A stretch of 64,000 bases of DNA, from positions 16,676 through 80,675 of the IMG/VR virus record IMGVR_UViG_3300020424_000003, one strand, 5' to 3'. The notes below the pieces were generated by a model that was not told the origin of the DNA, made no database searches, and was given only the letters and a program-made list of their open reading frames with translations. Positions 1 through 64,000 of this stretch are shown here, piece after piece. Numbering within the stretch: the stretch's first letter is position 1; every line of letters begins with the position of its first letter. This DNA is from a virus. The position numbers were made by a program, and so were the translations under genes.

Positions 1-992
1 CAATTACCACGCCAGTTGTTTGCATTGTATTCAGGTTTGAAAGGAACATGGTTAAAGTTTCCTGTTCTCAATCTATCCTCACCCCAATGTTGCACAAAGT
101 AATCTTCTGCTTCTTGCTTGGTTGTGATTTCACTGTTGTAACATAATCCACTGCCTATTCTATCTTTGACAGGAGTTTTCCATATCCAACCATGATCACA
201 AGCCTGGGCAGTCACATAAGGAACCTGAGGTTCGTGTTCTGTTGCATAATTAATTTGTGAAGCCACTGCGGCATTTGTAAATAACATATGGCTTCTGTCT
301 ATCCATTTGCTATCACCCAACGCATTTGAAAGAAGTCTTTTGAAACCTGTGCAATCAACAAAGAAGTCTCCAGTTATCATGTCTCCGTTGTCAAGTGTTA
401 AATGTGCAACCTTGCCATCAATGATTGTAGGAGTGTCTATGTTTGCTTTAATGTGTCTAAGTCTTGGATATTTTTTATTACAGTATTCACTTAAGAAGTT
501 TGCAAGTTTAATAGCATCAAGATGGTATCCTACATGAGCATCACCACCTAATGCAGTTGTGTTTCCTGCAACTTTCTTATCAACAACACTAACATCATAC
601 CATGCCGTCCATTGTTCAAAGTCTTTCATTTCTACATTTCCGTCTCTACATAGATCAACAAAATCTACAAAATTATCTTTTGAGGATTTTTCTATTGGAA
701 AGTAAAAAGGTTGCCAAATGTTTACACCATCATCTCGCCAGTTAGGAAAATATGTGCCTAATTTAATTGTTGCGTCACAGGCCTTGGTCCATAACTCCTT
801 GGGTATTCCACACTCGTCTAAAAAATGATCAAACCCAAGTATGGTTGCTTCACCTACTCCAACTGTTGGTATGTTAGGACTTTCTATTAAAGTTATTTGT
901 GTATTGGGTAAATTATTAAGTGCATAAGCACAGGTCAACCAACCTGCACTACCTCCACCTACTATTACAATTTTATTGACTTTCGACAACAT
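1..992 (-). CDS. Flavin-dependent tryptophan halogenase, C-terminus outside the window
   Basis: About 330 residues are visible; the 3' end runs off the left edge. The start ATG (minus strand at 992-990) overlaps the end of the heme oxygenase gene and gives MLSKVNKIVIVGGGSAGW, an FAD-binding GxGxxG loop. Further in is GWIWKTP, matching the halogenase GWxWxIP signature except that Lys-Thr replaces the usual x-Ile; the motif keeps monooxygenase activity off in this family. Known members chlorinate or brominate tryptophan or similar aromatic substrates using FADH2, and such genes occur in T4-like marine phages. The substrate cannot be told from the visible part. Confidence 0.85.
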   Translation of the reverse strand, partial: MLSKVNKIVIVGGGSAGWLTCAYALNNLPNTQITLIESPNIPTVGVGEATILGFDHFLDECGIPKELWTKACDATIKLGTYFPNWRDDGVNIWQPFYFPIEKSSKDNFVDFVDLCRDGNVEMKDFEQWTAWYDVSVVDKKVAGNTTALGGDAHVGYHLDAIKLANFLSEYCNKKYPRLRHIKANIDTPTIIDGKVAHLTLDNGDMITGDFFVDCTGFKRLLSNALGDSKWIDRSHMLFTNAAVASQINYATEHEPQVPYVTAQACDHGWIWKTPVKDRIGSGLCYNSEITTKQEAEDYFVQHWGEDRLRTGNFNHVPFKPEYNANNWRGN

Positions 993-1521
993 CCATCATC
1001 TCCTGAAATGTTTTAGTTGCAAAATCAAAACATATCTTGGCTTCTTCTGCCATACTGTCATCTATTCTTTCACGAATAGCAGTCTTCAGAGCATTTGGAT
1101 CTTCAAATTGATAAAGTCTTCCTTCTCCAGGAACACGTTTGTTGATCATCTGTCCACCACTTAGATCTCCCATGTGTCTTGTGTACACATGAGCAAACAA
1201 TTTATTTTTGTCTGTGCCTATACTCATGATATGATCTGTGTATTCTTTTGTAACATTTAAAAGTTTAGGAGGATTGTCTTTGTCCTTCCAAAGTTCTTCA
1301 TAGTCAGCAAATATGGCTGGTCCTCTTCTGATGTCACCTAGTCCATCAAAAAGTCCTTGTGCCATTGCATGGACTTCTAAAATATTGTATTGGGGGTGTT
1401 GGTTATATAAAAATGTTGCATATACTTCAGGAGATATCTTGCCTCCCATAAGTACCTTAACAAATTTTTGTCTTTCTGCGTTTTTGTGATGTTCCCAAGT
1501 TAGCTCTTTTAATCTGCTCAT
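973..1521 (-). CDS. Heme oxygenase
   Basis: 182 residues, a usual length for soluble bacterial/cyanobacterial heme oxygenases. The N-terminus has LTWEHHKNAE carrying the likely proximal heme-ligand histidine, and the distal-helix signature GDLSGGQ is intact near residue 120. The enzyme opens heme to biliverdin, CO and Fe2+. Its start overlaps the clpS stop (ATGA) and its end overlaps the halogenase start, so the three genes are translationally coupled. Phage heme oxygenases in cyanophages feed bilin synthesis; here no bilin reductase is seen, so iron release or heme removal is an equally good role. It pairs functionally with the ALA synthase at 37774 and HemD-like gene at 44237. Confidence 0.9.
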   Translation of the reverse strand: MSRLKELTWEHHKNAERQKFVKVLMGGKISPEVYATFLYNQHPQYNILEVHAMAQGLFDGLGDIRRGPAIFADYEELWKDKDNPPKLLNVTKEYTDHIMSIGTDKNKLFAHVYTRHMGDLSGGQMINKRVPGEGRLYQFEDPNALKTAIRERIDDSMAEEAKICFDFATKTFQEMMDVVESQ

Positions 1522-1826
1522 TCCTTTTCCAATTCGACTTTCAATGGAAATCCACTTGATCGAGCCAAATTGGTAGTCTCTAAGCCTTTTTGTTCTGCTA
1601 TCTCAAAGGTGTAAACGCCAACTATTGCGGAACCTTCTTCATGTATTTTAGTTGTCAAATCTCTTGCAGTGGTCTCACTGTGTTTAAAGATTTGCACGAG
1701 TACATCGATCACGAAATCCATAGGTGTTGCATCATCATTCAACATAATGACTTTATAAAGATTGGGTTCAGCAATCTTTTGCTTTATTTTTTCATCTATT
1801 TGAACGTCCATAACATTACTTATCAT
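1518..1826 (-). CDS. clpS: ClpS, adaptor of the Clp protease
   Basis: 102 residues spanning the complete ClpS core: YKVIMLNDDATPMDFVIDVL with the N-degron-binding Asn-Asp-Asp, and HEEGSAIVGVYTFEIAEQK at the end of the fold. ClpS docks on ClpA and delivers N-end-rule substrates, while diverting ClpA from SsrA-tagged ones. GGAG lies 6 nt before the ATG. It lies downstream of dnaK and upstream of the heme oxygenase gene. A phage adaptor could redirect host Clp proteolysis; the same phage carries a tmRNA that makes SsrA-type tags, so an interplay is plausible (inference). Confidence 0.92.
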   Translation of the reverse strand: MISNVMDVQIDEKIKQKIAEPNLYKVIMLNDDATPMDFVIDVLVQIFKHSETTARDLTTKIHEEGSAIVGVYTFEIAEQKGLETTNLARSSGFPLKVELEKE

Positions 1827-1855
1827 CTACTTCTCCGCGATCGATGTTAAAAGGT

Positions 1856-3748
1856 TTATTTGTCTTTACTAACTTCTTCAAAATCAGCATCAACTACATT
1901 GTCGTCCTTTGGTTTATCAGACTCTGTGTTTGCTTTTTGCTCTGATTCTTGTTGTTGCTTATAGATTGCTTCACCAAGTTTCATTGCACTTTGAGTCAAT
2001 GTTTCAGTTTTTGTTTTTATATCCTCTACATTTGACCCTTTTAATGCTTCTTTCAAATCATTAATATCAGACTCAACTTTAGTTTTATCTTCAGCTGATA
2101 ACTTATCTCCGTGTTCTTTAAGTTGTTTCTCTACATTATGAACCATTGCATCTGCATTGTTTCTTGTATCGATACCTTCACGTTTTTGTTTGTCAGCCTC
2201 CTTGTTTGCTTCTGCGTCTTTGACCATTTTGTCTATCTCAGACTCAGATAGTCCACCAGATGCTTGTATGGTTATCTTTTGTTCTTTGCCAGTGCCTTTG
2301 TCTTTTGCACTTACATTAACAATACCATTTGCATCAATATCAAATGTCACTTCAATTTGTGGCATTCCTCTTGGTGCTGGTGCGATTCCATCAAGTGTAA
2401 AGTTTCCTAATGGCTTGTTGTCTGCCGCCATTTCCCTTTCACCTTGTACAACACTAATTGTTACCGCTGGTTGATTATCCTCAGCAGTTGAAAACACCTG
2501 ACTTTTCTTTGTAGGAATAGTTGTGTTCTTTTCAATCAGTTTAGTTGCTACACCACCTAGTGTTTCAATACCTAAAGACAAAGGTGTTACATCTAACAAC
2601 AAGACATCTTTGACATCTCCTTGTAGTACTCCACCCTGTATAGCGGCACCTATTGCTACAACTTCATCTGGGTTTACACCTTTGTGAGGTTCCTTACCAA
2701 AGAAGTCTTGTACCAACTGTTGAACTTTAGGCATACGTGTCATACCACCTACTAAAATTACTTCGTCAATACCATTAGCAGATAGTTCTGCATCTTTAAG
2801 TGCTGTCTTACAAGGAACCAACGTTTTTTGAATCAAGTCTTCAACAAGAGATTCAAGTTTTGCTCTTGTCATCTTGATGTTTAAATGTTTAGGTCCACTT
2901 GCATCAGCAGTGATGAATGGTAAACTTATGTCAGTTTGTACTGCTGACGATAGTTCACACTTGGCCTTTTCAGCAGACTCTCTTACACGTTGTAATGCAA
3001 GATTATCTTTTGTTAGGTCAACACCTTGTTCTTTCTTGAACTCATCACAGATATAATTTACAATGGTGTTGTCAAAGTCTTCACCACCTAGTGAAGTGTC
3101 TCCGTTAGTAGACTTAACTTCAAATACACCATCTCCTATTTCAAGAATTGATATATCAAATGTTCCACCACCTAAATCATATACTGCAACTGTGCCTGAC
3201 TTTTTCTTGTCAAGTCCATAAGCAAGAGCGGCCGCAGTTGGTTCGTTTACTATACGTTCAACATCAAGTCCTGCAATCTTACCTGCGTCTTTGGTTGCTT
3301 GTCTTTGTGAATCATTGAAGTATGCTGGTACTGTGATTACTGCTTTCTTTACTTCACTGCCTAAATACTTTTCAGCAGTCTCTTTCATTTTTTGTAAAGT
3401 AAATGCAGATATCTGACTAGGAGAATAATCCTCGTCTTTTGCTTTTACCCAAGCATCTCCATTTGATGATTTAATTATTTTAAAGGGCGAAGTCTTAATA
3501 TCTTTTTGTACAGACTTGTCCTCATATTTTTTTCCTATTAGTCTTTTGACTGCGAAGATTGTGTTTTCTGGATTTGTCACTGCTTGTCTTTTTGCAGGAA
3601 CACCCACTAGCCTTTCATCGCCGAAAGCTACCACTGAAGGTGTTGTTCTTGCACCTTCTGTATTTTCTATTACCTTGGCGCTACCGCCTTCCATTACTGA
3701 TACGCAAGAATTGGTAGTACCTAAGTCAATACCGATTATTTTGCTCAT
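1856..3748 (-). CDS. dnaK: DnaK (Hsp70 chaperone)
   Basis: 630 residues, full length. The N-terminal ATPase domain starts [19 protein letters not shown] and holds the phosphate-binding [15 protein letters not shown] and the VGGMTRMP adenosine loop; the linker [13 protein letters not shown] is followed by the substrate-binding and lid domains, ending in an acidic tail [12 protein letters not shown] strong AAGGAGG site precedes the ATG. It follows hsp20 on the same strand, separated by a hairpin. No dnaJ or grpE is seen, so host co-chaperones are probably used. DnaK in phages is rare; likely acquired from a host and used for virion protein folding or stress. Confidence 0.96.
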
Positions 3749-3774
3749 TGTTCTCCTCCTTATTAAGCAAAGAG

Positions 3775-3796
3775 TAGGGTGGGTTTCCCCACCCTA
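3775..3796 (-). terminator. Hairpin between hsp20 and dnaK
   Basis: A perfect 9-bp inverted repeat (TAGGGTGGG / CCCACCCTA) with a 4-nt loop. There is no real T-run on the minus side, so it may act as an RNA processing or stability element separating hsp20 from dnaK rather than a strict Rho-independent terminator. Confidence 0.5.
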
Positions 3797-3803
3797 TCAT
3801 TTG

Positions 3804-4250
3804 TTATTTGATTTCGATAGTTCTTGGTTTTTTAGACTCTGGAATAATTCTTTCCAAAGAAATTGTCAATAAACCATCTTTCAACTCAGCACCCTTGACT
3901 TCAACGTCATCAGCGATGCTGAAAGATTTAGTAAACATTCTCTTACTAATTCCTTTGTGCAATACGCCAGACTGATCTCCGTCTTGTTTTGCTTCTTGAA
4001 TTGATTTAACAGTAATTACACCGTCCTCATAACTTACGTCGATGTCTTTCTTACTGAAACCAGCTAGTGCGATTTCAATGTTGTAAGTGTAGTCACCAGT
4101 TTTCATAATGTTATATGGTGGGTAGTTTTGATGTGTTTGATTGGCAAAAAAGTTGTCATCAAACATTGATTCGAATCTATCAAAGATAGGATCGAAACCT
4201 ACTGTTACGGGTCTTAGTTGATTAAAAATTGATAGGTGTGATTTAGTCAT
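3804..4250 (-). CDS. Small heat-shock protein (Hsp20/IbpA type)
   Basis: 148 residues. Starts at the ATG giving MTKSHLSIFNQLRPVTVGFD, chosen because AAAGGAGG lies just upstream; the longer reading frame has no such site. The N-terminal FDPIFDRFESMFDD is IbpA-like, and the alpha-crystallin domain runs from about residue 40 (YNIEIALAGFSKKDIDV) to the KDGLLTISLERIIPE strand, followed by the C-terminal anchor region. Holdase chaperone that keeps unfolded proteins for DnaK. Related proteins are common in T4-like cyanophages. It heads the hsp20-dnaK-clpS-heme oxygenase-halogenase run. Confidence 0.9.
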   Translation of the reverse strand: MTKSHLSIFNQLRPVTVGFDPIFDRFESMFDDNFFANQTHQNYPPYNIMKTGDYTYNIEIALAGFSKKDIDVSYEDGVITVKSIQEAKQDGDQSGVLHKGISKRMFTKSFSIADDVEVKGAELKDGLLTISLERIIPESKKPRTIEIK

Positions 4251-4318
4251 TGTCTTGTCCTCCTTTATTAAGCAAGTTAAAGTCAAAGAACCCTATCAGG
4301 CATTCTTTAACATATTAG

Positions 4319-4325
4319 TATTTAT
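4319..4325 (-). promoter_or_regulatory. T4-type late promoter box upstream of hsp20
   Basis: ATAAATA on the minus strand about 70 nt before the hsp20 ATG. Gives the chaperone run a late promoter in addition to the sigma-70 promoter just upstream. Confidence 0.55.
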
Positions 4326-4337
4326 CATACTACATAT

Positions 4338-4366
4338 AATATAGTGTAAAAGAGGCGATTTTGCAA
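4338..4366 (-). promoter_or_regulatory. Sigma-70 promoter for hsp20
   Basis: TTGCAA (4366-4361), 17-bp spacer, TATATT (4343-4338) on the minus strand. Together with the late box it suggests expression both early and late. Confidence 0.55.
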
Positions 4367-4384
4367 GTATAAGGTATACCAAAT

Positions 4385-4945
4385 CTATCTAATTTGGACA
4401 AAAAAGAAGTGATTTAAGCTAAATCTACCCTCTCCAATCACTGGTTTTACTTCATGTTGAATAAAACTAGGAAACAATACAAGTGTATTATTATCCATTT
4501 TTGGTGTGTATTCATAGTCTGTAAACTGCAATTCTCCACCTGTAAATTGTTTTGGTGCTTCGTATAGCAAAGTGACTGCTGATAAAACTGCATGATCAGG
4601 GTGTAATCCATAACTGCTGTCTTTGTCATAACAATTTAGTTGTGTGACATCTAAATTACACATCTGCAAATAGTTTGCAAATACATTGTCTTTCAGTTGT
4701 TCTTTTAGTTCAAATATTTTTCTGTTGTATCTAAGTATACTGCTAACGTGTCTGTCCTGTTTGTAGTGCATATCAAGATGAACTGCATTCATCCTATTGC
4801 TTTTAGGATCACCTGTTCTTTTTGTGTCTTGGGAGTGTTTGTGTAGATATTTTATTTCTGAAAAAACACTTGGAAGTTCTGCATCGTCAAAAAAATTATC
4901 TATTATACTATGTGCAAATGGTTCTTGTAAGTTTTTAACTTGCAT
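4385..4945 (-). CDS. 2OG-Fe(II) oxygenase (prolyl-4-hydroxylase-like)
   Basis: 186 residues from the internal ATG (MQVKNLQEPFAHSIIDN); the start overlaps the GMP reductase end by 11 nt. Iron ligands are visible as HPDH (HxD) near residue 125 and QHEV near 170, with the 2OG-binding Arg in GRFSLNHFF. TGGELQF between them is typical of the double-stranded beta-helix. Likely a soluble dioxygenase that hydroxylates a protein or small molecule using 2-oxoglutarate and O2; substrate unknown. One of five such enzymes in the window. Confidence 0.8.
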   Translation of the reverse strand: MQVKNLQEPFAHSIIDNFFDDAELPSVFSEIKYLHKHSQDTKRTGDPKSNRMNAVHLDMHYKQDRHVSSILRYNRKIFELKEQLKDNVFANYLQMCNLDVTQLNCYDKDSSYGLHPDHAVLSAVTLLYEAPKQFTGGELQFTDYEYTPKMDNNTLVLFPSFIQHEVKPVIGEGRFSLNHFFFVQIR

Positions 4946-5987
4946 TGAATTTATTGAACACTTGATTAACCTGATGTGTACATCTAACAAAGGTTGCACA
5001 CTTAGGCATATCTTTTAATCTTTTTGCACCAATGTATGTACAAGCAGATCTTACTCCACCAAGTATTTCAACAACAGTTGCATCAGCTGGTCCTTTGTGT
5101 GGTAGTTCTACCACCTTGCCTTCAGCACCACGATATCCATCTTTTCTACGACCATGTTTTGCCATAGCGGCATCTGAACTCATTCCATAGAACTGTACTT
5201 TGCCGTTGACTACTTCGCCTTCGCTTTCGTCATGTCCTGCTAACATACCACCAAGCATTACAAAGTGAGCACCAGCACCAAATGCCTTAGCAACATCACC
5301 TGGATACACACAACCACCATCAGCAATCACGTGTCCTCCAATACCATTGGCCGCATCTGCACATTCAATGACTCCTGATAATTGCGGCACACCAACACCA
5401 GTCTGCAATCTAGTTGTGCATACTGATCCTGGACCAATACCAACCTTGACAATATCAGCACCACGAATGATTAATTCTTCTGTCATCTCTGCGGTTACAA
5501 CATTACCAGCAATAAGTGTTTTATCAGGATAGGTATCTCTCATCTGTGCAATAAATTCACCAAAGTTTTCATGATAAGCATTTGCAACATCAACTGTGAT
5601 AAATTTAATATCTGGAAATGCTTCTAAAACTTGTTTCATTGTGTTGTAGTCTGCGGCTTCTTTATCCCAAATGAATCCTGTCCCAGTACAAACACTGATG
5701 TATTTCATTTTGATTCCATTACCTATTGCTTCTTTCCAGTCATCAAACGTATTGTGTTTTCCTATCACGGTTAACATCTTATGACTTTGCAATACCTTTG
5801 CCATGCTAAACGTGCCAACTCCGTCCATGTTACTCGACATGATTGGAACACCTGTCCACTCATTACCACTGTTGTGAAATTTAAATGTTCTCATTAGATC
5901 TACGTCTCTACGACTTTCTAATTTAGATCTTTTAGGCTTAAAAAGTACGTCACTATAATCTAATTTTATATCATGCTCAATTCTCAT
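4935..5987 (-). CDS. guaC: GMP reductase (IMPDH/GMPR family)
   Basis: 350 residues, the usual length of GMP reductase and without the CBS domains of IMP dehydrogenase. PIMSSNMDGVGTF is the N-terminal barrel motif, KVGIGPGSVCTTR holds the catalytic Cys, and IADGGCVYPGDVAKA and GGVRSACTYIGA follow as in GuaC. It converts GMP to IMP with NADPH, rebalancing purine pools; in a phage this probably feeds host-derived GMP into dATP/dGTP supply with the NrdAB enzyme encoded nearby. Overlaps both neighbours, so it is in an operon with two 2OG oxygenases and S21. Confidence 0.9.
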   Translation of the reverse strand: MRIEHDIKLDYSDVLFKPKRSKLESRRDVDLMRTFKFHNSGNEWTGVPIMSSNMDGVGTFSMAKVLQSHKMLTVIGKHNTFDDWKEAIGNGIKMKYISVCTGTGFIWDKEAADYNTMKQVLEAFPDIKFITVDVANAYHENFGEFIAQMRDTYPDKTLIAGNVVTAEMTEELIIRGADIVKVGIGPGSVCTTRLQTGVGVPQLSGVIECADAANGIGGHVIADGGCVYPGDVAKAFGAGAHFVMLGGMLAGHDESEGEVVNGKVQFYGMSSDAAMAKHGRRKDGYRGAEGKVVELPHKGPADATVVEILGGVRSACTYIGAKRLKDMPKCATFVRCTHQVNQVFNKFNAS

Positions 5988-6586
5988 TTTTCAACTCCAT
6001 AGTTAAAAGAAAGTGCTATTCTATTTGTTTTTGATCTGTTTTGCTTTACTGCGTGTTTGACCCAAGAAGGAAAAACAACAAGCATTCCAGGTTTAGGTGG
6101 ATATGTTGCCATGGTGCTTGTAATTGTATTATACTGATTCAAGTTATCAGGTATGTAATACTGTGCGTCATCGCCACGATAAAACTGCAAGTCACCTTGG
6201 TTCTCTTCTGGTACATCAATATAGAACACACCACTTAACATTCCATCTTGATGGTTGTGTAAAGTATGATAAGCACCTGGTGGATTAATATTAATCCACA
6301 AATTTTGAAATACTAATTTAGGAAAGCCTGCACTCTTAGAACAATAATCTATGGCTTTGTCTAATTCTATTAGCAATTTATTAAATGTAGGTTGAATGTT
6401 AGGAGGTAGAAGGTCAACCTTCTCTATGCTTCTGCTATGCCAACCACCTTCGTTGCTATTTCCAGCAAGTTCTGGTTCAGCCTTTTGCCATGCTTCTGCG
6501 ATAGCCTTTAGATCAGCTCTTGGTATGTCGTCATTGATTCCTGCAAATACAATACTAGGAAACCAAAGATCTGCTTTCAACTCCAT
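5984..6586 (-). CDS. 2OG-Fe(II) oxygenase (TIGR02466-like)
   Basis: 200 residues. YHTLHNHQDGMLSGVFYIDV carries the iron-binding histidines, followed by GDLQFYRG, then PGMLVVFPSWVKHAV with the distal His and NRIALSFNYG with the 2OG Arg. This pattern matches the putative 2OG oxygenase family common in marine T4-like phages. Substrate unknown. Sits between rpsU-like and guaC-like genes, with 4-nt and 1-nt overlaps. Confidence 0.75.
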   Translation of the reverse strand: MELKADLWFPSIVFAGINDDIPRADLKAIAEAWQKAEPELAGNSNEGGWHSRSIEKVDLLPPNIQPTFNKLLIELDKAIDYCSKSAGFPKLVFQNLWININPPGAYHTLHNHQDGMLSGVFYIDVPEENQGDLQFYRGDDAQYYIPDNLNQYNTITSTMATYPPKPGMLVVFPSWVKHAVKQNRSKTNRIALSFNYGVEK

Positions 6587-6822
6587 TAATAACCTTCCTC
6601 TAACATTCTTTTCTGCATCGCTTTTTTGTGCCTAGCAATACCGGCCGCTTTTTGTCTGGCCTTCTTTGTGCTTGGCTTTTCAAAATATCTTTTGGATTTG
6701 TATTCCATCAAGATACCATCTTGCGACACTTTTCTTTTGAATTTTCTCAAAGCCTTGTTAAAGTCACCGTTACGAACTGCAACATATAACCCTTCAGGCT
6801 TTTTTGTTTTGAACTTCGGCAA
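6586..6822 (-). CDS. rpsU: Ribosomal protein bS21
   Basis: 78 residues: GLYVAVRNGDFNKALRKFKR and the basic tail KKARQKAAGIARHKKAMQKR are typical of bS21. bS21 sits near the anti-Shine-Dalgarno end of 16S rRNA on the 30S subunit and affects initiation. Phage copies of bS21 are known in pelagiphages and large phages and may exchange into host ribosomes to favour phage mRNA. Overlaps both neighbours. Relevant here because several late genes look leaderless. Confidence 0.93.
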   Translation of the reverse strand: MPKFKTKKPEGLYVAVRNGDFNKALRKFKRKVSQDGILMEYKSKRYFEKPSTKKARQKAAGIARHKKAMQKRMLEEGY

Positions 6823-7195
6823 AGTCTTCTCCTTCTGCTAATTGTCCAACGTCAAAAATTCTACGATTACATAACATATTATAGTGCATAGACTCGGCAC
6901 TTGTCAAGTAAAAAGTTTTATCATAAGATAAAATTTTGCCAATAATCCATTTATGGCTGTCAGCGACATTGTCTATATCTAGTATGATGTAATCAGAAGT
7001 ATTACAAACGTCAAGTAACCAACCCAAGTCGTTCGATTCTTCGAACAGATATACATTAAGATTCTTACCCAGTTTCTTTGCCATTTCATTAAACTGTTCT
7101 TTTGTAGTTGTGCTAGGATATACAAGTGTGAAACTTAAATTATTATTATACAATTTATCAGGTGAAGTGATAAGATTGAGTACAGGCTGTTTCAT
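6794..7195 (-). CDS. Conserved-type phage protein, unknown function
   Basis: 133 residues, not recognised. Soluble, mixed alpha/beta look, with NTSDYIILDIDNVADSH in the middle. Overlaps rpsU by 29 nt. Its ATG lies 5 nt after a TATAAGTA-like late box and has no upstream Shine-Dalgarno, so the mRNA is predicted to be leaderless. Confidence 0.75.
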   Translation of the reverse strand: MKQPVLNLITSPDKLYNNNLSFTLVYPSTTTKEQFNEMAKKLGKNLNVYLFEESNDLGWLLDVCNTSDYIILDIDNVADSHKWIIGKILSYDKTFYLTSAESMHYNMLCNRRIFDVGQLAEGEDFAEVQNKKA

Positions 7196-7200
7196 ATTAC

Positions 7201-7208
7201 TACTTATT
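7201..7208 (-). promoter_or_regulatory. Late promoter box, leaderless arrangement
   Basis: AATAAGTA on the minus strand, then GTAAT, then the ATG at 7195. Same N5 spacing as at 14066, 27279, 28064 and 63290. Confidence 0.55.
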
Positions 7209-7270
7209 GTTTCTGATTTTTTGCCAAATAGAGTTCTGATTTTGCTCTTGATTTTGAACGTATACTTCTG

Positions 7271-9001
7271 TTAGGTCTGGTCGGAGTCTTCCGGATTGGT
7301 TGTCTGGCGTACTTGCTTGTTGCTTACCTTTGTTATGTAATTGGTTCCGCTCACCGTTTTTTTTTGAGCTTCGTCTATTTGTTTTAATTCTTCGCCATAA
7401 AAAATTCTATTTTTGGTATCAACATACTCTTTATCTTTATCTTTTTCTTTTTGATCTTCTTTTATTGCTTCTTTTTCTGCGGCATCTACCCATTGGTTCC
7501 ATTTGTCAACATCTTTTACTTCGTCTAGTATGTCTTCCTTTTTTTCTTCTTTAGGTTCATAGTTCTTGTTGAATTCTTCATACCCTTCTACTTCAGCTGG
7601 ATCAAATCCATCATTGACTTCTTTTATGATCTTTTCTTCAAGCTCTTCTTTCATATCAAGCTCTTTGTCAACAGTCACAGGCTCTTCGGGTAAAGGTTCA
7701 AGTTCGTCCTGCATCGTTTCACTGAACGACTTTTCTTCACTGTGATCAAGTCCAGGTTCAACTTTGACTTCTGTTGTGTCTGTGGTTACTGCACCCAGTG
7801 AACCTGCCACTGCTACTTCTTTAGTTGGAGTTGGCTCGGGCTCTGGATCGTTAGGTTCGTCTGGATCTGGATCGGACTTTGGGGGCAACTTCCCGCCCTT
7901 GTCCTCTCTTACATATTGAAATGTATATTGTGAAGCAATTAATAATAATACCGCAAGTGGATCAAATACAAAAATAATAATTATTATTACCCATCTTACA
8001 GCCGATTCTAATAATGATTGATTTGCTTGTTCACCATAGATAAATTCAGCAATATATTTAATTGGTCCTACTTCAGCTTCTAACTTACGATACTCTTTTT
8101 CATAACCAAACTTCTCTTCACGTACTTGATCAATTACTAATTGTTCTGCATCAATAAAGTTTTCAAGTTCTGTAACACGAGCATCTATGTCTTCAGTTTT
8201 TTCATTGGCTTGATTACGTAGATCCTGTATTCTATCCTGTATTGCTTTGATATCATTTGCATATTTGGCATCTACGGCCGCAAGTGCTTCATTAAGTTTA
8301 GCATTTATGTTTCTAATTTCTCTTTGTGCCGAACTTGCCACTGACAGTTCGTTTGCCTTTGCTTCTTCTACTGCTTTGTCAAACTTGGCACCGCCACCAA
8401 AGGATCCTTCAAACCTATCCTTGGCCGCTTGTATATCTGCTTCTTTACGTTCTTTTGCTTGTTCAATACGTTTGTTCTGTAATTCTATTTGTTTGTCAAA
8501 GTCAACACGGACATCATCTTTTTCAGCTTTTATAAGTGCATTGATTTTATCTAATTCTTTTTGTTCACGATCAATAAGATTATCTACACGGACATCTTCG
8601 CCTTTCATTAGGCGATTCATTTCATCTGTCCAACGTTCTATTTTACCCTGTGATCTAATTTCCTTGTCATCAAGTGTTTTAATTAAAGCAACTTGTTCTT
8701 GGCTCATAGATGTTTGTTCTATGTGTGCTTTAGATAAGAAACCAAAGATACCCATTGATGTTATAAACATTAACACAATGACTGCTATTGAAAGATAGGT
8801 TTTTAACCACCAGGCGGCTCGTGACCAATGTCTGTGTAACCATACTGCGGTAACAAGTTTCCCTATTTCTAAAGAAACACCCATGATAATGATTGGAATC
8901 ACAGCCGCGGCGAATATAGCCGCCAATCCTGCCACCGAATAGTATATAGCTACCGCACTAATAGTTAATGCAGATAGAAATGTTAATATTCCTAATAACA
9001 T
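7271..9001 (-). CDS. Coiled-coil membrane protein, unknown function
   Basis: 576 residues from the ATG preceded by AGAGGGAGCAGT; a 10-residue longer frame starts at 9031 but lacks such a site. Three to four hydrophobic helices occupy residues 1-110 (including ISAVAIYYSVAGLAAIF and YLSIAVIVLMFITSMGIF). A long charged coiled coil follows to about 330, then another membrane helix (WVIIIIIFVFDPLAVLLLIA), then a Pro/Glu-rich acidic tail. Proteins of this layout occur in marine T4-like phages without known role. It could act at the host membrane during late infection. Confidence 0.8.
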   Translation of the reverse strand: MLLGILTFLSALTISAVAIYYSVAGLAAIFAAAVIPIIIMGVSLEIGKLVTAVWLHRHWSRAAWWLKTYLSIAVIVLMFITSMGIFGFLSKAHIEQTSMSQEQVALIKTLDDKEIRSQGKIERWTDEMNRLMKGEDVRVDNLIDREQKELDKINALIKAEKDDVRVDFDKQIELQNKRIEQAKERKEADIQAAKDRFEGSFGGGAKFDKAVEEAKANELSVASSAQREIRNINAKLNEALAAVDAKYANDIKAIQDRIQDLRNQANEKTEDIDARVTELENFIDAEQLVIDQVREEKFGYEKEYRKLEAEVGPIKYIAEFIYGEQANQSLLESAVRWVIIIIIFVFDPLAVLLLIASQYTFQYVREDKGGKLPPKSDPDPDEPNDPEPEPTPTKEVAVAGSLGAVTTDTTEVKVEPGLDHSEEKSFSETMQDELEPLPEEPVTVDKELDMKEELEEKIIKEVNDGFDPAEVEGYEEFNKNYEPKEEKKEDILDEVKDVDKWNQWVDAAEKEAIKEDQKEKDKDKEYVDTKNRIFYGEELKQIDEAQKKTVSGTNYITKVSNKQVRQTTNPEDSDQT

Positions 9002-9030
9002 ACTGCTCCCTCTGTATTCTTTGTATAACA

Positions 9031-9037
9031 TATTTAT
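9031..9037 (-). promoter_or_regulatory. T4-type late promoter box
   Basis: ATAAATA on the minus strand 30 nt upstream of the coiled-coil membrane protein start. Confidence 0.55.
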
Positions 9038-9044
9038 CTTAATT

Positions 9045-9488
9045 TTACCTTACAAACCGCCATCCTTGATGACCAGTTTCCCTACAAGCAACCTCTTTAA
9101 AGTGTCGTAGTTTACCTTTGTAATTTAATTTAGATAAAACTGTTCTACAATAACCACTTCCCATAGGATATGTACTTGCAACAAATACTTCACCATTGGT
9201 TCCAGTGTCATTATTATACCAACTTGTTGCTTGGCCAGTTTCATTGTTATCAAGAGCAAAATATATTGCTTGTTCTTGTTTCATTCTATCTTCAGCCGGT
9301 AATCTATACCAATGCCATTTAGTAAGATTAACAATAATACCTACATAACCACTGCTTGGTTGATATGTTGATTGAACACTTGATGTTGTGGTGTCACTAG
9401 TATTGTATGTTTGAACGTTCTTTGTAGAACTACAAGCCCCTAATATACTAAAAAGGGCTAGTAACAATATACCATTTACTAGTTTCAT
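9045..9488 (-). CDS. Putative lipoprotein
   Basis: 147 residues. Signal peptide MKLVNGILLLALFSILGAC ends in a lipobox (LGAC), so Cys19 is probably lipidated. The rest has Ser/Thr-rich and aromatic segments (KWHWYRLPAEDRM, GYCRTVLSKLNYKGK) with several Cys. Function unknown; three lipoproteins in a row suggest an envelope-modifying operon, for example superinfection exclusion or lysis support (inference). Confidence 0.75.
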   Translation of the reverse strand: MKLVNGILLLALFSILGACSSTKNVQTYNTSDTTTSSVQSTYQPSSGYVGIIVNLTKWHWYRLPAEDRMKQEQAIYFALDNNETGQATSWYNNDTGTNGEVFVASTYPMGSGYCRTVLSKLNYKGKLRHFKEVACRETGHQGWRFVR

Positions 9489-9792
9489 AGTCTTTTCCTT
9501 GCATTAGACAGGCATAGCCTTTTCTTTCGACCATCCTGCCATTAATGTTAACACTATACCAATGTTCGCGACATTCCTTTGCTATGCCCATTTTGGGTGG
9601 CAATAGCTTTTTGACAGGATCGTCGCTACATTCTGTGATTTGTGTGCTGTCAACTACACCGTTTTTTTCAATGATTGTTTTGTTAGTATCACAATACTGA
9701 TGACCGTTTTCTTCTAGTGTTAGCTTGTTACCTGTGGCACTACAACCTGTAGCTACCATCATCAGAGCTATTATGTATAGAAGATGTTTCAT
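9448..9792 (-). CDS. Putative lipoprotein
   Basis: 114 residues, signal peptide MKHLLYIIALMMVATGC with lipobox ATGC. Cys-containing remainder (YCDTNK, ITECSDD, AKECREHWYSVNINGR). The last 41 nt overlap the start of the next lipoprotein gene in another frame. Not recognised. Confidence 0.7.
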   Translation of the reverse strand: MKHLLYIIALMMVATGCSATGNKLTLEENGHQYCDTNKTIIEKNGVVDSTQITECSDDPVKKLLPPKMGIAKECREHWYSVNINGRMVERKGYACLMQGKDYETSKWYIVTSPF

Positions 9793-9801
9793 ACGGCTCT
9801 C

Positions 9802-10368
9802 CTAGTCGACTTGTTTAGCTGACTTGTTAATAGAGTTCGTATCAATCTTTACTTGAGAAGCTCTAATACCTTGTGCTTCTGCTACCAATTGATCAACAAT
9901 CTCCTTATCAAGTTTCAACATTATGAAATGATGATACTTGCCATTTCTTTTGTACAAGTAACCTTCATTAGATGAATAATGTCTTACAACTGTATCTGTG
10001 ATCTTGTTAACAACCAATACTTGAGACTGTGTAGAAGAAACCAAATTCTCTTCACTGCCACTATCATTATATTCGATTGTTGTTCGCTTGTTCACTGCAC
10101 CGTTAATTCTATCAGCAATTTTAGTTTTTGCTAACTGCAATGATTTATCATAAGCCGCTTCTTTAAAGCCACTTACTGCACTACCACAAGCATAGTAGTA
10201 GTCTTTAGACCACCAAAACCAACCTTCAGTTCCAGTGTCCTTACACTTCATATACCAATTAGGTACTACGTCTTGTTGCTTTTCAACGACAGTAGTCATT
10301 GTTGAACAAGCTGACATCATTACCGCCATTGTTGCGACTAATGTCAGTTTTTTAAATGTGCCTTTCAT
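9802..10368 (-). CDS. LPP20-like lipoprotein
   Basis: 188 residues from the ATG preceded by GGAGG (MKGTFKKLTLVATMAVMMSAC), with lipobox MSAC. A longer frame starts upstream but without a ribosome site. The central region YAYDKSLQLAKTKIADRINGAV-like segment resembles the LPP20/LPS-assembly-type small domain (moderate certainty). Faces the periplasm. Transcribed from a good sigma-70 promoter directly upstream. Confidence 0.7.
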   Translation of the reverse strand: MKGTFKKLTLVATMAVMMSACSTMTTVVEKQQDVVPNWYMKCKDTGTEGWFWWSKDYYYACGSAVSGFKEAAYDKSLQLAKTKIADRINGAVNKRTTIEYNDSGSEENLVSSTQSQVLVVNKITDTVVRHYSSNEGYLYKRNGKYHHFIMLKLDKEIVDQLVAEAQGIRASQVKIDTNSINKSAKQVD

Positions 10369-10403
10369 TAAAGCCTCCATAAGTTTTTCTTCATTAAGTT
10401 TAT

Positions 10404-10432
10404 ATAATAGCACCGAAACAATCAAATGTCAA
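10404..10432 (-). promoter_or_regulatory. Sigma-70 promoter for the lipoprotein operon
   Basis: TTGACA, 17-bp spacer ending GGTGC, TATTAT on the minus strand, about 35 nt before the 10368 start. Same class as the plus-strand early promoters. Confidence 0.75.
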
Positions 10433-10450
10433 TGATAATTTTGCCAAAAG

Positions 10451-10900
10451 TTAATTCCTACGCATTGTTGCAATTTCGGTTGCCGCCTTACGTCCTGACT
10501 TGTCTTCTTCGTCATCTGCAAAAATTGGAACCATGTTTGATTTGTGCATGGTTGCAATACCAATTAACCTACGTTTTCCTGTGTATTGCATAGGCTCTTT
10601 TCGTGTCGCAGTACCAAAACTTCTGTGCGAACTAGCACTTGGAATATTTGGAGTCTCTCTGCGAAAAGTTGATTCTGTGTGATGCCATGGTGTGCTTACC
10701 ACAGACCTTGTTTTTACTTTGACTTTGCCGTGAACGTAATCGATGTATTCGGACAATGTCATTGTGTCCAATTTAGCACTTTTCAAAAATTTGTTGTGCT
10801 TTCGCCAAGCATCTTCATAGAATGAAGGATCCTTACGTTTTTTGGGTTTACGTTTCTTTGTGTTTAGTGTGGTAAGACCACGAGCTAGATGCATTGTCAT
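10451..10900 (-). CDS. Basic phage protein, unknown function
   Basis: 149 residues, very basic N-terminus (TKKRKPKKRKDPSFYEDAW), middle rich in Ser/Thr/His, C-terminus EDKSGRKAATEIATMRRN. Possibly nucleic-acid binding. Not recognised. Has its own sigma-70 promoter. Confidence 0.7.
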   Translation of the reverse strand: MTMHLARGLTTLNTKKRKPKKRKDPSFYEDAWRKHNKFLKSAKLDTMTLSEYIDYVHGKVKVKTRSVVSTPWHHTESTFRRETPNIPSASSHRSFGTATRKEPMQYTGKRRLIGIATMHKSNMVPIFADDEEDKSGRKAATEIATMRRN

Positions 10901-10926
10901 ATTGAGCCTCTTTCGTTATTATGTAT

Positions 10927-10955
10927 ATTTTACTATACAATGCTCTATATGTCAA
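10927..10955 (-). promoter_or_regulatory. Sigma-70 promoter for the 10900 gene
   Basis: TTGACA, 17-bp spacer, TAAAAT on the minus strand. Confidence 0.65.
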
Positions 10956-10958
10956 GTC

Positions 10959-11219
10959 TTATATTGATTTTCTTTCTGGTCCATCTGATAATGGAATAAG
11001 GTCTGATGGGATTTTGGTACTGTCTACACAAAGAATTGATTCGACAGGTCTGAACCCATATGATTGGGCTACTCTTAGCATTACTTCATTTGTGTTTTGT
11101 TGAACATATGAAATACACTCTTCTGTTGTTTTAAAAGTAGGTTCTGTAAAAACAAACAGGTTTCGTTCACCGCCTTGACCGATACCGACCATGACAGCAA
11201 CAATTAAAATTTTAAGCAT
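10959..11219 (-). CDS. Small exported protein, unknown
   Basis: 86 residues with a short hydrophobic N-terminus (MLKILIVAVMVGIGQGGE) that could be a signal peptide; Cys at SYVQQ-preceding and ILCVDS positions could form a disulfide. Starts 1 nt after the nuclease stop codon, hence co-transcribed. Confidence 0.65.
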   Translation of the reverse strand: MLKILIVAVMVGIGQGGERNLFVFTEPTFKTTEECISYVQQNTNEVMLRVAQSYGFRPVESILCVDSTKIPSDLIPLSDGPERKSI

Positions 11220-11651
11220 TTATAGGGTTACCTTTCCTTCTTTGATGAGCTTCTTTCTGTTATTTAGATGTGCTTTCTCAACTTGGTCTTTGTTCTGGCC
11301 AGTGTACACAACTCCGTAACCCTCTTTGATCATTGTCTCAGTTAACTTCTTGCCATCAATTAAAAAGTCTCCAAGTATTCTGCCAAACTTTCCTTTTTTG
11401 TCTTCACCACTTCTATCAATTTGTGTTTTCAAAACTTGTTTGGAACCAACTGGCATCATGTCTTTAACAAACTGTTTAGATGCTAAACCAAATTTCTTTT
11501 CTACTTTGTCTCTTGTTCTTGATTCAGGAGTGTCTATGCCCATCATTCGGACACGTTCTTTGTGCATCCACATACCAAAGCCTAAGTCAATATCAACATC
11601 AACTGTGTCACCATCGACTACTCTTAGGATTTTACAGCGGTACTCGTACAT
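11220..11651 (-). CDS. Staphylococcal-nuclease-like endonuclease
   Basis: 143 residues with the SNase-fold signatures RVVDGDTVDVDI and ERVRMMGIDTPESR, and GKFGRILGDFLIDGK later. Ca2+-dependent nucleases of this fold cut DNA or RNA. No clear signal peptide, so probably cytoplasmic, where it could degrade host DNA or act in repair. Start overlaps the upstream small gene's stop by 1 nt. Confidence 0.85.
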   Translation of the reverse strand: MYEYRCKILRVVDGDTVDVDIDLGFGMWMHKERVRMMGIDTPESRTRDKVEKKFGLASKQFVKDMMPVGSKQVLKTQIDRSGEDKKGKFGRILGDFLIDGKKLTETMIKEGYGVVYTGQNKDQVEKAHLNNRKKLIKEGKVTL

Positions 11652-11797
11652 TATCTACCTTGACCTCTGTAAAACTTATGGCTTCTTTTTTTGTGTTTGT
11701 TCATGGAACTCATCTTGCAAGATCTTTTACGTCCAGCTTGAGAAGTTGTCTTTGGTTGACTTACATGAACTGATTGTGTTTTGCCCCATGCGGCCAT
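11651..11797 (-). CDS. Small basic protein, unknown
   Basis: 48 residues, MAAWGKTQSVHVSQPKTTS... rich in Lys/Arg/Ser with one Cys (RKRSCKMSSMNKHKKRSH). AAGGAG precedes the ATG and a late box lies 25 nt upstream. Stop overlaps the nuclease ATG (TAATG). Possibly a nucleic-acid-binding or virion-internal peptide. Confidence 0.65.
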   Translation of the reverse strand: MAAWGKTQSVHVSQPKTTSQAGRKRSCKMSSMNKHKKRSHKFYRGQGR

Positions 11798-11822
11798 AAC
11801 TGCTCCTTGTTAACTATGCAGT

Positions 11823-11829
11823 TATTTAT
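11823..11829 (-). promoter_or_regulatory. T4-type late promoter box
   Basis: ATAAATA on the minus strand between tRNA-Asp and the small basic gene at 11651-11797. Confidence 0.55.
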
Positions 11830-11835
11830 CTTATG

Positions 11836-11912
11836 TGGCGGGAGTGAAGGGACTCGAACCCTCGGCCTTCCGCGTGACAGGCGGACGCTCTAACCAACTG
11901 AGCTACACCCCC
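11836..11912 (-). tRNA. tRNA-Asp (GTC)
   Basis: 77 nt with encoded CCA. Acceptor GGGGGTG pairs with CACTCCC (one G-U), anticodon loop CTGTCAC reads GTC, T-arm loop TTCGAGT is standard. Confidence 0.93.
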
Positions 11913-11918
11913 ATATGG

Positions 11919-11994
11919 TGGTGGAGGATACAGGAGTCGAACCTGCGACCTCCTGAATGCAAATCAGGCGCTCTCCCAACTGAGCTAATCCCCC
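11919..11994 (-). tRNA. tRNA-Ala (TGC)
   Basis: 76 nt with encoded CCA. Acceptor GGGGGAT / ATCCTCC, anticodon loop TTTGCAT reads TGC, T-loop TTCGACT. Lies 6 nt upstream of tRNA-Asp in the same transcript. It is also the amino acid that charges tmRNA, though tmRNA itself is separate. Confidence 0.93.
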
Positions 11995-12000
11995 AAAGTC

Positions 12001-12105
12001 TTAACCGCAACCGGATATACAAATCATCCAAGGTTGTCCAAATGCTATCTGATGTGCTACGTCTAAAACAATAGCTACACCCATTATCGTTACAAAAGTC
12101 ATCAT
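12001..12105 (-). CDS. Small hydrophobic peptide
   Basis: 34 residues, MMTFVTIMGVAIVLDVAHQIAFG... ending ICISGCG. AAGGAACAG precedes it; it ends 6 nt before tRNA-Ala and follows a strong promoter. May be a real membrane peptide or just a leader for the tRNAs. Confidence 0.45.
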   Translation of the reverse strand: MMTFVTIMGVAIVLDVAHQIAFGQPWMICISGCG

Positions 12106-12141
12106 GTCACTGTTCCTTGTGTTGTGATAAAAACTAGCTTT

Positions 12142-12170
12142 ATTATATAGTCATTTAATGAAGATGTCAA
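12142..12170 (-). promoter_or_regulatory. Strong sigma-70 promoter for tRNA-Ala/tRNA-Asp
   Basis: TTGACA (12170-12165), 17-bp spacer, perfect TATAAT (12147-12142), minus strand. It starts right where the tmRNA ends. Confidence 0.8.
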
Positions 12171-12172
12171 GT

Positions 12173-12472
12173 GCAACTTTTCTGTTGCTAGGTAAGTTGC
12201 CAACCCCGAGCGATTATGCCGCTAGGGCAAAATCCTCATTTACAACGGATTTCTGTTTACCGAAGTTAACAAAAGTCACGTTGTTTAGTGCATTATCGTT
12301 TGCATCTATACGTTTGTTCGCGTTAACCGAGCTTACATCCGGACAGTCTCCTTCAACCTTAACAAGCCAATCGATCCTAATTCCACCCCGTCGGGGGTAT
12401 ATTGAATTGGTGGAGTGGCCGGGAATTGCACCCGGGTCTTGCTCTTGTGACATACGTTGCTATCATCAATTG
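12173..12472 (-). ncRNA. ssrA: Permuted (two-piece, alphaproteobacterial-type) tmRNA
   Basis: On the minus strand the 3' (acceptor) half comes first: T-arm CCGGG-TGCAATT-CCCGG then CCACTCC-A-CCA (about 12441-12408). A short spacer follows, then the 5' half begins GGGGTGG (about 12390), which pairs fully with CCACTCC (one G-T). AATTAGGATCGATTGG matches the conserved tmRNA D-loop region. The tag frame starts at GCAAACGATAATGC (resume codon 12303-12301) and ends at TAA (12214): 29 residues starting ANDNAL and ending NEDFALAA. A 7-bp hairpin (12173-12200) closes the RNA. tmRNA rescues stalled ribosomes and tags their products for proteolysis. The T-loop TGCAATT departs from TTCRANY. Ends of the mature pieces are approximate. 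Confidence 0.93.
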
Positions 12473-12477
12473 CTATG

Positions 12478-12485
12478 TATTTATA
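12478..12485 (-). promoter_or_regulatory. Late promoter for tmRNA
   Basis: A perfect TATAAATA on the minus strand just before the acceptor piece, predicting transcription from about 12472. Indicates the tmRNA is made late in infection. A TTGACA further upstream (around 12531) has a poor spacing to any -10 box. Confidence 0.65.
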
Positions 12486-12540
12486 GCCTTATTTGTATAG
12501 TATGCACTTAATTGTGATAACTAATGTCAAAGGATTAACA

Positions 12541-12744
12541 ATGCCAAAAATGAGAACATTTACATTCTTCGACGGAGATAAGACAGAAACCAAAGAATCA
12601 ACTAGCTATAAAAAAGCGGTGAAGTCATATCAAGGTAGTACCAAAAGCAAAATTGTTAGAGTAGAGTGGGAAGCCAAAAAAGGTGGAGTGTATGAAAAAG
12701 AACAACTTCTGCCAATGGGAAGAAGTAAAAAGATAGGAAGATAG
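12541..12744 (+). CDS. Small phage protein, unknown
   Basis: 67 residues, MPKMRTFTFFDGDKTETKES..., basic C-terminus. AAAGGA lies 6 nt before the ATG. Could be a small nucleic-acid-related protein; not recognised. Followed after 1 nt by the next gene. Confidence 0.7.
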   Translation: MPKMRTFTFFDGDKTETKESTSYKKAVKSYQGSTKSKIVRVEWEAKKGGVYEKEQLLPMGRSKKIGR

Positions 12745-12745
12745 A

Positions 12746-12946
12746 ATGGCTGGAATAAAGCAAAGAGGACCAAGATCTGAAAACTACAAAAGAACTGTGA
12801 TCAGAGATGGTGTTGAAGTAGAAGTAAAACCTGTAAGATATTATGGTCCAGGAGCCAATGGTCGTATGTGTGGAGCCTATGCTGACACTGGTGATTTGAT
12901 CATGGGCTCAGACGGAACGCCTAAACCTTTTAAAAGCATTAATTAA
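12746..12946 (+). CDS. Small phage protein, unknown
   Basis: 66 residues with a Gly-rich centre (VRYYGPGANGRMCGAYADTGD). Co-directional with and immediately after the 12541 gene; its end overlaps the convergent cold-shock gene by 4 nt. Confidence 0.65.
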   Translation: MAGIKQRGPRSENYKRTVIRDGVEVEVKPVRYYGPGANGRMCGAYADTGDLIMGSDGTPKPFKSIN

Positions 12947-13170
12947 CGATTAAAATTTTCGGGACGAGTCAGGTTACCTGCTATCATTCTTCCCCTGTTG
13001 TCAACAAGTTCGAATTCAAGTAACATTTTATTAGATATGTTTTTGATCTGAGCCGCTTCAAAGGCACTGATGTGGACAAACACGTCTTGTGAATTGTCGT
13101 CAGGGGTGATGAAGCCGTAACCTTTTTTGGAGTCAAACCATTTTAGTTTGCCTGTGATTCTTTCACTCAT
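12943..13170 (-). CDS. Cold-shock domain protein (CspA family)
   Basis: 75 residues: GKLKWFDSKKGYGFI with RNP1 and DVFVHISAF with RNP2, the full single CSD. Binds single-stranded RNA/DNA and melts RNA structure. In a phage it may help translation of structured or leaderless mRNA or antagonise termination (inference). Confidence 0.95.
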   Translation of the reverse strand: MSERITGKLKWFDSKKGYGFITPDDNSQDVFVHISAFEAAQIKNISNKMLLEFELVDNRGRMIAGNLTRPENFNR

Positions 13171-13309
13171 ATTTTTTTTATTTCTTCCTGTTTATAATGT
13201 AAAAGTAGTATTTTCCTACCTTAATATTTACCAAAATGTTACGGATAATTATCTGCATATAGATATAGCACGAACATATGGATCATGCTATACCTAATAT
13301 GAATTGTTT

Positions 13310-13489
13310 TTATAATGAGTTTTTCTTTTCTTGGATTTCTTTTCTACGTTCTTTGGCAAGTTTACCCATGTTACCTAAGGCTTTTCTTGCTCTTGCCGCC
13401 GCCGCTTTTACTGACTTGCTTTCAAAAGATTCTGATTCTTTTATGTAGCTTTCGTACTCGGCAACTATTTGTTCATGTATACTGGACAT
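13310..13489 (-). CDS. Small helical Ala/Lys-rich protein
   Basis: 59 residues: MSSIHEQIVAEYESYIKES then an Ala-rich basic helix (KAAAARARKALGNMGKLAKE) ending KKNSL. GGAG lies 6 nt before the ATG. Composition is like small histone-like DNA-binding proteins, but there is no firm family match. Confidence 0.7.
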   Translation of the reverse strand: MSSIHEQIVAEYESYIKESESFESKSVKAAAARARKALGNMGKLAKERRKEIQEKKNSL

Positions 13490-13576
13490 AATTATTCTCC
13501 TATATTCGTATGTAATTATTGTTTTAGGTGTTTGTAATGTGTATAATCTGGCTTATAGGCACCGTATTTGGCGAAA

Positions 13577-13867
13577 TTACCCTCCAGCAAATACGTTTGG
13601 TGAGCCTGCCGCAACCGAAGTACACCCAGATATTGCGTCTCCAACCCTGCCCGTTCCTACATTATTGGTTTTGACTGTGGTTGATCCTGTGGCAATTGGT
13701 GCCGCGTGTGGTGGACATGGAACACCTGGCAATAGGTGTGTGGTGTTGTTGTCACCTTGTCTTGAAACTGGAATGTTGTTTGCAAATACATTTGGAGAGC
13801 CCACTGCTCTAGTCATGCCTGTACAATGTGTAACATCTGCATCACCTATTCTAGTTACTGCTGGCAT
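13577..13867 (-). CDS. PAAR-repeat protein (spike tip)
   Basis: 96 residues, start MPAVTRIGDADVTHCTGM with repeated Gly/His/Cys loops (GSPNVFANNIPVSRQGD, LPGVPCPPHAAPI, GSPNVFAGG). PAAR proteins form the sharp zinc-binding tip of the contractile-tail spike. This supports a myovirus. Confidence 0.92.
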   Translation of the reverse strand: MPAVTRIGDADVTHCTGMTRAVGSPNVFANNIPVSRQGDNNTTHLLPGVPCPPHAAPIATGSTTVKTNNVGTGRVGDAISGCTSVAAGSPNVFAGG

Positions 13868-14060
13868 AGTATCTCTCCCTTTTCATTAGTTCTTGTAACT
13901 TTGTATTCCATTGTTCGATCTCTTCATGTTGTTCTTCTGTGTGAGGTTCTGGTGGAACCTCAGGTGCAAACTCTATCACATGATCAAATTCGTTTGGTAT
14001 TTCATCATACTGTGTGTAGGTGACGAGTTTACCTTTGTCTTTTATAACAAACTTGTGCAT
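13851..14060 (-). CDS. Small acidic phage protein
   Basis: 69 residues, acidic middle (FAPEVPPEPHTEEQHEEIEQW). Overlaps the PAAR gene start by 17 nt. The ATG lies 5 nt after a CATAAATA late box with no ribosome site, so it is predicted leaderless. Could be a tail or spike chaperone by position (inference). Confidence 0.65.
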   Translation of the reverse strand: MHKFVIKDKGKLVTYTQYDEIPNEFDHVIEFAPEVPPEPHTEEQHEEIEQWNTKLQELMKRERYYASSN

Positions 14061-14065
14061 ATTAA

Positions 14066-14073
14066 TATTTATG
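14066..14073 (-). promoter_or_regulatory. Late promoter box, leaderless arrangement
   Basis: CATAAATA, TTAAT, ATG (14060) on the minus strand; drives the small acidic protein and PAAR protein. Confidence 0.6.
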
Positions 14074-14078
14074 TAAGA

Positions 14079-14399
14079 TTATTTACGAACAACGTCAGCC
14101 ATGCCGGCTGGTGCTTGTACAATACTGCTTGTCTGATTTGTGTATGCGTCTGCAAATTGTTTTGCTGTTTTGTGTATTAAAGTGATTGCACTATGCTTAA
14201 TACTGTATGACAAAGCCATGTCGGCAGTAAATAAAAACTGTTGTAATCCTATACCTTTTTGGCCTGCGACTAATGTCAAAGGTTTGTTTACCTTGATCTT
14301 GGTGTCATCATCTGCTTCAAACTTTCCAACAAGCTCTTCGCCAGATGTAAGTTTAATAGTTATAACGTCTCCAACTTTATAAGGTGTTTCAATTAACAT
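14079..14399 (-). CDS. Phage protein with Sm/SH3-like barrel look
   Basis: 106 residues. The first half (YKVGDVITIKLTSGEELVGKFEADDD) reads like an Lsm/SH3-type small barrel strand pattern; the second half is helical. Unknown function; in the grx-nrd to PAAR run. Confidence 0.65.
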   Translation of the reverse strand: MLIETPYKVGDVITIKLTSGEELVGKFEADDDTKIKVNKPLTLVAGQKGIGLQQFLFTADMALSYSIKHSAITLIHKTAKQFADAYTNQTSSIVQAPAGMADVVRK

Positions 14400-14407
14400 T
14401 TAATCTC

Positions 14408-14692
14408 CTAGTGTGCATGGTTCATTCCGTGTTGTTCCATGTGTTCTACTAATTGTTCATACCCTCCTACATACTTACCGTGCAGTATTATCTGTGGAGC
14501 AGTTCTTGGCATAGGTAATCCGTTCACTTCAAACTCTTTCATAAGTGTTTCTACTTGGATATCCTTTCCAATAATGCTTTCCTGATATGGAATGTTCTTG
14601 CTTTGCAATAATGCTTTTGCTTTTACACAAGAAGGACAGTTAGGTTTACTATAGACGACGGTAGTGCTAGGAGTAGCTTGTCTAGTTTCCAT
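14408..14692 (-). CDS. Glutaredoxin
   Basis: 94 residues with active-site CPSC in VVYSKPNCPSCVKAKALL and the cis-Pro/GSH-binding TAPQIILHGKYVGGYEQL. Immediately upstream of its likely client, nrdB, in a grx-nrdB-nrdA operon read in reverse order (nrdA first). It would reduce the NrdA C-terminal cysteines. Confidence 0.93.
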   Translation of the reverse strand: METRQATPSTTVVYSKPNCPSCVKAKALLQSKNIPYQESIIGKDIQVETLMKEFEVNGLPMPRTAPQIILHGKYVGGYEQLVEHMEQHGMNHAH

Positions 14693-15795
14693 TATAATTT
14701 AAATCCTTTTAATTTATCTTTGTTTACGTCTTGTTTGATTCCGCCAACGATGTAGCTTTCAACTTCAGTTTCTTGTGGTGCAACCTGAAGTCCTGCTGAA
14801 CTCAACCAATGTTGTGTCCATGGTAAAGGGTTTTGTGTGGTTGGTGTATCAAAGATTGGTTTGTAACCTAATGCTTTTAATCTTCTATTGGCAATATATT
14901 CTACATAACTGCCTAACAGTCTTTCATTCAATCCAATGATTGATCCGTCTTTCATTAAGTATTTTGCCCAAGCCTTTTCTTCTTCAACACAGGCTTTCCA
15001 CATTTCATAAACTTCATCTTCACACTCTTTGGCAATCTTTGCCATGTCTGGATCATCTTCTCCACGCATCCAGTTCTTTAATACGTGTGAACTTAATGCA
15101 AGATGTTGTGCTTCATCTCTTGCAATCAAAGAAATAATCTTAGCTGAACCTTCCATAAGTTTCAGTTCGCCAAATGCAAAGGTACAAGCAAATGAAACAT
15201 AAAATCTTAAACCTTCTAAGATGTTTACGTTCATCATTGCTAGATACATTTTCTTTTTAACATCTAACATTGTGCCTTTTTTCAAATGTGTAAACTTGTC
15301 TGCGGCTTCTGTAAACGCATCATAGTTTTTGGTTACAGAAATAGCTCTTTCAATAATTTTGTCATCATCTAAAATAGTATCTAATACTTCACTTGGATCA
15401 GCATAGACATTTTTCATGATGTGTGTGTATGAACGTGAATGGATTGTTTCAAAGAAATCCCAAGTAACAATACAACCTTCTAGTTCTGGAATACTTACGT
15501 GTGGTAGAAAAGCCAAGCATGGACCTCTACCCTGTACACTATCTAATAGTGTTTGATATTTTAAGTTTGATGTGAATATATGTTTCTGTTCAGGACGAAA
15601 GTTCGCATAGTCTGATCTGTCTTTTTGCAGACTTACTTCTTCAGGTCTCCAAAAATAACCTAACATAGTTTGATTAAGTTTGTCAAACACAGGGAACTTG
15701 AATACATCATATCTCTGTGTGTTCTGGTCTGCTCCAAAAAACATATATTGCTTTGTGAAGTCAATTTTTTCTCTATTAAAAACTGTCTTTGCCAT
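14692..15795 (-). CDS. nrdB: Ribonucleotide reductase class Ia, beta subunit
   Basis: 367 residues. Di-iron ligands appear in TWDFFETIHSRSYTHIMKN, NVLEG-type helix (NILEGLRFYVSFACTFAF) and LIARDEAQHLALSSHVL. The radical Tyr would lie in the ETIHSRSYTH region, as in NrdB. Makes the tyrosyl radical for NrdA, supplying dNTPs. Start overlaps the glutaredoxin region by 1 nt. Confidence 0.95.
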   Translation of the reverse strand: MAKTVFNREKIDFTKQYMFFGADQNTQRYDVFKFPVFDKLNQTMLGYFWRPEEVSLQKDRSDYANFRPEQKHIFTSNLKYQTLLDSVQGRGPCLAFLPHVSIPELEGCIVTWDFFETIHSRSYTHIMKNVYADPSEVLDTILDDDKIIERAISVTKNYDAFTEAADKFTHLKKGTMLDVKKKMYLAMMNVNILEGLRFYVSFACTFAFGELKLMEGSAKIISLIARDEAQHLALSSHVLKNWMRGEDDPDMAKIAKECEDEVYEMWKACVEEEKAWAKYLMKDGSIIGLNERLLGSYVEYIANRRLKALGYKPIFDTPTTQNPLPWTQHWLSSAGLQVAPQETEVESYIVGGIKQDVNKDKLKGFKL

Positions 15796-15857
15796 CTTTT
15801 TCTCTTTCTACTCTTCTACTCTCTTTAAATTAACATCACTTTGCAAATACGTCAACC

Positions 15858-18209
15858 TTAAATTGCACATGATTCACAAACTTCATCCTCATCTTCAGCC
15901 TTTACTTGACTGTCTGTTAAACCAACTTGTGGTTCAAATGGTTTTTCTTTATAAGCGATCTCAGTTTTGATTTCATCTTCACTAGGATCAGTCTTAAAGT
16001 CATATGTGTTTTGGTAATAAGAAGTTTTCCAACCATACTTATAAGTGGTTAGCATATCTTGTAGCATAACACTCATTGGCACTTCATTGTTTTCGAAGTG
16101 TGTAGGATTGTAACTCCAGTTACCTGAAATTGCCTGATCAAAAAACTTTTGCATCACTGCAACAATTTTTATATAACCCTCATTACTTGGCATATCCCAT
16201 AATAACGTATAGTTATTCTTTAACGTTTGATACTGTGGAACAATCTGCTTAAGAGGCCCTTTTTTTGACTTCTTAATGGACAAGAACCCTCTAGGTGGTT
16301 CGATTCCGTTTGTTGCGTTCGACACAATGGAACTGCTCTCCGAAGGCATCTGTGCGGACAATGTTGAGTGCCGTAGACCGTGAAGTCCAATGCTCTTGCG
16401 AAGATCATCCCAGTCATATTTTAACGTGATCGAACAAACTTCGTCCAGTTCCTTTTTGTATGTATCAATTGGTAATATACCATCACTGTATTTAGTACGA
16501 TCAAAATATTCACACTTGCCTTTTTCCTGTGCTAATTTATTACTTGCTACCAATAGATAGTATTGAAATGCTTCTGTTAGCTCATGCACTTTAGTAAGTG
16601 CTTTTTTATCATTATACTTAACACCATTCTTTGCAAGGTAATGTGCAAGTCCAATATATCCAACACCAAGACTTCTTCTTGCTTTGGTTGAAACTTCTGC
16701 GGCTTTCACAGGATAACGTTGGTAGTCAATAACTTCGTCTAATGCTCTAACTGCCAAGTCACATAAATCTTCTAACTCCTCAAGATCTTTTAATACACCA
16801 ACATTGATTGCAGATAAAATACAAAGTGCTATCTCACCGTCAGGATCATCAATGTGTTGCAATGGTTTAGTTGGCAAAGTAATCTCTTGGCAAAGGTTGC
16901 TCATGTAAACAGGATCTTTGAAAGAGCTGTGTGTGTTTGCATGATCAACATTCATGATATATATTCTTCCTGTTTCTGCACGTTCTTTTATTAATGCAGA
17001 AAACAATTCCATTGCTTTGATCTTCTTTTTCTTAATTGAAGTTTTGCGTTCATATTTTTCATACAGTTCTTGGAACTTTTCTTGATCTGCATAAAATGAA
17101 TCATATAACTCTGGAACATCATGTGGAGAAAATAAAGTTATCTCTTCGTCATTTAAAAGTCTTTCATACATGACTTTGTTTAATTGAATTGAATAATCTA
17201 ATCTTCTTACTCTGTTATCTTCTGTTCCTTTGTTATTCTTTAGCACTAGGATATCTTCTATCTCATAATGCCAAAAAGGAAAGTGTGTTGTTGCATTACC
17301 ACCACGTACTCCATTCTGTGTGCAACATCTTACAGTTGATTCGAATTTTTTAAGAAAAGGAATTACTCCTGTGTGTGCAACCTCACCACCTCTAATTTTA
17401 GAATTGATGGCTCTGATTCTTCCTGCATTGATTCCAATACCTGCTCTCTGTGCCGTGTATCTTCCTATGGCCATATCGCTAGAAAAAATGCTGTCAAGTG
17501 TATCATCTATGTCCACTAATACGCAAGAAGCAAATTGTCTCAACGGTGTTCTCACACCTGCCATAATGGGAGTAGGAATATTAATTTTAAATAATGATGT
17601 TGCGTCATAGTATCTTTTTACTATAGACATTCTTTTATCTTTAGGATAATCTGCAAATAGTGTTGCCGCAATCATCATGTACATCACTTGTGGTGATTCA
17701 TGTATGTCACCTGTGCTTCTATCTTGCACAAGATATTTGTCAACAATTTGTCTCAGTCCTGCATAGGTAAAATTTTCATCTCTACTATGTTTGATCCAAC
17801 TATTCAACTTCTTTAATTCTGTTTGTGTATATTTTTCTTTGATAGCAGGGTCGTATACGCCTCTATCAATATTTCTATCTATTATTTTTGTAAGCGGAAT
17901 AGGAGTGTATTGTCCAAACGTTTCTTTGTAAATCGGATATAACAACAATCGTGCCGCAACATATTGATAATTGGGGTTATCCAATGTGATCAAATCGTTA
18001 GATGATTTAATTAATATTTCTTGTATTTCTTCTGTTGACATTCCATCATAAAATTGTATGTTCGCAGTCATCTCAACTTGCGAAGCACTAACATTTGATA
18101 GTCCTTCACAGGCTTCTTCTACTACAAAATGAATTTTATTGATGTCTAATGGTACACTTGTTCCGTCACGTTTAATGATATGAATTCCGACGCCGTTTGA
18201 CATTCTCAA
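15858..18209 (-). CDS. nrdA: Ribonucleotide reductase class Ia, alpha subunit
   Basis: 783 residues with an N-terminal ATP-cone (IHIIKRDGTSVPLDINKI), catalytic barrel motifs (NPTPIMAGVRTPLRQFASCVL-type segment, SNLCQEI, MPSESSSIVSNATNGIEPPR) and the redox-active C-terminal CESC. Reduces NDPs to dNDPs. The ATP-cone implies allosteric dATP control. Confidence 0.96.
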   Translation of the reverse strand: MRMSNGVGIHIIKRDGTSVPLDINKIHFVVEEACEGLSNVSASQVEMTANIQFYDGMSTEEIQEILIKSSNDLITLDNPNYQYVAARLLLYPIYKETFGQYTPIPLTKIIDRNIDRGVYDPAIKEKYTQTELKKLNSWIKHSRDENFTYAGLRQIVDKYLVQDRSTGDIHESPQVMYMMIAATLFADYPKDKRMSIVKRYYDATSLFKINIPTPIMAGVRTPLRQFASCVLVDIDDTLDSIFSSDMAIGRYTAQRAGIGINAGRIRAINSKIRGGEVAHTGVIPFLKKFESTVRCCTQNGVRGGNATTHFPFWHYEIEDILVLKNNKGTEDNRVRRLDYSIQLNKVMYERLLNDEEITLFSPHDVPELYDSFYADQEKFQELYEKYERKTSIKKKKIKAMELFSALIKERAETGRIYIMNVDHANTHSSFKDPVYMSNLCQEITLPTKPLQHIDDPDGEIALCILSAINVGVLKDLEELEDLCDLAVRALDEVIDYQRYPVKAAEVSTKARRSLGVGYIGLAHYLAKNGVKYNDKKALTKVHELTEAFQYYLLVASNKLAQEKGKCEYFDRTKYSDGILPIDTYKKELDEVCSITLKYDWDDLRKSIGLHGLRHSTLSAQMPSESSSIVSNATNGIEPPRGFLSIKKSKKGPLKQIVPQYQTLKNNYTLLWDMPSNEGYIKIVAVMQKFFDQAISGNWSYNPTHFENNEVPMSVMLQDMLTTYKYGWKTSYYQNTYDFKTDPSEDEIKTEIAYKEKPFEPQVGLTDSQVKAEDEDEVCESCAI

Positions 18210-18249
18210 TAACTCCTGTTAATTTTTAATCTACTACGTGATGATATTG

Positions 18250-18256
18250 TATTTAT
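18250..18256 (-). promoter_or_regulatory. Late-type promoter box upstream of nrdA
   Basis: ATAAATA on the minus strand 41 nt before the nrdA ATG. It is odd for a nucleotide-metabolism gene to have a late box; an overlapping function is possible. Confidence 0.45.
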
Positions 18257-18678
18257 TGTAATGCTGGCATCGTGTAAATGCGTTGTGAAACAAAATTTGT
18301 GGGTAAGTCACTCTTTTGAACAACTTCATTGTACTTGTAACACAAAACGTAATTTCCAATACAAACAGGATAACATAATTCATCTTCTTCGTAGTCCTTA
18401 ACTATATGTATCTCGAATTTGTCTCGAGAAAACCTATTAGTTAATTGTAAAGTGTAACATACTCCAAGGCTGTTTGTCAAGTCGCAAATGCTGTTTTGAG
18501 CGAGAAGTTCCCATGGAGTGGGCCAAGTGTCCATATTCCACGGATCTACACTCAGTTTACTCCTTGCCAACTTGTTGTAATAGTTTATTACGTCCTGAAA
18601 AGGATTGAGACTTACCTCTAGTTGTTTTCTAAATTGTGTCCAGTTAACGAGTTTAAGCTCGTAATTGTTGTGGGGCAT
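18253..18678 (-). CDS. Phage protein, unknown function
   Basis: 141 residues: NPFQDVINYYNKLA, SVDPWNMDTWPTPWELL, then a beta-rich C-terminus with LCYPVCIGNYVLCYKYN. Proteins with a PWxxxTWPTPWELL segment are seen beside tail-fibre genes of T4-like marine phages, but role is unknown. One nt separates it from the tail-fibre gene. Confidence 0.65.
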   Translation of the reverse strand: MPHNNYELKLVNWTQFRKQLEVSLNPFQDVINYYNKLARSKLSVDPWNMDTWPTPWELLAQNSICDLTNSLGVCYTLQLTNRFSRDKFEIHIVKDYEEDELCYPVCIGNYVLCYKYNEVVQKSDLPTNFVSQRIYTMPALQ

Positions 18679-18679
18679 A

Positions 18680-20308
18680 TTAAGTTTTGTATCTTAATTT
18701 AAATAATATGTCACCTGTGTCAGACGTTGTCGTGTTCTTCATTGAAATTACAACTGTGTCGTTAGTTGCATCACTGTTTTCATCTGCAAGTGCAACGGAA
18801 AATTCTATATTGGTAGCATAACTGCTACTTCCAAGATATGTGTAGTCATCTGTAACAGATGCAGTACCATCAGCTAGGTTAACCAATATGTCTAGTTTAC
18901 CTTCTCTGACTGCATTTACTTGACTTGATTTGTAAATGTATTCTACTTCTACATTTCTTGTAGCATAACCTGGACATCTTAAAACTCTTACTGCTGAGTT
19001 TTGTTGTGTCACCGGAAATCTATAACTGTATGAATTATCAAACACTCCAGGGCCTTCTACTTCCGGAATGTATCTGTATCCTGAAATAAAGTTTTGATTA
19101 AAACTAAGGTCGCTTGTTCTTGTAAAAAAGTCATCAGTTGAATAATTGCTAAGAGCAGTACCATCTGTAAATTTTATAATGCTGTGTGATGCGTTTCCTT
19201 CATTACCACCATTGTTTCCTACACTTGTAAACCTGTTGTTGTTTGAACTGTTGAAGTTTCCTTTGTGTATGAAAATTCCTTGTTGGTCAATGTCATGAAA
19301 CTCACAGTTTGTAAATGCGTTTCTTTGTGGACCTGTTGCCATACCTTGTTGTCCAATGGTTGTGTTGGCTCCAAAGTATACTCCGTAACTTAACGTGTCA
19401 AACTCACACTTGTCAAATGTATTTTCTACCACATCAAAATCTGAAACAACACCTGTACCAAATCCTTTTATCTTAACATTCTTAAATTTGTTTCTATTAC
19501 AACTTACCGCAGTTGATAAACTGTTCATTCTAATTGCATTCTGATTGGCACCTGCGGCTGTACCACTTGTCCAACCACCTTGAATAATAAGATCTTCAAA
19601 GGTACTTTCTTTACATGAAACCAAACTAATTCCTAAGTTTGTTGTATTCTGTATGATAGTAAATCCTTTTAATAAAATTTTCTGTGCTTGATTAAGTGTT
19701 GTGCTTGAACTGTCTTGTGCATAACTTCCTGGTGTTGAACCTGAATTTACAGTTTCAAACACAGGTGCATTTCCACCTTGTGTAATTTTTACTTTGTCTT
19801 GTCCTGCACCAACGATAGTTGTATAAGGTGGCAGTTTTAAACTTGCAGACAATAAGTATTCACCTGCTGGTATTTCTAATGTAACTCTACTTGCAGTTGA
19901 TCCTTTGGTTGCACTATTTAAATAAAGCTGGTCAATGGCTCTTTGCATAACCACTGTTTGATCTGAACCATCACCTGATGCTCCAAATGATTTAACACTT
20001 ACTTTTTCATCTAATCTTTCTTGTAGTGTTCTTGCCACAGGTAACATTGAAGTTGTGCCTGTTTGCATTGTAGCAACGTTCTTTTGAAATGTGTATTGAT
20101 CTGCGAAACTGAACAAGTTATCATGTTCTGTTAGTATCTTGCTATTACCTACTGCTGGAGATCCTTCTGAAACTGAACCATTACCTATGTACAGTTCACG
20201 TGTGTCTACTGCCCAACCAAACTCACCACCTGCTAGTTGTGGAATGCCTGAGCCAACATTTTTTTGACCTCTACGTACTTGAATTCTTGATATTTGTACT
20301 ATTGCCAC
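18680..20308 (-). CDS. Tail fibre/tailspike with beta-helix domain
   Basis: 542 residues starting at GTG with AAGGAG 7 nt upstream. The N-terminus (ISRIQVRRGQKNVGSGIPQL...GEFGWAVDTRELYIGNG) is a phage tail/tropism-type attachment domain. From about residue 95 SVKSFGASGDGSDQTVVMQRAID is the pectate-lyase/beta-helix entry motif, followed by Asn/Gly-rich rungs to about 400, then a beta-rich C-terminus. Likely receptor binding or polysaccharide cleavage on the host envelope. Confidence 0.8.
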   Translation of the reverse strand: MAIVQISRIQVRRGQKNVGSGIPQLAGGEFGWAVDTRELYIGNGSVSEGSPAVGNSKILTEHDNLFSFADQYTFQKNVATMQTGTTSMLPVARTLQERLDEKVSVKSFGASGDGSDQTVVMQRAIDQLYLNSATKGSTASRVTLEIPAGEYLLSASLKLPPYTTIVGAGQDKVKITQGGNAPVFETVNSGSTPGSYAQDSSSTTLNQAQKILLKGFTIIQNTTNLGISLVSCKESTFEDLIIQGGWTSGTAAGANQNAIRMNSLSTAVSCNRNKFKNVKIKGFGTGVVSDFDVVENTFDKCEFDTLSYGVYFGANTTIGQQGMATGPQRNAFTNCEFHDIDQQGIFIHKGNFNSSNNNRFTSVGNNGGNEGNASHSIIKFTDGTALSNYSTDDFFTRTSDLSFNQNFISGYRYIPEVEGPGVFDNSYSYRFPVTQQNSAVRVLRCPGYATRNVEVEYIYKSSQVNAVREGKLDILVNLADGTASVTDDYTYLGSSSYATNIEFSVALADENSDATNDTVVISMKNTTTSDTGDILFKLRYKT

Positions 20309-20328
20309 TGCATAACTCCTTATAGTTA

Positions 20329-20335
20329 TATTTAT
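20329..20335 (-). promoter_or_regulatory. T4-type late promoter box for the tail fibre
   Basis: ATAAATA on the minus strand 21 nt before the GTG start. Confidence 0.6.
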
Positions 20336-21009
20336 GCAAACTGGTCATAGTATAGATACACCCTATCCCACCATTTAGACTCCCATGATTTAAATTCATC
20401 TGGGTATATGTCAAATTGTTGATATTCATTGTTTCTACTGCACATAAACACATGGCCTTCCTGTATATTAGTGCCATATATTTCGTTGTGTGCTAGGGCA
20501 TAGGCAGTGAGCTGAAGTTTGTAATCTTCTACCCATTCTTCTTTCTTAGGCTTGTTTGTTTGTTTAAAGTCCATGATGCTTTCCGCACCGTTAAAGACGC
20601 CTACGAGGTCTGTAGTGCCGGCGTAAATCTTAGGATGGTATAATTGTACCTCAGACCCCCATATTTCGTCTATTTTACTTAATGCTTTGTCTTTTATGGT
20701 CGTTGCCATCTTGTTTGCTTGTTGGCTGTAAGGGTTTGATCCAGCAGATGGCCAGTTGCCTGTTTCAACATAATCTTCAAGAAATTTGTGCATACGTGTT
20801 CCTATACTAGCGGCCTCTGTTGCTATTTCGTTTGCCTTTGTTTCACCAACCCTTTTACGCCATTCTATCAAAGAAGTTTTGTCCTTTGTTTTATCTAGTA
20901 TGGTTGTAACACTTGCAACACTATTGCCATCTGGACAAGCATAAAGTCTTTTGCCATTGACACTTTCTTTTTTAATTTCTTCGTAGTTGAACTTTTTAAT
21001 TAGTAGTGT
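20332..21009 (-). CDS. PD-(D/E)XK nuclease (Cas4/RecB-like exonuclease)
   Basis: 225 residues from MTLLIKKFNYEEI. IGTRMHKFLEDYV is the helical motif before the core; KIYAGTTDLVGVFNGAESIMDFKQTNK holds the catalytic Asp...Asp-x-Lys; KLQLTAYALAH is the conserved QxxxY-like motif. The architecture is that of the RecB/Cas4 exonuclease family found in many T4-like marine phages, working in DNA degradation or recombination. Confidence 0.8.
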   Translation of the reverse strand, partial: TLLIKKFNYEEIKKESVNGKRLYACPDGNSVASVTTILDKTKDKTSLIEWRKRVGETKANEIATEAASIGTRMHKFLEDYVETGNWPSAGSNPYSQQANKMATTIKDKALSKIDEIWGSEVQLYHPKIYAGTTDLVGVFNGAESIMDFKQTNKPKKEEWVEDYKLQLTAYALAHNEIYGTNIQEGHVFMCSRNNEYQQFDIYPDEFKSWESKWWDRVYLYYDQFA

Positions 21010-21514
21010 CATCTGCTTTCCATTTCGCTTTAAAATTAATAACCAACACACTTCTATCATTTGCACTAGGATAAGTTAAATGGTTTACATTGCCATTCAA
21101 TATAACAAGTTTGCCTGGTGCGGGTTTGATTTCTATGTGTTGTACTTCTGTGTTTGGATGTCCTAATAAAGTTACAAGACTGCCATCTGATTCAGCAAAA
21201 TACATCACTGTGCTAATTAATGATTCTTCATTTGTATGGTTATGTACTTTTTGATATCCGTGTGGTTTGTAATCTATGTACCAACTGTGTACTGCATTAA
21301 TTTCTTCAATTGGAATATTATTTTCTTGTAGTTTCTTTAATGTAAAATCATAGAATCCTAAAGATATGTTATTAATATCACAGGTGTTTTGTGTTCTGTC
21401 ATCATAGTCTGTGGTTTCCACAAAACTTCTAATCATTACGTGTTTGATGTTTTCCCAATCAGGATACTTTGTTTCTATGACAAATTGTCCAGGTGCAAAA
21501 TAACTATTTTCCAT
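20996..21514 (-). CDS. 2OG-Fe(II) oxygenase-like protein
   Basis: 172 residues. WYIDYKPHGYQKVHNHTNEESLISTVMYF has HxH, then PGKLVILNGNVNHLTYPSANDRSVLVINF with distal His and Arg. Same fold and motif order as the adjacent 21504 gene, so they are likely paralogues. Substrate unknown. Confidence 0.7.
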   Translation of the reverse strand: MENSYFAPGQFVIETKYPDWENIKHVMIRSFVETTDYDDRTQNTCDINNISLGFYDFTLKKLQENNIPIEEINAVHSWYIDYKPHGYQKVHNHTNEESLISTVMYFAESDGSLVTLLGHPNTEVQHIEIKPAPGKLVILNGNVNHLTYPSANDRSVLVINFKAKWKADDTTN

Positions 21515-22364
21515 CTTTCATCCAGTCATGTCTATCAGGGTCTAATTTATGCACCATGCCTGGAATAGGCTCATCAGGAGCAAAGTATTCAAAGTCAAAG
21601 TCAACAACAAATGTTCTACGTGGTTTCTTTGCAGGATATACACCATGCCATACTCTGCCGTCAAGTATTACAGTTCTACCTGGATAAGGACCAAACTGTG
21701 TCATTAACTGTGAACCATCTGGATTAGGCATCAAAGTATAAAGCATACCATTGTCTGCAGATTGTTCATTGGTTCCTGTTGTAGGTTGGGCATCCATTGC
21801 CATTACCATACTAATACACATTGGACCGTGATTGTGTATTGCTTGATAACCTCCATCGTTATAATCAACACACCAACACTTGCTTACCTTTATTGATTTA
21901 ATAGGAACACGATTACGTCTAATTTGTGACATGACCCATTTCAATAGTTTGTCCCAATTGATATTGTCAAACTTGTTTTGATCAATGGGTGGAAAGTTAG
22001 ATCCAGGATTAGCAGGGTTAACTTCAAATTCTGTTTCGTTCAGTGTTTGTGAACTTGGAAATCCTACTTGCTCTGGCGTGTCTGGATTCATCTTATCCGA
22101 ACGCACTACATTGCCTCCCCATTCAGGTAAGTTCTTAGGAGTCACATCATATTGATATCCTCTGAAAGTAGTTTTAATTTTGCTTTCGTCTTCGCCTCTG
22201 TATTCTTCGTTCTCAAATAACTTTAAAAAATCTTCATAGAATGGACACTTGACATCAATTATCCATTGGTTCATTGCACTATGAAATTCTGTGTTTGAAT
22301 TAGGATTTACGTTTGGAGTACCTTCATATGGATCCGGAGCCATGTGTTCTGTCTTCTCAACCAT
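21504..22364 (-). CDS. 2OG-Fe(II) oxygenase-like protein
   Basis: 286 residues. CWCVDYNDGGYQAIHNHGPMCISMVMAM carries the proximal His motif and PGRTVILDGRVWHGVYPAKKPRRTFVVDFDF the distal His and Arg. N-terminal 100 residues are extra relative to its neighbour. Overlaps the nth gene start region by 8 nt. Confidence 0.7.
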   Translation of the reverse strand: MVEKTEHMAPDPYEGTPNVNPNSNTEFHSAMNQWIIDVKCPFYEDFLKLFENEEYRGEDESKIKTTFRGYQYDVTPKNLPEWGGNVVRSDKMNPDTPEQVGFPSSQTLNETEFEVNPANPGSNFPPIDQNKFDNINWDKLLKWVMSQIRRNRVPIKSIKVSKCWCVDYNDGGYQAIHNHGPMCISMVMAMDAQPTTGTNEQSADNGMLYTLMPNPDGSQLMTQFGPYPGRTVILDGRVWHGVYPAKKPRRTFVVDFDFEYFAPDEPIPGMVHKLDPDRHDWMKDGK

Positions 22365-23037
22365 TTACTACCTTTCTCAGTTGTGATTTAGGAACATCAA
22401 TGTGTCTTTTATCACACTCTGTATCTATCACACAAATGTTGCACTTGGGCTTTTTACTTTTGCACACTCTTTTTGCATGAGTTATAAGTTGCATATGAGC
22501 GGCGTACTTGTACTTATCGGGTGTAGATTCGTTGACAACAATACTTGACTTGCCTTCATCTAAACTATCTGTCCAACCCAATCTCCACAACAATCTAAAC
22601 ACATGAGTATCAACTGCTATGTAAGGTTTATTAAACACAAACCTCATTACAATGTCAGATGACTTTTTACCTACACCTGGTAACTTCATTAGTTCTTTTT
22701 GTGTGTCAGGAACACGACCATCGTACTCCTCTAATAATTTTTTACTTGTTGCAAGAATGTTTTTGCTTTTTGCATTATATAATCCTGCAGGCTTGATTGC
22801 TTCTATCACTTGTTCCTGTGTGAGCTTTATCATTTCTTGTGGAGTTTCAGCTAATGCAAATAATTGTTTACAAGCCACAGCCGTTCTTGCATCTTGGCTT
22901 TGTGCTGACAACATAACTCCTATTAAACTTTGATAAGCTCTGCTATGAATCTTTGCGGCAGGCTTGGCGTTCCTATACTTAGGCCAATAGTCAGAAAGTC
23001 TTTCGTAAATTGTTTCAATCTGTTTTTGTGTTTTCAT
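22357..23037 (-). CDS. nth: Endonuclease III (DNA glycosylase/AP lyase)
   Basis: 226 residues. Helix-hairpin-helix LPGVGKKSSDIVM with the catalytic Lys, then IAVDTHVFRLLWRLGW with the catalytic Asp, and a C-terminal [4Fe-4S] site spaced C-x6-C-x2-C-x5-C (CKSKKPKCNICVIDTEC). Removes oxidised pyrimidines. Overlaps the NifU-like gene, which could supply its cluster. Confidence 0.93.
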   Translation of the reverse strand: MKTQKQIETIYERLSDYWPKYRNAKPAAKIHSRAYQSLIGVMLSAQSQDARTAVACKQLFALAETPQEMIKLTQEQVIEAIKPAGLYNAKSKNILATSKKLLEEYDGRVPDTQKELMKLPGVGKKSSDIVMRFVFNKPYIAVDTHVFRLLWRLGWTDSLDEGKSSIVVNESTPDKYKYAAHMQLITHAKRVCKSKKPKCNICVIDTECDKRHIDVPKSQLRKVVNG

Positions 23038-23404
23038 CTGTGGTTGGCTCTTGTTCTAGTTCATCTAACATTTCATCATATGACTTGCCTGGATTTTCCC
23101 AACTGCTATACATATTAGGTTCTTGTGTATAGTAAGGATCATTAAAGTTGGGATCATCAACTCCTTCTACTGCATTAACTTCAGGTATGTAATGCTTCAA
23201 CATATTTTCTACACCAAGTTTCAATGTTACTGAACTACTAGCACAACCAGAACAAGCACCTGACATAAGCATCAATGCAACGCCTGTGTCCATATCAAAG
23301 TCTTGTAACTTAACAACACCACCGTGCATCTCTACACTAGGTTGTATGTTCTTTTCAACTATTGAATTTATCTCTTCAACTATTTGTTCTTTTGTTCTAC
23401 TCAT
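23015..23404 (-). CDS. NifU-like Fe-S scaffold protein
   Basis: 129 residues. EEINSIVEKNIQPSVEMHGGVVKL... and MSGACSGCASSSVTLKLGVENML form a NifU C-terminal domain with the CxxC cluster site; a 45-residue acidic tail follows. Nfu proteins carry [4Fe-4S] clusters to target enzymes. Overlaps nth by 23 nt, so coupled; it may serve that enzyme or wider host Fe-S repair. Confidence 0.9.
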   Translation of the reverse strand: MSRTKEQIVEEINSIVEKNIQPSVEMHGGVVKLQDFDMDTGVALMLMSGACSGCASSSVTLKLGVENMLKHYIPEVNAVEGVDDPNFNDPYYTQEPNMYSSWENPGKSYDEMLDELEQEPTTDENTKTD

Positions 23405-23994
23405 AATGGTATGTAGTTCCTATCTCTTCCGTCTGTGTTAATTGTAAATGTAATTCTATCGCCTGTGCTTTTACTTGCCTGTGTCTTGTGAGTCATCCAT
23501 CCTGGGAACAATAACACGTCGTTGGTCTTCACATGAACTTCTTTCCAGTAATCATGAATTGTGTTTTCTGGTATTCTTGAATAGTGTGTCCAGTTAGTTC
23601 TCAACAACTGTTCAAACATAAGATTACCGCTATCTTCAGGTACCTGCACATAGGCTGATACCACCACATTGGTTGAACCATGATCATGAGGTAATGTATG
23701 AGCATTTATATTGTGTATATTGGTCCAACTTCCTGTGGCTACAATGTCTGTAAACTGAATGTCCCATTCACGTAAACAGATGTCTATTTTTGGTTTTAAC
23801 CAAATCATAAATTCTCTATTGCACTCCCACTCGTGTGGTGGGTTTGGATGTCCTGCCGTGGACTTTCCGCCATCAGCTTCTGTCTGATGAAACTCAGCTT
23901 CTTTGGCTTGGTAGTCTAAGAATGCCTGTACATCAAAGCCAGGTTCATAATTATATTTCCAAACTAGGTTAGGTAGTATTTTTACTTCGCTCAT
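23401..23994 (-). CDS. 2OG-Fe(II) oxygenase (TIGR02466-like)
   Basis: 197 residues. NAHTLPHDHGSTNVVVSAYVQVP has the HDH pair, SGNLMFEQ follows, and NDVLLFPGWMTHKTQASKSTGDRITFTINTD holds the distal His and Arg. Same family as the 5984 gene. Stop overlaps the NifU-like start. Confidence 0.75.
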   Translation of the reverse strand: MSEVKILPNLVWKYNYEPGFDVQAFLDYQAKEAEFHQTEADGGKSTAGHPNPPHEWECNREFMIWLKPKIDICLREWDIQFTDIVATGSWTNIHNINAHTLPHDHGSTNVVVSAYVQVPEDSGNLMFEQLLRTNWTHYSRIPENTIHDYWKEVHVKTNDVLLFPGWMTHKTQASKSTGDRITFTINTDGRDRNYIPL

Positions 23995-24045
23995 TATTAT
24001 ACCTCATTTACACAAAGTATATAACAAAAAATAGATTATGTCAAG

Positions 24046-24333
24046 TTAAAGAGCGGCGTTGGTTGCTCTTTTTGCCATTTGGTCGACTGTTGCATCTGCT
24101 GGATCAGTAGTTTTAGTCATTGGCTCTTCACTGTCAGCTTCTTGTTTTGTGGTTAATGTTACACCTTTGTCATCAAAATTTTTGACAAGTTTTTGAACGT
24201 CTGGATTGGCATCATATATTTGTTTGAAGCCATCATAGTCAAACTGTTGTAGATCCATGTTGGTCATTATTTGATTGAGTGCTTCAAAAGACAGATAGGC
24301 AGACTGACCTTTACTGTCAGCACTACCTATCAT
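24046..24333 (-). CDS. Phage protein, probably reached by -1 frameshift from the upstream gene
   Basis: 95 residues from the first ATG (MIGSADSKGQSAYLSFEAL). The same frame stays open upstream without a start codon to a run of nine A's inside the 3' end of the 24381 gene. Neither an upstream start nor a ribosome site is visible, so translation as a -1 frameshift extension is the best reading. Content: helical, acidic C-terminus. If fused, it adds about 119 residues to the upstream protein. Confidence 0.6.
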   Translation of the reverse strand: MIGSADSKGQSAYLSFEALNQIMTNMDLQQFDYDGFKQIYDANPDVQKLVKNFDDKGVTLTTKQEADSEEPMTKTTDPADATVDQMAKRATNAAL

Positions 24334-24380
24334 ATTTCTAAATGTTGAGATTAACGCCTCTTTTGAATTTGACGCTTCAG

Positions 24381-25514
24381 TTACTTTGGTTCTTGTGGAG
24401 CCTTTTTTTTTGAGTCAGTTAATAACTGACCTAATCTTCTGCTACGTTCAACGGATTCTCGTTTTTCCCTGTCCGCTACCTCTTCGCCTCCTGTTGCTGG
24501 TTCACTTGCTCCGAACTCATCATCAGTTGCTACTGGTTCAGCACCGGCCTCCTGGTCAACTGTTGGTTCCATTGGTTCCTCAGCTGGAGCTTCTGGATCT
24601 GCACCCATTGGCTCTGGAGCACCTTCGCCTGTTACGATGGCTACGCCACCTGTTAGTGCTTCTCTTGTAGTTTCAAAAACTGTATATAAATTTTCAAGTG
24701 CTGGTTTTACAGTATTGATGAACTCTTCGCTTTTCTCTGATCCTAATTCATCTCTGATCTTATCGCCTAGTTCAAGCATTGATTCAGTTTGCATTTCTGC
24801 TGTATCTTCCATCCAGCCTGTGAGTCTATCCACCATGTCCTTTGCGGCCATAACTAATGTTGCTTTATCTTCTTCACCCTCTATTAATTTAATGTAGCCT
24901 TCTAATGCTTCATTCATTTCTTTCTTGCAATCTTTGATTAACTGCTTTAATTTGTCTTTGTCTGCATCTGGGTGCATTTTCAACATTTCTGCTTCGGACA
25001 TTCCATCCTTGCACATTTTCATTACGTGTGCTTTTGATGGCATTTTACCTTTTTCTTCTTTTTCTTTGATGTCTTTAGCTTCGTCGTCTTTACCTTGCTT
25101 TTTAAGTATTGCTTTCTTTAAGCCTGCTGGTAATTTTTCTTGACCTTTTGTTAAATCTTCATCAGCTACATCTTCTTTTTTAGCTTCTTTATCCTTAACA
25201 GCCTTTTTCATTGGCTCTTTCTTATCGCCATCACCATCTATATCGATATAGTCTGGTTTAGCTTTAGCTCTTTCTTCAATTTCTCTGTTGATTACGTCTA
25301 GGAACATTTTGCCTTTTTGGTAGGCATCGCTTGTATGAACTGTTTCGAAACTTTCGTTGGTTTCAACTTGACTTAATTGTGTTCTAAGTTTGTTACGAGC
25401 ATCTTCAAGTTGCTCATTAGTGAAATCGTTCAAACGAAGTTTGGTTCCGAATGTTTTTGCCAATGACTCATTTAAGTCTTCAGCTGATGTTATTTTAAGT
25501 TCATTTAGTTTCAT
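24381..25514 (-). CDS. Late virion-associated protein with capsid-targeting-like N-terminus
   Basis: 377 residues. MKLNELKITSAEDLNE begins it, matching the short N-terminus shared by the genes up to 31.7 kb. DYIDIDGDGDKKEP resembles a Ca-binding loop. Lys/Glu-rich helices follow, then an Ala/Pro/Glu/Asp-rich segment from about residue 290 to 350. It ends DSKKKAPQEPK at an A9 run. Low complexity and charge suggest a scaffold or internal head protein. No family recognised. Confidence 0.7.
   Translation of the reverse strand: MKLNELKITSAEDLNESLAKTFGTKLRLNDFTNEQLEDARNKLRTQLSQVETNESFETVHTSDAYQKGKMFLDVINREIEERAKAKPDYIDIDGDGDKKEPMKKAVKDKEAKKEDVADEDLTKGQEKLPAGLKKAILKKQGKDDEAKDIKEKEEKGKMPSKAHVMKMCKDGMSEAEMLKMHPDADKDKLKQLIKDCKKEMNEALEGYIKLIEGEEDKATLVMAAKDMVDRLTGWMEDTAEMQTESMLELGDKIRDELGSEKSEEFINTVKPALENLYTVFETTREALTGGVAIVTGEGAPEPMGADPEAPAEEPMEPTVDQEAGAEPVATDDEFGASEPATGGEEVADREKRESVERSRRLGQLLTDSKKKAPQEPK
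24402..24408 (-). promoter_or_regulatory. Candidate -1 ribosomal frameshift site
   Basis: A-AAA-AAG heptamer in the zero frame on the minus strand, the same slippery site as E. coli dnaX, inside A9. A perfect 7-bp hairpin (GTCAGTT...AACTGAC, 24414-24430) lies just upstream. The -1 frame is open from here to the stop at 24046. Confidence 0.5.
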
Positions 25515-25538
25515 AGCACCGTTCCTATATGTTATTAT

Positions 25539-25545
25539 TATTTAT
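25539..25545 (-). promoter_or_regulatory. T4-type late promoter box
   Basis: ATAAATA on the minus strand, about 25 nt before the 25514 ATG; AGGAACGG precedes the start. Confidence 0.6.
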
Positions 25546-25547
25546 CA

Positions 25548-25985
25548 TCAATCATCAAATATGTATTCGTCTAATTGGCAGATATAGTCGTATGTATGGT
25601 CTTTTGCAAGTTCAAACCGCATATAAGCCATCTCTTTGCGTGTTTCGTCCTGGGTTTGCTCTATGGTATTCTTGTGAAATATGCTGTCCATGTAGTGTTT
25701 ATTAAGTTTTGAGTCCAAATGTAGGACTGTGTTCAATGTTTGCTTGTCTGATCTAGCTCTTGCTTTAGCATAAGCAATGGCTCCACGTTTACTAAAGGTT
25801 GTGCCTACTCGTTTATGGGTACCAACATCAAACAACAGATATCCACCATCTTTTTTGGATTCTCTGAATATTGTGTTCTTGATTCTTACTGATTTGCCTT
25901 TGCCCTTCACATAAGGCATATGGACCTTTTGAAGGCCATTTTCCATGATTTCATCTAGGGCTTTTTGTAATTTAGTAGGATTCAT
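25548..25985 (-). CDS. Phage protein, unknown function
   Basis: 145 residues from ATG (MNPTKLQKALDEIMENGL); the frame could begin 6 nt earlier at TTG. Basic centre (KGKGKSVRIKNTIFRESKK, AKARARSDKQ). Overlaps the upstream gene end by 14 nt. Late block; possibly virion-associated. Confidence 0.6.
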   Translation of the reverse strand: MNPTKLQKALDEIMENGLQKVHMPYVKGKGKSVRIKNTIFRESKKDGGYLLFDVGTHKRVGTTFSKRGAIAYAKARARSDKQTLNTVLHLDSKLNKHYMDSIFHKNTIEQTQDETRKEMAYMRFELAKDHTYDYICQLDEYIFDD

Positions 25986-26181
25986 TTGCAATTACCATTA
26001 CACTTCCATTATTGGTAATTTTACTTACCAGAGCTTTTCTAATAAGCCCTTCAATAACGAAACGTTCGCGTTCAGGAAAACTAATTAGGGGCATTGGATA
26101 ATCCTGCATTCTAGCAAGAACTTCCTTCTCTTCATTAGTTGTTTGTATACTGAATTCACCTACCAGTTCATTAAGTTTCAT
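25972..26181 (-). CDS. Small late protein with capsid-targeting-like N-terminus
   Basis: 69 residues, MKLNELVGEFSIQTTNEEK..., sharing MKLNEL with the 24381 gene. Remainder is helical and mixed-charge. 1-nt overlap with the gene upstream. Confidence 0.6.
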   Translation of the reverse strand: MKLNELVGEFSIQTTNEEKEVLARMQDYPMPLISFPERERFVIEGLIRKALVSKITNNGSVMVIANESY

Positions 26182-26633
26182 TAGACTACCTTACCAGCCA
26201 TTGAATTACCTGCGGCTTGGTCTGCTTTCTTTTTTACTATAGAATCTAGTTCTTTTTTATTATAAACAAATGCTTGTGGCTCTCCAGGTTTTGCTTCTGG
26301 ATTTTTAAGTGTTACCATATCACCCTTTACATCGTCAATATCAAATTCAGTTTCTTTTCCACTTTGCGTTGGCATTGCGATTGAACTACCTTTCTTTAAG
26401 ATAGCATTCGAAACTTTACTCTGTGCTTTTTGTACGGCTTTCACTGCCGCTTGGCCAATACCTTTGGCTTTATTGGCTCCTACTTTTCCAAGTTGAGCTC
26501 CCATTCTTACACCAGCCTTCGCCGCCGCGGATCCCATTTTAGCACCTACACGACCTATGGCCGCTCCTATTGCCGGTACTACCTCTACAACCTTGCCGTC
26601 TTCCTTGGGCTTGATGAATTCGTTTGCTCTCAT
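26181..26633 (-). CDS. Ala/Gly/Lys-rich late protein with capsid-targeting-like N-terminus
   Basis: 150 residues, MRANEFIKPKEDGKVVEVV then a Gly/Ala/Lys-rich stretch (AAIGRVGAKMGSAAAKAGVR) that is membrane-active-looking or histone-like. C-terminal part DIDDVKGDMVTLKNPEAKPG looks like a small barrel. Likely packaged or DNA-associated. Confidence 0.6.
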   Translation of the reverse strand: MRANEFIKPKEDGKVVEVVPAIGAAIGRVGAKMGSAAAKAGVRMGAQLGKVGANKAKGIGQAAVKAVQKAQSKVSNAILKKGSSIAMPTQSGKETEFDIDDVKGDMVTLKNPEAKPGEPQAFVYNKKELDSIVKKKADQAAGNSMAGKVV

Positions 26634-26989
26634 TACTTGCTTCTTCTTCCTGGTTTAAACTTGCGGGCCTTTTTTGCTTTCACAGGTTTATACCTTCTTT
26701 GTGTATTCTGTACGTTTGCTTTTGTTAAACGTTTTGTTAAACCACCAGCTCTTTTAATACGAGCTGATTTAACTTTCATAACACTTGAACGTCTAGCCTT
26801 TGCTCTTTTTAAATTAATAGCACTTCCTACTTTCTTCTGTGCATTACAGGTACTAGGTTGTGCAACAATTCTACCTTTACGTGTTCCTGAGGTACATCTA
26901 TATTTACGTACAAGTTTGCCTTTGTTTCTACCCCAAATTTGAACTACGCCTTCCTTAATAGATTCTGTCATTATTTCTTTTATCAACAT
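26633..26989 (-). CDS. Highly basic late protein, paralogue of the next gene
   Basis: 118 residues with about a third Lys/Arg. MLIKEIMTESIKEGVVQIWG then RNKGKLVRKYRCTSGTRKGR with a CysX...Cys pair, then a Lys/Arg tail. Shares IWxRxxxKxVRKYRCTxG with the adjacent 26989 protein. Fits a packaged internal or DNA-condensing protein, like T4 internal proteins. Confidence 0.7.
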   Translation of the reverse strand: MLIKEIMTESIKEGVVQIWGRNKGKLVRKYRCTSGTRKGRIVAQPSTCNAQKKVGSAINLKRAKARRSSVMKVKSARIKRAGGLTKRLTKANVQNTQRRYKPVKAKKARKFKPGRRSK

Positions 26990-27273
26990 TATCTTCTACC
27001 GGCCTTGTTTAATGCTTGTACTCTACGACTTGCAGGATTTACTCTTTTAGTTCTGCGAGCCTTTCTCATCATTTTAGCCCCAATCCTTGCTCTTGTACGT
27101 TTCATTGTTATTCTAGCTTTCATGTTGGGGGAGGCAAAACATTGACTCATCTGTTTTACAATACGTCCTTTGCGTCTACCAGCTGTGCAACGATACTTTC
27201 GCACGACCTTCTTACCAGATCTTGCCCATATCTGCTTCTCAGTTAATGATTCATATATTTCACGTACTAGCAT
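26989..27273 (-). CDS. Highly basic late protein (paralogue)
   Basis: 94 residues, MLVREIYESLTEKQIWARSG then KKVVRKYRCTAGRRKGR. Duplicated from its neighbour. The ATG lies 5 nt after an ATAAATA box, so the mRNA is predicted leaderless and the pair is made late. Confidence 0.7.
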   Translation of the reverse strand: MLVREIYESLTEKQIWARSGKKVVRKYRCTAGRRKGRIVKQMSQCFASPNMKARITMKRTRARIGAKMMRKARRTKRVNPASRRVQALNKAGRR

Positions 27274-27278
27274 ACGTG

Positions 27279-27285
27279 TATTTAT
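27279..27285 (-). promoter_or_regulatory. Late promoter box, leaderless arrangement
   Basis: ATAAATA, CACGT, ATG (27273) on the minus strand. Confidence 0.6.
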
Positions 27286-27316
27286 GTTGTTAAAGATGTA
27301 AAGTAATTAGGTTGGA

Positions 27317-27553
27317 TTATGTAAAGTTGATAAGGACTACGACTACTGTTGAAAGCAAACCAGCTATAATTGTGCCTGTTGCACCTATAATAACTTTTAC
27401 CATTGACTTATTACCATGTGTGATATCGGCGTGAACGTGTTCAACTTTGGCTTCGATCTTGCTGAGGCGAAGCTCTAAATTGTTATATCTCTGTTCGCAC
27501 AAATCAACGTGTGCTTCTAAGTTTTCTCTTTCTAAACTAGTGGCTCTTGCCAT
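27317..27553 (-). CDS. XhlA/holin-like membrane anchored coiled coil
   Basis: 78 residues from MARATSLERENLEAHVDLC (site GGAACGGAGAGA upstream). N-terminal coiled coil, then VKVIIGATGTIIAGLLSTVVVVLI membrane helix. This coiled-coil-plus-one-helix layout resembles XhlA-type holin or accessory lysis proteins. A longer frame begins at 27601. Confidence 0.6.
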   Translation of the reverse strand: MARATSLERENLEAHVDLCEQRYNNLELRLSKIEAKVEHVHADITHGNKSMVKVIIGATGTIIAGLLSTVVVVLINFT

Positions 27554-27625
27554 CTTTTTCTCTCCGTTCCTTATTCTATCGTGGAAGGGGCCTATAATCA
27601 AATCGCCTAAAGTAAGTTTGCCTAA

Positions 27626-27633
27626 TACTTATA
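27626..27633 (-). promoter_or_regulatory. Late promoter box for the XhlA-like gene
   Basis: TATAAGTA on the minus strand about 75 nt before the start. Confidence 0.45.
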
Positions 27634-27647
27634 TATTTACCGTGTGC

Positions 27648-28058
27648 CTACTGCTTTTTATCTGCTAACTTAAAAATGATGTTTTTACTAGCATCATCTT
27701 TTGTTCTGAAAGCATTATTATTTATCGTAACAGATTCAGTAAGCCCTGCAATAACAGGCACCAAATCAAAGTCATCTACCAATGCATCAACGGTCAAAGC
27801 ACCTTCCTGCTCAATGTTAAACTTGAAGTGCCATACATTGTGTTTGCCTTTAAATGATTGACCAAACTCACTATCAGTGATGTCCAATCCACTAACCATA
27901 ATAGGTTTTTCGTTGAAGTAAGGGTTTGCTCTAAGTCCTATGACTTGTAAAAATGTGTTCCAATTTGCTTGTTGGTTGATTGCCAAACGATCTTCACTAC
28001 GGAATTTGGTTTGTCCTGTGTTTGTTATGTCAATCAATGTTGCGACTTCGAAGTTCAT
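27648..28058 (-). CDS. Probable virion structural protein
   Basis: 136 residues from MNFEVATLIDITNTGQTKF. Beta-rich, as in small head or tail proteins of T4-like marine phages. The start was set at the ATG 5 nt after TATAAGTA; another ATG 18 nt upstream would lie inside the promoter. Confidence 0.6.
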   Translation of the reverse strand: MNFEVATLIDITNTGQTKFRSEDRLAINQQANWNTFLQVIGLRANPYFNEKPIMVSGLDITDSEFGQSFKGKHNVWHFKFNIEQEGALTVDALVDDFDLVPVIAGLTESVTINNNAFRTKDDASKNIIFKLADKKQ

Positions 28059-28063
28059 ATTAC

Positions 28064-28071
28064 TACTTATA
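28064..28071 (-). promoter_or_regulatory. Late promoter box, leaderless arrangement
   Basis: TATAAGTA, GTAAT, ATG (28058) on the minus strand, just downstream of a terminator. Confidence 0.6.
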
Positions 28072-28076
28072 GCCAT

Positions 28077-28108
28077 AAAAAAAGGGCTCGAATAAATCCG
28101 AGCCCTTT
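28077..28108 (-). terminator. Rho-independent terminator
   Basis: 10-bp stem AAAGGGCTCG / CGAGCCCTTT with an 8-nt loop, then seven T's on the minus strand; ends transcripts of the 28148 gene. Confidence 0.9.
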
Positions 28109-28147
28109 AGTGTGTTTAGTTTTGCTAAACTTCTTACTAACTTAGAC

Positions 28148-28510
28148 TTACGCCGCTGTTAATGTAGAAGCCGCAACAACAGTTGATCCAGAAACGTCAA
28201 TGTCGTTTGGTCCTACTGCTGTACCTAAGTGTCTGATAGCCGCTTGTAAAGAAGCCGCGTCCCACTGTGAACTATCAACTAAGATAGTTGCCGTTCCTGC
28301 GTTGGAATCAGTGAAAGATGCACCTAGTGTGTTAGTTGCCATCATAATTGCTTCAACAACTTCGTTAGCCGCGTCATCTTCTGCTCTGATGTCTTGTGCT
28401 GAGTTTGAAGCATTTTTTACTGTTACTAAGAAAGCGCCGATGTTAGCACTTGTTCTGTAAGATCCTACAACATAGTTGCCGAATCCTGATACTCTACTTG
28501 GTCCTGCCAT
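28148..28510 (-). CDS. Probable abundant virion structural protein
   Basis: 120 residues, Ala/Ser/Thr/Val-rich (MAGPSRVSGFGNYVVGSYRT). The gene has its own TATAAATA promoter, strong AGGAGA site and terminator, as expected of a very abundant late protein such as a head decoration or tail component. Family not recognised. Confidence 0.7.
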   Translation of the reverse strand: MAGPSRVSGFGNYVVGSYRTSANIGAFLVTVKNASNSAQDIRAEDDAANEVVEAIMMATNTLGASFTDSNAGTATILVDSSQWDAASLQAAIRHLGTAVGPNDIDVSGSTVVAASTLTAA

Positions 28511-28567
28511 TTTATTTCTCCTATTTTCTAATGGCCTTAGAGCGTTCTCTTGCTCTTTGGTTACAAG

Positions 28568-28575
28568 TATTTATA
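28568..28575 (-). promoter_or_regulatory. T4-type late promoter
   Basis: TATAAATA on the minus strand, 58 nt before the 28510 start. The leader holds a hairpin AGAGC...GCTCT. Confidence 0.65.
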
Positions 28576-28596
28576 TTATTTTGGAAAAAAGTATGA

Positions 28597-29463
28597 TTAT
28601 CGGTTCTTTTTGGCTCTATTTTCTAAACTTCTAAGCATTTGCACATATCCGGGGCCTGCTTTTACTATGTTATCTACTATTAGAATTGCAGGCAAATAAC
28701 TTTTTACAAACTGTGATGGAATGCTTTTGCCGTCTTTGGCCATTTCTAAGAACTTCTTTGTACCAACTAAATTTTTAGATCCAACAAGATATCTATACAA
28801 AGACAAGTCTCTTGCAGTGACTGATATGTCAGGCATACTTACTGTTGGTTCATTGTCTTTAACTGTGCTTGTTTCTAAATCTCTCTGTGCAACAAGTTCT
28901 TCAAGATGTACAATTAAATCACTTGATCTAAGTTTTGCTCTTGCGGCAATGGACAATCTTGTTGCTAATCTTTTCTTGTCCATTGTTGTTAATGATTGAA
29001 AACTCATTAACGATCTTCTAATTGATTTGTAATCTGCGTTGGATATTCTTAATGCAGATTCTAATCCTATAAATGTTTCACTTGTTCGTGATGCTTGACC
29101 GTTGCCAAGTGTGGTTAGATATCTATTCAAACCATTAAGTGGCACACTGGTACGCCTTGCCACTAGTCTAGCACTATCGGGATCTTTAAGTTTGGAAAGA
29201 GCTTCATCATCTCCATTTGCGAAGTAGATGAAATTATGCAAGTCTGTGCCATGTATCTGAAAACGTCTATAGGAAGTATCGTGTGTTTTCTTTGCATAAG
29301 CCATAGCAATAGGCACATACCTTGGATATTTTCTCAATAGTTCTAGAACTAGTAAAGACAAGTACAATCTCTCGCAACAATCATTGTAAGTGAGTTTTAA
29401 AACATCACTTGAGTTACGAGTCATTCTTGCTTCATAGAGTTCCTCTATAAAATCAAGTTGCAT
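28597..29463 (-). CDS. Late phage protein with internal-protein-like N-terminus
   Basis: 288 residues starting MQLDFIEELYEARMTRNSSD, which resembles the T4 internal-protein leader with a cleavage-like site (LYE/A). The rest is helical and basic (RLSIAARAKLRSSDLIVHL). Not recognised. Confidence 0.6.
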   Translation of the reverse strand: MQLDFIEELYEARMTRNSSDVLKLTYNDCCERLYLSLLVLELLRKYPRYVPIAMAYAKKTHDTSYRRFQIHGTDLHNFIYFANGDDEALSKLKDPDSARLVARRTSVPLNGLNRYLTTLGNGQASRTSETFIGLESALRISNADYKSIRRSLMSFQSLTTMDKKRLATRLSIAARAKLRSSDLIVHLEELVAQRDLETSTVKDNEPTVSMPDISVTARDLSLYRYLVGSKNLVGTKKFLEMAKDGKSIPSQFVKSYLPAILIVDNIVKAGPGYVQMLRSLENRAKKNR

Positions 29464-29466
29464 TAG

Positions 29467-31005
29467 TTAGGCTCCTTGTGCGTAACTTGTAGCCATTCTA
29501 TCGATTTCGTCATCGCTAGGCTCTCTTCTATCATCATCGTCGTCATCATCTGCAGATGGTTCAGGATCTTTTACAGAACCAATAGCAGGATCAGGCATCT
29601 TTTGTCCAACTGCCATTGCTTGTTTGATAGTTTTCACATCAAGCTCACTTACTTTTTGTAAGTCGCCAAAGCTAGTTGGTCCGCCTGGTGTGCCGAAACG
29701 TGTCAATGCATCACCTAACTTCGATAATTTATTTCCTAGTGCGATAGCTTCATCGTCTTTGTTCATCTTCATGCCCATGTCCATTATGACTCTACCAATC
29801 TTTGCCATTTTGTTTTCTTGTGATTGGCCTCCTGTCATTCTTGGATCTTCAGGAATAAATTCATTCGCTTTCATGTTTGCTCCTTCCCTTTTGATTGCTC
29901 TATTAGCCGCACTAAATCCAGCACGATTAACAAATTTTAAATCTCCACCTTGTCGTGACATAACATAACCTTCGCCACCTGGAGTATCACCTATTGATGC
30001 TTTGACATCAGTTGACTGTGCGTCAAGCTGTTTGATAATGTTATCCTTAACATTCATTATGCCGGATACCACTTGCCATAAAGCACCAAAGGCTTTCATG
30101 TTTTCATTTATGTAGTTGATTATTTTTTCTTGTTTAGGTTTACTGACAACACTACTTTGTAACCAACGTACAAAATCTCTGCCTAAATTGTTTAAGCCTG
30201 TATCTACCTTGCTGTTTGTATAACTGTAAAGTATGTTTGAAAAGTCTGAGACTTTCATTTGTTTTAATTTATTTTTGTCCAATAAAGAATCTAATGCACT
30301 TGCGTTTGCATTAATGGTTGCACTTAATTTGTTTATGCCACTCATATCTATTTTTGGTGGCTGTTGTACAGTGACAGGAGGCAACACTAATAATTTGTTA
30401 CCTTGAAATATATCATAATCTGTTAAAGGCTTTTCAGTTCCATCAGGGTCAACTATTCTATGAATCACTACCCCAGCATCCGATTGGGCAATTCGTTTTC
30501 CTATGTCACTGTCAGCTTGTACCGAATAGGAAACCAATTGCGGTTTAAAATTAAATGTGCCATTTTTTTCTTCGGGCCTGTTAAAATATAACAAGTCGCC
30601 TTTGAAGTAGCCTCTATAATCTTCAGGTATTGCCTTTTCAAACACAGGAAAAACATTTTTCATATTATTTGCAAATGCCTTGTAACTGTCTGGCTTCTCG
30701 CCACCTTTACCTCTGCCTAATAACATTTTCTCAACGTCATCTCCTGATTTACTTTTTCCATCATAACCTTTTGCAACAAAGCCTGACTTGTCAGTGAAAA
30801 TAAAATCACCCTTGTCATCTCTGCCAAATATCACTGCTGGACTTCCGTCCCATTTAATTGTTGTGGATTGTGTGTCACCTGCCGCCAAGTCTTTGAAAGC
30901 TTCTAAAACTCTGATAGCACCTTTACTACCTTCAAAGAAGATTACATCTTCTGCATGGTCAATACGAGCACCTTCATTTACTATTTTAAATTCTTCAAAT
31001 TTCAT
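29467..31005 (-). CDS. Ligase-fold (nucleotidyltransferase-like) late protein
   Basis: 512 residues. TIKWDGSPAVIFGRD near residue 50 matches a ligase motif I (KxDGxxA) with a candidate AMP-accepting Lys; FTDKSGF and YFKGDLLYFNRPEE resemble later ligase motifs (Glu replaced by Asp). An acidic tail with seven Asp follows (ADDDDDDDRRE). N-terminus MKFEEFKIVNEGARIDH is of the capsid-targeting type. An internal MKANEF copy occurs near residue 378. 1-nt overlap with the 31005 gene, a pol-beta-like partner. Confidence 0.6.
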   Translation of the reverse strand: MKFEEFKIVNEGARIDHAEDVIFFEGSKGAIRVLEAFKDLAAGDTQSTTIKWDGSPAVIFGRDDKGDFIFTDKSGFVAKGYDGKSKSGDDVEKMLLGRGKGGEKPDSYKAFANNMKNVFPVFEKAIPEDYRGYFKGDLLYFNRPEEKNGTFNFKPQLVSYSVQADSDIGKRIAQSDAGVVIHRIVDPDGTEKPLTDYDIFQGNKLLVLPPVTVQQPPKIDMSGINKLSATINANASALDSLLDKNKLKQMKVSDFSNILYSYTNSKVDTGLNNLGRDFVRWLQSSVVSKPKQEKIINYINENMKAFGALWQVVSGIMNVKDNIIKQLDAQSTDVKASIGDTPGGEGYVMSRQGGDLKFVNRAGFSAANRAIKREGANMKANEFIPEDPRMTGGQSQENKMAKIGRVIMDMGMKMNKDDEAIALGNKLSKLGDALTRFGTPGGPTSFGDLQKVSELDVKTIKQAMAVGQKMPDPAIGSVKDPEPSADDDDDDDRREPSDDEIDRMATSYAQGA

Positions 31006-31700
31006 TACGGTAACTTCAAGCCTTCTTTGTCAAAGTAATCCTTTGCGTCTTTAACTAGATTTTCATAGTTGGGATCTGTTTTAATTTTAGCATTGATAGT
31101 TTCAACACTTCTCATATCGTCAGCACTTGCTCCATCTCCTAGCAATACTTTTGCTACCTCATTTGGATCTTTGGTTACTGGCTCGTTAGTGATTCTATCT
31201 ACCAACCCATTTGTTGGTGACCATTTGTAACCCTGTGCTTTTGCAACAGAGGCAATCATGATCATTCTGTGTTGTCCTTTGAATTCACTATCTGCCGCAC
31301 CACGCAAGGCAAACTTCATAAACTTGGGATCACCAAACATAAGATCAGTTTGTACAAATCCGTTCTTGGCATCACCTTTGATTGGAGTCTTAAAATGTAC
31401 ACTTACACCAGACTTGGCTATCCAAGATCTATCATCGTCCTTTGGAGCATTTGAATCTTTCCAGGCTTTAAGTTTTCCTACAAGAGCATCTTTGTTGACC
31501 TTCTCTTTGTCAACTGCAACATCTAAGTCACCACTGGTAGGTTTGATACCTGTGCTACCTAGCATGAAGTTTACATGATCAAGTCCTGTGATCTTCTCCA
31601 ACCATTTAAGTGTTGGCTCTACGTCAGCTTGGTTAATTCTCTGTGTTGCGTCCTGTCCGTCTGGTGTTTTGAATACGTTACCGCCTTCATTTAGTATCAT
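31005..31700 (-). CDS. Polymerase-beta-type nucleotidyltransferase
   Basis: 231 residues starting at MILNEGGNVFKTPDG (AAGGA upstream; a longer frame starts at 31724). LGSTGIKPTSGDLDVAVD is the NTase GS-x9-DxD core and FVQTDLMFG holds the third Asp. Such enzymes add nucleotides to protein or RNA/DNA. Transcribed with the ligase-fold gene. N-terminus MILNE could be a processing site. Confidence 0.65.
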   Translation of the reverse strand: MILNEGGNVFKTPDGQDATQRINQADVEPTLKWLEKITGLDHVNFMLGSTGIKPTSGDLDVAVDKEKVNKDALVGKLKAWKDSNAPKDDDRSWIAKSGVSVHFKTPIKGDAKNGFVQTDLMFGDPKFMKFALRGAADSEFKGQHRMIMIASVAKAQGYKWSPTNGLVDRITNEPVTKDPNEVAKVLLGDGASADDMRSVETINAKIKTDPNYENLVKDAKDYFDKEGLKLP

Positions 31701-31959
31701 GGCCCTGATCCTTTTTGTCTTCAATTATCTTGTCAATTCCGCGTTTGAACTTTCTAGGATCGCCACTTCTGATACTGTTAATAAAACGTCTTTCCATTTC
31801 TTGTGCAACCTCAGGACTATATGATTCTGTAATACGATTCAACAGATTGATACTGCTTTCTATCAGATTATTACCTGTAGACTGTATTAAGGCATCGTTA
31901 TTGCTAGTTCTGTTGATAGAACTCAATTCCTGTAATATTGATCTAGTACGTTTTCTCAT
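31687..31959 (-). CDS. Phage protein, unknown
   Basis: 90 residues, helical (MRKRTRSILQELSSINRTS). Basic N-terminus and C-terminus. Stop overlaps the NTase start. First gene of the late minus run. Confidence 0.55.
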   Translation of the reverse strand: MRKRTRSILQELSSINRTSNNDALIQSTGNNLIESSINLLNRITESYSPEVAQEMERRFINSIRSGDPRKFKRGIDKIIEDKKDQGHDTK

Positions 31960-32019
31960 GGCTTATATTCCCTATAACTGTATTTAGTGTTATCAAAATA
32001 AATATTTCGCCGTATTCGG

Positions 32020-32047
32020 TTGACAAAATTGCTAATACTATTATATA
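32020..32047 (+). promoter_or_regulatory. Sigma-70 promoter for tRNA-Gly
   Basis: TTGACA, 16-bp spacer, TATATA. Confidence 0.7.
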
Positions 32048-32059
32048 CTAGTTGCAAAT

Positions 32060-32133
32060 GCGGGTGTCGTATAGTGGTAATACCTCAGCCTTCCAAGCTG
32101 ATGCTAGGAGTTCGATTCTCCTCACCCGCTCCA
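32060..32133 (+). tRNA. tRNA-Gly (TCC)
   Basis: 74 nt with encoded CCA; anticodon loop CTTCCAA; acceptor GCGGGTG / CACCCGC; T-loop TTCGATT. Confidence 0.93.
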
Positions 32134-32163
32134 TACCCAATTACATTTAAATTATATAAGCAG

Positions 32164-32170
32164 ATAAATA
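32164..32170 (+). promoter_or_regulatory. T4-type late promoter box
   Basis: ATAAATA, 27 nt before the DUF1353 start. Confidence 0.55.
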
Positions 32171-32196
32171 TACTTGAATAAGGAGATAGCAAGTAT

Positions 32197-32682
32197 ATGG
32201 GAAAATTTAATAGTAAAATTATGGCAGAGTTTAATCCACCAAGGAAGTGGGTGCTAGGTAGAGATCTATCCTACACCACATCTGATTTGTCTGTTGAAGA
32301 TATCAAGTCATTGCAGGCAGTTGGTGTTAAGGTTAAACGTGAAACTAACAAAACAGAAACTATCACGGTACCAAAAGGATTTGTTACAGATTTAGCATCA
32401 GTGCCAAGAGCTATGTGGGCCTTTATTGCTCCATTTGATGTAGCCAGAGCGGCAATAGTACACGATTTGCTATACAAAACAATTAGACAGTATCGCTGGA
32501 AGATGAAAGATAAAGAAGATAAGGAACTAGTCAAGAAAGCCAAGATAGCATCAGACAAAGTTTTCTTACTTGGTATGCACGATGCAGATCCTAAGATTCC
32601 AGGGTGGAAAAGTTATTCATCATGGAAGGCTGTTGACTTGTTTGGAAATGGTTCAATAGTTCCAAACAAAGACAACATCTAA
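32197..32682 (+). CDS. DUF1353-like protein
   Basis: 161 residues: VPKGFVTDLASVPRAMW and AAIVHDLLYKT are the DUF1353 signature (GFxTDxASxP, HDxLY). Function unknown; found in many phages, usually in lysis or structural regions. AAGGAG precedes the start. Confidence 0.75.
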   Translation: MGKFNSKIMAEFNPPRKWVLGRDLSYTTSDLSVEDIKSLQAVGVKVKRETNKTETITVPKGFVTDLASVPRAMWAFIAPFDVARAAIVHDLLYKTIRQYRWKMKDKEDKELVKKAKIASDKVFLLGMHDADPKIPGWKSYSSWKAVDLFGNGSIVPNKDNI

Positions 32683-32683
32683 T

Positions 32684-32872
32684 TTACCAACGTAAAATAA
32701 AAAACTTATTCTTATCCCAATGTTCCTTGGTAAAGCAACCAAAGGCTTTGTGATTAGGTTGTAGTTCTCTTGCTATTTCTTTTCCCTTATCGCAGTCAGG
32801 CACTTGCCCAACTAACACTGGTTGTTCATAATTATATCCCAACCAAACAATTACCATAAATTTAGTCAACAT
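32684..32872 (-). CDS. Small exported protein, unknown
   Basis: 62 residues, short hydrophobic start (MLTKFMVIVWLGYN) and two Cys (DCDKG, FGCFT). Overlaps the next gene by 11 nt. Confidence 0.55.
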   Translation of the reverse strand: MLTKFMVIVWLGYNYEQPVLVGQVPDCDKGKEIARELQPNHKAFGCFTKEHWDKNKFFILRW

Positions 32873-33032
32873 TGGCTTGTATGTGTAAAGGTTTTGCTAT
32901 TGGTTCAGGTGCTTCTACTTCTGAATGTTGCTCATTGTCTTCAAATGATTCAGCTACCCAATCATGTATTTCAACAAAGATGTTGTATGCCAACCATCCA
33001 AATAAAACTAATTCTAAACTATATAATTTCAT
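32862..33032 (-). CDS. Small membrane protein, unknown
   Basis: 56 residues from MKLYSLELVLFGWLAYNIF, one membrane helix, then an acidic tail (ESFEDNEQHSEVEAPEP). GGGAG upstream and TAATG overlap with the previous gene. Confidence 0.6.
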   Translation of the reverse strand: MKLYSLELVLFGWLAYNIFVEIHDWVAESFEDNEQHSEVEAPEPIAKPLHIQANVD

Positions 33033-33232
33033 TATAGTAAACTCCCAGGTAAAGGTTCCTTCCATGTTCCATGTTTCTCATATTGTTTTTTGATGTTTCT
33101 CATGTTTGCTCCATGATGATTTTGCATTTCAAAAAACTTCTTGAGCATTTTATTATTAGGATCTAACCTTAGAACTTCACAGGTTAGAACTTCTTGAATA
33201 TGCCAGTCCATTGCTTGTTTAGTACTTTGCAT
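33032..33232 (-). CDS. Small protein, unknown
   Basis: 66 residues from the ATG preceded by AAAGGAG (MQSTKQAMDWHIQEV). Helical. First gene after the 33292 promoter and attenuator-like hairpin. Confidence 0.6.
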   Translation of the reverse strand: MQSTKQAMDWHIQEVLTCEVLRLDPNNKMLKKFFEMQNHHGANMRNIKKQYEKHGTWKEPLPGSLL

Positions 33233-33245
33233 ACCAACTCCTTTC

Positions 33246-33278
33246 AAAAAAAATGGAGCCTTCCCTAAGGTTGGCTCC
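33246..33278 (-). terminator. Attenuator-like hairpin ahead of 33032 gene
   Basis: GGAGCC / GGCTCC stem with a 12-nt loop then eight T's on the minus strand, lying between the promoter at 33292 and the start codon. It could cut transcription short under some condition. Confidence 0.7.
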
Positions 33279-33291
33279 TAGTTAAAATTAT

Positions 33292-33320
33292 AATATACTA
33301 CAATATTATTATAATGTCAA
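33292..33320 (-). promoter_or_regulatory. Sigma-70 promoter
   Basis: TTGACA, 17-bp spacer, TATATT on the minus strand; start of transcription about 33285, right before the hairpin-T8. Confidence 0.75.
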
Positions 33321-33321
33321 C

Positions 33322-33399
33322 CTATTTTTCTGCACAGGCATATGAATTAATTTCTAATCCAACTGATACCTCTACGATTTGTGGTTTAGTCCATTGCAT
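33322..33399 (-). CDS. PqqA-like precursor peptide
   Basis: 25 residues, MQWTKPQIVEVSVGLEINSY then ACAEK. It fits PqqA (W-x-KP-x3-E...G-x-E-x3-Y), including the Glu-x3-Tyr pair that is crosslinked to make pyrroloquinoline quinone. AGGAGA lies upstream of the ATG, and a strong promoter drives it. No pqqBCDE genes are in the window, so it would need host enzymes or would act otherwise. Chance match is possible because the peptide is short. Confidence 0.6.
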   Translation of the reverse strand: MQWTKPQIVEVSVGLEINSYACAEK

Positions 33400-33440
33400 C
33401 GTACGTCTCCTAAATAAAGGTTACGTGCCGGTTGTCTACT

Positions 33441-33471
33441 GACCGCGGTCCACAGTAGAATTAATTCTACT
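33441..33471 (-). repeat. Two palindromes in the PqqA-like leader
   Basis: GACCGCGGTC (33441-33450) and AGTAGAATTAATTCTACT (33454-33471), both perfect palindromes, sit just after the promoter. They could be RNA hairpins or operator sites. Confidence 0.6.
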
Positions 33472-33476
33472 AATAA

Positions 33477-33505
33477 TATATAGCATATCCGATATGAACG
33501 TGCAA
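33477..33505 (-). promoter_or_regulatory. Sigma-70 promoter for the PqqA-like gene
   Basis: TTGCAC, 17-bp spacer, TATATA on the minus strand. Confidence 0.6.
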
Positions 33506-33516
33506 TGAACAAATGA

Positions 33517-33765
33517 TTATGGCTTTAGCCATTTCTTAGATAGTTCGTACCAATACTGTCCACCTTCACGTAGAAGTTCATTGTCAGTACGTAACCTTTC
33601 AAGCCTACGAACTATTACATCGTGTTGGTATTGTGATATAACTTTATTCTTATTTTGATGTTTTTCTAAACGTGCTATTATATCGTCAATGATGGGGCAA
33701 GTTATGTCAGGCACCTTAGGTGACTTACGTTTTAATTTTAGCCAGTGTTTTTTCTCTAGTGCCAT
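33517..33765 (-). CDS. Small basic protein, unknown
   Basis: 82 residues, basic start (MALEKKHWLKLKRKSPKVPD), helical coiled segment (VIVRRLERLRTDNELLREGG). Not recognised. Confidence 0.55.
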   Translation of the reverse strand: MALEKKHWLKLKRKSPKVPDITCPIIDDIIARLEKHQNKNKVISQYQHDVIVRRLERLRTDNELLREGGQYWYELSKKWLKP

Positions 33766-33815
33766 ATAAATTATTTAAATGTAACGACACTAGAGTTCTA
33801 AAGGTGTTTAAAAGA

Positions 33816-34775
33816 TTACCAACCGTTTGGAACGATTACGTAATGAATTGCTAAAACTACTCCTACTGATGCTCCTAATCCTACGATCATCTTAAAGAAG
33901 TCTCTTCCTATCAAAGGAAAAACAGTTTTAAACTTTTCCTTACCTGTGATAGTTGCCATAGCAAGTTCTCTACCACAAAGTAATCCTACGAATACCCAAG
34001 TGGTTGACATTGGCACATCATTAAGTTCTTTAAAGAAGAATAAGATCAACCAATACACAAAGTCAATGATAGTCGCTGACCTAACATATCTTGTATTGTG
34101 TTTCTCCAATACAATCTTTTGTATCTTACCTCCGCCTTCTCTAAACATAAAGCCAAGTCCTGCTATGAATACAGTTGATATGATTATCATTAGTTCCCAG
34201 GGTATCTGTCTTGGTAGGAACACGGCAATATTTGCCATGTCATGACTTAACCAAGTAAACCAAAGGAAGCCTGTTGTAACCCATTGACCTATACGCCAAT
34301 AAAGTTTATGTTCTTCCTTGACTGGTTTTGCTTCGTCAAGTATTTTGCTAACAACAATCCAAATACAATATGCCGCCACAGCCGCGACTGCATATCCCAT
34401 CATAGATTTCATTAACATTTTCTCTAATACAAACGTACTAGCAAATGCACTTAACACTAGGAACGAAGTACTAACTGGTACTCCTATCCTTGTCAACACT
34501 AATAGTAGTGCTGGTGCCATTGCATGATACCATTGTATCTCTTGAAAAGGTATCCTGTTCAATCGACCATAACTGATGTCTCCACCATTTGTGGTCCACC
34601 CATACCATAGGGTGTATAGCAGAACTGCCGAAGCGGCTCCCCACATGATCTTCCAGTTTACTTTTTCGTTATTTGATGCGATCCAAGTACCAAGAGTCTG
34701 TACTGAATCGTTTGCTATAACGGCATAGCCGGCAAATAAAAAGCCAACTGCCATCCATAGAGTGACTGCATCCAT
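33816..34775 (-). CDS. PiT-family-like phosphate permease
   Basis: 319 residues, about nine hydrophobic segments. Two inverted repeats carry PiT-type signatures: AVIANDSVQTLGTWI with PVSTSFLVL in the first half, and SHDMANIAVFLPR with PMSTTWVFVGLLCG in the second. PiT proteins are cation-coupled phosphate carriers in the inner membrane. In phosphate-poor seawater this would sustain phage DNA synthesis. Family assignment by motif; the substrate could differ. Confidence 0.7.
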   Translation of the reverse strand: MDAVTLWMAVGFLFAGYAVIANDSVQTLGTWIASNNEKVNWKIMWGAASAVLLYTLWYGWTTNGGDISYGRLNRIPFQEIQWYHAMAPALLLVLTRIGVPVSTSFLVLSAFASTFVLEKMLMKSMMGYAVAAVAAYCIWIVVSKILDEAKPVKEEHKLYWRIGQWVTTGFLWFTWLSHDMANIAVFLPRQIPWELMIIISTVFIAGLGFMFREGGGKIQKIVLEKHNTRYVRSATIIDFVYWLILFFFKELNDVPMSTTWVFVGLLCGRELAMATITGKEKFKTVFPLIGRDFFKMIVGLGASVGVVLAIHYVIVPNGW

Positions 34776-34828
34776 TTTTTATCTCCTTTCAGTGTCCGCT
34801 TTTACCACGTAACACCAGTAAAGTGAGA

Positions 34829-34851
34829 GCAGGCTCGATAGCCTTGCCTGC
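34829..34851 (-). promoter_or_regulatory. Leader hairpin of the permease gene
   Basis: GCAGGC / GCCTGC stem with 11-nt loop in the 90-nt leader between promoter and ATG; possible regulatory element. The stretch 34776-35178 holds the leaders of two divergent transcripts and no clear gene. Confidence 0.5.
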
Positions 34852-34863
34852 CCGGTATTATAA

Positions 34864-34892
34864 TTAATACACTCTTATTTACAAAATGTCAA
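34864..34892 (-). promoter_or_regulatory. Sigma-70 promoter for the permease
   Basis: TTGACA, 17-bp spacer, TATTAA on the minus strand. Confidence 0.7.
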
Positions 34893-34995
34893 GACAAGTT
34901 TTGTTACAGTTTGATTACAAAGCATTTATAACAAAACAGCAAGACACCCATGCAAAAAAAATACGTCATTTAAGAGGAGAGTTTTGTGCGTATTT

Positions 34996-35003
34996 TATAA
35001 ATA
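34996..35003 (+). promoter_or_regulatory. Late promoter of the small-protein operon
   Basis: TATAAATA followed by an about 170-nt leader containing GGAGT/ACTCC and CCTAG/CTAGG hairpins before the 35179 ATG. Confidence 0.5.
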
Positions 35004-35178
35004 CGAATGTCGACGCAAAGACTTCTCAAGTTTTTCCGATGACACACATACACACTGGGATTGACCAGGGAGTTGAGAGCACTCCTTAAATAGCAAATGA
35101 CGGTAGCAAAGACTACTGACGCCTAGAAAAGACTAGGGGTATTGCTTTCCTTAAGCATCCAAAACATAGGAGAAAATA

Positions 35179-35379
35179 ATGACACACTTTTGGAGTGGTC
35201 TTGTGTCTTGGATGAATCGCGGGTCAGGTGCTTACACAGACCGACGCCGTGCTGAGTTTGAGATATGGGCCAAAACTGAATACAAAGATGATTGGCAGTA
35301 TGCGTATAATCATATGCTGAATCACAATGGTACACCGCCAAAAACACAGTATAATCCACTGAAGAAGGAGGCGGCCTAA
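35179..35379 (+). CDS. Small protein of the 35.2-35.9 kb operon
   Basis: 66 residues, MTHFWSGLVSWMNRGSGAYTDRRRAEFEIWAKTEY..., AGGAG upstream. Helical, amphipathic; not recognised. First gene of four in a terminated transcript. Confidence 0.7.
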   Translation: MTHFWSGLVSWMNRGSGAYTDRRRAEFEIWAKTEYKDDWQYAYNHMLNHNGTPPKTQYNPLKKEAA

Positions 35380-35568
35380 ATGCAACTTCTTAAAAAGATT
35401 TTATCAAAACTTAATACATTCATGTTTAACGATCAACGTAGATGGGAAGAAGATTATCTGTCTCAGTCTGTCGATCATGTTGATCTCGAGCGCCGTATTA
35501 AACAACTCGACCGCGGCACGGTCGAGGTTGGGCCTTTTGGTTCAAGAGTCAAAGCGAGTAGATATTAG
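35380..35568 (+). CDS. Small protein with DUF3563-like tail
   Basis: 62 residues, MQLLKKILSKLNTFMFNDQRRWEEDYLSQSVDHVDLERRIKQLDRG. The second half resembles the DUF3563/DUF1127 group of small alphaproteobacterial proteins (EDYLxxSxDxxDLExRxxxLDR), several of which bind RNA or affect phosphate/carbon metabolism. AAGGAGG upstream; starts 1 nt after the previous stop. Confidence 0.65.
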   Translation: MQLLKKILSKLNTFMFNDQRRWEEDYLSQSVDHVDLERRIKQLDRGTVEVGPFGSRVKASRY

Positions 35569-35583
35569 GAAAGGATCAGAACA

Positions 35584-35844
35584 ATGCTTATTATTAAACG
35601 TTTATTAAACTGGTGTGAGATTGTGGGCTATGCGAAAGCATCAGCAGAACTATCACGTCAGGGCTTTCATGCTGAAGCAAAGGCTTTGATGCTGGAGAAG
35701 ACAAAACTTCAAGGCAGAAAAGAAAGAGCTCTAGTAAGATTAGAAGCCAAAAAAAAATTTAAAGCAGGGTATGATCCTGCCAATCACTACATGAGAGGCA
35801 AGTCCGTTGCAACCTGGAGTGGCAAGAAAGGTATGGTAGCTTAA
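35584..35844 (+). CDS. Small protein with DUF1127-like character
   Basis: 86 residues, MLIIKRLLNWCEIVGYAKASAEL then a basic helix (KTKLQGRKERALVRLEAKKK). Similar in type to the preceding protein; possibly RNA-binding. Confidence 0.65.
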   Translation: MLIIKRLLNWCEIVGYAKASAELSRQGFHAEAKALMLEKTKLQGRKERALVRLEAKKKFKAGYDPANHYMRGKSVATWSGKKGMVA

Positions 35845-35845
35845 G

Positions 35846-35899
35846 ATGTGGCCATATACTAACGAAGAAAACGATTATCTATCAGGTAGGAAAAAATAA
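35846..35899 (+). CDS. Mini-ORF closing the operon
   Basis: 17 residues (MWPYTNEENDYLSGRKK), 1 nt after the previous stop, without its own clear ribosome site. It echoes the EEDYLSQS segment of the 35380 protein. Confidence 0.35.
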   Translation: MWPYTNEENDYLSGRKK

Positions 35900-35906
35900 T
35901 TGAAAC

Positions 35907-35937
35907 TAGGGCGATGGAAACACCGCCCTATTTTTTT
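35907..35937 (+). terminator. Rho-independent terminator
   Basis: TAGGGCG / CGCCCTA stem, 10-nt loop, then seven T's. Confidence 0.93.
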
Positions 35938-35944
35938 GGTTAAT

Positions 35945-36055
35945 TTATTTTGCTTCAATTGGTGCAGGTTGCCCTGTGTACCACCAATAGCCGGCCGCAA
36001 TAATAATGACTGCTATTGCGATCCATAGTTTTTTGTTTTTAAAAAACTTCTTCAT
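35945..36055 (-). CDS. Small membrane protein
   Basis: 36 residues: MKKFFKNKKLWIAIAVIIIA then AGYWWYTGQPAPIEAK; basic start, one helix. AGGAG upstream on the minus strand. Confidence 0.65.
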   Translation of the reverse strand: MKKFFKNKKLWIAIAVIIIAAGYWWYTGQPAPIEAK

Positions 36056-36171
36056 AGGAAATCTCCTTCTGTCAATCCAACTCGTGTAGTTGGTGTAATA
36101 TTTAAATACCTAATCTGTCCAATTATATTAGCATATATGGTTGTAGGCACCGTTTTTGGCTATGTAAATCA

Positions 36172-36200
36172 TTGATTTTACTAAATAAAAGTGCTATTAT
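36172..36200 (+). promoter_or_regulatory. Sigma-70 promoter
   Basis: TTGATT, 17-bp spacer ending GTGC, TATTAT; 50 nt before the 36250 start. Confidence 0.6.
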
Positions 36201-36249
36201 ATAAAATAGCGTCATAAACACACACAACAGACACACAAAGGAGTAAATT

Positions 36250-36528
36250 ATGACAAACACAAAAGACGGGGCTTTCAAGGCCCAATTCAATAAGAACGGT
36301 TACGAAATTAGAACAGACGTATTAGAAATGGCTAAAGGATTCACAGAGTTTGAATTTTCAAACAAGTGGATGGGTTGGGAACAAACAACTAAACGTGATA
36401 AAGAAACAGGACAACTGATCTTGGACGTTAAGATGCCAACTGTACCAGGAATAGACGAAGTTCTAAAGAACGCAGAAAGGTTCTACGAGTTCGTAAACGG
36501 AACTTCCAAACAAGAAACAAAAGAATAA
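36250..36528 (+). CDS. Phage protein, unknown
   Basis: 92 residues, FTEFEFSNKWMGWEQTTKRD and a helical end; strong AAAGGAG. Well expressed by signals. Not recognised; looks soluble. Confidence 0.7.
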   Translation: MTNTKDGAFKAQFNKNGYEIRTDVLEMAKGFTEFEFSNKWMGWEQTTKRDKETGQLILDVKMPTVPGIDEVLKNAERFYEFVNGTSKQETKE

Positions 36529-36600
36529 TATGAAATAACACAATGACTAAAACAATGAGTGCATAGCACCCAGTATAACGCAATATACATAGAGAGCGGG

Positions 36601-36652
36601 AGCCCGGGTATTTTACATAGTGTACGTGACATCATTATGTTTAGCCCGGGCT
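36601..36652 (+). terminator. Long-loop hairpin downstream of 36250 gene
   Basis: AGCCCGGG (36601-36608) pairs with CCCGGGCT (36645-36652) across a 36-nt loop; ends CTTTAAAG. May be a terminator or processing site. Confidence 0.4.
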
Positions 36653-36675
36653 TTAAAGTCTAATAAGTATCTACA

Positions 36676-36837
36676 ATGAAAGACCTTAGAGAAATTAATT
36701 CCAATCTAAACAACAATTATCCAAAATTGTTAGAAGCAGTCAGTTCCAATATACCAGAAAAGAAAAAGATAGCAATAGTTTATAAGTTTATAGAATCATT
36801 AGAAGATCTAGCAGAGGCACTAGACAATGACAAGTAA
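36676..36837 (+). CDS. Small helical protein
   Basis: 53 residues, MKDLREINSNLNNNYPKLLEA then a charged helix to LDNDK. Overlaps the methyltransferase start by 11 nt. No function assigned. Confidence 0.55.
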   Translation: MKDLREINSNLNNNYPKLLEAVSSNIPEKKKIAIVYKFIESLEDLAEALDNDK

Positions 36838-37627
36838 ACTTACACAAAAACAACAAGACGAATTGTTTGCAACCTTGCAATCAGCAACAAAGAAAACACA
36901 AGACATCAGAGCTGAAAAAACAAAATTAAACAATCCTGCAATAAACCTTTCAAACGATGAACTGTTTAACGATCATGTCAAGTGGCTTGATTGGAAACCG
37001 TTACAAAATCATGGCCTATATGATTCTAGTATTACACTTAACAAAGAAGACATGGACTGGCCAATGCAAATCAAAGCATACCTTAACCTATTGAAAGATG
37101 TGGATATAGAAAACAAAACCATTGCTGATGTAGGTTGTGGGTGGGGTCGTGGTGTTGATACAATAGCAAAATATCTAAATGCAGATATCACTGGCATAGA
37201 CAACAACAGATATTATATACAATATGCAAATGCTCATTATCCAAACAATAAGTTTATTTGTAAGGACAAGGTTGAAAATGATTATGACATAGTCATCAGC
37301 AACTGTTCTGCTCATTTGCTCATGGAAGGTGACTTCTTTTACAGAAGATATAGGACAGTGATACTTACTGACTTCTTTACTAGAACGTCAATTAATGAAT
37401 TCAAAGACAGAGTACTAGCCAATGGCTTCTGTAAAATAGTTAACGAAGTTGACTTATCTGAACAAACAATTCAAGCAATGATGTATGACATAGACACAAT
37501 AGACAAACGTTTCCCACATATTAGTCAACATTCAAGGAACATATTCAAAGACATTGCCATAAGTAGACTGCATCTATTTAGAATGGGTGCAAATAGGCAA
37601 TATAAATACACTATACAATATGATTAA
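36827..37627 (+). CDS. Class I SAM-dependent methyltransferase
   Basis: 266 residues. NKTIADVGCGWGRGVDTIA is motif I (SAM binding) and NADITGIDNNRYYIQYA holds the acidic ribose-binding loop; DIVISNCSAHLL is the motif IV region. Central fold typical of small-molecule or nucleic-acid methyltransferases. An N-terminal about 80-residue segment precedes the fold. Substrate unknown; directly upstream of the ALA synthase operon. Confidence 0.8.
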   Translation: MTSKLTQKQQDELFATLQSATKKTQDIRAEKTKLNNPAINLSNDELFNDHVKWLDWKPLQNHGLYDSSITLNKEDMDWPMQIKAYLNLLKDVDIENKTIADVGCGWGRGVDTIAKYLNADITGIDNNRYYIQYANAHYPNNKFICKDKVENDYDIVISNCSAHLLMEGDFFYRRYRTVILTDFFTRTSINEFKDRVLANGFCKIVNEVDLSEQTIQAMMYDIDTIDKRFPHISQHSRNIFKDIAISRLHLFRMGANRQYKYTIQYD

Positions 37628-37823
37628 ATGGATAAAGAACTTTATTAAGGATTGCGTCAAAATAGAAAAAGAAGTCCGAGACGCCGGATATATCTATCAT
37701 TATGCTCCAGGATACAATGAAGTCATAGTTCAAAAGGTGCAAAAAACAGCCAAACCCAAGGTAAATAAAAAATATGATAGACTTAAAGCCGTTCAAACAA
37801 AAGATACAGGAACTAAAGGATAA
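37620..37823 (+). CDS. Small protein, unknown
   Basis: 67 residues from MIKWIKNFIKDCVKIEKEVRD, overlapping the methyltransferase stop by 8 nt. Its C-terminus overlaps the ALA synthase start by 50 nt. Basic helix. Confidence 0.55.
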   Translation: MIKWIKNFIKDCVKIEKEVRDAGYIYHYAPGYNEVIVQKVQKTAKPKVNKKYDRLKAVQTKDTGTKG

Positions 37824-38961
37824 CGGAAACTACCGTGTCTTCAATGATATTCTCCGCGAGAGGGGAGACTATCCCAATGCAATTTGGTATGGCAAATATG
37901 CTATAAAAAATATCGTCAACTGGTGTTCAAATGATTATCTCGGAATGGGACAGCACAAGGTGGTACTCGATGCCATGCACACCGCTCTTGATCAAACCGG
38001 AGCAGGTTCGGGTGGAACTAGAAATATTGCCGGAACAAGTCACTATCATGTAGCACTAGAGCATGAGTTGGCTAAACTGCATAGCAAACAGTCAGCTCTG
38101 CTCTTTACATCAGCCTATGTGGCAAACGAATGGACACTAATTGCTCTCAAACGTATCATTCCCGACATTGTTTTTGTAAGTGATTCAAAGAATCATGCTT
38201 CACTAATTCAAGGAATTAGAAACAGTGGTGCTGAAAAGAAAATCTTTAAGCACAATGATCTAGAACAGTTAGAACAACTACTGCGAGACGTCAAAGGCAC
38301 TCCTTGCATAGTCTTTGAGTCCGTGTATAGCATGGATGGATACGTCAGTAAGATTCCTGAGATTGTTGCATTGGCAAAAAAATACAACGCCATAACTTAT
38401 ATCGATGAGGTCCACGCCGTTGGCCTGTATGGTGAAACAGGTGCAGGATATTCTGCAAAGCTGAGATCACAGGACCAAATCGATATTGTTAACGGTACAC
38501 TTGGTAAAGCCTTTGGAGTTCAGGGTGGATACATAGCAGGGAAGTCAGATGTAATTGACGCAATTCGTTCTGTGTCCTCAGGCTTTATCTTTACAACTTC
38601 AATGAGTCCTGTGATTTGTGCAGGTGCTCTAGCCAGTGTAAAGTATCTAAGAGATCACAACGAGCTTAGAGTAAAACATCAAGAAAGAGCAAAAAGGCTT
38701 AAGACATTATTAAGAAATAGAGATATTCCTATCTTTGAAAATGAAACACATATTGTTCCAGTCAGGATAGGAGATGCTAAAAAGTGTAAGGCGATCAGTG
38801 ATGAACTGATCAATGAGTATGGAATTTATTGTCAAGCTATAAATTACCCAACTGTAGACGTAGGAACAGAGCGACTGCGTTTTGCACCAACACCATTTCA
38901 TTCAAACGCAATGATGCATAGTTTGTGTGACGCTCTTGAGAAAGTAATAAAATATGTTTGA
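37774..38961 (+). CDS. hemA: 5-aminolevulinate synthase
   Basis: 395 residues, full length of bacterial ALA synthases. NYRVFNDILRERGDYPNAIW start; SNDYLGMGQHKVVLDAM; GSGGTRNIAGTSHYHVALE; FESVYSMDGYVSKI; DEVHAVGLYG; GTLGKAFGVQGGYIAG with the PLP Lys; and HIVPVRIGD all match. It condenses glycine and succinyl-CoA to 5-aminolevulinate, the first step of heme synthesis in alphaproteobacteria. The homologues KBL/AONS differ in the HIVPV tail. Points to host-derived acquisition. Confidence 0.93.
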   Translation: MIDLKPFKQKIQELKDNGNYRVFNDILRERGDYPNAIWYGKYAIKNIVNWCSNDYLGMGQHKVVLDAMHTALDQTGAGSGGTRNIAGTSHYHVALEHELAKLHSKQSALLFTSAYVANEWTLIALKRIIPDIVFVSDSKNHASLIQGIRNSGAEKKIFKHNDLEQLEQLLRDVKGTPCIVFESVYSMDGYVSKIPEIVALAKKYNAITYIDEVHAVGLYGETGAGYSAKLRSQDQIDIVNGTLGKAFGVQGGYIAGKSDVIDAIRSVSSGFIFTTSMSPVICAGALASVKYLRDHNELRVKHQERAKRLKTLLRNRDIPIFENETHIVPVRIGDAKKCKAISDELINEYGIYCQAINYPTVDVGTERLRFAPTPFHSNAMMHSLCDALEKVIKYV

Positions 38962-39373
38962 TATAAAACGTAACTTATACAGAGGCTTAGGCTTTCTGTG
39001 TGTGGGTATCGCCTATATAGGATTCATTACTCCGGGCATACCTTTTTCAATATTTTTAGTGATAGCCGCTTGGGCCTTTGCTAAAAGTTCACCTAAGATG
39101 GAGAAGTGGTTGTACAATCACCCATGGTTTGGACCTTTCCTAACCAACTGGGTAAAGAAAAGAGTATTTCCACAAAAGGGCAAATATGCAATGATACTTG
39201 TGATGTCCTCAACATTAATCATCACTTGGTTTGCAACTGAAAACATCAAAGCAATACTATGGAGCGGAGGTTTCATGGCACTTGTGGCAATATGGGCTTG
39301 GAGATACCCAAGCACGGTGGCAGAACATGACAAAAGAATCAAACTCGGCCAAAAGATAGGCTGGATCAAATAA
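38954..39373 (+). CDS. DUF454 (YbaN-type) inner membrane protein
   Basis: 139 residues. FLCVGIAYIGFITPGIPFSIFLVIAAWAFAKSSPKMEKWL is the DUF454 signature, followed by two more membrane helices (MILVMSSTLIITWF, LWSGGFMALVAIWAW). Function unknown. Overlaps the ALA synthase end by 8 nt, so it is coupled to it and may assist heme or precursor handling (inference). Confidence 0.85.
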   Translation: MFDIKRNLYRGLGFLCVGIAYIGFITPGIPFSIFLVIAAWAFAKSSPKMEKWLYNHPWFGPFLTNWVKKRVFPQKGKYAMILVMSSTLIITWFATENIKAILWSGGFMALVAIWAWRYPSTVAEHDKRIKLGQKIGWIK

Positions 39374-39376
39374 TAC

Positions 39377-39397
39377 AAGGCGTCTCTAAGGCGCCTT
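39377..39397 (+). terminator. Hairpin after the DUF454 gene
   Basis: AAGGCG / CGCCTT stem, 9-nt loop; no T-run. Weak terminator candidate. Confidence 0.35.
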
Positions 39398-39413
39398 AAA
39401 CCTACATTTCTGG

Positions 39414-39499
39414 TACAAAAAATTGACGGTGTTAAAAATTTGACGGTGCCAACCTTACAAATTATTTTTCACTGAAAACCAGTACAAAAATTTGACGGT
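39414..39499 (+). repeat. Three TTGACGGT repeats
   Basis: AAAAATTGACGGT occurs at about 39414-39430, 39432-39447 and 39483-39499, right before a late box. Possible protein-binding sites. Confidence 0.6.
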
Positions 39500-39501
39500 T
39501 G

Positions 39502-39508
39502 ATAAATA
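39502..39508 (+). promoter_or_regulatory. T4-type late promoter box
   Basis: ATAAATA, 31 nt before the 39539 start. Confidence 0.55.
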
Positions 39509-39538
39509 TATGTACAGGGCACAACTTTACCAGGAGTA

Positions 39539-40111
39539 ATGAATTATATGAAATCTTTGAACAAGTGGCTACTTATTTTAGCAACAGCTTCTTGCGTGGC
39601 GCTTTTTAGCACAAATGCAAATGCTGAAACCAACACAGTGACAAGCACAGTCACGGGGACAACTACGGTTGACAAAACCCCTCCTACTGCATCAGCACCA
39701 AACGTCATGATCAACAATCAAGATGTTTGTTCAACTGGTACTAGTGCCGCAGTACAAACTCAGGTGTTTGGTATTGCAGGTGGAACCACTATCAGAGATA
39801 GAAACTGTGAAAGACTTAAATTATCCAGAGCATTATATGGAATGGGTATGAAGGTCGCGGCAGTTTCCCTACTTTGCCAAGATCCAAGAGTATTTGAAGC
39901 CATGGAGATGGCAGGAACACCTTGTCCTTACAAAGGCAAGATTGGTATTGAAGCCGCGAAAGCATGGGCTGACAATCCAGAAAAACGTCCTGACTACGAT
40001 AAATGGTTGAAAGAAAATGATCTTGAAGATACTGAAAAAGAATGGAAGAATAAAGCAACTACTTGGGGCTTCGGTCTTGGTAGCCTTGGTTTGCTTTTAT
40101 TCCTCTTATAG
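39539..40111 (+). CDS. Secreted/envelope late protein
   Basis: 190 residues: signal peptide to about residue 29 (LFSTNANA), a Thr-rich segment TNTVTSTVTGTTTV, Cys-containing helical middle (DRNCERLKLSRALYGMGMK), and a C-terminal membrane anchor FGLGSLGLLLFLL. The next protein repeats VTSTVTGT, so the two probably work together, for example as an envelope complex. Confidence 0.7.
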   Translation: MNYMKSLNKWLLILATASCVALFSTNANAETNTVTSTVTGTTTVDKTPPTASAPNVMINNQDVCSTGTSAAVQTQVFGIAGGTTIRDRNCERLKLSRALYGMGMKVAAVSLLCQDPRVFEAMEMAGTPCPYKGKIGIEAAKAWADNPEKRPDYDKWLKENDLEDTEKEWKNKATTWGFGLGSLGLLLFLL

Positions 40112-42167
40112 TCTAGCATACACTCAACAATATAACGTTGGCGACACAGGACCTAACGGTGGTACCGTGCAATCTGTCACGGTGACATCTACTGTTACAG
40201 GCACTGAGGTTGCTCTTAATGGTGGCTTCGAAGAAACAACTACAACAACTCAATACACAGAAACAGTAATAGAACAGATTTCAACAACACAAACAGTAAC
40301 CAATACCACAACAACCTCAGTAGAAACCACAACTACAAATACTTTACCAGCCATAGAAGCTGGTGATTGGTCAGCGGCAGGAACAGCAGGTGGAGTAAAT
40401 TCTAATTCTTGTAGTTACAGTGGAGGTATAGCGGCCGGTGAAGCCTGTATGGGTAAGATGAAAAACGTCAACAATAATCTTGTTACCACAGACAACTATA
40501 ATGTAAACACACTAGGAGGTGGACAGGTTACTTCAGAGTATATAGAACTAGGATCTAATCTTACTGAAGCTGAAATACAAGCAGGATTCACACTTAACTT
40601 TGGTGTACGTGTACAATCACATGGTTCAAACGCAAATGTACCATATTGTTCTGCAACAAGTGGTGACTGTAAAGATGTATTTAGAGTCACAACCAATTTG
40701 TATAAAGCAGATCCAAATGGCGGTAACCTCAGCAGTATATTAATTGGTACCTTCAATAGATATGAAACACTAACGTTTTCTAATTTTAGAAATTACAGTT
40801 ACACAGAAGACATAGGTTCAAACAACTACACAGAAATATGGGGTAACATGGAACTATGGGGTGTTGATGCAGGATATCATAAGAACGTATATGGTCCTAT
40901 ATTTTCACAACCATTCATGACTTTGACTTATGACGTTCTTACAACTGTAACAGAAACTATAACACAATTAGTTTTAAGCACACAAGAAACAGTTTACAAC
41001 ACATCAGAAGAAACTATTACAAGTATTTTCATAGGAGATACTACAACAGACACATCTATACCAGAAATAGACTTTACAGAAGTAGATTCATTTGAAATAG
41101 AAATCATTAACGAAGACACTGGCAACGGTATTGAAATGGAGTTTAGTGTTGAAGTAGATGAAACAACCAACGTTGCAACAGTTGAAATGGAATCAACAAA
41201 CATGGGCACAGGTGTAGTTACAGTAGAAACTATTGCAGAAATAGATCTTAACATTGACTTTGGAAGTCTTGACACAGGCCCAATGGATGTTAATATGCCA
41301 AGTGTTGAATCAATTGAAGCAGACATTGGTTCACAGATTGATACTGCGGTTGCTGATGCTGTTGCAGAAATAGAAATAGACTTGCCTGATATGTCTACAG
41401 ATACAACACAGATGGCAGATGCAGGGCCAGTGGTAGAGATGGCTCCACCAAGTGATGCAGGTCCTAATTCAGAACCAACTGTTGAAGTTGAAGTAAATAC
41501 TACTGAGACAAGCAATGAGACGAACACGCAAGAGACAGTTTCCGAAACAGAAAGCACAGAGAGTCCAGAAGCGGTTGAGCCAACAAGCGAGACCGTACAA
41601 GAGTCCAGTCAAGATGTGGAACAGCCAGTGGAAGAGAGTGCGAGTGAGCCGGAAGGGTCAGACAGTGGAGACACTGAGTCTGGAGAGGATACCAGTGGGA
41701 CAGAAACCGAATCCGACTCCAGTGATAGCGGAGATGCAGAGTCAAGTGATGGAGAAAGCAACGACTCTTCTTCCAGGGGAGAAAAGTCTGACGGAAAAAG
41801 CGGAAATGATAGCAAAAGCAAAAGCAAGTCAAAACAAAAAGAAAAGTCCAATTCTGAGAAGAAGAAGGAATACGTAGAGAAGAAAGTAGCAGAAGCCAAG
41901 CAGAAGATTGCTACAAAAATATTGAGTGCTATGGCAGATACTTACAATGCTATCAATGAAACCACAAAGATTGCACTTATATCAAGTTTAGCTGACACAA
42001 AGAACTTCCAAGCATACCTAGACAAGCAAAATGCTTTGCCACAGGATTGGTACACTTCAGAACAAGTGTATCAGGATATGCCACAGTTATTAGACCCAGC
42101 TTCAGTGCTATACAACATGGCACAAGACAAAATCATGGACGAAATGATCATGATGCAATATGAATAG
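40017..42167 (+). CDS. Large secreted Thr/Glu-rich protein
   Basis: 716 residues. The start overlaps the previous gene by 95 nt; a signal-like helix LLGASVLVALVCFYSSYSLA ends just past that overlap. Mature part begins YTQQYN; contains Thr-rich repeats (TVTSTVTGT), a Cys-containing beta domain (residues about 120-300), long TE-rich segments (370-500) and a Ser/Asp/Glu/Lys low-complexity region (about 500-620), ending in a helical tail. Possibly an adhesin or virion-surface protein. Not recognised. Confidence 0.65.
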   Translation: MILKILKKNGRIKQLLGASVLVALVCFYSSYSLAYTQQYNVGDTGPNGGTVQSVTVTSTVTGTEVALNGGFEETTTTTQYTETVIEQISTTQTVTNTTTTSVETTTTNTLPAIEAGDWSAAGTAGGVNSNSCSYSGGIAAGEACMGKMKNVNNNLVTTDNYNVNTLGGGQVTSEYIELGSNLTEAEIQAGFTLNFGVRVQSHGSNANVPYCSATSGDCKDVFRVTTNLYKADPNGGNLSSILIGTFNRYETLTFSNFRNYSYTEDIGSNNYTEIWGNMELWGVDAGYHKNVYGPIFSQPFMTLTYDVLTTVTETITQLVLSTQETVYNTSEETITSIFIGDTTTDTSIPEIDFTEVDSFEIEIINEDTGNGIEMEFSVEVDETTNVATVEMESTNMGTGVVTVETIAEIDLNIDFGSLDTGPMDVNMPSVESIEADIGSQIDTAVADAVAEIEIDLPDMSTDTTQMADAGPVVEMAPPSDAGPNSEPTVEVEVNTTETSNETNTQETVSETESTESPEAVEPTSETVQESSQDVEQPVEESASEPEGSDSGDTESGEDTSGTETESDSSDSGDAESSDGESNDSSSRGEKSDGKSGNDSKSKSKSKQKEKSNSEKKKEYVEKKVAEAKQKIATKILSAMADTYNAINETTKIALISSLADTKNFQAYLDKQNALPQDWYTSEQVYQDMPQLLDPASVLYNMAQDKIMDEMIMMQYE

Positions 42168-42174
42168 ATAAATA
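42168..42174 (+). promoter_or_regulatory. T4-type late promoter box
   Basis: ATAAATA overlapping the end of the preceding gene, 15 nt before the 42189 start; AAGGAG follows it. Confidence 0.55.
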
Positions 42175-42188
42175 CACAAGGAGTTATT

Positions 42189-42659
42189 ATGGCAGAAATA
42201 GAATATAAAGGTATTAAAGTAGGGGGCAGTAAGCTATTGCTTGTGATCCCTTTAATAGGTACAATCATAGGTGGTCTTTGGGGAGGCTTTGAGCTTTTCA
42301 ATAGATATCAAATGATGGAACAAAAGATCGACAGCTATGTTGCACCAGACCTTAGTGGCTTTGACAAAAAGTTAGCACTTGTACAATCCGAACTTGACAT
42401 GGTGCTTGAAGAAGTAACCCTTGTTGCTGATGTGGCCAAAGAACTCAAGAACGACTTACGTGGTGATGTAAGACGTATCGAAAAGATCGTTGAAGACGTT
42501 GAAACAAGAGTCAAAAATGACAGTAGAGAACTTAACACAGACATCAGCGAAGCTATCAAAGATATCAAACAAGAAATGGCTGACCTTGAAGCGAAGATCG
42601 AAAAGCAAATTAAAACTGCTTTAGAAAATCCTTTAAGTAATATGGCAACTACGAAGTAG
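42189..42659 (+). CDS. Membrane-anchored coiled-coil protein
   Basis: 156 residues: helix SKLLLVIPLIGTIIGGLWGGF near the N-terminus, then a long coiled coil (residues 60-145, VARDEVETRV-type heptads). Common layout in marine T4-like phages; role unknown. Confidence 0.7.
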   Translation: MAEIEYKGIKVGGSKLLLVIPLIGTIIGGLWGGFELFNRYQMMEQKIDSYVAPDLSGFDKKLALVQSELDMVLEEVTLVADVAKELKNDLRGDVRRIEKIVEDVETRVKNDSRELNTDISEAIKDIKQEMADLEAKIEKQIKTALENPLSNMATTK

Positions 42660-42661
42660 TA

Positions 42662-43063
42662 TTATTCAACAACCTTTACGTGTTTACTTGGTTTAAATCC
42701 GTTAGCAGGATTTAACTCTAAGCCAGTCAATACAATACAAGCAGAGTTTGTTTCAGGAAACAATGCTATGACGCTCCAAGTCTTTGACACTGGATTCATT
42801 GCCATAACTCCTGGTTGTTGTAGCACTCTTCCATCTGGTATAGGAACAAAAACAATCATGTTTGCTAATGGTTGCTCTTGATACTTTGTAATGGTTTCCA
42901 TGACTGCATCCATACTTCCGCAATCTGTTAAAATAGGTAACTTCATAAACGCACTTGGGTTTTGTTCTTGTTCTGGTGCTGGTGTCGGTGTGCTTTCATG
43001 CTCTGCCATGGCAGTAACAGAAAGGAATGACAACAGAATTGCTATTAATAATGTTTTAATCAT
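42662..43063 (-). CDS. Small periplasmic protein
   Basis: 133 residues, signal peptide MIKTLLIAILLSFLSVTAMA, then Pro/Glu-rich, then a beta fold with Cys pair (LTDCGSMDA, NSACIVLTG). Periplasmic. Not recognised. Confidence 0.65.
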   Translation of the reverse strand: MIKTLLIAILLSFLSVTAMAEHESTPTPAPEQEQNPSAFMKLPILTDCGSMDAVMETITKYQEQPLANMIVFVPIPDGRVLQQPGVMAMNPVSKTWSVIALFPETNSACIVLTGLELNPANGFKPSKHVKVVE

Positions 43064-43086
43064 GATGCATACCTCCTAGTATGCTC

Positions 43087-43629
43087 TTACAAGTATTTAG
43101 AAAACGTTTGTTTACTACAAAGGTCTACAGCTTTTAAATACTGTTCGTCTCCGTTGTAATCAAATATCGAATGATTACTTGGCTTGTCTAATACTAACCA
43201 AGCACGTTCCTTTATCTCTCGAGCTAGTTGTTGTTCAGTCCAGATACTCATACCAGCAAACATTCTCCAACCTTTTGGTGTGTTGCCTGTGGATAACTTT
43301 TCAATCATTAACATATCACTTGTCATTGCAAGTGACTCTCCACTTTGTAAAGTATTTGTACTTTGCCACTCATTGGTGTGTAATAATAGCACAGAGGTCT
43401 CACTCACTGGTCCACCTTTGTGAACAAAGGTCTCATCCAGTGCCGGATCAAAAGGAATGTCTTTTAATAATCCTAGGCTACTGCATTTAAATTCAGACGG
43501 CTTGTTAAGAATGACACCAATCACAGATCCATCATCACGTTGTTCATAAATGTAAACAACAGCTCTGGTGAACACAGGATTAGCATTCAGTATAGGTCCT
43601 GCTACTAACAGTTTGCCTCTAAACGACAT
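43087..43629 (-). CDS. AlgH/UPF0301 (YqgE) protein
   Basis: 180 residues from MSFRGKLLVAGPILNANPVFTR; a longer frame starts 30 nt earlier. YIYEQRDDGSVIGVILNKP, VHKGGPVSETSVLLLHTNEW and GWRMFAGMSIWTEQQL match UPF0301. Function unclear in bacteria (some link to transcription regulation). Host-like acquisition. Confidence 0.85.
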   Translation of the reverse strand: MSFRGKLLVAGPILNANPVFTRAVVYIYEQRDDGSVIGVILNKPSEFKCSSLGLLKDIPFDPALDETFVHKGGPVSETSVLLLHTNEWQSTNTLQSGESLAMTSDMLMIEKLSTGNTPKGWRMFAGMSIWTEQQLAREIKERAWLVLDKPSNHSIFDYNGDEQYLKAVDLCSKQTFSKYL

Positions 43630-43630
43630 T

Positions 43631-43870
43631 TTAACTCCAGTCTGGTAGTGGTCCGCCATATTTTTTCCCTTTTATTTTCTTTCCGCCTACCGTTACACGC
43701 TTCTTGCCAACTTTATGGCTCTTTTTTCCTGATCGTGTTCGTAGACCTTGTGATTTGCATGAAGCAAGGTTAGAGGCACCGAGAGCAGAATCTGGTCTCG
43801 ATGATCTACATAACTTCTTAGATGCCTGTGCTTCAAGCTCAGCATTCGTGTCTAAATCAACTATTCTCAT
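43631..43870 (-). CDS. Small basic protein
   Basis: 79 residues with Lys/Arg-rich C-terminus (SGKKSHKVGKKRVTVGGKK). Abuts AlgH-like gene. Possibly DNA-binding or virion-internal. Confidence 0.55.
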   Translation of the reverse strand: MRIVDLDTNAELEAQASKKLCRSSRPDSALGASNLASCKSQGLRTRSGKKSHKVGKKRVTVGGKKIKGKKYGGPLPDWS

Positions 43871-43881
43871 TGCAATAGTAT

Positions 43882-44094
43882 TTACCTATATTTGTCTGCA
43901 GGGTTTTCATAATTGTCTTTTTCATTACATAATCTAAATGTTAGCACTTTTCTCGGTCCTTTCGTTGTATTAACAGAGATGTCACCTGATTTGTCGAAGT
44001 ATTCTATCTTTGTTATCTTTGCTCGTTCGTGTTTACCTATCAGAATCTCTTGCCCAACCTGTAAGTTGAGGTTAAGTTGTTTAATATGTGCCAT
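43882..44094 (-). CDS. Small barrel-like protein
   Basis: 70 residues from the ATG preceded by AAAGGAG (MAHIKQLNLNLQVGQEILI). Beta-rich with KITKIEYFDKSGDISV; may be a translation- or RNA-related barrel. Confidence 0.55.
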   Translation of the reverse strand: MAHIKQLNLNLQVGQEILIGKHERAKITKIEYFDKSGDISVNTTKGPRKVLTFRLCNEKDNYENPADKYR

Positions 44095-44142
44095 TGGAGT
44101 CTCCTTTCGGACCATTGAACATGGTCATCGAGATTGTACTAG

Positions 44143-44149
44143 TATTTAT
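44143..44149 (-). promoter_or_regulatory. T4-type late promoter box
   Basis: ATAAATA on the minus strand 49 nt before the 44094 start. Confidence 0.5.
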
Positions 44150-44152
44150 TAT

Positions 44153-44164
44153 AGGCCCCGCTGT
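44153..44164 (+). repeat. AGGCCCCGCTGT repeat, copy 1
   Basis: Twelve-base repeat, with copies at 44836-44847 and 56642-56653. Copies 1 and 2 share 14 nt (AGGCCCCGCTGTAA) and flank the HemD-like gene. Confidence 0.75.
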
Positions 44165-44220
44165 AACATTTTCAAATAAATTGGTTTAGTCTATTTGTAT
44201 CATACCTATAAGGCGATTAC

Positions 44221-44227
44221 ATAAGTA
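44221..44227 (+). promoter_or_regulatory. Late box upstream of HemD-like gene
   Basis: ATAAGTA, 9 nt before the 44237 ATG. Confidence 0.4.
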
Positions 44228-44236
44228 ATTTTGCAT

Positions 44237-44830
44237 ATGAACATTTATACACAATTAAATGAACCAAAAGATCTAGATGCAGGTAGTAAATGGTTACCAT
44301 GCCTACAAACAACGCCGGTTAAACACAGGCAGGCGTGGCCAGAAGCATTGTTAATTACACACATTGATGCAATTAAACACTATGATTATGATATAGTGCC
44401 TTTGCTTAACCAAACTGTGCATTGTATTGGACCAAAGACCTATGACAGACTAAAAGACATGGGCTTTGCCAACGTAAATTTGCATGGCTTGTATGCAGAA
44501 GATATTAAGATATCATCAATGCCTATTACACCATGCACTTGGTTACATGGAGATCGTTATAGCAAAGACTTTGCAACCTTCACTGGCGTCACTGCTATCC
44601 AAACCTACAAGACGTCACTGCTTGAAGCTTCACTGTCCGAAATAAAAAAAATGGTCACTGACGGTAACCCACCAGAAAAAATTTATGTCTATTCAAACCT
44701 TGTATGTGAGGGGTTGCAGGACATAGACTGGCCACAGACTGAATTGGTTCATGTTGAATCTTGCAAATCGGTTGATCCTGATAAGTGGTTGAAAACAAAG
44801 AGTTTTTATCCAGGTCAAGAAACTAATTAA
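44237..44830 (+). CDS. HemD-like protein (uroporphyrinogen-III synthase fold)
   Basis: 197 residues. LLITHIDAIKHYDYDIVPLL then VHCIGPKTYDRLKDMGFANV is the family pattern (VGxxTAxxLxxxGF), and TWLHGDRYSKDFATF...VTAIQTYKTS matches the second-half lRGxxxRxxL...YxT pattern. It is shorter than typical HemD (about 240). HemD turns hydroxymethylbilane into uroporphyrinogen III; with ALA synthase and heme oxygenase it would extend tetrapyrrole control. Motif recognition by eye only. Confidence 0.5.
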   Translation: MNIYTQLNEPKDLDAGSKWLPCLQTTPVKHRQAWPEALLITHIDAIKHYDYDIVPLLNQTVHCIGPKTYDRLKDMGFANVNLHGLYAEDIKISSMPITPCTWLHGDRYSKDFATFTGVTAIQTYKTSLLEASLSEIKKMVTDGNPPEKIYVYSNLVCEGLQDIDWPQTELVHVESCKSVDPDKWLKTKSFYPGQETN

Positions 44831-44835
44831 CCAAA

Positions 44836-44847
44836 AGGCCCCGCTGT
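44836..44847 (+). repeat. AGGCCCCGCTGT repeat, copy 2
   Basis: See copy at 44153-44164; lies 6 nt after the HemD-like stop. Confidence 0.75.
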
Positions 44848-44946
44848 AAGGTCCACCACCAATCCAAAGAAACCTTCCATTTTATGGGCGGTTAAGACCT
44901 TCATGAGGCCTTCCACGGTCTGTCGAAAAATATTTTCCAAAAGAGG

Positions 44947-44975
44947 TTGACTTTTCTATACTCAGGCCTTATATT
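44947..44975 (+). promoter_or_regulatory. Early promoter
   Basis: GGTTGACT, 17-bp spacer ending GGCCT, TATATT. First of the early-promoter series on the plus strand. Confidence 0.8.
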
Positions 44976-44984
44976 AAAAAGTAT

Positions 44985-45212
44985 ATGAAGAACACAACGA
45001 CAATTATATGGATTGCCTGTGTAGTTTTTTTGGTAGCAATAACCACCAAAGCAATGGCACACGATTCATTCAACGATAAGGTTAATAATTGGGTTGCTAA
45101 AGAGAAAGAAAAGACTATTCAATTCCAGAAAGAGAGTTGGGCTGAAAGTAAAGAACAATTAGGCAGAACTTGGAATTCAATTAAGAATCTTTTTCAAAAA
45201 AAGGCTCAATAG
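44985..45212 (+). CDS. Small exported protein
   Basis: 75 residues, signal peptide to AMA (MKNTTTIIWIACVVFLVAIT), then a charged helix (WVAKEKEKTIQFQKESW). Periplasmic; no function assigned. Confidence 0.65.
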   Translation: MKNTTTIIWIACVVFLVAITTKAMAHDSFNDKVNNWVAKEKEKTIQFQKESWAESKEQLGRTWNSIKNLFQKKAQ

Positions 45213-45244
45213 ATAACAATTAAAAAGGCGGAAGGAGGCCTAGC

Positions 45245-45496
45245 ATGATTAAGAAACTTTCACTTATTATTATATTAGGCCTCGTCACTACGGGTTGCTC
45301 GGTGTCTTCACTGACAAAGAATCCGAAATACGAATGGCTCACTGGCGGACAGGCCGCCTATGGTGATAAGCCAGGTGATGTATGTTATACCTGCGGTGAG
45401 AATTTTATTTTCATCAAGAACGAACCACTAGGTGCCCAAAGAGAAGCATGGCGAAATGGCTTTTATTGGGGTGGCGATCAAAATCCCAAATATTAA
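45245..45496 (+). CDS. Small lipoprotein
   Basis: 83 residues, signal peptide with lipobox TTGC; Tyr/Cys-rich tail (DVCYTCGENFIF). GGAAGGAGG upstream. Tail of the 44985 transcript, before tRNA-Trp. Confidence 0.7.
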   Translation: MIKKLSLIIILGLVTTGCSVSSLTKNPKYEWLTGGQAAYGDKPGDVCYTCGENFIFIKNEPLGAQREAWRNGFYWGGDQNPKY

Positions 45497-45504
45497 AAAA
45501 ATAA

Positions 45505-45578
45505 GGGGGAGTGGTATAATGGTATTACACGGGTCTCCAAAACCTTAGATCGAGGTTCGATTCCTCGCTCCTCTGCCA
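45505..45578 (+). tRNA. tRNA-Trp (CCA)
   Basis: 74 nt with encoded CCA. Acceptor GGGGGAG / CTCCTCT (wobble pairs at ends), anticodon loop CTCCAAA, T-arm CGAGG-TTCGATT-CCTCG. Confidence 0.88.
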
Positions 45579-45642
45579 AAACTTTTTTTCATCTTTTTTC
45601 CAAAAGCCAATAAAATCAATGGTTTACAAGGCCAAAAAAAGG

Positions 45643-45671
45643 TTGACCTTTTGAGCATTAGGCCTTATACT
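45643..45671 (+). promoter_or_regulatory. Early promoter with second -10-like box
   Basis: TTGACC, 17-bp spacer ending GGCCT, TATACT, then N5 and CATAAT. Confidence 0.8.
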
Positions 45672-45708
45672 ATAAACATAATAAGGAATTAGGCAGAGGG
45701 CAAAAAAT

Positions 45709-46254
45709 ATGTTAGAACTTATCAAAGAAATCAAATCCAGAAACATTAAAACAAAGGCTTGGATCGCAGAAGATCCTAAGAACCGTTGGGCAGGTTTATA
45801 CCCAGAGGACGAAGCCCATTGGGTTGAAAGGGGTATCACTACCCTTGCTGATCTCGAAAGAGATGAGTTGGCCACTTATATCTATGAAGGCCACAAGGAT
45901 GCCTTTGGCACAAAAGGTCGTCACTACGACTTTGACAGCATGACTCTTCAGGAGTTGAAAGATGAGGCCGACTATATTAGTAAGGCCGCGAACGAAACTT
46001 ATGAGCGAGAAGAAGCTCATAAGAAAGAGTGCCTTAATGAGTTCAAGGCTCTCGTTCAAAAGACGATTGCCAATGGTGCTGGCGATGAGGAAACTGCCTT
46101 AAGGTGGTTAAGCCAAGGCGAAAAATTTTATCACATCCAGGACATTGAATCTTGGGTTTGGGATTACGGTATTCTTTTTACCGACTACGGTAGAGAGCTT
46201 GTTAAAAAACTCGAAGGCATAGTGACCTTCGAAGAATGGAAGGAGGCTGTATAA
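45709..46254 (+). CDS. Early phage protein, unknown
   Basis: 181 residues, helical and acidic (WIAEDPKNRWAGLYPEDEAHW). Leader GCAGAGGGCAAAAAATATG matches the early leader. Likely part of the host-takeover set. No family recognised. Confidence 0.75.
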   Translation: MLELIKEIKSRNIKTKAWIAEDPKNRWAGLYPEDEAHWVERGITTLADLERDELATYIYEGHKDAFGTKGRHYDFDSMTLQELKDEADYISKAANETYEREEAHKKECLNEFKALVQKTIANGAGDEETALRWLSQGEKFYHIQDIESWVWDYGILFTDYGRELVKKLEGIVTFEEWKEAV

Positions 46255-46532
46255 TGGGGTTAGAAACTCATGCGATAGTTGAAATCAAAGAAAGGTTTCA
46301 CAAAGAAGGAAATGCCATGCCACATATGAATTGGGAGTATGGTACATTATATATTGATACCAATAGGCAGGAGGACTTGGATACCATCAAAGATGTTATG
46401 TTAAATGAAGTCCTAGTACCTGGCTGTGATGTTCAGTTTAATTGCCTAAAGGCTACGAAAACTGAGCCTTGGGACCAATGGGCAATGGATATTATCCATA
46501 AAAATAGCGACTTCTTAGAGGTTGACAAATAA
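46254..46532 (+). CDS. Early phage protein, unknown
   Basis: 92 residues from MGLETHAIVEIKERF (GGAGG upstream). Overlaps previous stop by 1 nt. Cys-containing VPGCDVQFNCLKATK. Confidence 0.65.
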   Translation: MGLETHAIVEIKERFHKEGNAMPHMNWEYGTLYIDTNRQEDLDTIKDVMLNEVLVPGCDVQFNCLKATKTEPWDQWAMDIIHKNSDFLEVDK

Positions 46533-46550
46533 TTAGGCAGGCATTATATT
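46522..46550 (+). promoter_or_regulatory. Early promoter
   Basis: TTGACA, 17-bp spacer ending GGCAT, TATATT, then N5 and TATAGG. Confidence 0.75.
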
Positions 46551-46588
46551 AGTATTATAGGCAATTAAAAATGGAGGCTAGAAAACAA

Positions 46589-46963
46589 ATGATAGGGCAA
46601 AAAACAATTAATAAATTAGATATGATAGATATCCAACAAAAGGCAAAAATGGCAGGAAAGACAGCCATTCATGATTTCCTAAATGATTGGAATGAGAAGA
46701 CAGGTGGCAATGAATACGGTGAACCAATGTATTGTGGTTTTGCCTGGGTTGATGTTTATGTCACAAGAACAAATTCAAAAGAAGCGAAATTATTAGAGTC
46801 AGTGGGCTTTAAGAAATCCTACAGAGCAAAGACAATGACTATGTGGAATCCTGCAGATTACAATGGTCAGTCAATGGATTGTAGAGAAGTAGGTGCTCAG
46901 GCCTATGCTGATGTTTTAAGAGCATATGGTTTTAGAGCTTCAATGGGATCGAGGGCAGACTAA
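46589..46963 (+). CDS. Early phage protein, unknown
   Basis: 124 residues from the ATG 12 nt after GGAGG (MIGQKTINKLDMIDIQQKA). NEYGEPMYCGFAWVDVYVTR and a fold with QSMDCREVGAQAYADVLR; soluble alpha/beta. Not recognised. Confidence 0.65.
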   Translation: MIGQKTINKLDMIDIQQKAKMAGKTAIHDFLNDWNEKTGGNEYGEPMYCGFAWVDVYVTRTNSKEAKLLESVGFKKSYRAKTMTMWNPADYNGQSMDCREVGAQAYADVLRAYGFRASMGSRAD

Positions 46964-47352
46964 TGACAAAGACTACAGAAATATATCCAATGAGAGAAGA
47001 CCTAGGTAAGAATCTTTATAGGAAGAAGACTTACTATACGGTCTGCATAGAACAAGATGTTTTGGCCAAAGACAAGGACGAAGCAGAACAGAAGTTCTTA
47101 GACGGTGGTGGCATAAACTACGATAATGTCAACACGGACTTGACGACAGAAAACGAAGGTGTTGAAACTTATATCTGTGATGCCAATTATACTGAATCAG
47201 AAGATACTGAATATCTTGGTAAGGTTGTATATGAAGATACCGATTATGCAGAAGAAGACGGTTTCGTAGAGATTGATTATTATGCTGAGGAGCATGAAGA
47301 ATCACCTATGAAGGATTTCAAAGAAAAAGTTTTAGAGGGAGAAACAATATGA
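46963..47352 (+). CDS. Acidic early protein
   Basis: 129 residues, very acidic C-terminal half (DTDYAEEDGFVEIDYYAEEHEE). Could be a DNA mimic or inhibitor, but this is a guess. Overlaps neighbours by 1 and 4 nt. Confidence 0.65.
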   Translation: MTKTTEIYPMREDLGKNLYRKKTYYTVCIEQDVLAKDKDEAEQKFLDGGGINYDNVNTDLTTENEGVETYICDANYTESEDTEYLGKVVYEDTDYAEEDGFVEIDYYAEEHEESPMKDFKEKVLEGETI

Positions 47353-47561
47353 TCAGAGAAAAGACACAAAAAGAATTGGTGATTGATCTTACAGGACCAG
47401 ATGGCAATGCCTTTGCATTGATGGCCTATGCTAAGAAGTTGGCTGTTCAATTAGGTATGAACTATCATGTGATCATAGATGAAATGAAACAGGGCGACTA
47501 TGAGCACCTAGTGAAGACATTTGATTTTCATTTTGGTGACTATGTCGTATTGGAGAGATAA
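47349..47561 (+). CDS. Small early protein
   Basis: 70 residues, MIREKTQKELVIDLTGPDGNA. Alpha/beta, not recognised. Confidence 0.6.
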   Translation: MIREKTQKELVIDLTGPDGNAFALMAYAKKLAVQLGMNYHVIIDEMKQGDYEHLVKTFDFHFGDYVVLER

Positions 47562-47562
47562 T

Positions 47563-47793
47563 ATGTGGGAAGATGAATTATTTGATGAGATACAGGTAGG
47601 CGATAAGGTTTGGTATGAAACACCACAAGGCCAAACTTTCACAGCCAAGGCAGTCATGCAGGGACCACATGGTTGGGTCTGCAATAGAGGACAAGGACAG
47701 CCAGTGGTAGTGAACGAAGGTGCCAACTATTTAGGCCACAAGAAGGCAAAGAATAGGAAGCCAGACTATTTGGGAAAGTGGTTGAATGCCTGA
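47563..47793 (+). CDS. Small early protein with barrel-like start
   Basis: 76 residues from MWEDELFDEIQVGDKVWYETP (GGAGAG upstream), a KOW/Tudor-like IQVGDKVWYET start and Trp/Gly-rich middle. Possibly a small barrel. Confidence 0.6.
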   Translation: MWEDELFDEIQVGDKVWYETPQGQTFTAKAVMQGPHGWVCNRGQGQPVVVNEGANYLGHKKAKNRKPDYLGKWLNA

Positions 47794-47902
47794 ATTGATT
47801 ATAGGAATAGGAGCAATGATGTTGACCATCGGTATTCCTTATTCTTTTGTGATATTGATATTAATGCTATGGAACAAGGAGGAACCAAATGATAGAAGAT
47901 AG
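47786..47902 (+). CDS. Small membrane peptide
   Basis: 38 residues, MPELIIGIGAMMLTIGIPYSF with one helix and a basic end. Overlaps both neighbours (8 and 14 nt). Confidence 0.5.
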   Translation: MPELIIGIGAMMLTIGIPYSFVILILMLWNKEEPNDRR

Positions 47903-48092
47903 CGATCTTTTTATTAAGGTGGTATTCTATTCTGCCTTATTGGTAGGATGCGGATGGTATCTTGGAAGAGGGAATGGTATCAAACAAGGAGCCGGAAAGG
48001 TCATAGATCATCTTTGTGAGAACGGATACCTAAGACACCAAAAGAAGAATGGTGAGATTGAATTAATTAAACTCAACGGAGAAATAGAATGA
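47889..48092 (+). CDS. Small membrane-anchored protein
   Basis: 67 residues, helix VVFYSALLVGCGWYLGRG then KVIDHLCENGYLRHQKKNGE. Confidence 0.6.
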   Translation: MIEDSDLFIKVVFYSALLVGCGWYLGRGNGIKQGAGKVIDHLCENGYLRHQKKNGEIELIKLNGEIE

Positions 48093-48316
48093 AGTGGCTT
48101 TTAATTTCCGCGGCATTGAATCTTCAGATTACCTATCCTAGCCAGGAAGTCTGTAATCAGGCACTTGAACAAGTGAAAGGACAAGATATGTCCGCCATTT
48201 GTATTCCAGCAGGAGAGAATAAGATGGAGACGCAGATGAATTCTGTATTCACTAATTTCTTAGGATTGGTGCAAGAATTACAGAAGATGGAATTGGATAA
48301 CCAAAATACAAAATAA
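48089..48316 (+). CDS. Small exported protein
   Basis: 75 residues, short hydrophobic start MKWLLISAALNLQ. Two Cys (VCNQA, SAICIP). Confidence 0.55.
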   Translation: MKWLLISAALNLQITYPSQEVCNQALEQVKGQDMSAICIPAGENKMETQMNSVFTNFLGLVQELQKMELDNQNTK

Positions 48317-48319
48317 TGG

Positions 48320-48348
48320 TTGACCTTTAAGAGAACTGGCATTATAAT
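48320..48348 (+). promoter_or_regulatory. Early promoter with second -10 box
   Basis: TTGACC, 17-bp spacer ending GGCAT, TATAAT, N5, TATAAT: the clearest example. Confidence 0.9.
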
Positions 48349-48386
48349 AAAAGTATAATTAGGCATTTATGAAAGGGCAAAAAAAT

Positions 48387-48677
48387 ATGAACAATCTAGT
48401 CACAAAGGCAAGTGAGTTAATCTACCAAATGGACAACGATCAGTTGAACCAAGTTATCGAAGCAATCAAATTGAAAAGAACACACCTAGCCAAACAGGCT
48501 GTGAGATCTTTTAGGATTGGTGACATTGTAGGATTTACTGGCAAGAGGGGCCAACAAGTTTCCGGTAAGGTAAAGAAAATTAATCAGAAATATATTTTAA
48601 TAGATTGTGGTACCCAAGGTCAATGGAGAGTACCAGGCAATCATCTTACAAAATTAGGTATAGGAGAGGAGGTGTAA
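48387..48677 (+). CDS. Early protein with KOW/SH3-like barrel
   Basis: 96 residues from MNNLVTKASELIYQM. Helix (DQLNQVIEAIKLKRTHLAKQ) then RIGDIVGFTGKRGQQVSGKVKKINQKYILIDCG, a KOW-like barrel. Typical of a nucleic-acid-binding small protein of marine T4-like phages. Confidence 0.7.
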   Translation: MNNLVTKASELIYQMDNDQLNQVIEAIKLKRTHLAKQAVRSFRIGDIVGFTGKRGQQVSGKVKKINQKYILIDCGTQGQWRVPGNHLTKLGIGEEV

Positions 48678-48678
48678 T

Positions 48679-48837
48679 ATGGATAGAGAAGCATTAGAAA
48701 ACATCGTCCTCAACGGCATAGCAGGCGTAGACGGAATCTGTGATATGATAAAAGATTGCATCGACTCAGGAGACCTACAAGGTGCGAAAGATTGGATCGA
48801 TCAATTGAATGAAGAAATTTACGAGGTCTCAAAATAA
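48679..48837 (+). CDS. Small helical protein
   Basis: 52 residues, MDREALENIVLNGIAGVDG; AGGAGG upstream. No function assigned. Confidence 0.6.
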   Translation: MDREALENIVLNGIAGVDGICDMIKDCIDSGDLQGAKDWIDQLNEEIYEVSK

Positions 48838-49061
48838 TGGGACCTTTTTCAGAAGAATTACAATATAAAAGAGCAGAAGCAATTGAGCGACTACTCAAGA
48901 ACAATCCTCAATTGGATGCTATTACCAAGTCCATGTGGGAACAGAAATTGAAGGGTCTTTGCTATGACGAAGATTCTTATAATGCAAGAGTGAGAATGAT
49001 CTTCTCAGGAGTGAAAAGGTTTACAGATGAAATTACGAGCAGGCGATACGGTATCAATTAA
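48837..49061 (+). CDS. Small helical protein
   Basis: 74 residues, MGPFSEELQYKRAEAIERLL; overlaps the previous stop by 1 nt and the next gene by 35 nt. No function assigned. Confidence 0.55.
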   Translation: MGPFSEELQYKRAEAIERLLKNNPQLDAITKSMWEQKLKGLCYDEDSYNARVRMIFSGVKRFTDEITSRRYGIN

Positions 49062-49443
49062 GTATAAGAATTCAATGTGGGAATATCGTGATCGCTATGC
49101 CTTTCACATTCCGGAATTCAATTATTACGAAGGTAAAGTCCTATATGAAAAATGGTTTGAAGCAGGTGAAGTTGGCTTGACCACAGACCAACCCCATTTC
49201 CCATTTAGGAGACTTCGAATGGAAAGGATTGTGGAGATCAATGGCAAAAAATCCAAATTCTCCGCGAAATCGCTTTCGACATCAAAAGACGGTCCGGAAC
49301 GAACGATCACTATTAAGGGTTCGACAGGAAGCCTATACCAGGTTCAAATCGGAGGGAGCCGGGGACCATCTTGCTCTTGTAAAGGCTATCAATTTCGTAG
49401 GTCTTGCAGACACATCGTCGAAGCAGAAAAAATCGCGGCATAA
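49027..49443 (+). CDS. SWIM-type zinc-finger protein
   Basis: 138 residues. C-terminal CSCKGYQFRRSCRHI is a CxCxnCxH SWIM motif, a zinc-binding module used in DNA binding or protein interaction. N-terminal half is a beta-rich fold beginning RAGDTVSIKYKN. Confidence 0.75.
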   Translation: MKLRAGDTVSIKYKNSMWEYRDRYAFHIPEFNYYEGKVLYEKWFEAGEVGLTTDQPHFPFRRLRMERIVEINGKKSKFSAKSLSTSKDGPERTITIKGSTGSLYQVQIGGSRGPSCSCKGYQFRRSCRHIVEAEKIAA

Positions 49444-49473
49444 AAGAACCAGAACAAAAAGAACAAAAAGAGG

Positions 49474-49502
49474 TTGACATATTGAAGCTCTGGCTTTAAT
49501 AT
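49474..49502 (+). promoter_or_regulatory. Early promoter with second -10 box
   Basis: TTGACA, 17-bp spacer ending GGCTT, TAATAT, N5, TATAAT. Confidence 0.85.
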
Positions 49503-49531
49503 AAAACTATAATTTGATAATGAGGCACAAA

Positions 49532-49750
49532 ATGAAAAGATTAGAGGCAAATGAATTGGTAGAGCAGATGGCTCGTCAACCTGAAGACAGCAAGAAAGAG
49601 TTCGCAAGAATTCTTGCTAAGAAATGGCCACACCTGGCATCAAACATCGTTCAGTATATCGACATTGAGCTGATGGATCAGGAGGCACAAAAAGGCATTT
49701 GGTCTGACTTCGCTGAAGAAGGATTGACCAAGGAAATGGAGGCAAAGTAA
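49532..49750 (+). CDS. Small early protein
   Basis: 72 residues, MKRLEANELVEQMARQPEDSK; helical, with GAGGCACAAAATG leader. Not recognised. Confidence 0.65.
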   Translation: MKRLEANELVEQMARQPEDSKKEFARILAKKWPHLASNIVQYIDIELMDQEAQKGIWSDFAEEGLTKEMEAK

Positions 49751-49752
49751 AT

Positions 49753-49896
49753 ATGATTAAGGCTATAATTTTTATGGGCTTAGGTGCTTTGATATTTTAT
49801 CTTTATCAGAATCCAGGAGAAATGAATTCTGTGATTGATCAAGGTAAGGCATTGATAAATCAAGGTGCAAGTATTATCCAAGAGAATACTCAGTAA
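49753..49896 (+). CDS. Small membrane protein
   Basis: 47 residues, MIKAIIFMGLGALIFYLYQN then a polar tail; 2 nt after the previous stop. Confidence 0.55.
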   Translation: MIKAIIFMGLGALIFYLYQNPGEMNSVIDQGKALINQGASIIQENTQ

Positions 49897-49912
49897 GGTT
49901 TGAGGAGGGCAT

Positions 49913-50347
49913 ATGGATATAATTTTTGACATTGATGGAACATTGATGAACATTTCGCATAGAAAAAAGTTCGTCGAGCAGAGACCAAAAGACTGGGATA
50001 AGTTTCGTGAGGCAACGAAAGATGATGTTCCTAACTTGGATGTCTTTGCGATAGCCATAGCATTACAGAAACAAGGGCATAATATTTTAATCGCTTCAGG
50101 AAGAAACAAGAGCCAACGAGCAATCACAATGATGCAATTGATGAAAGAGAAATTGGTCTTTAGGGCATTGGAGTTAAGAAGTGACACGGATTATCGACCA
50201 GATCATATTGTCAAGGCCGATATGTTAGAAAAATTTAAGGCTGACGGTTGGAAGCCTGAATTGGTATTTGACGACAGAAGTTCAGTCGTGGATATGTGGA
50301 GAAGCAAAGGTCTTAGAGCGGTGCAAGTCGCTCCTGGAGACTTTTAG
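49913..50347 (+). CDS. HAD phosphatase, T4 polynucleotide 3'-phosphatase-like
   Basis: 144 residues: DIIFDIDGTLMNISHR with the nucleophile Asp; DWDKFREATKDDVPN; ILIASGRNKSQRAITMMQ; VFDDRSSVVDMWRSKG. This resembles the C-terminal phosphatase domain of T4 Pnkp, which removes 3'-phosphates from RNA/DNA ends. A kinase domain is absent. Supports an RNA-repair or tRNA-repair role. Confidence 0.8.
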   Translation: MDIIFDIDGTLMNISHRKKFVEQRPKDWDKFREATKDDVPNLDVFAIAIALQKQGHNILIASGRNKSQRAITMMQLMKEKLVFRALELRSDTDYRPDHIVKADMLEKFKADGWKPELVFDDRSSVVDMWRSKGLRAVQVAPGDF

Positions 50348-50415
50348 ATAGGTAGTGGAGTAGAAACCCTGTTAGACCTAACACCGATGTGAGATATTAA
50401 GTTAGGCGAGTTATC

Positions 50416-50444
50416 GGGGGGCGACTTTCTAGGAGAGGCCCCCC
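50416..50444 (+). terminator. GC-rich hairpin
   Basis: GGGGGGC / GCCCCCC stem with a 15-nt loop, no T-run; in the 50348-50463 gap. Confidence 0.45.
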
Positions 50445-50463
50445 ACCCTTAAAGGAGGATTGA

Positions 50464-50643
50464 ATGGGATATACAATTTTACAACCAATAGACACCAAAA
50501 GATACACTCCGATGGAGGGTCTTGAGGGTCCTTTTATGCAGACATCCGGAAAGGTATTGTATTACGATCCGGCGGAAGGTAAGTATTATGATAGAGATAC
50601 TGATATGTATCTTGAACACAATGAATGGGAGAGTCACCAATGA
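50464..50643 (+). CDS. Small early protein
   Basis: 59 residues, MGYTILQPIDTKRYTPMEGL; AGGAGG upstream. Tyr-rich. Stop overlaps the next ATG (ATGA). Confidence 0.65.
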   Translation: MGYTILQPIDTKRYTPMEGLEGPFMQTSGKVLYYDPAEGKYYDRDTDMYLEHNEWESHQ

Positions 50644-50933
50644 TTAAAGCAGAAGATATCAAGCCAGGTAAATCTTATGCCTGTAAGTTTAAGGTTGAAA
50701 CTATGTTAGACCAATTTGGTCGTCCACCTAATCTATCAGATGTTCCTTTGAAAGGTCCTGGTATGTATGAAAGTTTTGGATTGATCACGATCCGAGATTC
50801 AGAAAAGAAATTATTCAAAATTCAAGATCTCAAGAACAATACCGGAAGGAAGACTTCAAATGAATTCATCGTTCCTTGGTCAGATTGTTGGGATATTGAT
50901 GAGGCAGAATTGGTTGACAAGGAGGTTGACTAA
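50640..50933 (+). CDS. Small early protein
   Basis: 97 residues from MIKAEDIKPGKSYACKFKVET, a beta-barrel-like start, with Trp/acidic tail WSDCWDIDEAELVDKEVD. Confidence 0.65.
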   Translation: MIKAEDIKPGKSYACKFKVETMLDQFGRPPNLSDVPLKGPGMYESFGLITIRDSEKKLFKIQDLKNNTGRKTSNEFIVPWSDCWDIDEAELVDKEVD

Positions 50934-50954
50934 ATCACCTTTAGGCTATAAATT
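50926..50954 (+). promoter_or_regulatory. Early promoter
   Basis: TTGACT, 17-bp spacer, TAAATT. Confidence 0.6.
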
Positions 50955-50984
50955 ATAAAAACAATAAAAAACAGAAAGGCAAAT

Positions 50985-51161
50985 ATGTCATTAGGACCAA
51001 GTATAACAACCGAGCAAGAAGATAAACAAAATAGATTGAACGAGCTTATGGCAAAGTTCTTAGCCAAGGGCGGAAAGATCGAAAAAATTCCATACGGTAT
51101 GACAGGCGAAATGTATCGTGACATGAAAAAAGGCAAAAAGAAAAAAGGACGAAAGAAGTGA
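50985..51161 (+). CDS. Small basic early protein
   Basis: 58 residues, MSLGPSITTEQEDKQNRLNE then Lys-rich end (MKKGKKKKGRKK). Stop overlaps the next GTG start (GTGA). Confidence 0.6.
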   Translation: MSLGPSITTEQEDKQNRLNELMAKFLAKGGKIEKIPYGMTGEMYRDMKKGKKKKGRKK

Positions 51162-51382
51162 AAAAGTCAGACACTATTAAATTAATGATCGACAGCCTTG
51201 CTGATGATCGACCAAAGCTCTTCATTTTTGAAACTGAGAAAGAAGAAATAGAAATCAATGCTATGGACTTTCGAGATGCAGTTTTAACCTTAGAAGAAAG
51301 AGAGGGAATCCACAAGTTCAACGAGGTTCTCTCTATCCAAGAAATATCATCGCCCATTCCGGGCATTGATACCATCCACTAG
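51158..51382 (+). CDS. Small early protein
   Basis: 74 residues, GTG start, MKKSDTIKLMIDSLADDRPK; acidic alpha/beta. Lies upstream of the tRNA cluster in the same transcript. Confidence 0.6.
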   Translation: MKKSDTIKLMIDSLADDRPKLFIFETEKEEIEINAMDFRDAVLTLEEREGIHKFNEVLSIQEISSPIPGIDTIH

Positions 51383-51399
51383 ACAGAAGAGGAGATATC

Positions 51400-51486
51400 G
51401 ACCGCGTGGCGGAATAGGTAGACGCAACGGACTTAAAATCCGTTATCGATATCGGTGTGTGGGTTCGAGTCCCTCCGCGGTCACCA
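51400..51486 (+). tRNA. tRNA-Leu (TAA)
   Basis: 87 nt with encoded CCA; acceptor GACCGCG / CGCGGTC; anticodon loop CTTAAAA; long variable arm. Confidence 0.93.
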
Positions 51487-51499
51487 CCCTTTGAATAAT

Positions 51500-51576
51500 C
51501 TGCCCGTAGCTCAGCTGGACAGAGCAATGGCCTTCTAAGCCATGGGTCGAGGGTTCGAATCCTTCCGGGCAGGCCA
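51500..51576 (+). tRNA. tRNA-Arg (TCT)
   Basis: 77 nt with encoded CCA; acceptor CTGCCCG / CGGGCAG; anticodon loop CTTCTAA. Confidence 0.92.
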
Positions 51577-51578
51577 AA

Positions 51579-51672
51579 GGTCCTATAGTTTAACGGTAAA
51601 ACACCCGATTTATATTCGGCATAGTCTCCAGATTAGAGAGCGATCCTGGTTCGAATCCAGGTGGGACCACCA
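51579..51672 (+). tRNA. Atypical tRNA, anticodon TAT (Ile?) with large variable region
   Basis: 94 nt with encoded CCA; acceptor GGTCCTA / TGGGACC; T-arm standard. The anticodon arm CCGA-TTTATAT-TCGG reads TAT (AUA, Ile), yet 24 nt separate it from the T-arm, with a TCTC/GAGA mini-hairpin, as in class II tRNAs. Class II with TAT is unexpected; insertion or another identity cannot be excluded. Confidence 0.7.
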
Positions 51673-51705
51673 ATTTTTTTCCATAAAATATAGACAAATT
51701 AGAGG

Positions 51706-51734
51706 TTGACAAATCGAGTCGTTGGCCTTATTAT
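51706..51734 (+). promoter_or_regulatory. Early promoter with second -10 box
   Basis: TTGACA, 17-bp spacer ending GGCCT, TATTAT, N5, TATAAA. Confidence 0.85.
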
Positions 51735-51768
51735 AATAGTATAAATGAAACAAAAGAAAGAGGGCAAA

Positions 51769-52164
51769 ATGACATTCGTAATTTATAGAACAGATACCAC
51801 AGAAATAGTAAGTGAGAAAGACTATTCTTATAGTGGTCAAATCCATAAAACAGAAGGCCATGCTAAGGCTTCTTTGACTAGAATCAAGAAGAAGTTCGCA
51901 GAAGGTCTTAAAAACAAAAGACCATATGGAACTTTCAAATTTGAAGGTTTAGGCATTCATGAGAATGGCAAGACTGGTAGACAAGCCAGAGGTGAGTTGA
52001 CTGGTGAAATGGTTGAGATGAAGATCATAGATCAGGAAACTTACAGAAACGAAATTGAAGCCCAAGAAGAAGTCACGAACATGATGACAGGCAAGAAGTT
52101 CAAACAGAGTGTGAATACTCCACATTTCATGTCACCAAGTTCAGAGACATATTGGAGTATGTAA
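51769..52164 (+). CDS. Early phage protein
   Basis: 131 residues from MTFVIYRTDTTEIVSEKDYS (leader AAAGAGGGCAAAATG). Charged alpha/beta; not recognised. Confidence 0.65.
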   Translation: MTFVIYRTDTTEIVSEKDYSYSGQIHKTEGHAKASLTRIKKKFAEGLKNKRPYGTFKFEGLGIHENGKTGRQARGELTGEMVEMKIIDQETYRNEIEAQEEVTNMMTGKKFKQSVNTPHFMSPSSETYWSM

Positions 52165-52180
52165 ATTGGTAGATCAGGGG

Positions 52181-52209
52181 TTGACAAATGTCGCCCCTGG
52201 CTATAAAGT
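52181..52209 (+). promoter_or_regulatory. Early promoter with second -10 box
   Basis: TTGACA, 17-bp spacer, TAAAGT (or TATAAA at 15 bp), N5, TATAAT. Confidence 0.7.
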
Positions 52210-52249
52210 AAAATTATAATATTAATAAGGCAAACAGAAAGAGGCTAAA

Positions 52250-52759
52250 ATGGCAACAAGGGCGAGAGTGGCACTTCAACTTAAAGAAGACAAAATCATA
52301 GGATCTTATCAGCATTGGGACGGATACCCAAGCGGACTAGGATACAATCTCATTGACAATTGGTATAGAGCTGACAAGGTAGAAAAGGCTATCATGTTAG
52401 GTGATGCATCTAAATGGGGTCAGTTCATAGGTGAAAAAATTGGCTTTGATAACAGAGAAGCAGATTCATATGATTACCAGAATGTTTATTATGGCCGTGA
52501 TAGAGGTGAGAAAGATTGTAATCATAAAGTTTATACCAGCGAAGAAGCATATTTGAAGAACGGTTTCAACTCTGGAGAAGATTACATTTACCTGGGCAAG
52601 ATGATTGGCCAGAAGGATTACTTAGGTAGAGAACAAGTGACTTGGTTCTATGCGAAGTATGATATGAAGAAGTTTGAGCCGTTAGAGACGGTAGCAATTA
52701 TGGATCACATTGATGATCTAAAAAGGCATATGAAAGAGCAGTTGAAGGAGGTGGCATAG
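52250..52759 (+). CDS. Early phage protein
   Basis: 169 residues, MATRARVALQLKEDKIIGSYQHWDGYPSGLG..., aromatic/Gly-rich N-terminal fold. A related aromatic early protein follows directly. Not recognised. Confidence 0.65.
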   Translation: MATRARVALQLKEDKIIGSYQHWDGYPSGLGYNLIDNWYRADKVEKAIMLGDASKWGQFIGEKIGFDNREADSYDYQNVYYGRDRGEKDCNHKVYTSEEAYLKNGFNSGEDYIYLGKMIGQKDYLGREQVTWFYAKYDMKKFEPLETVAIMDHIDDLKRHMKEQLKEVA

Positions 52760-53187
52760 TGTCAGAACATTATGAAATTGATTCCTTAAAACACAAGGAC
52801 GGAAATTTTGATGTGAAGGTTGGATACTTCTATGAAGATCTTCACCCAGCAGATTTATATGATAATTCACCTAACCCAGATAACGATGGCAAGCCATATT
52901 ATGACACGGATGAAATGGCAAGAAGAATTGATTCGAACATGGATGCTTGGTTTGGCTTCTGGGCGAAATATTATTACAAAGGTCACGAAGTAGGTTATGC
53001 TAACCTAGGTGGGCTTTATTATGAGAACGATGATGCAGAAGGCGTTATTGTAAAAGAAGCCAAGACAGGAGATGATTGTTGGTATAAAGATGTTATTGAC
53101 GAAGCAAAGGATCAAGCGATTAAGGAAGTCGGCGATCTGCATAGGCAGATGGAGTTAGACTTTGGTCCATTGAAGGAGGTTGCATGA
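52759..53187 (+). CDS. Early phage protein
   Basis: 142 residues, GTG start; acidic/aromatic (KVGYFYEDLHPADLYDNSPN). Overlaps the previous stop. Confidence 0.65.
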   Translation: MSEHYEIDSLKHKDGNFDVKVGYFYEDLHPADLYDNSPNPDNDGKPYYDTDEMARRIDSNMDAWFGFWAKYYYKGHEVGYANLGGLYYENDDAEGVIVKEAKTGDDCWYKDVIDEAKDQAIKEVGDLHRQMELDFGPLKEVA

Positions 53188-53345
53188 AAATCATAATTGG
53201 TCTGACTATGATGCTTTTAGGCGTGGGCATGATTTTTTATGATGGCATGAGCAGAGAAGTATGGGATATTGATGTAGGTCTTTGGACCTTCTTCGGAATA
53301 TCAATTGGCTTCTTTGGTTATATGCTTTGGGATGATAAGTTTTAG
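53184..53345 (+). CDS. Small two-helix membrane protein
   Basis: 53 residues, MKIIIGLTMMLLGVGMIFYD then WTFFGISIGFFGYMLW; ATGA overlap with the previous stop. Confidence 0.65.
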   Translation: MKIIIGLTMMLLGVGMIFYDGMSREVWDIDVGLWTFFGISIGFFGYMLWDDKF

Positions 53346-53461
53346 AGTTTCGATTCAGGCCAGTTGGAAATGGCTTGATGAGATGGTTTTCGTCCGATGC
53401 GGACGGTTTACCCCGATCTTAGATCAAATAAACCATAAAGCGGCGAAGTAGAAGTAGGAGA

Positions 53462-53605
53462 ATGGCATTGAACGAATTGATTCGACCAACAGATGATAGG
53501 GGAGATATTGCTAGAGCATTGAATAAATGGGCGACTTCGAAAACTCAAGATCCTACAAATATATTGGTGATCTTTGACATTGACGAATCAAGGCAAAGGT
53601 TATAA
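53462..53605 (+). CDS. Small protein
   Basis: 47 residues, MALNELIRPTDDRGDIARAL, AGGAG upstream; its 3' end overlaps the next promoter. Contains NILVIFDID, like the HAD start in 49913; perhaps chance. Confidence 0.5.
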   Translation: MALNELIRPTDDRGDIARALNKWATSKTQDPTNILVIFDIDESRQRL

Positions 53606-53608
53606 TAT
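53580..53608 (+). promoter_or_regulatory. Early promoter with second -10 box
   Basis: TTGACG, 17-bp spacer, TAATAT, N5, TATAAT. Confidence 0.65.
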
Positions 53609-53634
53609 AAACTTATAATTAAAAGGAGGGCAAT

Positions 53635-54294
53635 ATGCCAAATTGGTGTAATAACAATATAACAATAGAAGGTCCCAAAGAGAAGATCAAAGCAATCTGG
53701 GACAAAGTTCAAGCAGACCCTGATAAAGGGTTTTTTCAACATCTTGTTCCGGCTCCAAAAGAACTAGACGGAACCACTTCCCCTACTCCAGAACCAGGTT
53801 GGGCTAATTACAAAGGTCCACAGCCAGTGGTAGACGGTTGTGATAATTGGTATGATTGGAGAGTGAAGTATTGGGGTACCAAGTGGGATATCTCAATTGA
53901 TGATTCAGGCTTAGATTATTATGAAGAGGGTGACAAGAGTTATATCAAAGGTTGGTATGACACGGCTTGGGGACCTGCTTTAGAATGTTTCGATACATTC
54001 CTAAGAAAACATAACGACATCTATATCACGAATCTTTATTACGAACCTGGTTGTGATTTCGCAGGCATTTATACTGACGGACATGACGATGGTATTAATC
54101 CAAGTGATTATAAAGCAGATGACTTCTTAGAAGCGGATAGAGACACCGTAGTAGGTCAATTGGACGAGTGCTTTAGCATTGGTGAAACAATGGCCGAATA
54201 TGAAGAAGAACAAGAAACAGAAGCAGAACGAAAGGTAAGAGAACTTGTCGTTGAAAAGAAGGCTCAGAATATGCCGGAAAAGGAGATAGCATGA
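53635..54294 (+). CDS. Api92/DUF1281-like protein
   Basis: 219 residues, MPNWCNNNITIEGPKEKIKA opens like DUF1281 proteins (PNWCxNxxxxxG) found on phages and plasmids; then Trp/Asp-rich ferredoxin-like core and acidic helical tail. Role unknown. Confidence 0.7.
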   Translation: MPNWCNNNITIEGPKEKIKAIWDKVQADPDKGFFQHLVPAPKELDGTTSPTPEPGWANYKGPQPVVDGCDNWYDWRVKYWGTKWDISIDDSGLDYYEEGDKSYIKGWYDTAWGPALECFDTFLRKHNDIYITNLYYEPGCDFAGIYTDGHDDGINPSDYKADDFLEADRDTVVGQLDECFSIGETMAEYEEEQETEAERKVRELVVEKKAQNMPEKEIA

Positions 54295-54524
54295 GTAAGA
54301 AGTGGAAAATATGTGTTGACCTAGATTCAGCTCAAGAAGATGCAGAGTTTTTAGAAGAGCAGACTATCGTGGCTGACACTGAAGAAGAAGCATTGAAAAA
54401 AGCTCAGGCTCTGATTAAAGAAGAAATGATCAGTGGCCCATACTACAATCTTTCTGAATATGATGGAGAGGACGAAGTCGAAGAGGAATCAGAACCTTTC
54501 AGTGAGGAGGAATATGGAGTATAG
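54291..54524 (+). CDS. Small acidic early protein
   Basis: 77 residues, strongly acidic (DGEDEVEEESEPFSEEEYGV at the C-terminus). Could be a DNA mimic, but not established. ATGA overlap. Confidence 0.65.
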   Translation: MSKKWKICVDLDSAQEDAEFLEEQTIVADTEEEALKKAQALIKEEMISGPYYNLSEYDGEDEVEEESEPFSEEEYGV

Positions 54525-55068
54525 CAAGGTAGACCATAGGCTAGACGATAGGTCAGCAAGGTTTCATGCAAGAGTCATGAAGGCGGATCTAGCCACTCTT
54601 GATTATGTTTATAATTCTCCTAGCGGACACAGAGACATCAATGTGGCAAGAGCCACAAACCATGTGACCTGGGACTACGGCAAGGATATGTGGTGTATGG
54701 TTGATCATTTGATGATAAACTTTTACATCAAGGCCAAGACAACGGATACCAGAGAACATCTTGAGGATAAGATCAATAGAGATGTGGTTGAGTTGATCAA
54801 AGGTCCTAGGTATTATGATTCAGCCAAGGTATATTGCATGATTGACATGGACTATCCAGAAGATGAATCAATATATGATTTAGTTAAAAAGCCGAAGAAG
54901 GATAGAAACCCGTGGTCAGTGGACGGCAAAGAAGGTGAGATCACTTATCATGTGACACTTCATATCCAAGAATGCAATAATTCTGACTTGGCTATATATG
55001 AAGACTATACCGGCGGTGGAAATTACTTTGATTTGTCAGGTAATGATTTAGAAAGGAAAGTGGCATGA
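54514..55068 (+). CDS. Early phage protein
   Basis: 184 residues from MEYSKVDHRLDDRSARFHAR (GAGGAGG upstream). Alpha/beta with DYPEDESIYDLV. Not recognised. Confidence 0.6.
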   Translation: MEYSKVDHRLDDRSARFHARVMKADLATLDYVYNSPSGHRDINVARATNHVTWDYGKDMWCMVDHLMINFYIKAKTTDTREHLEDKINRDVVELIKGPRYYDSAKVYCMIDMDYPEDESIYDLVKKPKKDRNPWSVDGKEGEITYHVTLHIQECNNSDLAIYEDYTGGGNYFDLSGNDLERKVA

Positions 55069-55406
55069 CAGAAGATCTAAAGAAGTTTGAAGACGATTCC
55101 ATTGTGGGAGAAGATAGCAGAGGCTATGGTTTGACCCACTATGTTTTATCAGAAAGATTGATGCAGGTTGAACACTCGACCATCAAAGAAGAAATGAACA
55201 AGGACGGACACTCCGATACCTTGATCTATATGCTGGACGGTGGCTTCAGAGGCTTTCACAAGATGAGCCCGGGTGAGCTATGGTCAGAATGGAAAGATGG
55301 TGCAGAAGCCAAGTGGTTTGAAATGTATGATGATGAATCACTTCCATATAGCATTTACGAAGAAGATCCGTTGGAGCAAGAAGCAGAACAAGGCAGACAG
55401 GGCTAA
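55065..55406 (+). CDS. Early phage protein
   Basis: 113 residues, acidic/aromatic (MTEDLKKFEDDSIVGEDSRG). ATGA overlap. Confidence 0.6.
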   Translation: MTEDLKKFEDDSIVGEDSRGYGLTHYVLSERLMQVEHSTIKEEMNKDGHSDTLIYMLDGGFRGFHKMSPGELWSEWKDGAEAKWFEMYDDESLPYSIYEEDPLEQEAEQGRQG

Positions 55407-55471
55407 TGATTGTCGTTGAAATAATCGCAGGCATGATGATAGCCAATCTTATTTTATCTATCGTGATGTAG
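55406..55471 (+). CDS. Tiny membrane peptide
   Basis: 21 residues, mostly hydrophobic (MIVVEIIAGMMIANLILSIV). Starts inside the previous stop. Confidence 0.4.
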   Translation: MIVVEIIAGMMIANLILSIVM

Positions 55472-55472
55472 A

Positions 55473-55479
55473 ATAAATA
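55473..55479 (+). promoter_or_regulatory. T4-type late promoter box
   Basis: ATAAATA 21 nt before 55500; the only late box in the 45-57 kb stretch. Confidence 0.5.
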
Positions 55480-55499
55480 TCTATACAGGAGCGATAGAT

Positions 55500-55934
55500 A
55501 TGGCATTCAAGTTATCTCAGCATTGGAAGGACAAGATCAGAACACGAGCAATGATCAATCGTGGCATCAGTGATCAGGTCAAAGAGAATTACAGAGTAAA
55601 ATGGGATCACCCAGATTGGGACAAGGGAGAAAAGGTTGAAGAAAAGACCTTTGCAGATCTCGATGAAGCCAAGAAGTATGGTGCATGGGTGGCTCGTAAT
55701 TATGATCTCAGAAGAGAGGGCAAGGACGAGAATTCAATTGATGTTAGAACAGGATACAATCCGGTGCCAGAGCCAAGTTCAGTGGTGCCCATAGCAATTG
55801 AGACTCCATTCGGACTATTGGAGCTCACGGAGATCGATGTGTTTGGAGAAGATGCAGGTTCATGGAGCCTTGTTGATGCATTGGTCAAGACAGGTGAACG
55901 AAACAAGGTAGAAGACGATTTCAGATCAGGATAG
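55500..55934 (+). CDS. Phage protein, unknown
   Basis: 144 residues, MAFKLSQHWKDKIRTRAMIN; basic N-terminus then DUF-like beta region. Followed by a gene-free stretch (55935-56140). Confidence 0.6.
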   Translation: MAFKLSQHWKDKIRTRAMINRGISDQVKENYRVKWDHPDWDKGEKVEEKTFADLDEAKKYGAWVARNYDLRREGKDENSIDVRTGYNPVPEPSSVVPIAIETPFGLLELTEIDVFGEDAGSWSLVDALVKTGERNKVEDDFRSG

Positions 55935-56140
55935 AGACAACGAGGCGAAAAAGCCATTTAGAGCCTACGGTCGGAAAGCCAAAATTTCAGACAGGGTAAG
56001 CCCTAGAGTGCGAAGCACGGACGGTCGCGATTTTTGTTCCGGAGTCTACGCCTCCTACACCAAAAGTCGCTCCGCTGATCCTAGAACCACCATACAAGCC
56101 ACCTTCGATGCCTCCGACATTCCTAGGAGTTTCTTTTACT

Positions 56141-56494
56141 ATGACTGACGATAAAGGACCTATGGTCTACTCTGTGGACGACGAAACAAAGGAGATTCTA
56201 ACAGAGTTCCTTAACCTTATAGAAGGCCTAGCAGACCTACAGATGACGGACGAAGCCACCGATGAACTACGACTCCTTAATCGTGATGTAGGAGCACGGT
56301 TCGGCATAGAATTCAGAGACATCGTGCTAGAGAGTGATGAAGATAGTGACGGCAATCCTAGGTTCACGGTTAAGAGTTATAGAGACAAAGTAGAGCTTGC
56401 CGATAAACGGCCTTCCTATTTGAAACTTGTTTCTGATAATGATGTGAAAGGTGCGCCTGATGGGGCAAGTAATGATGACGACAGGGTTGACTAG
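56141..56494 (+). CDS. Small acidic protein, uncertain
   Basis: 117 residues from MTDDKGPMVYSVDDETKE; a longer frame starts at 56108. Composition (AGGAG nearby) suggests a real but uncertain gene. Confidence 0.45.
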   Translation: MTDDKGPMVYSVDDETKEILTEFLNLIEGLADLQMTDEATDELRLLNRDVGARFGIEFRDIVLESDEDSDGNPRFTVKSYRDKVELADKRPSYLKLVSDNDVKGAPDGASNDDDRVD

Positions 56495-56641
56495 AGTGAA
56501 CCTACGGTGCGTCTATTGGCTCCTAGTCGCTTAACCACTCCTACCACACGCCAGGAAATTTAGATTTCTGTCTACCATTCCAATAGTAGAGTAAGGCCAC
56601 TTTCGTAGCCTTACACGGCTATGAACACCTAAATAAGTGCG

Positions 56642-56653
56642 AGGCCCCGCTGT
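56642..56653 (+). repeat. AGGCCCCGCTGT repeat, copy 3
   Basis: Third copy of the element flanking the HemD-like gene, 12 nt before a small ORF. Confidence 0.7.
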
Positions 56654-56664
56654 GGAGTTCTAGA

Positions 56665-56835
56665 ATGATGAAGCAAGATGACATAAGATACCGTTGGTAC
56701 AAGAGTGATGACGCACGGTTTTGGATTGTGGATGAAGTCTTAGGCCATAATCTAGGCTTCTGTCGCAGTGAGTCAGTGGCTGAACGATTGTGTGAGAAGC
56801 TGAACCTACTTGAAATGGAAATCGTTTGGAATTGA
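56665..56835 (+). CDS. Small protein
   Basis: 56 residues, MMKQDDIRYRWYKSDDARFW; no clear ribosome site. Moderately likely. Confidence 0.5.
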   Translation: MMKQDDIRYRWYKSDDARFWIVDEVLGHNLGFCRSESVAERLCEKLNLLEMEIVWN

Positions 56836-57010
56836 TGGCAGAGTATGGCAACTATGCCTGTCGTCACCGTTCTCCCATGTTTGAAAAACATTTTTGAAAC
56901 CTATTGGAACCGTACAGAATTGGTTCAAAACCGTGATCCCATGGTGGCCTCGAGAGCTGGGGTCTGGGATGCCTCGGCCCCTACAAACCACATTTAAACG
57001 GTGGGGGTAT

Positions 57011-57039
57011 AGTATAGCATCTGGGCTCTATTGTGTCAA
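57011..57039 (-). promoter_or_regulatory. Minus-strand sigma-70 promoter, no gene behind it
   Basis: TTGACA, 17-bp spacer ending GATGC, TATACT on the minus strand. Reads into GC-rich gene-free DNA (57167-56836). Confidence 0.75.
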
Positions 57040-57167
57040 CCAAAATTTGGCCGCTCCGCCGGCCCCTATTACTATGTGGTCTTTGACCTCTTCACTGAGT
57101 GCTTCACTGTATAATGTTCACTAGGCTAGATCACTGCCGTGCTTCACTACGAGTGTTTCACTGATGC

Positions 57168-57359
57168 TTATTTCTTCTTTGGATTGGTTGATGTGGATTC
57201 GCCCCAGATTCTTCTGAGATTCAAGATGATCTCTTTGGTCTCATCAATGCTTCCCGGTTCTGGATTCTTCAGACCTAAGTCCTTGAAATCTTTGGCTTTT
57301 TTGGACCTCTTGAGATCATCCTTAATGGATTTCTTAAAAGGTGGGTTCTTCAGTCTCAT
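57168..57359 (-). CDS. Small basic protein, leaderless
   Basis: 63 residues from MRLKNPPFKKSIKDDLKRSK, Lys-rich. The ATG is 7 nt after the -10 box of its promoter, so the mRNA has almost no leader. Only minus-strand gene in the right half apart from 63117-63248. Confidence 0.65.
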   Translation of the reverse strand: MRLKNPPFKKSIKDDLKRSKKAKDFKDLGLKNPEPGSIDETKEIILNLRRIWGESTSTNPKKK

Positions 57360-57366
57360 AGTGTAT

Positions 57367-57395
57367 ATTTTAATCCTAGAAGTCAATAAAGTCAA
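57367..57395 (-). promoter_or_regulatory. Sigma-70 promoter of the 57359 gene
   Basis: TTGACT, 17-bp spacer, TAAAAT on the minus strand. Confidence 0.65.
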
Positions 57396-57613
57396 GAGGT
57401 TATGTCGCCAAAATCCTGTTCTTCAGAGTCTCGTTTGGTATCATCACTATATGTTGTGATCTATACCTGGGGCCGACACTAGATGTTGTGGCCTGATGCT
57501 GAGGTCAGAGTTCGGCCCACCCTTTGAGTATCGAAGTGTCTGTGCCCTGGTTTGATCTAACCTTACTCTTTTTTTGGTGAGCGGGTCTGGTGTTTGCTCC
57601 GGCTTATACTATT

Positions 57614-57642
57614 ATAATATGATCAGAGGTGAGATTTGTCAA
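57614..57642 (-). promoter_or_regulatory. Minus-strand promoter, no gene behind it
   Basis: TTGACA, 17-bp spacer, TATTAT, then N5 and TATAAG. Confidence 0.75.
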
Positions 57643-57741
57643 CCATTATCTGCATTTTGGCCCCATCTTTTTTTGACTATATGTTGTGGTGGGAGGGGTG
57701 GTCAGACACAAGAGGAATTTCGCCCATCGGGAGCGTAGTTT

Positions 57742-57770
57742 ATTATAACATATTTTGGTGAGGTTGTCAA
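57742..57770 (-). promoter_or_regulatory. Minus-strand promoter, no gene behind it
   Basis: TTGACA, 17-bp spacer, TATAAT on the minus strand: near-consensus. Confidence 0.8.
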
Positions 57771-57804
57771 CCAAAAAAAGATTGAAAAAAAGATAAAAAA
57801 ATGG

Positions 57805-57833
57805 TTGACCTTTTGGATAGATGGTGCTATTAT
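57805..57833 (+). promoter_or_regulatory. Early promoter with second -10 box
   Basis: TTGACC, 17-bp spacer ending GGTGC, TATTAT, N5, TATAAT. Confidence 0.9.
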
Positions 57834-57870
57834 CAAAGTATAATAAAAAACAACGCCAAAGGAGGGCTAC

Positions 57871-58224
57871 ATGGCAGATCGTAAAATCACACTTAATAAA
57901 ACATTCACCGTTGACCTAGCTGGTGACAGCATATGGGACAAGGAGAGAACCATCAACCCCAAGAGTGTTGAGGTCACAGGGATCACCCTAAGAGAGTCAG
58001 ATTATGGTGATGGAGACGTCTACTGGGACGCAACGATCACACATGATGGTCCCTGGGAGATCTACACAGACACAGGGTTCACCAAAGGGATCATGGAATT
58101 GCTGGGTCCTGGTTGGGAGGGAGACTTCTCAGAACAGGGAATGCAACAGGATGGTCTAGCCCATTTTGACATCCATTCTCACCCATATGAGATAAAAAAT
58201 CCGCTAGAATTGGAGGCAAATTAG
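57871..58224 (+). CDS. Early phage protein
   Basis: 117 residues, MADRKITLNKTFTVDLAGDS; beta-rich Asp/Gly fold, AGGAGGGC leader. Not recognised. Confidence 0.65.
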   Translation: MADRKITLNKTFTVDLAGDSIWDKERTINPKSVEVTGITLRESDYGDGDVYWDATITHDGPWEIYTDTGFTKGIMELLGPGWEGDFSEQGMQQDGLAHFDIHSHPYEIKNPLELEAN

Positions 58225-58227
58225 GGG

Positions 58228-58256
58228 TTGACAAATCCCTAATTTGGTGATATATT
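58228..58256 (+). promoter_or_regulatory. Early promoter
   Basis: TTGACA, 17-bp spacer, TATATT, N5, TATGAA. Confidence 0.75.
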
Positions 58257-58277
58257 AATAGTATGAAAGAGGGCAAA

Positions 58278-58934
58278 ATGAAAAAAACACTATTCGCAAC
58301 CGTCCTACTCGCAGGTATGGCAAGTTCAGGGGTGGCCGCAGACAAATTAAAATCATTCGATCACGCCGCGGAGTTGACTTCGCAGGCCAAGACCATATTA
58401 TTTCAAGAATTAAACACCGCAGACGTTCCCAACACAGACCACCAGCAGATTGTATGCCTTGCTGAGAACATCTACTTTGAAGCCAGAGCAGAGAGCATGG
58501 AAGGCAAGGCCGCAGTCGCGAATGTCACAAGGAACAGGGTTGAGGACAAGAGATGGCCTGGTACCTACTGTGAAGTGGTACAACAGGGACCAGTGAGGGA
58601 GAGTTGGAAGACCAAACAACACGCCGACCTACCCGATGATCAGAGAGTTTATTATCCTAGGAAACACAGATGCCAGTTCAGTTGGTATTGTGATGGCAAG
58701 AAGGACATCATATGGGCCAACAAGGAGAAATCAGGTCTGACCATAGAAGGTAATGCAAGGGCCTGGAGAGAAGCAGTGAGAATCTCCATATATGTGCATG
58801 GCCATGGTGGATTCAGGGTCAACGACAACACCAAGGGGGCTGTGTATTATTATGCCCACAATTTGGTATATCCTACATGGGCAGATCAGAAGGATTTAAC
58901 CGTGATCATTGGAAATCACACTTTTATGAAATAA
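58278..58934 (+). CDS. SleB-type cell-wall hydrolase (endolysin)
   Basis: 218 residues from MKKTLFATVLLAGMASSGVAA (GAGGGCAAAATG leader) with a signal peptide. LAENIYFEARAESMEGKAAVANVTRNRV is the SleB/hydrolase_2 catalytic motif; CQFSWYCDGK and AVYYYAHNL are also typical. It cuts peptidoglycan. The signal peptide suggests Sec export, allowing lysis without or with a holin. It is an early-type transcript, though. Confidence 0.85.
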   Translation: MKKTLFATVLLAGMASSGVAADKLKSFDHAAELTSQAKTILFQELNTADVPNTDHQQIVCLAENIYFEARAESMEGKAAVANVTRNRVEDKRWPGTYCEVVQQGPVRESWKTKQHADLPDDQRVYYPRKHRCQFSWYCDGKKDIIWANKEKSGLTIEGNARAWREAVRISIYVHGHGGFRVNDNTKGAVYYYAHNLVYPTWADQKDLTVIIGNHTFMK

Positions 58935-58938
58935 ATGG

Positions 58939-58967
58939 TTGACAAACCGAATAATTGGATATATTAT
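58939..58967 (+). promoter_or_regulatory. Early promoter with second -10 box
   Basis: TTGACA, 17-bp spacer ending GGATA, TATTAT, N5, TATAAT. Confidence 0.9.
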
Positions 58968-59002
58968 AATAGTATAATGAAACAACAAACAAGAGAGGGC
59001 AA

Positions 59003-59188
59003 ATGAGCAAAACAGGACAATGGGTTTATTCAATGCAAGAGGACGCATGGGAGATGACCAGAGAAGAATTCATCGCAAAGCATGGTCAACACAATGTTGA
59101 CATCTGGGATGATGAAAAGGCAAAGGCTGATGGCGAGCCCACAGCTGATGAGATCAATGAGATGTACATGGAATGGAGGAATGTATAA
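59003..59188 (+). CDS. Small early protein
   Basis: 61 residues, MSKTGQWVYSMQEDAWEMTR; acidic, GAGGGCAAATG leader. No function assigned. Confidence 0.65.
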   Translation: MSKTGQWVYSMQEDAWEMTREEFIAKHGQHNVDIWDDEKAKADGEPTADEINEMYMEWRNV

Positions 59189-59412
59189 TGAAACTTAATC
59201 CAGTAGGTTCAAACATGAACGAAGTTGAGATCGGAGGCAAGAGCATCCTGTTCTCATACAAGACCCCAGTCGCAGGTTATGATGATCTGGGTGCGTTTAG
59301 GTCAGAGGATTACTTCTCGGTGACGACCTCAAAACATATCAACAAGTACCTAGGTGGCAAGGATATTGGCCGAAAGGTACCGCAATCATACATCGAAGGG
59401 TTGGTTGCGTAA
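59188..59412 (+). CDS. Small early protein
   Basis: 74 residues from MKLNPVGSNMNEVEIGGKSI (GGAGG upstream). TAATG overlap with the previous gene; beta-rich. Confidence 0.65.
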   Translation: MKLNPVGSNMNEVEIGGKSILFSYKTPVAGYDDLGAFRSEDYFSVTTSKHINKYLGGKDIGRKVPQSYIEGLVA

Positions 59413-59603
59413 TGCAGAAGATTCTCGCAGTATTGATCATGGTCCCCATGTTGGGGGCCTGTTCGATGACAGGCAAGGATATGATCAAGACAGCGAACTT
59501 GATCAAGAATGCTTCTAATCTATCCAAAGCTGGTGTCCAGGAGGAATTGATTGTCAAGACCAAGGACATTTTGGATCCGAATAGAGGCGGAGGCAAATGG
59601 TAA
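59412..59603 (+). CDS. Small lipoprotein
   Basis: 63 residues, signal peptide with lipobox LGAC then MTGKDMIKTANLIKNASNLS. TAATG overlap with the previous gene. Confidence 0.7.
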   Translation: MQKILAVLIMVPMLGACSMTGKDMIKTANLIKNASNLSKAGVQEELIVKTKDILDPNRGGGKW

Positions 59604-59622
59604 CATTTTGGAAAAGAAATGG

Positions 59623-59651
59623 TTGACAGATCCGATCCAATGTGTTATTAT
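59623..59651 (+). promoter_or_regulatory. Early promoter
   Basis: TTGACA, 17-bp spacer, TATTAT. Confidence 0.75.
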
Positions 59652-59695
59652 ATACAAACTAATGAATAGGCAATTTCTAAATTTAAGGAGGCAAT

Positions 59696-60037
59696 ATGTC
59701 TACAAATAAACTATATACCGTGGCAGGAACTTCAAGTTTCAACGGTAAAACTAAGGTAAGGTTTGCGAACGATTATGTGAGCAGATTCAAAATCCTAACC
59801 AAAAATGGTCACGAGAATATCGAGATCATGGAACTTGATTCAGCGATGTCCAAAGGCGATATCTGTAAGTTCCTATCAACGCATGAGAAGTTTCAATCAG
59901 AAGCTCAGCAATCAGCGATCGCAGAGTTCGTGGTAAGAAACGTCAAGGTTGATACAGCACCAACACCAGCAATCAATGACATGGTCAAACAAGAGGCCGA
60001 GTCAGCTGAAGTTGAGACTGAGACTGAATCAGCATAA
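59696..60037 (+). CDS. Early phage protein
   Basis: 113 residues, MSTNKLYTVAGTSSFNGKTK; acidic C-terminus (ESAEVETETESA). AAGGAGGCAATATG leader. Not recognised. Confidence 0.65.
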   Translation: MSTNKLYTVAGTSSFNGKTKVRFANDYVSRFKILTKNGHENIEIMELDSAMSKGDICKFLSTHEKFQSEAQQSAIAEFVVRNVKVDTAPTPAINDMVKQEAESAEVETETESA

Positions 60038-60066
60038 ACTAGCACAAGAACCAAAGACGATTAAGA

Positions 60067-60091
60067 CCTGGGGTTGAATTATAGCCCCAGG
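60067..60091 (+). terminator. Hairpin between opposed transcripts
   Basis: CCTGGGG / CCCCAGG stem, 11-nt loop, no T-run; lies between the 60037 stop and the minus-strand promoter at 60113. Confidence 0.5.
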
Positions 60092-60112
60092 CATCGTTGC
60101 CCCACATCTTCC

Positions 60113-60141
60113 ATTATAACATATTTGGACAGCCCTGTCAA
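60113..60141 (-). promoter_or_regulatory. Minus-strand promoter, convergent with the 59696 gene
   Basis: TTGACA, 17-bp spacer, TATAAT on the minus strand; would make RNA through the hairpin and antisense to the 59696 gene 3' end. Confidence 0.8.
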
Positions 60142-60174
60142 CCGTTTTCTTTTTACATTAATTTAATTTTTTGG

Positions 60175-60203
60175 TTGCATTTTGGAAAAAAGTATGCAAT
60201 AAT
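60175..60203 (+). promoter_or_regulatory. Weak early promoter
   Basis: TTGCAT, 17-bp spacer, AATAAT. Confidence 0.4.
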
Positions 60204-60237
60204 AAAACATAATAAAAACTTAAACAAAAGAGGGCAA

Positions 60238-60525
60238 ATGCAAATAACAGAAAAACAATTACAACACATGGTGTATTTTTTAACACACAAGGCAAACTAT
60301 AAAGTTGGTTTGTTTGACGATGACATTGATTTTAATGTTAACACTACAAGCGAATTGATTGACAATGCAAAATACTTGATTGACACTTTTTACAAAAAGG
60401 GCTTGACTTTTACAGAGGCGATGGAGTGTGTTACAGATTACAGATATGACGACGATTGCATAAATGAAGGCATACAAGAAATGTGGGACGACTATTGCAA
60501 GGAGAACAATATTTTTAAAGACTAG
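60238..60525 (+). CDS. Early phage protein
   Basis: 95 residues from MQITEKQLQHMVYFLTHKAN (AGAGGGCAAATG); acidic helical. The frame extends upstream to 60097, but the leader decides this start. Confidence 0.65.
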   Translation: MQITEKQLQHMVYFLTHKANYKVGLFDDDIDFNVNTTSELIDNAKYLIDTFYKKGLTFTEAMECVTDYRYDDDCINEGIQEMWDDYCKENNIFKD

Positions 60526-60570
60526 GGGTGTTGCAAAAATGCAACAGGTGTTGTAAAAATGCAACACCTA
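60526..60570 (+). repeat. Tandem hairpins TGTTGCAAAAATGCAACA
   Basis: Two related hairpins in a row: TGTTGC/GCAACA and GGTGTTG/CAACACC, each with an A-rich loop. Probably a terminator pair or RNA stability element ahead of the next promoter. Confidence 0.6.
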
Positions 60571-60588
60571 TACCTCTAAAAAAAATGG

Positions 60589-60617
60589 TTGACATATAGC
60601 AAAAGAGGTGCTATATT
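60589..60617 (+). promoter_or_regulatory. Early promoter with second -10 box
   Basis: TTGACA, 17-bp spacer ending GGTGC, TATATT, N5, TATAAT. Confidence 0.9.
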
Positions 60618-60649
60618 AAGAGTATAATAAGAAACAGAAAGAGGGCAAA

Positions 60650-60835
60650 ATGTTATCATTAATAGGTTTATTCGCAATCGCGTTCGTCATCGTCAAGTAC
60701 TTCCCGGACATACTGATGTTCACAGTGAAGGCGGCGATCGTTCTAATCGGGCTTTACTTCCTGCTTGGAGCACTCCTTTGGATCTTTGGGGCTTCGATCG
60801 CACTAAACATCAATGGAGCATTGTTAGGAATTTAA
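60650..60835 (+). CDS. Small two-helix membrane protein
   Basis: 61 residues, MLSLIGLFAIAFVIVKYFPD then VLIGLYFLLGALLWIFGASI; could be holin-like. Not recognised. Confidence 0.65.
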   Translation: MLSLIGLFAIAFVIVKYFPDILMFTVKAAIVLIGLYFLLGALLWIFGASIALNINGALLGI

Positions 60836-60838
60836 TGG

Positions 60839-60867
60839 TTGACAAACATCTATTTTGGATGTATATT
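60839..60867 (+). promoter_or_regulatory. Early promoter with second -10 box
   Basis: TTGACA, 17-bp spacer, TATATT, N5, TATAAA. Confidence 0.85.
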
Positions 60868-60898
60868 AATAATATAAACTAAAAAAGCGAGGGCAAAA

Positions 60899-61165
60899 AT
60901 GAGTACAGATTTAAAAAGCAGAAACAGAGGCACAGTAGGATTGACAAGATTCTGGGGTGGCGAGAACAGAGGAGCCTGTGTGCAGGTTACTACCGCTAGG
61001 GATTGGAGAAAAGAAGGCGACAGATCTGCCGCAGACAAGTTCTTCAATCATGTGACGTTGAGCAAGAGTGAGGCAGTTGCATTGGCTCAGGACTTGTTGG
61101 ACTTTGCAGGCGATACCGCTGAACAGGAGTTCGACGATGCAGTATTGGAGGTACAGGGCAAATGA
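60899..61165 (+). CDS. Early phage protein
   Basis: 88 residues, MSTDLKSRNRGTVGLTRFWG; beta-rich start, GAGGGCAAAAATG leader. Confidence 0.65.
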   Translation: MSTDLKSRNRGTVGLTRFWGGENRGACVQVTTARDWRKEGDRSAADKFFNHVTLSKSEAVALAQDLLDFAGDTAEQEFDDAVLEVQGK

Positions 61166-61353
61166 AGACAGCAATCACGTTCATAGGCTATCTTTTGGTA
61201 GCATTGGGTATCATGGCAATGGCCGGATCAGCAGGAGACTGTGATGGCAAGTGTGTGGAGAATGCCAACACCATGTTGGAGATGTTGACATTCGCAGGGC
61301 TTGGATTGGCCATGTTCCTATTTGGTTTCATGTTAATTTTACAGAAAAACTAA
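61162..61353 (+). CDS. Small membrane protein
   Basis: 63 residues, two helices (FIGYLLVALGIMAMAG, GLGLAMFLFGFMLIL) with a Cys pair between (GDCDGKC). ATGA overlap. Confidence 0.65.
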   Translation: MKTAITFIGYLLVALGIMAMAGSAGDCDGKCVENANTMLEMLTFAGLGLAMFLFGFMLILQKN

Positions 61354-61361
61354 ATTAGGGG

Positions 61362-61390
61362 TTGACAGTTACAGTAAAAGATCATATACT
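61362..61390 (+). promoter_or_regulatory. Early promoter with second -10-like box
   Basis: TTGACA, 17-bp spacer, TATACT, N5, CATAAT. Confidence 0.85.
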
Positions 61391-61442
61391 GTATACATAA
61401 TAAGAAATTAGGCAATAACAACATTTTAAAAGAGAGGGCTAA

Positions 61443-62447
61443 ATGACACAACAAATCAAAATCAAATCCGGTAGTTACAAGATCAGAGGCAAGGACGTTG
61501 AACTTGCTGGCATGGTATTTCCAATGGTGGAGCCATTCAAGGTTGGAGCCGCTGGTGGTTACGTAACTGTTGACGGCAAGGCGATTGCTGGATTCCCAGA
61601 TCGTAACATCAAGATCAAGATTGACTCAGCAGATGACTATGAGTTAACAAGAGCAAAAACTACTGTTAGAGAAGAGACAGATGAAGAGACCATCGACCGT
61701 CTCAGAGAAAGATTCCAAATCCTAGAAGACATGACTCGTGCTTGTAAGAAGGGCGACGTCAGGGCAATGATAGTTACAGGCCCTCCAGGAGTTGGCAAGT
61801 CGTTTGGTGTCGAGAAGGTTCTTGGCAAGCATGAGCTGATCGCTGAGCTAGGTGACAGACCTGCGAAGTACCAAGTTGTGAAGGGTGCTATGTCGGCGAT
61901 TGGTTTATACTGTAAACTGTACAACTATGCCGACAAGGATAACGTACTAGTTTTTGATGACTGTGATAGCATTCTTCAAGAAGACCTTTCACTAAACATA
62001 TTGAAGGCCGCTCTTGACTCTAAGAAGACAAGACGTATCCATTGGAACACTGATTCATTCAAGCTAAGGAATGAGGGTGTGCCGGACAGTTTCGAGTTCA
62101 AGGGTAGTGCGATATTCATTACCAACATCAAGTTTGACAACGTTAAGTCAAAGAAGATGAGAGATCATCTAGAAGCAATTGAGTCCAGATGTCACTACAT
62201 CGATCTCACTATTGATACTGAGAGGGAGAAGATGCTACGTATCAAGCAGATAGTGAGCGATGGTATGTTGAAGGACTATCAGTTCTCAGAAGAAACAACT
62301 GAGAGAGTGATGGACTTCGTGGACATCAACAAGAAGAACTTACGTGAACTGAGTTTACGTACAGTACTTAAAATCGCGGACTTGGCCAAAGCATTTCCAA
62401 GCAACTGGGAAGCTATGGCAGAGAACACAGTACTACGTAGAGCCTAG
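61443..62447 (+). CDS. AAA+ ATPase
   Basis: 334 residues. Walker A GPPGVGKS near residue 120 and Walker B NVLVFDDCDS near 180; SAIFITN is a sensor-1-like segment; RELSLRTVLKIADLAKA at the C-terminus resembles sensor-2/lid. An N-terminal 90-residue beta part precedes. Early expression suggests a remodelling role in replication or transcription. Related ATPases are found in marine T4-like phages; specific role unknown. Confidence 0.85.
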   Translation: MTQQIKIKSGSYKIRGKDVELAGMVFPMVEPFKVGAAGGYVTVDGKAIAGFPDRNIKIKIDSADDYELTRAKTTVREETDEETIDRLRERFQILEDMTRACKKGDVRAMIVTGPPGVGKSFGVEKVLGKHELIAELGDRPAKYQVVKGAMSAIGLYCKLYNYADKDNVLVFDDCDSILQEDLSLNILKAALDSKKTRRIHWNTDSFKLRNEGVPDSFEFKGSAIFITNIKFDNVKSKKMRDHLEAIESRCHYIDLTIDTEREKMLRIKQIVSDGMLKDYQFSEETTERVMDFVDINKKNLRELSLRTVLKIADLAKAFPSNWEAMAENTVLRRA

Positions 62448-62476
62448 CCCTCACTAACTTGCTCCGAGTACTGTTA

Positions 62477-62522
62477 GCCCCTGGTAGAGTTGTGCCCTCG
62501 ACTTTATCAGGGGCACTTTTTT
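62477..62522 (+). terminator. Rho-independent terminator after the ATPase
   Basis: GCCCCTG / CAGGGGC stem, loop of about 24 nt, then six T's. Confidence 0.8.
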
Positions 62523-62524
62523 GG

Positions 62525-62553
62525 TTGACATATCTGGATTTAGACCATATACT
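62525..62553 (+). promoter_or_regulatory. Early promoter with second -10 box
   Basis: TTGACA, 17-bp spacer, TATACT, N5, TATAAT. Confidence 0.9.
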
Positions 62554-62586
62554 CAATATATAATTAGAAAACAAAGAGAGGGCTAA

Positions 62587-62934
62587 ATGAACTACAAACT
62601 TTACCAAATACACTTAACAGACGCAGAAGTAGACCAGGTCAATGCAGAAGGCCACAATAGTGTGCCCAAGCAAAAGCTGAAGCTGGATATGAACTTTAAC
62701 GAGTCACCAGAAGCCATTGCCAAAGAAGGTATGGACAAGGGTTACTTCACACACGTTTCAAACATATACACAGAGCAGGGCCTAGAGGGTGTGTTCGAAG
62801 TAGGGAACATAGGCCCTGAAGCTAACATAGAGAGGTTGGCTCCTATGTACTCTGTGAGTGTAGGGGACGTTGTAGAGACTCCAGAGGGTGTGCGTCACGT
62901 TGTAGCGAGTATGGGATTCAAGCAACTCGCATAG
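62587..62934 (+). CDS. Early phage protein
   Basis: 115 residues, MNYKLYQIHLTDAEVDQVNA; alpha/beta then a barrel-like C-terminus (VSVGDVVETPEGVRHVVA). Own promoter and terminator. Not recognised. Confidence 0.7.
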   Translation: MNYKLYQIHLTDAEVDQVNAEGHNSVPKQKLKLDMNFNESPEAIAKEGMDKGYFTHVSNIYTEQGLEGVFEVGNIGPEANIERLAPMYSVSVGDVVETPEGVRHVVASMGFKQLA

Positions 62935-62956
62935 AATCAAACGATAAACGAAAAGG

Positions 62957-62983
62957 TCCCGGCTTGATGTCGGGATTTTTTTT
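62957..62983 (+). terminator. Rho-independent terminator
   Basis: TCCCG / CGGGA stem, then eight T's. Confidence 0.85.
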
Positions 62984-63116
62984 GACCGAATGGTCGAGGG
63001 GCACGGGGCGTTATAACACAAACTCAACAAGCTACTAGCAAGTGAGCAGGGGTAAAATCACCACCCAGAAATGAAAAGTACTTCACCTTAATTTTTTGTA
63101 ATCTAATTTTTTTGGA

Positions 63117-63248
63117 TTAAAGACCCTTTTCGTGTACTGCCCAAACTATCAATAGCAATAGTATCAACAGTACTGCATAGGGTAACCACACGTAGTACTT
63201 GTATGCTAGTGTGTATACGAATGCCATTATGTTGTGTATGTTGTCCAT
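63117..63248 (-). CDS. Small membrane protein
   Basis: 43 residues, MDNIHNIMAFVYTLAYKYYV then a strong helix (PYAVLLILLLLIVWAV). A TTTAAATA box ends 6 nt before the ATG, so it may be leaderless late. Confidence 0.6.
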   Translation of the reverse strand: MDNIHNIMAFVYTLAYKYYVWLPYAVLLILLLLIVWAVHEKGL

Positions 63249-63263
63249 TTGTAATATTTAAAC

Positions 63264-63292
63264 TTGACTATTACCCAGTTTTATAGTACTAT
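63264..63292 (+). promoter_or_regulatory. Sigma-70 promoter for the 63303 lipoprotein
   Basis: TTGACT, 17-bp spacer, TACTAT. Confidence 0.55.
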
Positions 63293-63297
63293 AAGTA
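63290..63297 (+). promoter_or_regulatory. Late promoter box, leaderless arrangement
   Basis: TATAAGTA, TTAAT, ATG (63303); overlaps the -10 of the sigma-70 promoter. Confidence 0.6.
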
Positions 63298-63302
63298 TTA
63301 AT

Positions 63303-63575
63303 ATGCAACACACACGTTTAATATTAATTGTCTTGTGTTTGACCTCTTTGATGGGTTGTTCACAGGCTACACTATTAAGCTCTATAGGAGTTGGCATGGG
63401 TGTGGCTCAAAAAAGCACTTGGTCAACTGTGTATTCGGGTGTGGATTTGGGCGTGAGTGCAACCACAGACAAATCAATACGTGAACACGTACTAGGCGAA
63501 AGCACCACTGACACAGAAGGATCACACCTTACCACCACACATAATAACCGCATAGAATGGGTCACCCCCAAGTAA
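63303..63575 (+). CDS. Lipoprotein
   Basis: 90 residues, signal peptide MQHTRLILIVLCLTSLMGC with lipobox LMGC, then VGMGVAQKSTWSTVYSGVD. The ATG lies 5 nt after TATAAGTA. Not recognised. Confidence 0.7.
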   Translation: MQHTRLILIVLCLTSLMGCSQATLLSSIGVGMGVAQKSTWSTVYSGVDLGVSATTDKSIREHVLGESTTDTEGSHLTTTHNNRIEWVTPK

Positions 63576-63646
63576 ATTCAAGATCAAAATTTTTTGCACA
63601 CATATTTTTTTGAGTTATATACCCATTTCGGATTATAGACCCACAC

Positions 63647-63653
63647 ATAAATA
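63647..63653 (+). promoter_or_regulatory. T4-type late promoter box
   Basis: ATAAATA, 38 nt before the 63692 start. Confidence 0.55.
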
Positions 63654-63691
63654 CAGTTGTTACACATATTCATTATTACAGGAGACGGCGC

Positions 63692-64000
63692 ATGGAAGAA
63701 CCTAAATTCAACAACAAGATAGAAGATCTTGAAGATCAACTGTGGGATATCAAACAAAGGCTTGAATACGTGGAGTCAGTGTTGGAGATTGAACCAGAAG
63801 ATGAAGATGATGACTATGATCCCACACTACACCCAAGCATGGAAGATGATCACTCAGGTGATGACGACTATTTTGATCAGGATGATCCACTCAAGCACAC
63901 ACATGATGATGGCACTGAGCATTCACATGAAGGTGGTGATCAACCACATGATCATGATGATGACGATGTCAAACCAGAAGACTTGGATCACTCCAATGCG
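63692..64000 (+). CDS. Acidic His-rich protein, 3' end outside the window
   Basis: 103 residues visible. Helical start MEEPKFNNKIEDLEDQLWDI then Asp/Glu/His-rich (HTHDDGTEHSHEGGD), suggesting metal binding. Late promoter; AGGAG upstream. C-terminus runs off the window. Confidence 0.6.
   Translation, partial: MEEPKFNNKIEDLEDQLWDIKQRLEYVESVLEIEPEDEDDDYDPTLHPSMEDDHSGDDDYFDQDDPLKHTHDDGTEHSHEGGDQPHDHDDDDVKPEDLDHSNA

Follow-up and report, generated by a model that had tools for sequence, protein, structure and literature searches.

The window (the whole 64,000-nt stretch of viral DNA that was analysed) raises the question of whether a bacteriophage can possess a ribosome-rescue RNA of its own and, if so, when in infection and in which host that RNA would act. 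It holds a complete, circularly permuted tmRNA gene of the alphaproteobacterial type at positions 12524-12170 on the minus strand, a strand that the earlier, sequence-only reading had left unspecified. The central proposal of that reading, a permuted tmRNA on a phage genome, is borne out by two covariance models and by ARAGORN. RF01849 (alpha_tmRNA) matches over model positions 1-355 of 355 with 96.1 bits (E 6e-25; cut-off 50), RF04321 (tmRNA_permuted) matches over positions 1-213 of 213 with 89.5 bits (E 7e-16; cut-off 47), and ARAGORN independently reports a permuted tmRNA with the tag ANDNALNNVTFVNFGKQKSVVNEDFALAA. Some relatives score higher with RF01849 than the window copy does (up to 128 bits), which counts against a functional reading. 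On balance, sequence comparison makes it quite likely that the phage has in this gene a working two-piece tmRNA of its own, of the alphaproteobacterial type.

The acceptor piece, which is the 3' half of the tRNA-like domain, is encoded first (12408-12474, minus strand, as for all features of the gene), and was delimited by ARAGORN, RF01849 and RF04321 with an approximate 5' boundary. It contains the T-arm CCGGG-TGCAATT-CCCGG (12419-12435; covariance models and covariation), the 3' strand of the acceptor stem, CCACTCC, which includes U70 (12412-12418; pairing and covariation), and the discriminator A73 with an encoded CCA end (12408-12411), read directly from the sequence. An intervening segment of 18 nt (12390-12407) separates it from the coding piece (12173-12389; ARAGORN and covariance models, 3' end approximate), which comprises the mRNA-like part and the 5' half of the tRNA-like domain. 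The coding piece begins with the 5' strand of the acceptor stem, GGGGTGG (12383-12389; pairing and covariation), which pairs with CCACTCC and contributes the G3 of the G3-U70 wobble, so that the earlier description of a tRNA-like 3' half lying before its 5' half was accurate. Further along are the tag frame (12214-12303), with 29 codons and a TAA stop, and a 3'-terminal stem, GCAACTT...AAGTTGC (12173-12200), which carries the 3' motif typical of the lineage and is supported by the covariance models and by relatives. The alanine identity set is complete (G3-U70, A73 and the encoded CCA), and the frame has a resume codon, a stop and an ALAA-like degron (ANDN...NEDFALAA-TAA). The T-loop TGCAATT had been singled out as odd; it is present as described, and its supposed oddness was rejected because the same loop is frequent among the relatives in this phage lineage.

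Relatives were collected via the neighbouring nrdB gene, via the tag and via the 3' motif. The covariation set consists of 38 distinct sequences picked by the 3' motif, with stem pairing not demanded; rows with shifted spacers were omitted, and the window row was added. For the 12 pairs of the acceptor stem and T-stem, 456 of 456 cells are paired (100%), and pairing falls to 55-57% when the partner is shifted by one column. Both-sided changes occur at seven of the 12 pairs (69 cells, versus 14.1 ± 2.8 in shuffles), and G3-U70 is invariant over the 38 rows. The stem match is not a chance occurrence. A separate scan for acceptor stems was left unused as stem evidence, since pairing was demanded in that scan. 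The P2 helix, whose formation between the two pieces the sequence-only reading had proposed as a check, does join them, and comparison by eye of the window with the close relative L003 reveals a compensated change from CAAC/GTTG to TAAC/GTTA. The window helix has one A-C mismatch (GCAAT/ACTGT) at which near relatives pair, and this also counts against a functional reading. The whole RNA folds better than its shuffles (z -3.1).

The long tag frame ending in NEDFALAA and a stop had likewise been proposed, and it stands. Its 29 residues, called by ARAGORN and conserved at the peptide level, belong to a family of 29-30-residue tags with the pattern ANDN(A/V)..NV.FV(D/N)F......NEDFALAA. For tags of the L005 type, the start chosen by ARAGORN (AVNEDFALAA) was rejected, as the DNA holds the full 29-codon frame. 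The clearly readable tags of the sampled alphaproteobacteria are 9-15 residues long; bacterial tags of more than 20 residues may exist among uncertain calls (e.g., L263), so a long tag does not by itself distinguish the phage, and the ALAA ending is shared with many host tags. A search of 84,980 species genomes of bacteria and archaea found no instance of the core pattern, against 36 viral contigs that have it, which upholds the earlier suggestion that the tag is the phage's own. Neither a tblastn search with the 29-residue tag nor a BLASTN search with the tmRNA matched any of 50,697 phage records, and thus no cultured phage with the window tag was found. Judged by these searches, what is new at this locus is a family of long, apparently structured tags that is restricted to viruses in the searched collections.

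The extra segment of the tag coincides with an in-frame hairpin with a UUCG loop (12242-12284), and such a hairpin is found in all 22 of the long-tag alleles (counted with flanks). When folded alone, the segment is more stable than its synonymous recodings (mean z -2.35), and its stability is matched by under 5% of recodings in 18 of the 22 alleles. These values were obtained allele by allele, since the loop position differs by one base between the GACUUCGG and GAUUUUUCU subfamilies and a single covariation test spanning all alleles was therefore abandoned. At the peptide level, comparison of 21 tag DNA alleles finds F11, V12 and F14 unchanged throughout despite variation at the third positions of their codons, and four alleles that differ in DNA specify the identical tag ANDNASNVFSFVDFSNARKYVNEDFALAA (in the listed pairs, pN is 0 and pS about 0.27-0.33). 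The long-tag alleles share ancestry, and these counts are not independent trials of selection. Conservation of the peptide together with stability of the hairpin makes both seem selected, and the long tag appears to be kept by selection on its peptide and on its RNA shape. An alternative is that the extra segment serves the RNA hairpin only, in folding or in the pacing of the ribosome, and that the peptide is incidental. The presence of the hairpin in all of these alleles and its stability relative to recodings suit this explanation, whereas the invariant residues, the encoding of one peptide by four alleles and the fixed position of the peptide motif while the hairpin register shifts between subfamilies all argue against it; we consider it possible but doubtful. 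Returning to joint selection on peptide and RNA, we infer that the long tag is an in-frame hairpin insertion in which an F-V-N/D-F peptide has been retained, and this retention perhaps alters the encounter of tagged products with host adaptors or proteases.

The time at which the RNA would be made depends on the promoter, which the sequence-only reading had called late. A perfect TATAAATA, the octamer of the T4 late promoter (gp55/gp33), lies at the 5' end of the gene (12478-12485), and 75 of the 103 distinct phage relatives have the same element 45-51 nt ahead of the T-stem, against an expectation of 2.3. Unlike in the T4 late promoter, the octamer in relatives overlaps a sigma70 -10 with a consensus -35. 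In 73 of these 75, as counted by us, the octamer is preceded by a TTGACA-like -35 at a spacing of 16-18 nt, so TATAAATA doubles as the sigma70 -10 there, and the tmRNA promoters of most relatives look early or dual. In the close relatives L003, L005 and L015, a sigma70 promoter with a 12/12 match lies 21 nt further upstream and the octamer has decayed. The window and L101 have kept the octamer and lost a usable sigma70 partner; nearly all relatives combine a TTGACA with a TATAAT-like -10 at 16-18 nt spacing at the tmRNA, and the window does not. Judging from these elements, the window gene probably has a late-type promoter, and such a promoter at the tmRNA is unusual within the lineage. A genome-wide argument for late promoters from counts of the octamer was rejected (4 sites in the window versus 4.75 expected), and gp55 (queried with the divergent late sigma factor of phage Melnitz) had no match in the 80.7-kb fragment, which is not a whole genome. 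The late-promoter claim is thus upheld as to the perfect octamer and its conserved position, and weakened by its sigma70 role in relatives; neither octamer enrichment nor a gp55 match adds to it.

These promoters bear on a second alternative, namely that the tmRNA acts early, marking host proteins for degradation and so recycling amino acids, as was proposed for Melnitz, rather than in late rescue. The Melnitz authors called their own tmRNA promoter site early (PMC9004378), and the sigma70 promoters of the relatives, whether as the -35 paired with the octamer or as the 12/12 matches, indicate that early transcription is common in the lineage. The window copy, in contrast, has no sigma70 match at that position and retains a perfect octamer; moreover, tmRNA targets stalled ribosomes, and selective tagging of host proteins would need an extra assumption. 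For the window, we think an early role of this kind unlikely.

The preferred reading, a working rescue RNA, would operate as follows, by analogy with tmRNA biology. Host tRNA-processing enzymes would cut the precursor into acceptor and coding pieces that stay base-paired, host alanyl-tRNA synthetase (AlaRS) would charge the RNA through G3-U70, and host SmpB would deliver it to ribosomes that have stalled on broken mRNAs. Translation would then switch to the phage frame, with the alanine of the tmRNA added first and the encoded ANDNALNNVTFVNFGKQKSVVNEDFALAA after it, and terminate; the ribosome would be freed, and the fragment would pass to host proteases by way of its C-terminal ALAA degron. 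The gain during infection, when mRNA is being destroyed, would be that ribosomes stay available to the phage. SmpB (PF01668) was found in none of 22 phage records (the window fragment and 21 related ones), while 10 of 14 controls were positive.

The absence of SmpB from the phage fragment would also suit a decoy that titrates SmpB or AlaRS and so blocks host trans-translation. The tmRNAs of mycobacteriophages are one-piece and not permuted. Phage-borne tmRNA genes are described for Bxz1, Wildcat and DS6A (PMC4131195, PMC11915505), and that of DS6A is reported to be a tRNA-like domain without a tag frame that inhibits host tmRNA. The window gene differs from it in having a full tag frame, and since its resume codon, stop and ALAA ending, apparently under peptide-level selection, would be superfluous in a decoy, we regard this explanation as very unlikely.

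The source record is an 80,675-bp virus fragment on which this is the single tmRNA, and it is a piece of a marine T4-like bacterial virus; its nrdA is closest to those of Synechococcus myophages and of Pelagibacter phage Mosig (about 70%). In every measured relative with a 29-residue tag, nrdB precedes the tmRNA on the same strand by about 2.0-2.3 kb. That the gene is a captured host ssrA, decaying, or a functionless remnant of an integration (attachment) site is highly improbable, for although prophages often integrate at ssrA and carry its fragments (PMC9004378), and although the window copy has the P2 mismatch, both pieces are complete, compensatory changes keep the pairs in 38 relatives, the tag is conserved as a peptide and the promoter element in position, and the site downstream of nrdB is conserved in T4-like phage.

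Melnitz and Mosig are published precedents for permuted tmRNA in marine phages, and 53 two-piece phage tmRNAs, 50 of them marine or aquatic, were suggested in 2022 (PMC9004378). Both Melnitz (Methylophilales; MZ577097) and Mosig (Pelagibacter; MT647606) are likewise T4-like phages of marine origin whose tmRNA is permuted and of the alpha type (PMC9004378), and they share with the window a phage promoter and a similar gene anatomy. They differ in their tags, GEDNFALAA in Mosig and a short tag ending in YALAA in Melnitz, as opposed to 29 residues; in gene setting, with their tmRNA adjoining the late-transcription coactivator rather than lying downstream of nrdB; and in sequence, the nucleotide similarity to the window being too low for blastn. 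The permuted tmRNAs of alphaproteobacteria (RF01849/RF04321; the latter covers permuted tmRNA genes generally, PMC11915505) have the same order of pieces, the same tRNA-like domain with G3-U70 and the same ANDN...AA tag ends, whereas the window gene adds the hairpin inside the tag and a virus-specific 3' motif.

That motif, CGGGGTTGGCAAC.TACCT.GCAACAGAA, occurs in at least 119 viral contigs. Among bacterial-genome contigs it was found in only two, both from one metagenome-assembled genome (MAG), and one of the two is also an IMG/VR virus, with which it agrees in length. The MAG, assigned to Rickettsiales bacterium MED657 (G021), contains three permuted tmRNAs, at least one of which lies on a contig that also has a virus entry; the contigs are probably misbinned phage contigs, and a host assignment from this MAG was rejected as a binning effect. 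In a tree of tmRNA bodies, built with tag and spacer removed, one branch (SH-aLRT 99) splits 93 phage from 25 bacterial sequences. The alignment is short and some branches are long, and the phage rows were gathered by similarity to the window phage, which favours the appearance of a single lineage. With that reservation, the phage tmRNAs seem to form one lineage apart from the 25 sampled bacterial ones. The sequence-only reading had deduced an alphaproteobacterial host from the type of tmRNA. Such a host is not established: the phage tmRNAs fall in a separate lineage, and the deduction is weak because Melnitz has an alpha-type tmRNA yet infects a gammaproteobacterium (PMC9004378).

The intervening segment, which has no ORF in the window, ranges from 18 to 383 nt across the phage relatives. 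Among 18 distinct segments of at least 140 nt, an ATG-started ORF takes up at least 83% of the length in 16, a filling reached by at most 0.6% of shuffles, and an AAGGA just past the CCA often precedes the ORF. One family of 61-63 codons, M(E)xIWHILLTVCLGSTC... (L085, L091, L037, L121, L319, L322, L365 and others), is secreted-looking with conserved cysteines. Its pN/pS is about 0.16-0.27 in most pairs, with higher values only in the closest pairs, and by this ratio its spacer ORFs are evidently under purifying selection. Among its best 80 viral homologues, 26 found by script, together with L297, found by inspection, lie exactly inside a spacer and occur with many different tag bodies, and in the 26 the stop codon falls 1 nt ahead of the coding piece; other homologues adjoin tRNA-Leu genes, lie between tRNA genes or are elsewhere. 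A homologue is also annotated just upstream of the Melnitz tmRNA. The long Melnitz spacer itself (L374, MZ577097, about 2580-2720) has an unannotated ORF of about 47 codons, which was not counted as a gene since it runs into the coding piece. Other, unrelated ORFs of 41-114 aa fill the spacers of L124, L043, L069, L023, L176 and L186, with no convincing family match in Pfam or PHROGs. Identical or nearly identical spacers occur with different tags in L120, L156 and L195, and in L098 and L152; this suggests that the acceptor piece and spacer may recombine with different coding pieces. The tmRNA database paper describes, in its main text, a tRNA gene and a repetitive element inside intervening sequences; its relevant passages name no protein genes there, and our literature search found none.

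Phage tmRNAs are usually viewed as captured host copies. A virus-only lineage with selected long tags would mean that the phage profits from controlling both ribosome rescue and the fate of its products, and the small genes in the spacers of relatives would make the spacer a functional mRNA and tie tRNA-type processing to protein expression. As a tentative extension, which we rate as somewhat improbable, the virus-specific split tmRNA might form a modular unit, in which long, peptide-selected hairpin tags confer a fate other than plain degradation by the host, the promoter can be switched between early and late, and a slot for mRNA in the spacer of relatives allows each precursor to yield a rescue RNA and a protein. 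Tagged peptides ending in SVVNEDFALAA would offer a searchable signature in marine metaproteomes or infected cultures.

Several smaller features surround the gene. Genes for tRNA-Ala(UGC) and tRNA-Asp lie directly 3' of the tmRNA (11836-11994, minus strand), and a perfect sigma70 promoter, TTGACA-N17-TATAAT, is located just after the tmRNA and directed towards them (12170-12142, minus strand). In L005 and L015, the tmRNA is followed by tRNA-Ala, tRNA-Asp and a Glu or Asn tRNA. The tRNAs in this position decode residues that are abundant in the tag, which may be a coincidence. Further downstream in the window, a small secreted-looking protein is encoded at 10959-11219 (minus strand), with a cysteine pattern that recalls the spacer ORF family. 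In L022, a glutamine riboswitch (RF01739, 49.5 bits; 9754-9802) is found about 1.5 kb downstream of the phage tmRNA.
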